Assembly (NCBI GenBank): GCA_003644275.1
Contig: QNBY01000007.1
Location: 1 to 15,476 of the forward strand
Direction: 5' to 3'
Source of the DNA: Planctomycetota bacterium
GTDB lineage: Bacteria; Planctomycetota; B143-G9
DNA: 15,476 nt
Shown: positions 1 through 15,476 of the stretch, in pieces
Layout of the letters: every line of letters begins with the position of its first letter
Position numbering within the stretch: the stretch's first letter is position 1
The notes under the pieces: model-generated
The model's input: the letters and a program-made list of their open reading frames with translations, nothing else
The model's database searches: none
Told to the model about the DNA's origin: nothing
Translations under genes and position numbers: made by a program

Positions 1-2380
1 CCGGGCTCTCGGGCGTCAGCGTCTGCGGCTCGCCGAACACCGGGAAGAGGGGGGAACCCGTCCTCTCGCGCCACGACCACACTATCTTCACCGGCTCCAT
101 CATGTCGAAGTTGACGTAGCTGCGGCCGGCGGGCTCGAGGGAACCAGTCTCCACCGTGTAGCCGTCGCAGTACCAGCCGGGAATGTAGCCGGGAACGCTG
201 GCCCGTACCGCGGTGCCGGAATCGGTCCACCAGGCGCCCAGCGGAGGCACCGCCTCCACGTTCGGAAGCGTGGAGTCTATGACGAGCAGGTACTGCGTCT
301 TCCAGTGCCAGGTTACCACCGTGGGATTGGTGCGGATGCGGAAGGTGTAGGTGAAGTCCTTCTCCTCACCCTCGCCCGCGCCCGCCCACTCGGTGGGGAG
401 GTTGTCGCCCTCGGCCGAGAAGCCGGTGCACACGTAGCGGACGCCCTCGTCCCCGGGAATCGGCGACTCCACCGTGAGCGTTATCTCGTCGTTGTAGGTG
501 TAAATGTGGTCGCCCGCCGGGGGCTCCGGCGCGCCGAAGGCGGAGATCACCGTGAGCGTTATGTCCGCAGGCTGAACTATCCACTTCAGCTCCGTGGGAC
601 CGGACATCGTGATGGTCACCGACGGGTTGACGGTGTTCTCGAAGTAGTGCGCCGTGCCGTTCAGGTAGTAGCCCACGCACAGGTAGTTCTTGCCGTCCAC
701 CTCGATGGGCGAGGTGATGGAGCAGGTGGTCACCTCGTCCTGCTGGAACCAGTAGTAGCCGGGGGCCGGATCGGGATCGCCCAACCCGCTCGGGTTCAGC
801 ACGTCCAGCCGGTATTCGTTGGCCCAGAGCCACGTTATCGTGGAGGGCTGGTAGAGGATGAACGACACCGAATTGTTCGTGCCCACCGCGGGCACCGCTC
901 CGGTCCCCTGGAACCCGATGCAGTAGTAGCGCACGTTGGAGGCCTGGTAAACCACCTCCTGCACGCTCGCCGTAACGGTGTCGTTCTGGTCGAAGAAGCT
1001 GTTGCCCGGCGGGGGTGTGGGCACGCCTATCCGCCGCGGGTTCAGCACCTGAAGGCGGTACTGCTGCGTCCACTGCCACTCGATGGTGCCCGGCCCGTCG
1101 CACAGGAAGACCACGGTCGGATCATCGTCGTATCCCCACGAGCCCGAGGACGGGACGGAGCCGGTGCCGACGAAGCCGGAGAGACGCCAGCCCACGTCGG
1201 GCGAGCTCGTCGGGACGAAGGTGGTGGTGGTGATGCTCGCCACCGTGTCGGCCCGCTGCCATACGTTGAACTCGGTGGCCGGCGCGCCTATCTGCTGGGC
1301 GCTGGTGACCTGAATGAGGTATTCCTTCACCCAGTGCCAGGTGATCCACCCGTCCCCGCTTATTGTCACCGTCACGGTGGGCGCGGTGCCGGTGGCCGGG
1401 ATGACCGTGCCGTCTCCCGTCCAGCCGGTGCACCTGTACTGCTCGTCCGTAACGCCCTGATAGGACCACGGAGAGGTCACCTGGAAGGTCGCGCTGCTCT
1501 GCCGCGGCAGGGGGTTCACTCCCACCGGCGGCGAGGGGTTGCCTATATTCGGATCCGGCGCGTCGGAGTTCACCGTTATGTCGAAGCCGGCTATTCCCAT
1601 GCACCAGTAGATCATGTTCTGGAAGGCGCCGGTCATCACGCCGTTGCTCCATTCGCCCACCACGAAGTTGTTGCCGTTGCCGTTGCCGTTCCACCAGATG
1701 GCCGTGCCGTCGTTGTCCGTCCGCCGGTACACCGATATCTTCGTGTACCAGGTCCCGCTCGTCCCGGACCACCAGCCTTTGATCTGGAACACGTCCACCG
1801 TGGAGTAGTTGGGATCGGGATGCGCCCCGTCGCAGTCCGTGTAGGCGTTGGTGGTGAACGAGCCCGAGTAGGCGCCGTATGGGCCGTTGGCTATCGGGTG
1901 GTTCTCCATGCCCTGCGCCACCCTGACCGTCCATGCGCTCGTGTTCGTCATGAGGTCCGGCGTGCTGGCCGCCACGAGTTTGAATATGCTCAGCCAGTTG
2001 TTGTGGACGCCTCCGCCCCAGCCGCCGGAGACCTCGTCGAAGCCGGTTCCTATGAGTATCCCGCCGTTCTTTACGTAGTCGTTCAGCGTGGTGGTGGCCC
2101 AGTCGGGCACGTCCATTCCCCCCCAGCCTCCGTTCTGGTAGAGGATGGTGATCCTGTAGGCGGATATGTTGTTCAGCTTGGCGGGATCGGACCAGACGTC
2201 GGAACGGGAGACCGTGGTGAGGCCCAAGGCGGTGAAGAGCGTCTTGCTCGAATCGAGGGGCTTGTTGGCCGTGGTGTCCAGCAAGAGGGCCGTCTCCGCC
2301 CGCGCCTCGGAGGCGAACACGCCCGCGCACAGCATCACCAGGAAAGCCAATGCCACGGTTGAGATAAGCCAACGCTTCAC
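1..2380 (-). CDS. Secreted protein with GATase-like N-terminal domain and InlB-B-like repeats (3' end outside window)
   Basis: Runs off the left edge, with 793 codons visible and no stop. The start is GTG at 2380, preceded by AAGGAG with a 6-nt spacer and followed at once by a signal peptide (MKRWLISTVALAFLVMLC, cleavage near ARA-E at residue 28-29). Residues about 30-265 resemble ThuA-type or class I glutamine-amidotransferase-like domains: an LNDYVKNGGILIGTG segment and a later WWNGNGNGN segment before a final helix. This assignment is tentative and no catalytic triad was identified. From about residue 267 there are roughly six repeats of 75-93 residues, each with a [TE]W-x-W-x-x-x-Y strand and several with a C-x-G-[WF]-x-G-[TD]G-x-[VI]P-A motif, as in divergent InlB-B or bacterial-Ig-type repeats. 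A cell-surface or extracellular role is likely. It lies 82 bp downstream of a gene with the same repeats and is probably co-transcribed with it. The visible C-terminal end (SPLFPVFGEP) resembles the point where the neighbour's repeats give way to its propeller. Confidence 0.85.
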   Translation of the reverse strand, partial: MKRWLISTVALAFLVMLCAGVFASEARAETALLLDTTANKPLDSSKTLFTALGLTTVSRSDVWSDPAKLNNISAYRITILYQNGGWGGMDVPDWATTTLNDYVKNGGILIGTGFDEVSGGWGGGVHNNWLSIFKLVAASTPDLMTNTSAWTVRVAQGMENHPIANGPYGAYSGSFTTNAYTDCDGAHPDPNYSTVDVFQIKGWWSGTSGTWYTKISVYRRTDNDGTAIWWNGNGNGNNFVVGEWSNGVMTGAFQNMIYWCMGIAGFDITVNSDAPDPNIGNPSPPVGVNPLPRQSSATFQVTSPWSYQGVTDEQYRCTGWTGDGTVIPATGTAPTVTVTISGDGWITWHWVKEYLIQVTSAQQIGAPATEFNVWQRADTVASITTTTFVPTSSPDVGWRLSGFVGTGSVPSSGSWGYDDDPTVVFLCDGPGTIEWQWTQQYRLQVLNPRRIGVPTPPPGNSFFDQNDTVTASVQEVVYQASNVRYYCIGFQGTGAVPAVGTNNSVSFILYQPSTITWLWANEYRLDVLNPSGLGDPDPAPGYYWFQQDEVTTCSITSPIEVDGKNYLCVGYYLNGTAHYFENTVNPSVTITMSGPTELKWIVQPADITLTVISAFGAPEPPAGDHIYTYNDEITLTVESPIPGDEGVRYVCTGFSAEGDNLPTEWAGAGEGEEKDFTYTFRIRTNPTVVTWHWKTQYLLVIDSTLPNVEAVPPLGAWWTDSGTAVRASVPGYIPGWYCDGYTVETGSLEPAGRSYVNFDMMEPVKIVWSWRERTGSPLFPVFGEPQTLTPESP

Positions 2381-2408
2381 GGTTGACTCCTTTCGTATGA
2401 TCTTCCTG

Positions 2409-2450
2409 CCGGAAATGCCTCTCTCATCCGCCTGAATAGTGCATTTCCGG
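2409..2450. repeat. Perfect 10-bp inverted repeat between the two secreted-protein genes
   Basis: CCGGAAATGC at 2409-2418 is the exact reverse complement of GCATTTCCGG at 2441-2450, with 22 nt between them. It lies in the 82-bp gap after the stop of the upstream minus-strand gene and before the ribosome binding site of the downstream one. There is no T-run after the stem, so it does not look like a standard intrinsic terminator. It could be an RNA hairpin setting relative expression or mRNA stability, or an operator. The repeat is seen directly; its function is unknown. Confidence 0.55.
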
Positions 2451-2462
2451 GAGTGGAACGCT

Positions 2463-4352
2463 TCAAAAAACCTTCGAGGCCCCGCCGAGCAGCCTTCTGA
2501 TCAACCCGCGAAGGGGGCTGCAGTCCTTCAGCCCGCGGGCGGGTTCGGGGGAGAGGCGGTAGTAGAGCTCCACCACGCCCCTGCCTATGCCGGAGGAAAA
2601 GGCCGTTCGGTCCCTGAAACCGCAAAGATCGGCGACCGAGGCGGCGCAATAGCTGCCGAAGGCCGCCGTCGCCACGAAGCACCCGCCGGTGTCCACGTGG
2701 TGGGCGCCTTCCTCCACCACGGGCGCGGGGGGCTCGGTGACGGGCGCGCCCCAACTGTCGGCCTTGCGGAAGCGCAGCGTCTCGTCCGCCCAGTACGCGG
2801 CCATGGGAAGCCCGTCATCGCCGAGCGCGAGCGAGCAGAAACGCCCCACGTGGTCGCCCGCGGCGTCCACCACGTCCGTGACCCAGAAGCGCCCGTTCCA
2901 GAACGTGTAGCGCACTCCACGCACCGTGTCGTCGTAATAGACGAGGTGCGGGAAGCCCGCGGCGTCCATCGCGAGGCTGCAGTAGAAGCCCACGTCCCCC
3001 GTCGACTGCACCACCCGGCTTATCCACACCTCTCCCGCCTGCTGCGCTATTATCACGTCTATCGTGCGGGGATCGTTGCGGTAGTCCTGGAAGACGACGT
3101 AGGGAACGCCGTTCCGGTCGAAGGCCAGGTCTATGAAATATCCCGTGCCCGGTATGGCGGTCACCAGCTGGCGGTGCCACTCGCCGGCCTCACGGTAGAT
3201 GTAGTACACGCAGTCCTCGGTCTCGCTCCGGTACGCCACGGCGGGCTCGCCCGTTATCGGGTTGGTGGCTATGGCGGTGTAGGTGCCCACGTCGCCGTCG
3301 CTGTCCAGCACCAGGTGAGGCTCGGGCCGCCAGAAGCCGTCCTGGAACTCCCGGTAGAGAAGGTCGCCGTTCGTCTCGTCGTAGTAGGAAACGCCGAGCC
3401 TCGCGCCCGGAAGCACCGTGATGTCGCAGTACATGCCGACGAAGCCGCCCTCGTCCACTATGTCGTTGTACCAGTTGCCCTCGATGTCCTTGTGGGCTAT
3501 CTTCAGGTCGCGGTAGCCGTAGCCGTAGTAGAGGATGACGGGAGAATCGCTCTCGTCGAATATCAGCTTCGTGAACTGGCCCACGAGGATGGAGGAATCG
3601 GCCGTCTCAAGGTGCCATTCCGTCCCGTCGAACCAGGCGTACTTCAGGTCGCCGTTCTCCTCGTCGAAATAAGATATCGCGGGCTGGTGCGTGGCGGGAT
3701 TCACCGCCACCGAGGCGTACTTGCCCACCCGGGGACCGGAGTCCACCACCTCGGCCGGAGAGCCGAAGAGGGGCGTCCGCATCAGCTCCGCCGCCCGGTA
3801 GTACCACGTTATCGAGGAAGGCGAGTTCATCGTGACTTCGAGATGGTGGACGGAGCCCGCGGGTATCTCGCCCGTGCCGGCGTACCCGTCGAACAGCAGG
3901 TCCGCCACGAACAGCGGCGCGCCCAGCGCCACCTCCGTCCCCTCCTTGTAGTAATGCGCCCCCAGAGCGGGCCGGCAGGGTATCTCATAGTCGCAAAGCA
4001 CCTTCAGCTCGTACCACCTCTCCCATAGCCACGTCACGGTGGAGTTGAGGAATATCTCGAAGTGGAAGCTGTTCGTCGAGCCCGTCGCGGGCACGCTTCC
4101 GGTGCCCGTCCAGCCCGAACAGTACATCCTCACCCCGTCGGAGACCTGGACGTACTCATCCACCGCGCAGAACACGGTGACGCCGCTCTGGTACACCGAA
4201 ACTCCCCTGGCGGGAGAGGGCGAGCCGTACTCCGAGGAAACCTCCAGCGAGAAGGTGACGGCCTCCGCCGCAGGGGCGGCGAACAGGAGGGCGGCGAACA
4301 CCGACACCGTGGTTGCGAGGACCAGGCAAAAGAGAAAGCGGGGTGATTTCAT
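2463..4352 (-). CDS. Secreted protein: InlB-B-like repeats, seven-repeat beta-propeller, CFI-box C-terminus
   Basis: 629 residues. ATG at 4352 is chosen over an in-frame ATG at 4406 because GGAGGGAA lies 3-4 nt upstream, a signal peptide follows immediately (residues 1-31, ending AAEA), and the 4406 ATG falls inside the promoter -10 element. Residues 33-190 hold two InlB-B-like repeats (CSGWTGTGSVPATG; FDGYAGTGEIPAG). Residues 209-531 contain seven regular repeats of 48-51 residues, each opening with [VT]G-x-[YF]-x-x-[ILV]-[AIT] (at 209, 257, 305, 355, 403, 454 and 502) and running into an A-x-SYYD-like strand. Seven such units suggest a seven-bladed propeller. The C-terminal domain starts at C558 with CFVATAAFGS, followed by GFRDR, a conserved G, LYYRLSPEPA and a basic tail, matching the CFI-box-CTERM domain (normally CFIATAAYGS). 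That domain is known as a C-terminal module of exported proteins; its processing is unclear. Ligand unknown. Confidence 0.9.
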   Translation of the reverse strand: MKSPRFLFCLVLATTVSVFAALLFAAPAAEAVTFSLEVSSEYGSPSPARGVSVYQSGVTVFCAVDEYVQVSDGVRMYCSGWTGTGSVPATGSTNSFHFEIFLNSTVTWLWERWYELKVLCDYEIPCRPALGAHYYKEGTEVALGAPLFVADLLFDGYAGTGEIPAGSVHHLEVTMNSPSSITWYYRAAELMRTPLFGSPAEVVDSGPRVGKYASVAVNPATHQPAISYFDEENGDLKYAWFDGTEWHLETADSSILVGQFTKLIFDESDSPVILYYGYGYRDLKIAHKDIEGNWYNDIVDEGGFVGMYCDITVLPGARLGVSYYDETNGDLLYREFQDGFWRPEPHLVLDSDGDVGTYTAIATNPITGEPAVAYRSETEDCVYYIYREAGEWHRQLVTAIPGTGYFIDLAFDRNGVPYVVFQDYRNDPRTIDVIIAQQAGEVWISRVVQSTGDVGFYCSLAMDAAGFPHLVYYDDTVRGVRYTFWNGRFWVTDVVDAAGDHVGRFCSLALGDDGLPMAAYWADETLRFRKADSWGAPVTEPPAPVVEEGAHHVDTGGCFVATAAFGSYCAASVADLCGFRDRTAFSSGIGRGVVELYYRLSPEPARGLKDCSPLRGLIRRLLGGASKVF

Positions 4353-4405
4353 AGGTTCCCTCCGCCGACCGTAGCCGAAGCGTGACGGTTTGCACGTAGT
4401 CAGCA

Positions 4406-4433
4406 ACTATACATATACTCGTTCGTTTGTCAA
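4406..4433 (-). promoter_or_regulatory. Sigma-70-type promoter for the CFI-box protein gene
   Basis: Reading the minus strand, TTGACA (4433-4428, a perfect -35) is followed by a 16-bp spacer and TATAGT (4411-4406, 5 of 6 to the -10 consensus). It sits in a conspicuously AT-rich patch of a GC-rich window. The predicted transcript start near 4399 gives a leader of about 47 nt before ATG 4352. It probably drives both secreted-protein genes. Confidence 0.75.
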
Positions 4434-4504
4434 CTAAAACTTGGGTTTTTGCGGATTGCCGCGCGTCCCGTAGGAATGTGCCTCCCGCGCTCGTTCGGCT
4501 GCAC

Positions 4505-4532
4505 AAAAAAAGCGGGCGACTGCGCGCCCGCT
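4505..4532 (-). terminator. Intrinsic terminator downstream of thioredoxin gene
   Basis: On the minus strand an 8-bp perfect stem, AGCGGGCG (4532-4525) with CGCCCGCT (4518-4511), encloses a 6-nt loop and is followed by seven Ts. It starts 24 nt after the thioredoxin stop codon and separates the redox cluster from the promoter of the secreted-protein genes. Confidence 0.9.
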
Positions 4533-4555
4533 CTTGTCTCGGCCCGCCGGTCGGC

Positions 4556-4888
4556 TCAACCGCGGTGCTTCTCCACCCGGTCGCGGATGACGGCCTCGGG
4601 CTGCACGCCGAGCATCCTCTCCACCTCGTTGCCGTTCTTGAACACTATGAGGGTGGGAACCGCGCGTATGCCGTATTCCAGCGCTATCTTCCTCGCCTCG
4701 TCCACGTCCAGCTTCGCGAACTTCACGTCCGCCGCGTCCGCGTACTGCTTCTGCAGGTTCTCGATGATGGGAGTGATGAACCGGCAGGGGCCGCACCATT
4801 CGGCGGAGAAGTCCACCACCGCCACGCCCTTGTGCTCCAGTATCTCGCTCTGGAAGTTCTGTTCGTTCACGCTCAGTACATCGGCCAT
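4556..4888 (-). CDS. trxA: Thioredoxin
   Basis: 110 residues, the normal length for a single-domain cytoplasmic thioredoxin. It shows the classic active site W31-C-G-P-C35, the preceding VVDFSAE strand, the D61-V-D segment, the cis-proline motif AVPT (P78) and the FKNGNEVERMLG strand-turn-strand. No signal peptide is present. AAGGAG lies 7 nt before the ATG. It reduces protein disulfides in the cytoplasm using thioredoxin reductase, which is not in this window, and is the usual electron donor to CcdA/DsbD membrane proteins. That fits its position 130 bp downstream of the TlpA-like gene and in the same orientation as a CcdA/DsbD gene. A strong terminator follows. A weak hairpin in the upstream gap leaves open whether it is read through from the sigma-54 operon or has its own promoter. 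Confidence 0.97.
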   Translation of the reverse strand: MADVLSVNEQNFQSEILEHKGVAVVDFSAEWCGPCRFITPIIENLQKQYADAADVKFAKLDVDEARKIALEYGIRAVPTLIVFKNGNEVERMLGVQPEAVIRDRVEKHRG

Positions 4889-4993
4889 CTCTCTTCTCCT
4901 TCGGATTCGTCTTTCGTCGGTCGGCGTCTCCGGCCCGCGGGGCTGGAACGCCGTCGAGGATACTCGGGTTTCGTATATTGCAAGTTTACGATA

Positions 4994-5013
4994 TTTCCCT
5001 GCCGGGAGGGAAA
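4994..5013 (-). terminator. Possible weak terminator or attenuating hairpin after the TlpA-like gene
   Basis: A 7-bp inverted repeat (TTTCCCT at 4994-5000, AGGGAAA at 5007-5013, 6-nt loop) begins 5 nt after the TlpA-like stop on the minus strand. Only a mixed TATCGTAAAC follows rather than a U-run, so termination would be partial at best. It may lower or uncouple expression of thioredoxin relative to the upstream genes. Confidence 0.35.
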
Positions 5014-5018
5014 CACCG

Positions 5019-5579
5019 CTACTTCTTCCCGCCGTCTCCCTTGCCGTCCTTCTCCTTCGGCTTCGGAAGAAGGCTCTTTATCAGCTTCTCCGAAGGGGCC
5101 TGCGAGTTCCTGTAACGGATGACCCCCTTCAGGTCCACCAGTATGTTCGTCGGAACGCCCACCACTCCGTACTTGCGGAGTATCTCCTGGGACGAATCGT
5201 CGAGTATGGTGTATTCTATCCCGTTCTTCTCCGCGTACTTCTTCAGCTTCTCGCGGGAGTCGTACACGTTGAGAGCCAGTATCTTCAGCCCCTTCGAGGC
5301 GTATTCCTTGTGCAGCTTCTTCAGGGCGGGTATCTCCCTCACGCAGTGCGGGCATCCCAGATACCAGAAGACCAGAAGCACGGCCTTCTCCTCCCGATAG
5401 TCGCTCAGCGTGTGCTCGGCGCCGTTTATGTCCTCGAGGGTGAAGTCGAAAGCCGTCTCCCCGACCTTCGAGCCCTCCTTCGGCTTCTTGCCCTTCGACG
5501 CCGCCTGCAGCGCCACGAGGCCGTAAACCAGCGCCGCCGTGGCCAGCAAGACGAGCCCGGTCGCTATCTTCCTCATCAT
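5019..5579 (-). CDS. Membrane-anchored TlpA/ResA-like thiol-disulfide oxidoreductase with CPHC active site
   Basis: 186 residues from the first of two adjacent ATGs. The second (5576) has the better AAGGA spacing of 6 nt and may be the true start; the protein differs by one Met. Residues 5-26 form a single hydrophobic N-terminal anchor, so the catalytic domain should face the periplasm. A redoxin/TlpA fold follows: the AFDFTLEDINGAEHTLSDY lead-in, the VLLVFWYLGCPHCVREIPAL active-site helix with C76-P-H-C79, and the GVPTNILVD cis-proline motif (P143). Family members reduce periplasmic disulfides, for example on apocytochrome c, using electrons from CcdA/DsbD. The usual Trp before the first Cys is Gly here, and the inter-Cys dipeptide is PH, as in DsbA. 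The Lys/Asp-rich tail is probably disordered. It starts 23 bp after the CcdA/DsbD-type gene, clearly in one operon. No cytochrome c maturation genes are in view, so the substrate is unknown. Confidence 0.88.
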   Translation of the reverse strand: MMRKIATGLVLLATAALVYGLVALQAASKGKKPKEGSKVGETAFDFTLEDINGAEHTLSDYREEKAVLLVFWYLGCPHCVREIPALKKLHKEYASKGLKILALNVYDSREKLKKYAEKNGIEYTILDDSSQEILRKYGVVGVPTNILVDLKGVIRYRNSQAPSEKLIKSLLPKPKEKDGKGDGGKK

Positions 5580-5602
5580 TCTTCCTTTCCCTTCCGGCGG
5601 GA

Positions 5603-6382
5603 TCAGAAGGAGGCCACGCCCGCCTTGAATATGAAGTATTCCGCCGTCCCCAGGAGCACCAGCCCGAAGAACACCTTCACCGCCTTCATCCACGGCCCGC
5701 TCCGCGGCAGCGAGGCGAGCAGTCCGGCGAAGGTGCCGGCCAGCACCAACAGGGCTCCCAGACCGAGCGAGAAGGAAAACATGAGCAGCGACGCCTTCAG
5801 CAGCGAGCCCGTGCCGGAGGCCATCGTCAGTATGGCCGCGAGCACGGGACCGGTACAGGGGCCCACCACCAGCGCGGAGACCGCGCCCACCATGAAAGCC
5901 CCGACGTAGCCGCCTCTCTTTCCCGCCTCGTCGGCCCGGCGGGAAAACCGGTCCGCCAGGAAGGCGGGCGCCTTCAGCTCGAAAAGCCCCAACATGGACA
6001 GCGCGAGCAACAGAAAGAGATTGCCGAGTCCCAGGTTCACCCACATGTTGCCGGACAAGGCCCCCACCATCGTCTTCACCACCTGGGTGAGCACCAGTCC
6101 CAGGGCGGTGTACACCACCGCCATGCCGAGGACGTAGCTCAACGACAGCGTGAAGCCGTGCCACCTGGAGCCGCCCGAAGCCGCCCCTATGTAGCCCACC
6201 GTGAGCGGCACCACGGGATAGACGCAGGGCGTGAACGACGTGAGCACCCCCGCGGCGAAGACGAGCACCGGCGCGAGCCAGCTTCCGCTCTCCACCGCGC
6301 GCTCGGCCGATTCCCTCAGCCCCTCGAAGAACGAGGGAGAGGAAGCCGCCATGAGCGTCAGGGAGCCGAGGCCGGGAATCAT
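5603..6382 (-). CDS. CcdA/DsbD-type membrane thiol electron transporter
   Basis: 259 residues, about the size of CcdA or of the membrane domain of DsbD without the periplasmic alpha and gamma domains. Six hydrophobic segments are visible (about 35-68, 77-100, 113-136, 158-190, 197-224 and 233-253). The two redox cysteines lie in their characteristic contexts: C53 in SFTPCVYPVVPLTVGYIG, and C176 in VVGPCTGPVLAAIL. These proteins take electrons from cytoplasmic thioredoxin and pass them across the inner membrane to periplasmic TlpA/CcmG-like proteins; both partner types are encoded just downstream. The first 34 residues before TM1 are a little longer than usual. The ATG lies one base after the stop of the upstream thioredoxin-like gene, so translation is probably coupled; Met11 is an alternative start. 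Whether to name it ccdA or dsbD is a matter of convention, so no symbol is given. Confidence 0.93.
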   Translation of the reverse strand: MIPGLGSLTLMAASSPSFFEGLRESAERAVESGSWLAPVLVFAAGVLTSFTPCVYPVVPLTVGYIGAASGGSRWHGFTLSLSYVLGMAVVYTALGLVLTQVVKTMVGALSGNMWVNLGLGNLFLLLALSMLGLFELKAPAFLADRFSRRADEAGKRGGYVGAFMVGAVSALVVGPCTGPVLAAILTMASGTGSLLKASLLMFSFSLGLGALLVLAGTFAGLLASLPRSGPWMKAVKVFFGLVLLGTAEYFIFKAGVASF

Positions 6383-6383
6383 C

Positions 6384-6722
6384 CTACTCGTCTTCCTCCA
6401 CTATCCTGTGGTACTCGTCCAGCGAGCGCTCCACCCACGCGTCGATGTGCTCCGCGAAGTAGAAGCGGCTCGTCGCGGCCACGAAGTTCCCGTTGAAGTA
6501 GAGCGCGAGCAACGTAACTCCTTCTTCCTCCTCGGGCGAGTCGGCGGGGGTGTAGCTTATCACCTTCAGGCGTTCCCTCCGGAGCGCCACCCGCTCGAGC
6601 TGCCCCAGGACGAACTCGCTCAGCAACGAGTCCCTGCCCGGAAAGACCACGAGCACGGGCCCCGTCTGTTCGAGAACCTCGTACCTGAATTCTTCGCTCG
6701 AGTGCAACCTGACCAGAGTCAT
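6384..6722 (-). CDS. Thioredoxin-like protein lacking the CXXC motif
   Basis: 112 residues from ATG 6722. This start has GGGAGG 6 nt upstream and is preferred to an in-frame ATG at 6767 that lacks such a site. The protein lines up with a thioredoxin fold: residues 21-30 (GPVLVVFPGR) match the strand before the active site, and 68-84 (GVTLLALYFNGNFVAAT) match the strand-turn-strand after the cis-proline. The WCxxC motif is replaced by a stretch around GRDSLLSEF, the cis-proline is not obvious, and the protein contains no cysteine at all. It therefore cannot do thiol exchange and may be a scaffold, chaperone-like subunit or regulator of the CcdA/DsbD protein encoded one base downstream. No signal peptide or membrane segment is seen, so it should be cytoplasmic. 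The acidic C-terminus (EEDE) is notable. It is the first gene after the sigma-54 promoter. The fold assignment is moderately sure; the function is unknown. Confidence 0.75.
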   Translation of the reverse strand: MTLVRLHSSEEFRYEVLEQTGPVLVVFPGRDSLLSEFVLGQLERVALRRERLKVISYTPADSPEEEEGVTLLALYFNGNFVAATSRFYFAEHIDAWVERSLDEYHRIVEEDE

Positions 6723-6794
6723 TTTTACCTCCCGCCAGGCCGCCGTTCTTTCCGGAGTATACCTCAAATCTCCGCGGCCCGGCGCTTTTCAGGT

Positions 6795-6811
6795 TGCAAG
6801 GCCCGTGCCAA
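6795..6811 (-). promoter_or_regulatory. Sigma-54 (RpoN) -24/-12 promoter for the thiol-redox operon
   Basis: The minus strand reads TTGGCACG-GGCC-TTGCA (6811 to 6795), essentially the sigma-54 consensus YTGGCACG-N4-TTGCW, with exactly 10 bp between the GG and GC pairs. The transcript should start near 6784, about 60 nt before ATG 6722. Sigma-54 promoters need an activator of the NtrC class, and such a gene ends about 210 bp upstream in the same orientation. The motif lies in an intergenic region, at the expected place and orientation, which makes chance unlikely. Confidence 0.88.
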
Positions 6812-6897
6812 AGTCCGCGCTTCTGTCGCAACACGCGAAATGCAAAGAAGTTACAAGCAAAATCCGAGCCGAGGGCCGCGTCGCGTCCCCCCTCACT

Positions 6898-6916
6898 GTG
6901 CACTGGAATACACAAC
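6898..6916. promoter_or_regulatory. Candidate upstream activator site, copy 1
   Basis: GTGCACTGGAATACACAAC. The first 16 bases form an imperfect dyad (GTGCAC-TGGA-ATACAC). It matches the copy at 7001-7019 at 15 of 19 positions without gaps. Its centre is about 120 bp upstream of the predicted sigma-54 transcript start, within the usual 80-200 bp range for enhancer sites. Binding by the neighbouring NtrC-type protein is inferred. Confidence 0.6.
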
Positions 6917-7000
6917 AGCGCAGGCGCGCTTGTGAAGGTATCTTCAGTATTGAACGGGAGTTACGGCGTTATCGCCGCCGCCTCTCCCTCTCGCCCTTTA

Positions 7001-7019
7001 GTGCACCGGAGTGCACACC
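7001..7019. promoter_or_regulatory. Candidate upstream activator site, copy 2
   Basis: GTGCACCGGAGTGCACACC. This copy carries a perfect 6-bp dyad (GTGCAC-CGGA-GTGCAC) and is probably the stronger site. It begins exactly 103 bp from copy 1, close to ten helical turns, so both would present the activator on the same DNA face. Half-sites of the TGCAC type recall the enterobacterial NtrC site (TGCAC-N7-GTGCA), but the spacing here is 4 bp rather than 7. Confidence 0.62.
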
Positions 7020-7020
7020 G

Positions 7021-8400
7021 TCAGCGGCTAGCCGCTTCCTTCAGCCCATACTTCTTTATTATGCGGTGCAGGTAGGACCTCTCTATCCCCGCCTCCCGCG
7101 CCGCCGCGCTCACGTTCCCGCCGTGCCGCGCCAGAAGGGCCGAGAAGTAGTTCACCGTGAACCGCTCCATCACGCGCCGCTTCGCCATGTCGTAGGGAAG
7201 GTTCACGTCCACATCGAGCCTCTCGCGGTCCGTCCCCGAAAACGCCAGGTGCTCCGGCTTCACCACCTCGCCCGGGTGCTCCACCACCAGTTTCACGCAC
7301 AGGTTCACGAGCTCCCGGACGTTGCCGGGCCACTTGTACGCGACCAGCAGCTCCATCGCCTCGTCGGACAGCCGCGGCTTGGCGAGCCCCCTCCGCGCGG
7401 CCTGGTCCGACAGGTGGTGCTCCATCAGAAGCACCACGTCCTCTTTCCTCTCCCGAAGCGGCGGCATGCGAATCTCTATCACCGAAAGCCGGTAGTACAG
7501 GTCGGTGCGGAACGTTCCCTCCTCGACCGCCTTCTCCAGCTCCTTGTTCGTGGCCGCGATCACCCGCACGTCGGTGCGTATCCAGCGGGTGGAGCCCAGC
7601 GGGAGCACCATGCCGTCGTCGAGGTAGCGCAGCAGCTTCGCCTGCAGCGACATGGGCATCTCGCCTATTTCGTCGAGGAACATGCTTCCCCCGTCCGCGA
7701 GCGCGAACAGCCCGCTCTTGGCCCTGTCGGCGCCCGTGAACGCGCCCTTCGCGTGCCCGAAGAGCTCGCTCTCCAGCAGCGCTTCCGGTATCGCCGCGCA
7801 GTTCACCGGCACGAACGGGCCCTCCCCCCGCGGCGACAGCTCGTGGACCGCCCGCGCCGCCAGCTCCTTGCCCGTCCCGCTCTCCCCGGTTATGAGCACC
7901 GAGGCGAAGCGGTCCCGCGCGCTCGTCACTATCCGCCGCTTCACCTCCTTTATCGCTTCGCTCTCGCCTATTATCCTCTCCATCGCGGAGTGCTTCAGGT
8001 TCCTCTGGAGCTCCATCGCCCGCTTGAGCCTCGCCGTGCGGAAGGCCCGCTTCAGCGCCTGTTCCACCACCTCCGCATGGATGGGTTTCGTTATGAAGTC
8101 GAACGCCCCCAGCCTCATCGAGCGTATCGCCTTCTCCATGTCGCCGTGGCCGGTTATGACTATCGTCAGCGCCTCGTCCGCCAGCAGGCGGTTCATCCCC
8201 TCCATCACCTCGAAACCGCTCGTGTCCGGCAGAAGCAGGTCGAGCAGCACTATGTCCGCCCCCACCTTCTCCAGGTGCTCCAGCGCGGGTTTTCCCTCCC
8301 CGAACTCCACGATCTGGAAGTCGCCGCACTTCGTCAGTATGTTCGAGAGAAGTTTCCGTATCGCCGGATCGTCGTCCACTATCACGAGCCTCAGGGACAT
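7021..8400 (-). CDS. NtrC-family sigma-54-dependent response regulator
   Basis: 459 residues, full length for the family. The receiver domain (1-120) has the acidic pocket D9-D11, phospho-acceptor D54 in VLLDLLLPD, T83 and K105. The AAA+ domain (about 141-375) has Walker A GESGTGKE (172-179), the sigma-54-contacting GAFTGA loop (219-224), Walker B GGSMFLDE (237-244) and the arginine-finger region FRTDLYYRLSVIEIRMPPLRER. The C-terminus (about 405-459) ends in a Fis-type helix-turn-helix (GGNVSAAAREAGIERSYLHRIIKK). All key residues are intact, so it should be phosphorylatable and able to activate sigma-54 RNA polymerase. AGGAGG lies 6 nt before the ATG. It is the last gene of a run with two lipoproteins, 25 bp after the LpoB-like gene, and no histidine kinase is present in the window. 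The nearby sigma-54 promoter and paired dyads are its most likely target. Confidence 0.96.
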   Translation of the reverse strand: MSLRLVIVDDDPAIRKLLSNILTKCGDFQIVEFGEGKPALEHLEKVGADIVLLDLLLPDTSGFEVMEGMNRLLADEALTIVITGHGDMEKAIRSMRLGAFDFITKPIHAEVVEQALKRAFRTARLKRAMELQRNLKHSAMERIIGESEAIKEVKRRIVTSARDRFASVLITGESGTGKELAARAVHELSPRGEGPFVPVNCAAIPEALLESELFGHAKGAFTGADRAKSGLFALADGGSMFLDEIGEMPMSLQAKLLRYLDDGMVLPLGSTRWIRTDVRVIAATNKELEKAVEEGTFRTDLYYRLSVIEIRMPPLRERKEDVVLLMEHHLSDQAARRGLAKPRLSDEAMELLVAYKWPGNVRELVNLCVKLVVEHPGEVVKPEHLAFSGTDRERLDVDVNLPYDMAKRRVMERFTVNYFSALLARHGGNVSAAAREAGIERSYLHRIIKKYGLKEAASR

Positions 8401-8425
8401 CTCCGTCCTCCTCTCCGTTGGGGAT

Positions 8426-8992
8426 TCAGGGCGCTACCGGAGTCCGGCGGAGGGCTTTCTTCAGCTCGCGCTCCACCGAACATATCGTGATCCCCGTCTC
8501 CGTGTCCGTCGCCTCAACCGTGAGCAGGTAGTACACCACCTTGCGGTTGCGCGCGGGCCTCACGGCGACCGAGGACAACCTCCCCGTCACCAGCACGTCC
8601 GCCCCGGCGAGCCGCGCCCTCTCGAGCTCCTTCCCGGCCCCTTCCTCCCGGAGGTGCTCCCGCAGCGCGGCGTCCGCCACTCGGAAGCCCATGCGCGTGA
8701 GCTCGGCGGCCACCGACCCGGCGAGGGCCGACATGTCTATCCGGTCAGCCGTTCGGTTGCGGAACGGAAGGAAGAGCAGCACCGCGTCCCTGCGTCCCGC
8801 GAGGCCTTCCGCGAGCTCCGCGGCCGCGCCCCGCGCGAGAAGCTTGAAATCGGTGTCGGAGAAGAACTCGCTCACCGGCGTCGGCGCGGACGGATCTTCG
8901 TACCTCCCCTCCCCCGCGCAGCCGGCGAGCAGAAGAAGGCTAACGCCTACGGCAATAAGCAAGGTAACCGGCGATTTCCCTGGCGACGGCAT
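8426..8992 (-). CDS. lpoB: LpoB/YcfM-family outer-membrane lipoprotein
   Basis: 188 residues with a lipoprotein signal peptide; the lipobox LLAGC puts the lipidated Cys at residue 25. After it comes YEDPSAPTPVSEFFSDTDF, much like the start of the mature LpoB domain, then RNRTADRIDMSAL (compare KNKTSEHIDTESV in E. coli), GADVLVTGRLSSV and a YYLLTVEATDTETG strand pair before a basic end. LpoB-type proteins in enterobacteria activate the peptidoglycan synthase PBP1B from the outer membrane; in distant bacteria the family is found more widely and its partner is often unknown. The start is well supported by GGAGGAG 7 nt upstream, although it lies within the end of the preceding lipoprotein gene (53-bp overlap in another frame). 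The gene is followed closely by the NtrC-type regulator, which suggests an envelope-related signal. Family call fairly sure; PBP activation is inference. Confidence 0.82.
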   Translation of the reverse strand: MPSPGKSPVTLLIAVGVSLLLLAGCAGEGRYEDPSAPTPVSEFFSDTDFKLLARGAAAELAEGLAGRRDAVLLFLPFRNRTADRIDMSALAGSVAAELTRMGFRVADAALREHLREEGAGKELERARLAGADVLVTGRLSSVAVRPARNRKVVYYLLTVEATDTETGITICSVERELKKALRRTPVAP

Positions 8993-9494
8993 CCACTATC
9001 TCCTCCCCGGACATATCGGGCCGGAACCAGGGTTCGCGGTAGGAAAACCTCGCGATCTCCCGGCCGGACAGGTTGTCCCTCAAAACCACCTCGACCCCGA
9101 AGACCGCCGACCCGCGCCCCCGCGGGAGAACCTTCCTCACCCGCCCCGACGGGTTGTACTCCACTATGTAGCCCGTCACCAGCAGGCCGGGACGGTCGGC
9201 CTCCCACAACCGGACGTCCTTGAACGCCTGCGGATGGTAAAAGTTCAGCTTGTGGTATATGCGCTCGGGAAAGTCCACGCCTATGTCCCGCGACTCTATG
9301 CCGTTCAGCACCTGGAAGCGCCCGATTATCACGCGATCGTATTCCTTCAGGCTCAGGTCTTCCGGCGGAGGGGGAGCGTAGCTGTAGGAAGGTTTCCTGT
9401 CCACCCTCGCCACCTTGCCCGCGTTGCAGGCCGCGGCGATCGCCAGCAGCACGAGCGTGAGCAGAAACGCCTTCCATCTCATGCCCGCAATCAT
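8940..9494 (-). CDS. DUF4410-like lipoprotein or exported protein
   Basis: 184 residues from ATG 9494; a second ATG at 9482 (MRWKAFLL) is an alternative start. The N-terminus is a signal peptide, with AIAAAC giving a possible but not canonical lipobox. The mature part has a KEYDRVIIGRFQV strand, then GLLVTGYIVEYNPSGRVRKVLPRGRGSAVFGVEVVLRD and a SGREIARFSY strand, ending in a helix SGEEIVDAVAREIAGYLAY. This order (gt-I-ey-pGs-r-R-…-G-a-…-v-x-l-x-D-…-G-x-x-i-a-x-f) is that of the DUF4410 family, related in fold to LpoB and CsgG-type envelope lipoproteins. The function is unknown. It begins 19 bp after the stop of the large secreted protein gene, and its last 53 bp are shared with the LpoB-like gene, so the two are almost certainly co-translated. 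Confidence 0.75.
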   Translation of the reverse strand: MIAGMRWKAFLLTLVLLAIAAACNAGKVARVDRKPSYSYAPPPPEDLSLKEYDRVIIGRFQVLNGIESRDIGVDFPERIYHKLNFYHPQAFKDVRLWEADRPGLLVTGYIVEYNPSGRVRKVLPRGRGSAVFGVEVVLRDNLSGREIARFSYREPWFRPDMSGEEIVDAVAREIAGYLAYCRRR

Positions 9495-9513
9495 ATCCCC
9501 TTGCCCCGCCGGG

Positions 9514-11769
9514 TCAATCCCCGGAAACGTCCTCCCGCAGCACGAGCCTTCTTCCCTTCCGGCCGAGCAGGAACGCCCGCCCGCCCCGCACTATCCTGAA
9601 CATCGGAAGCCCGCCCGCCTCCACGAGGAAGGGAAGAACCATCCCGTCCCCTTCCCCCGCGGGCACGCACTGCCGGAAGGGAACGCGCACCGAGGCCGTG
9701 CCGCATCTTATCCTCAGGGGCGCGAGCGGCGCGAGTCCGGCGGGCGCGGGAATCGGCCCCGCCTGCAACGCCGCCGCCACGTCCGCCAGCACGAGCCCGG
9801 CCGGCCTGTCCCTCCCCGGCACGAGGGGGGAGGGATCCCTCCCGTCGGGCTCGCCGTCCCCGTCGGTGTCCCCGGTGGTGGGAGCGGTCCCCAGCTCCTT
9901 CTCCTCCCGCAGGGTGAGGCCGTCTCCGTCGGGATCGTCCGCCTCCTCCGGATCGTTCAGCTCCATGCGCCATGCGTCCTTCCCCGCTCTCCTGAAGCCG
10001 GGGGCGGGCCGCAAACGGGAGGTCACCTCCAGCTCGACGCCCCCTCCTTCGCCCGCCACGAGCCTCACATCTCCGGAGCAGTACAGCGGCAGTATCTCCC
10101 TGAAGCCGCCCCTCACCGCCCGGCACACCACGGCCTCCTCCTCTCCGGCGAACAGCGCGAACCGGCCTTCCTTTCCAGCGGGACGCATCCGCGGGTGCAG
10201 CGCCCGCAATTCCTCCGCGCTCATCACGGGACCGTGGGGAAGTCTCCCGCACAGCCGGACGGCGGGCGGCAACAGACCGGGCTTCACCGCCAAGGCGGAG
10301 GGGGAAAAGCCGCTCGTTCGGAGGCTCTCCGCCGCGAAGCCGGAGGCGAAGGGAAGCGCCCAGGCGGCGCCCCGCGCGAGGAACAGCGCCGCCGCCCGCG
10401 CCCCGAGCTTTCCGGGGGGAGCGGTCCCGCCGAAGGCGCTTTCCCACGCCCAGCGCATCGCCAGCGGTTTCCCTCCCCGAAGCAGGGCCGCCGCCGTCCG
10501 TTCCGTTTCCTCCATGCGGCGGCGCTCCGTTTCGAATCCCCGCCGCTCCAACAACGCGGCAAGGCGGTGGAAGTCGGCGAGCGAGAGGTTCTCCGCCCTC
10601 ACCGCCGACCGCGCGAGCGAGGCGGCGAACTCCTCGCTCATCCCCCTCCCGTCGCCGAGCGCGGCCGCCAGCTCCCGCCAGAAACCGCCGTCGAGCGAGG
10701 GAGGCAGGTGGAACCCGACTCCCGCGGCGCGGCGCGACGCAACCACCCCGGCGAACACCGGCCCGAAGGACGGCGGAGCGCCCGACGCATCGGGAAGCGC
10801 GACCGTGCCGAGCAACTCCGGGACCGCGCGGCAGGCGGCGCAATAGGTGAACCACGGGAACGCCTCTCCCTCACCCCCGAACAGGGCGGCCGCCTCCTTC
10901 TCCGAGGGGCGGAGGCGCGTGAGCAGGGAGGCGGCGAGACGGTCCATCGCGGGCGGCACCCCCCCGGTCTCCGCCAGGAAGGAAACCGCCCCGGGCGGGC
11001 GGTCGCCCTTCCGGAGCAGGACGGCCAGCGCCTTCCTCCCCCATTCGACGTTCCCTTCCCTCCGGCGCTCGAGCGCCCCGCGCAGCCCTTCCCTCACCCT
11101 CTCGTCGAACCTCGCGGCGCACGCCCTCGCCAACCGCTCGTAGAAGACGGGCGGCAGCGCGGGAGGCACGGCGAGCAGGGAGACGGGCGCTTCGCCCTTT
11201 CCGGCCATGAACATGACCAGCCGCGCGGCGTCCGCGGTGAGGACGCCCGCCGCCGGATTCTCCGCCTCGAACTCGGCGAGCCCCACCACCCATTCCGGCG
11301 GCGCGGGGCGGGCGGCGAGCGCGAGAAGGCGCGCCCGGCTCCTTCCCGACGCCCGGGAGTACGCTTCCTTGAAATCCGCCGCTCTTCCCTCCCACGGATA
11401 GGCGAACATGAGCTCCGCATCTCCCTTCCTGCGGGCGAAGGCGGATATCCGTTCGGCGAACTCGTCAAAATCCTCCGGCCTGCGAAGCACCGCCTCGCGC
11501 GCCCACCGCCCCGCCGCGGGGTTCCCCAGCGCCTCCGGCACGAGCGCCCTCACCTCCTCCGGCCCGCATCCGGCGGCGTATTCCAGCGCGGCGCGGATGC
11601 GTTTCTCGTTTCCGCTTTGAATGTCCCGCTTCAACATGTACAATATCGCCGGAACCGGCCCCTCGTCCGCCGCGGGCGCGGGGGTCTCTCCGGCCGACGG
11701 GAACGTTCCCCCGGCCGCTTGCATCAATAGTATGAGGACGATGAGGGCAAAGGCCGTCTTCTTCCTCAC
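9514..11769 (-). CDS. Large secreted helical protein with TSP3-like calcium-binding motif
   Basis: 751 residues from GTG 11769, which has GGAG 7 nt upstream and is followed by a clear signal peptide (MRKKTAFALIVLILLMQA). The open frame extends much further upstream, but that part lies antisense to the divergent HEAT gene and has no signal peptide. Residues about 40-560 are Ala/Arg/Glu/Leu-rich and appear to form helical pairs, like an alpha-solenoid, with no family motif recognised. Residues about 603-647 carry DPDGDGLTLREEKELGT followed by TGDTDGDGEPDGRDPSP, a thrombospondin-type-3/dockerin-like pair of Asp-rich calcium loops often seen in secreted bacterial proteins. The last 100 residues are probably a beta-rich domain. 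It is the first gene of the lipoprotein-regulator operon, so it probably works in the envelope, but no activity can be named. What else it could be is open. Confidence 0.85.
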   Translation of the reverse strand: MRKKTAFALIVLILLMQAAGGTFPSAGETPAPAADEGPVPAILYMLKRDIQSGNEKRIRAALEYAAGCGPEEVRALVPEALGNPAAGRWAREAVLRRPEDFDEFAERISAFARRKGDAELMFAYPWEGRAADFKEAYSRASGRSRARLLALAARPAPPEWVVGLAEFEAENPAAGVLTADAARLVMFMAGKGEAPVSLLAVPPALPPVFYERLARACAARFDERVREGLRGALERRREGNVEWGRKALAVLLRKGDRPPGAVSFLAETGGVPPAMDRLAASLLTRLRPSEKEAAALFGGEGEAFPWFTYCAACRAVPELLGTVALPDASGAPPSFGPVFAGVVASRRAAGVGFHLPPSLDGGFWRELAAALGDGRGMSEEFAASLARSAVRAENLSLADFHRLAALLERRGFETERRRMEETERTAAALLRGGKPLAMRWAWESAFGGTAPPGKLGARAAALFLARGAAWALPFASGFAAESLRTSGFSPSALAVKPGLLPPAVRLCGRLPHGPVMSAEELRALHPRMRPAGKEGRFALFAGEEEAVVCRAVRGGFREILPLYCSGDVRLVAGEGGGVELEVTSRLRPAPGFRRAGKDAWRMELNDPEEADDPDGDGLTLREEKELGTAPTTGDTDGDGEPDGRDPSPLVPGRDRPAGLVLADVAAALQAGPIPAPAGLAPLAPLRIRCGTASVRVPFRQCVPAGEGDGMVLPFLVEAGGLPMFRIVRGGRAFLLGRKGRRLVLREDVSGD

Positions 11770-11826
11770 GGTTTTTCTCCGTCCCGAAGGGGGGGCGAAA
11801 CGTAACTTTCCGCGGTTTTCGGCATT

Positions 11827-11854
11827 AGGATAAGTGCTATGGGAAGTATCGCAA
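11827..11854 (-). promoter_or_regulatory. Possible sigma-70-like promoter for the lipoprotein-regulator operon
   Basis: On the minus strand, TTGCGA (11854-11849) and TATCCT (11832-11827) are separated by 16 bp. Each matches the consensus at only 4 of 6 positions. The predicted start near 11820 would give a leader of about 50 nt before GTG 11769. The -35 half lies in the first codons of the divergent HEAT gene. The 69-bp gap between the two genes must hold both promoters, but no better candidate was seen for either direction. Confidence 0.3.
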
Positions 11855-14400
11855 GGTTCTCGGCGGCGCTCGCTCTGTTCCTCGCCCTTTCCGCGGTGAT
11901 CGTGGGGGCGGAGGAGGCGGCTCCCAAGAAGTCCGGCCCTCCCGCCGGGAGGAGCGGGCTTTCCTCCTACGCCGAGCGCGAGGCGGCCGCCAGGAACTTC
12001 GACGCCTGGTGGAAGGACCACAGGGATTACCTCGTGCGGCCCCGTCCGTTCAGGTATTCCGGCAGGCAGGCCTCCCCGTCCGAACTGCTGAAGATGCTCA
12101 TCCTGCTCGGCTACCGCGGCGAGCTCGACGAAGTGCTCCACGCGCAGGCCACCGCCGAGCTCAAGTGGATGGGCTCGGCCGCCGCGAAGATACTGGGCGA
12201 GATAGTGAGCGGTGAACGGCGCTTCAGGGCGTCCGACCTGCCGCCCGGCCTGCGTTTCAAGGATATCCGCCGGTACGCCGCGATGGCGCTCGGGGCCGTG
12301 GGATACCGCGAGGAGCTCCCCCGCCTGGCGCGCGCCCTCGCCGATCCCGATCCCGAGTTGCGCGCGTGCGCCGCGGTCTCCATCGGCGAGCTGGGCGGCC
12401 TCGACTACACCCGCCTGCTTCTCGACACCTACCGCGACACCCGCCGCGTCGGCGAGTACAAGGTCCGCTCCGCCTTCCTCGCCGGGATGGTCTATCTCGC
12501 CGATCCCCGCGCCCTCCCCGAGCTCCTCGCGAGCCTCACCGACCGCGACGCCCGCGTCCGCGTCTCCGTTGCGACCGCCCTCGGCATGTTGTCCGAGGAA
12601 GCGGGGCCGCGCGTCATCGGGCATTACCTGAGGGAATACGCCAACTCCCCCTCCATCAGGACCGCCGGAATATGGGCGCTGGCCGAGTTGGGCAGGCGCA
12701 TGGCCGCGCGCCCGCATCCCGGGGCCGACGACTACACCGGCGACATGATGGTGGTGGAGCGCACGCTGAACACCATCGCCATACACGAGAACGTGCCCTT
12801 CGTCCGCTGCCACCTCGCCCTCGCCCTGGCCCACCTGGGCACCCCTTCGGCGCTGAGCACGCTCCGCTCCCTTTTGTACGACGTGGACGGCTGCGTCCGC
12901 CGGACCGCCGCGGTGGCGCTGGCCGTGGCCGGGGCGGACGCGCTGTCGGATCCCGTCGTTTCGAACGACGCGGAGCTGCTTCCCGCCGTCCGCGCCTGGG
13001 AGGAATGTTCCTCCCTCGTGAACGAGGCCCGGCCCGAAGCCGCTCTCGCCGCCTTTTCCTCCCGAATAAGGAAGTTCGAGAAGGAAGGCGCGCCCGGGGC
13101 CGCGGCCGCGCTCACGCTGGGCCTCGCCCGTACCTTCCTCCCCGGAAGGCTCGCCGTCATCGAGGCCGCGGCGTCCTCCCGCAAGCCGATACTTCGCACC
13201 GGCGCAATAGCCGCCCTCGGTGCCGTCCGCACGAGGACGGACGTCAAGCGCGCCGCCGCTTCCCTCATGCGTTTCGCCGCCCTGCCCTCCGGCGCGGACG
13301 AGAACTCGCTCGACCCCTCGGTGGTGGCTCTCATCGCCCTCGGGATGCTGGGTTCGGACAAGCCGTTGAACTTCCTCAAGTCCACCCTCGTCTCCCCGCC
13401 CTCAAAGGGAGAGAAGGGCGTTACCCGCATAGGGGCCGCGATGGCGCTCGTGCTGCTCGGCGGCCTGCCCTACCGCGAGCCGCTCATAAGCGTTCTGGAG
13501 AACGATCCCTCCCCCGCCGTGAGGTCGGCGGCCGCCTTCTCGCTCGGTCTCATCCGGGCGGAAGGCGTGTTGGAGACCCTCGTCTCCGTCATCGAGCACA
13601 GCACGAACGTGGACCTGCGGGCCAACGCCTGCTTCGCTCTCGCCCTGTTGCGCGACAAGGCCGCCCTGCCCGTCCTGTACGGCGTGATAACCGACCGTAG
13701 GCTCGCCCGCTCCTCCGACGGCAACTACCTGCGGGGCTGCGCCGCGTTCGCGCTCGCCTCGCTGAAGCCCGGCCCCGCCTACGTCCTCATGCTGAAGCGC
13801 GAGCTCGAGCGGTCGGACGACGAGAACTTCCTCGCCTTCTCCGCCCTCGCCGTCGGCTTGAGCGGACGCCTCGACGCGCTCGAGGCCGTGGTGCCGCTCC
13901 TGCGCCATCCTTCCGCGCAGGTCCGCCGCGCCGCCTGCCTCGGGATCGGCTTCAGCGGCAGGGAGGAATTCCTGCCCGAATTGTTCTCCGTGCTGCGCGG
14001 AAGCGCCGACGCGCCCACCCGCGTCCAGGCCGCCGTGGCGTGCGGGCTCCTCGGGGACGGCGCGGCGCTCGACGCGCTCGCCGCCATGCTCGACCCCGCC
14101 GCCGAGGGCAACTCCCGCGTGCGCGCCGCCGCCGCCATGGGAATAGCGCTGTTGGGCTCGGCGAGCGGCCCCGTGTCCAAGCGGCTCGCCGCCATGGAGC
14201 GCGACCCCGACCCCCGTTGCCGGTGGTTCGGCGCGGTCGCCCGTTACGTCCTCGGCGACATGGCCGCCGCCGACCTGCTCGTGGACTATATACGCGCGGG
14301 CGGCGCCGAATACCGGAGGGTGGACGCGAAGCTCCTCCGCTCCTGGGTGAACTCCCGCCTTCCTTCGCTTTTCAAGCTGAGGTCCTACTTGTTCGAGTGA
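11839..14400 (+). CDS. Secreted HEAT-repeat protein
   Basis: 853 residues from ATG 11839, with AGGA 8 nt upstream. Residues 1-24 form a signal peptide (ARFSAALALFLALSAVIVGA), followed by a short Lys/Pro-rich linker. From about residue 130 to the end there are repeated HEAT/PBS-lyase-type helical pairs, each with a pattern like ALADPDPELRACAAVSIGEL, VLENDPSPAVRSAAAFSLGL or LLRHPSAQVRRAACLGIGFS: an Asp or Pro turn, V-R-x-x-A-A in the second helix, and a G-[LI]-[GA] ending. A less regular stretch around 390-450 may split two solenoid blocks. HEAT solenoids bind other proteins; the export signal puts this one in the periplasm or outside. No catalytic motif is seen. It is divergent from the lipoprotein operon, sharing a 69-bp intergenic gap, and its last 16 bp overlap the convergent gene. 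Confidence 0.93.
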   Translation: MGSIARFSAALALFLALSAVIVGAEEAAPKKSGPPAGRSGLSSYAEREAAARNFDAWWKDHRDYLVRPRPFRYSGRQASPSELLKMLILLGYRGELDEVLHAQATAELKWMGSAAAKILGEIVSGERRFRASDLPPGLRFKDIRRYAAMALGAVGYREELPRLARALADPDPELRACAAVSIGELGGLDYTRLLLDTYRDTRRVGEYKVRSAFLAGMVYLADPRALPELLASLTDRDARVRVSVATALGMLSEEAGPRVIGHYLREYANSPSIRTAGIWALAELGRRMAARPHPGADDYTGDMMVVERTLNTIAIHENVPFVRCHLALALAHLGTPSALSTLRSLLYDVDGCVRRTAAVALAVAGADALSDPVVSNDAELLPAVRAWEECSSLVNEARPEAALAAFSSRIRKFEKEGAPGAAAALTLGLARTFLPGRLAVIEAAASSRKPILRTGAIAALGAVRTRTDVKRAAASLMRFAALPSGADENSLDPSVVALIALGMLGSDKPLNFLKSTLVSPPSKGEKGVTRIGAAMALVLLGGLPYREPLISVLENDPSPAVRSAAAFSLGLIRAEGVLETLVSVIEHSTNVDLRANACFALALLRDKAALPVLYGVITDRRLARSSDGNYLRGCAAFALASLKPGPAYVLMLKRELERSDDENFLAFSALAVGLSGRLDALEAVVPLLRHPSAQVRRAACLGIGFSGREEFLPELFSVLRGSADAPTRVQAAVACGLLGDGAALDALAAMLDPAAEGNSRVRAAAAMGIALLGSASGPVSKRLAAMERDPDPRCRWFGAVARYVLGDMAAADLLVDYIRAGGAEYRRVDAKLLRSWVNSRLPSLFKLRSYLFE

Positions 14401-15464
14401 TCGGCCCCTTCGGCCTCGTCCTCCCCCGTCAATCCCTTCAGCGCTTTCTCCACTTCGCCCCTCGCCTCGCCGCACTTCTCCAAGAGGTACTTCCTCATGG
14501 CCGGGCCGCGGCCGGATATGAACACCGCCGCGTCCCACGGCGAGGAAGACGCCCAGGTGGAGAACGCCTCCCCGTAGTCGTCCAGTAAGGCCTTCAACGC
14601 CGCGTCGCTTTCGTCCGAAGCCCCGCCGCGGGCGAACCATTCGGCGAGGAACCGAAGCGCTTCCTTCCCCTCGCCGGCCCTGCGCGCCGCGCGGAAGCGG
14701 GAGAAAGAGAACGAGGCCGTATCGCGGAAGCGTTCGGTGAGCCCCGCCTCGTCGGCCGCCTTCACCTCGCACAATCTCTCAACCCATTCGTCCAGCCCGT
14801 CGCGGTCGTTCAGCGCCTCGCAGAGGAAACAGGCGGCGTTGCAGGCCGCGGCTCTCGCGGGGCCTTCCGCCGCCTTCCACGCCCCGGCGGCCGCGGCGAG
14901 AAGCACGTCCGCCTCGCCCCTCGCGGTGAACAGGGAGACGGCGGGAGTCCAGAACGGCGTCGCTCCCTTCCTGCTTCCATGCCGCTCCAGGAAGGCCCGG
15001 AGCGACTCAGGCGAGGCGCAGGCGAGCGCGCGCTCCCAGTCGTCGGCGTCGGCGGGAAGGTCGTCCGCGAACATGCCGGCCAGCGCGGCGCTCAGCGCGG
15101 CCCCTCTCACGAACCTGAACCACTGCGTCTCCTCCTCCAGGCGCGGATCGTGCCCCCGCCGGGCGAGCAGCATGAGCTTCCGCGCCCTTCCCTCCTCCGG
15201 CAGGCGGTCCAGCGGGAAGCGGGTCCACACCACGCCGGGTCCTCCGAAGAAGGGAAAGGCGGCCCACACCGCCGCGCCCTCGGCCCACTTTTCGCCTCCC
15301 GCCGCGCCGAGCAAGGCGGCGAGGTCGCGCACCCGCCGCGCCGTCGCCCCCCCGTCTCCGCCCGCCAGTTCCTCCGCGAGCCGCCCGGCGTCGCACTCCA
15401 CTCCCGCCAGGAGGCGCAGGCATTGCTCCGGAACCCTTTCCTTCAGCTCGGGAAACGAGAGCAT
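14385..15464 (-). CDS. Hypothetical Ala-rich helical protein (5' end may lie outside window)
   Basis: At least 359 residues. The first ATG in the window is 15464, but it has a poor ribosome binding site (AGG only 3 nt away) and the frame stays open to the window edge, so the true start may be upstream. The protein is rich in Ala, Leu, Glu and Arg and consists mostly of amphipathic helices, for example ALNDRDGLDEWVERLCEV and KEALRFLAEWFARGG, suggesting a TPR-like or other alpha-solenoid fold. No signal peptide, membrane segment or catalytic motif was recognised in the visible part. Its third position is strongly GC-biased like its neighbours. It ends inside the last 16 bp of the HEAT-repeat gene on the other strand, without a visible terminator between them. 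It resembles the protein at 9514-11769 in composition only. Function unknown. Confidence 0.75.
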   Translation of the reverse strand: MLSFPELKERVPEQCLRLLAGVECDAGRLAEELAGGDGGATARRVRDLAALLGAAGGEKWAEGAAVWAAFPFFGGPGVVWTRFPLDRLPEEGRARKLMLLARRGHDPRLEEETQWFRFVRGAALSAALAGMFADDLPADADDWERALACASPESLRAFLERHGSRKGATPFWTPAVSLFTARGEADVLLAAAAGAWKAAEGPARAAACNAACFLCEALNDRDGLDEWVERLCEVKAADEAGLTERFRDTASFSFSRFRAARRAGEGKEALRFLAEWFARGGASDESDAALKALLDDYGEAFSTWASSSPWDAAVFISGRGPAMRKYLLEKCGEARGEVEKALKGLTGEDEAEGADHSNK

Positions 15465-15476
15465 GAGCCTGCACCG

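Follow-up and report, generated by a model that had tools for sequence, protein, structure and literature searches.

Two dyad repeats as predicted upstream activating sites of a σ54 promoter in a Planctomycetota genome

Results

Overview

We analyzed a 15,476-nucleotide stretch of DNA from a Planctomycetota bacterium (the window) and found two dyad repeats that are, with high confidence, upstream activating sequences of the σ54 promoter at 6795–6810, where dimers of the response regulator encoded at 7021–8400 would bind. Activation of the downstream operon by this protein, through the dyads, DNA looping and open-complex formation, would be part of the same reading. Two lines of evidence support it. 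First, the repeats are flanked by the activator stop codon on one side and a perfect −24/−12 element on the other, the activator has the appropriate domains, and rpoN is present in the genome. Second, the same form of dyad occurs in the same place beside all seven activators that carry the same recognition helix in another family of the phylum (f74).

Sites, promoter and activator

The features on which the argument depends are as follows.

7021–8400, minus strand: response-regulator σ54 activator, with a receiver, an AAA+ domain with GAFTGA and a Fis-type helix-turn-helix (HTH) ending GIERSYLHRIIKKYGL.
7001–7019, minus strand: upstream activating site 2 (distal, predicted), with a GTGCAC-CGGA-GTGCAC core at 7001–7016 that is a perfect dyad.
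6898–6916, minus strand: upstream activating site 1 (proximal, predicted), with a GTGCAC-TGGA-ATACAC core at 6898–6913.
6795–6810, minus strand: σ54 (−24/−12) promoter TGGCACGGGCCTTGCA, with 0 mismatches to YTGGCACG-N4-TTGCW.

The two copies, GTGCACTGGAATACACAAC at 6898–6916 and GTGCACCGGAGTGCACACC at 7001–7019, are identical at 15 of 19 positions and offset by 103 bp, so that the coordinates and identity given in a preliminary description of this DNA are confirmed. Both had also been described as dyads of 6-bp arms around 4 bp. With regard to the core GTGCAC-N4-GTGCAC, this is true of the 7001 copy (6 of 6 pairs), but the 6898 copy is imperfect, with only 4 of 6 pairs. When flanking bases were included, site 1 (6897–6914, TGTGCACTGGAATACACA) fitted TGT-N12-ACA and site 2 (7000–7017), whose first base is A, was one letter off this form.

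The order along the minus strand is the activator stop codon, site 2, site 1, the −24/−12 element and a row of redox genes. Site 2 stands close to the activator gene, with only 5 bp separating its core and the stop codon, a placement that resembles three f74 loci (L203, L204 and L206). The repeats had earlier been said to lie between the activator gene and its presumed promoter; they are indeed located between the two, but follow the 3′ end of the activator gene, and it is the next row of genes that the promoter faces, not the activator gene. Assuming a transcript start near 6784, 12 bp past the −12 GC, we calculated dyad centres at about −122 and −225, in agreement with the previous estimate of about 120 and 225 bp. 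By the same kind of arithmetic, at 10.5 bp per turn, the 103-bp offset corresponds to 9.8 helical turns, as had been proposed (near ten), and the 22-bp offset found in f74 (see below) to 2.1 turns; both are near whole numbers. Between the two repeats there are further small dyads at 6932–6947 (around TGAAGGTATCTTCA, 6933–6946) and 6963–6978 (ACGGCGTTATCGCCGC), whose sequences are unrelated to the enhancer dyad. A weaker −24/−12-like element, TCGGCTCGGATTTTGCT at 6856–6872 (minus strand, 2 mismatches), is located between site 1 and the perfect element and could be due to chance.

The product of 7021–8400 has the receiver residues D54, T83 and K105 and the GAFTGA loop, all of which are common to four aligned f74 activators, and its recognition helix reads RSYLHRIIKK (hereafter labelled LHRIIKK). 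It scored below the cut-off with both the NCBIfam ntrC model (386 bits, cut-off 558.6) and the GlrR equivalog model (338.5 bits, cut-off 763). No other activator with this HTH was found in the draft genome (next best E-value 0.18, compared with 1.9e-11). We saw no histidine kinase gene in the window, so that the regulator looks like an orphan. In f74, a histidine-kinase-like gene is located just upstream of the activator in both loci tested (L194 and L195). Directly upstream of the window activator are two genes at 8426–9494 (minus strand), one of which matches LpoB (PF13036) while the other appears lipoprotein-like by eye; the window also encodes an 853-aa HEAT-repeat protein at 11839–14400 (plus strand).

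The expected layout of enhancer sites, which the preliminary description had proposed, is thus supported by a receiver-AAA+-Fis activator gene next to the sites, a perfect σ54 element downstream on the same strand, rpoN, and more than one dyad at about 100 bp or more upstream. Besides, the dyad is conserved together with the DNA-binding domain, as described in the following section.

The same dyad accompanies the same recognition helix in another family of the phylum

The relatives that were compared first (59 genomes) share only the phylum with the window genome, and in the best 80 named loci activator identity did not exceed 47%; for these reasons, the comparison was based on the HTH and extended to the whole phylum, where an HTH match was present in 230 of 392 genomes. 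Among 30 loci of the matches listed, five, including the window, had helix LHRIIKK. When these 30 loci were searched for GTRYAC-N4-GTRYAC with at most 1 mismatch, it occurred in the window and in 4 of the 29 remaining loci, and these 4 were precisely the other LHRIIKK loci. As a background, there were 19 sites in 1,063,293 bases, two of them the window's own copies (L086). All four belonged to f74. TGT-N12-ACA alone was also tried as a finder of relatives and was dropped, as it matched scattered places in loci without LHRIIKK as well.

An LHRIIKK activator is present in 7 of the 9 f74 genomes. Every one of these seven genes is followed by the dyad (at most 1 mismatch) 5–189 bp after its stop codon and by a σ54 element 205–360 bp after it, and this arrangement was found at none of 23 other f74 activator loci among the matches listed. 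Five of the seven genes have two dyads (at most 1 mismatch), always exactly 22 bp apart, compared with 103 bp in the window. So that the motif would not be tailored to f74, we also used a pattern derived from the window only (GTGYAY-N4-RTRCAC, at most 2 mismatches, within 250 bp after the stop codon). It was found in 11 of 11 LHRIIKK rows, representing 7 distinct genes, four of them counted twice, and in 5 of 154 other rows, which were not de-duplicated. At least two such sites were present in 9 of 11 and 1 of 154 rows, respectively. The window was excluded from these counts, and 3 of 168 rows were dropped because they contained too little sequence. In the 75 genomes of the class that contains f74, matches to the HTH alignment at E ≤1e-40 were limited to the seven f74 genes (the next value was 2.6e-14), and the dyad was seen at none of 23 loci of this class with another helix among the matches listed, several of which are genes of the phylum-wide set.

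Since the seven f74 genes form one clade, together they provide a single independent confirmation. We also compared the activators outside the HTH, in a receiver and AAA+ tree of 69 rows built by a quick method with the last 75 residues left out. The window activator did not group with those of f74, and starred branches forced at least two origins of the LHRIIKK label. Orthology of the window and f74 activators is thus unsupported, and the f74 case represents an analogy by DNA-binding domain and not an orthologue footprint. Because the label needs two changes, the shared helix would stem from domain exchange, convergence or a history finer than this tree can resolve. It is possible, though we consider it doubtful, that the same operator, GTRYAC-N4-GTRYAC, and the same helix came together in non-sister activators by domain exchange or convergence.

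Candidate regulon in f74

A search of the nine f74 genomes for exact GTRYAC-N4-GTRYAC dyads gave 25 occurrences, compared with 3 for the reversed control. A σ54 element (at most 2 mismatches, GG and GC kept) was located 155–220 bp downstream of 17 of these 25 dyads; the remaining 8 had no such element within 260 bp downstream. All 8 were inside reading frames of at least 80 aa, as were 2 of the 17 (L260 and L261). When positions were drawn at random in the same loci, 432 of 7200 had a σ54 element within 260 bp, a figure inflated by the fact that the loci were chosen around dyads. Of nine promoter-linked f74 loci away from the activator, seven (all except L258 and L266) had a partner dyad (at most 1 mismatch) 22 bp off. 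With regard to the spacing of the arms in f74, N6 scored nearly as often as N4 (11 and 12 sites, respectively); the 22-bp pairs fit either, and an N4 pair as one dimer site is favoured because the window dyads stand isolated.

The genes tested behind these promoters include several related to electron transfer. For example, a σ54 promoter precedes a Rieske/cytochrome b operon in 7 of 9 f74 genomes (L250, L253, L255, L257, L260, L261 and L265), with dyads spaced by 22 bp. A Rieske protein with cytochrome b was identified in L253, where a multihaem cytochrome follows, and L265; the other loci of this type were recognized by eye from the first residues. Divergent to this operon in L265 is a gene for a DsbH-type thioredoxin-domain protein. 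Behind the promoter in L195 are a lone receiver and then a c-type cytochrome whose haem domain is ethylbenzene-dehydrogenase-like; this cytochrome is also present in L196, and L194 has, behind a one-mismatch dyad, ferredoxins and the same kind of cytochrome as L195. Further promoters precede a pyridine-nucleotide/4Fe-4S oxidoreductase (L266) and an MFS carrier (L258). No activator-like frame was found among those listed up to 3 kb on either side of the Rieske promoters.

These data bear on the main alternative, namely that the dyads are operators for some other protein, such as a repressor or an FNR-like factor, and just share the intergenic stretch with the σ54 promoter. The link between the sites and the adjacent activator is drawn from sequence, and the promoter stretch does contain other small dyads, such as TGAAGGTATCTTCA. 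However, the dyad tracks helix LHRIIKK even where the target genes are unrelated, and among the matches listed for f74 and its class it was absent beside activators with another helix, the window-only pattern being limited to the 5 of 154 rows mentioned above. Besides, the distance of 155–220 bp to the σ54 element in 17 of 25 cases is farther than usual for σ70-type regulators. We therefore regard a different regulator as improbable.

Chance level and genome-wide occurrence

Considered on its own, the repeat in the window is suggestive but not compelling, being modestly beyond chance. A 19-mer direct repeat with at least 15 identities was obtained in 66 of 2000 dinucleotide shuffles (~3%) of the 253-bp intergenic stretch, and two similar dyads under a looser rule (any spacing from 0 to 10) in 14 of 500. 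In the whole window, GTGCAC-N4-GTGCAC with at most 2 mismatches had 2 matches compared with 0.65 expected, and 28 of 200 shuffles reached 2. Because shuffled sequences match the repeat this often, it becomes convincing only with the comparative evidence. These frequencies leave some room for a chance repeat in a G+C-rich intergenic stretch, with the f74 motif a genuine but unrelated operator, a reading that is also favoured by the lack of a sister relationship between the two activators beyond their HTH. Against it, the window agrees with f74 in the form of the site, its placement after the stop codon, the order of activator, dyads and σ54 element, and the recognition helix, and we consider such a coincidence very unlikely.

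The weakest alternative, that the dyads act as RNA hairpins at the end of the activator transcript or in a leader, could account for their folding as stems of 6 bp (or 8 bp) with a 4-base loop and for the position of the first dyad 5 bp past the stop codon, but we consider it very unlikely, as folding is unremarkable (z −1.79 and −0.75), neither dyad is followed by a T run, the only terminator-like match is elsewhere (6930–6917), and dyads also precede the f74 Rieske/cytochrome b promoters, where the absence of an activator-like gene among the listed frames indicates that they are not simply activator-gene terminators.

The window genome is a 1.67 Mb draft that is 77% complete, so further targets may be missing from it. 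The repeat is not scattered through this draft. Its full consensus with at most 3 mismatches occurs at 5 places. Both repeats fit it without mismatch, the three other matches are weaker (2, 3 and 3 mismatches), and no place besides the repeats has 0 or 1 mismatch. The 2-mismatch match (on contig C5) is inside a transporter reading frame, one 3-mismatch match is inside reading frames, and the other is located just past the 3′ end of rpoN. The latter copy (GTGCGCCGGATTGCGCACC, L202, G000:C253, 1615–1633; rpoN frame 1832–3355, minus) is upstream of a 443-aa minus-strand frame (260–1591); it is weak, and other open frames overlap.

YTGGCACG-N4-TTGCW without mismatch was found at 2 places in the genome, one of which is 6795–6810, and a related pattern at 3 places. 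With at most 2 mismatches, the σ54 pattern occurred at 58 places on both strands, below the 85 of the control. The dyad GTGCAC-N4-GTGCAC with at most 2 mismatches occurred at 53 places, barely above the 44 of the reversed control, and an exact dyad on contig C62 was inside reading frames. As relaxed patterns are at or below the control level, only near-perfect σ54 and dyad matches carry weight. The only other perfect σ54 element (L133, G000:C111, 1501–1517, minus strand) precedes a gene that, by eye, appears to encode a small secreted basic protein. No such dyad was found within the 3-kb locus of this element. Given this dyad-free locus and the 53 matches against 44, a second target was dropped and we claim none in the window genome; a search for dyads near other σ54 promoters, as suggested in the preliminary description, thus revealed no further target in the draft.

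Discussion

Relationship to known σ54 enhancers

The NtrC site is TGCAC-N7-GTGCA, with TGCAC and GTGCA as half-sites. Like enterobacterial NtrC enhancers, the window has two dyads more than 100 bp upstream of a σ54 promoter; unlike them, its arms are 4 bp apart, the NtrC arms being 3 bp wider apart. The difference in spacing from the enterobacterial NtrC site that had been noted therefore holds. The HTH frame GNVTxAARxAGxxR is similar to that of the enterobacterial relatives, which we take to be GlrR and QseF.

Two reports give a QseF site spacing of TGT-N12-ACA (PMC6075780) and a consensus of TGTC-N10-GACA for the QseF/GlrR class (PMC8745638). The window resembles QseF/GlrR at the E. coli glmY and rpoE promoters in that a response-regulator σ54 activator is combined with several activating sites upstream of a σ54 promoter and in the half-site spacing TGT-N12-ACA. 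In contrast, the fourth base in the window is R (G/A) and not C, the inner RYAC letters are constrained, and the activator has other recognition-helix residues and other target genes; the window copies read TGTG-N10-CACA and AGTG-N10-CACA and do not match TGTC-N10-GACA. For Desulfovibrio vulgaris, one study describes σ54 activator genes that are often next to the target promoter, regulons that mostly comprise 1–4 operons, and activator motif groups with TGT and ACA separated by 9, 11 or 12 bp (PMC4641369), and another describes Desulfovibrio response-regulator sites as mostly inverted repeats of 4–6 bp separated by 3–8 bp (PMC3333781). The window spacing TGT-N12-ACA is one of these three TGT/ACA spacings. 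A search of paper text, as opposed to logos printed as figures, found neither GTGCAC nor GTGTAC among the papers listed. It had been suggested that the dyad may define a new recognition sequence. This applies to the inner letters (RYAC rather than C), but the spacing class is already known for QseF; GTRYAC-N4-GTRYAC would thus best be read as a new operator of the known QseF/GlrR spacing class and not as an NtrC site.

The presumed target operon and mode of action

The row of genes behind the promoter, which probably forms one operon, is composed as follows.

6384–6767, minus strand: first gene of the presumed operon, a 127-aa protein with faint resemblance to thioredoxin and no CXXC.
5603–6382, minus strand: DsbD/CcdA-like membrane protein (PF02683).
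5019–5588, minus strand: TlpA/ResA-like thiol oxidoreductase (PF00578).
4556–4888, minus strand: thioredoxin (PF00085; TIGR01068 above cut-off).

A search of 293 other genomes sampled from the phylum gave no match to the 127-aa protein, and its predicted structure (mean pLDDT 43.6) was too poor for a structure search. A large protein encoded at 2463–4406 (minus strand) has a C-terminus that matches NCBIfam CFI-box-CTERM (NF041770, 55 bits, cut-off 40). DsbD/CcdA and TlpA/ResA proteins commonly serve to reduce thiols in the periplasm, among them the thiols of apocytochromes c, by delivering electrons. Based on these roles and on the cytochrome and electron-transfer targets in f74, a reasonable guess is that the signal may be a respiratory or envelope-redox cue.

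In the proposed mechanism, firing of a partner kinase would lead to phosphorylation of the response regulator, one dimer of which would occupy each dyad via the Fis-type HTH, with one half-site per GTRYAC arm. The dimers would assemble into an AAA+ ring, with 100–200 bp of intervening DNA looped, and open-complex formation at 6795–6810 would result in expression of the 127-aa/DsbD/TlpA/thioredoxin operon.

Significance

The finding is sound and useful, although the regulatory site is of an ordinary kind; its additional interest is in the pairing of helix and operator. For a σ54 activator from a lineage that is represented here by no more than a draft genome, it names a specific predicted operator together with the recognition helix and the candidate targets. 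In addition, the window and f74 activators, which combine one helix and one dyad with different protein bodies, form a clean pair for asking to what extent a Fis-type HTH determines its enhancer through the helix. If the doubtful reading mentioned above, domain exchange or convergence in non-sister activators, were true, helix letters would predict enhancer sequence across Fis-type σ54 activators, and helix LHRIIKK would mark a respiratory or thiol-redox control module in uncultured lineages.
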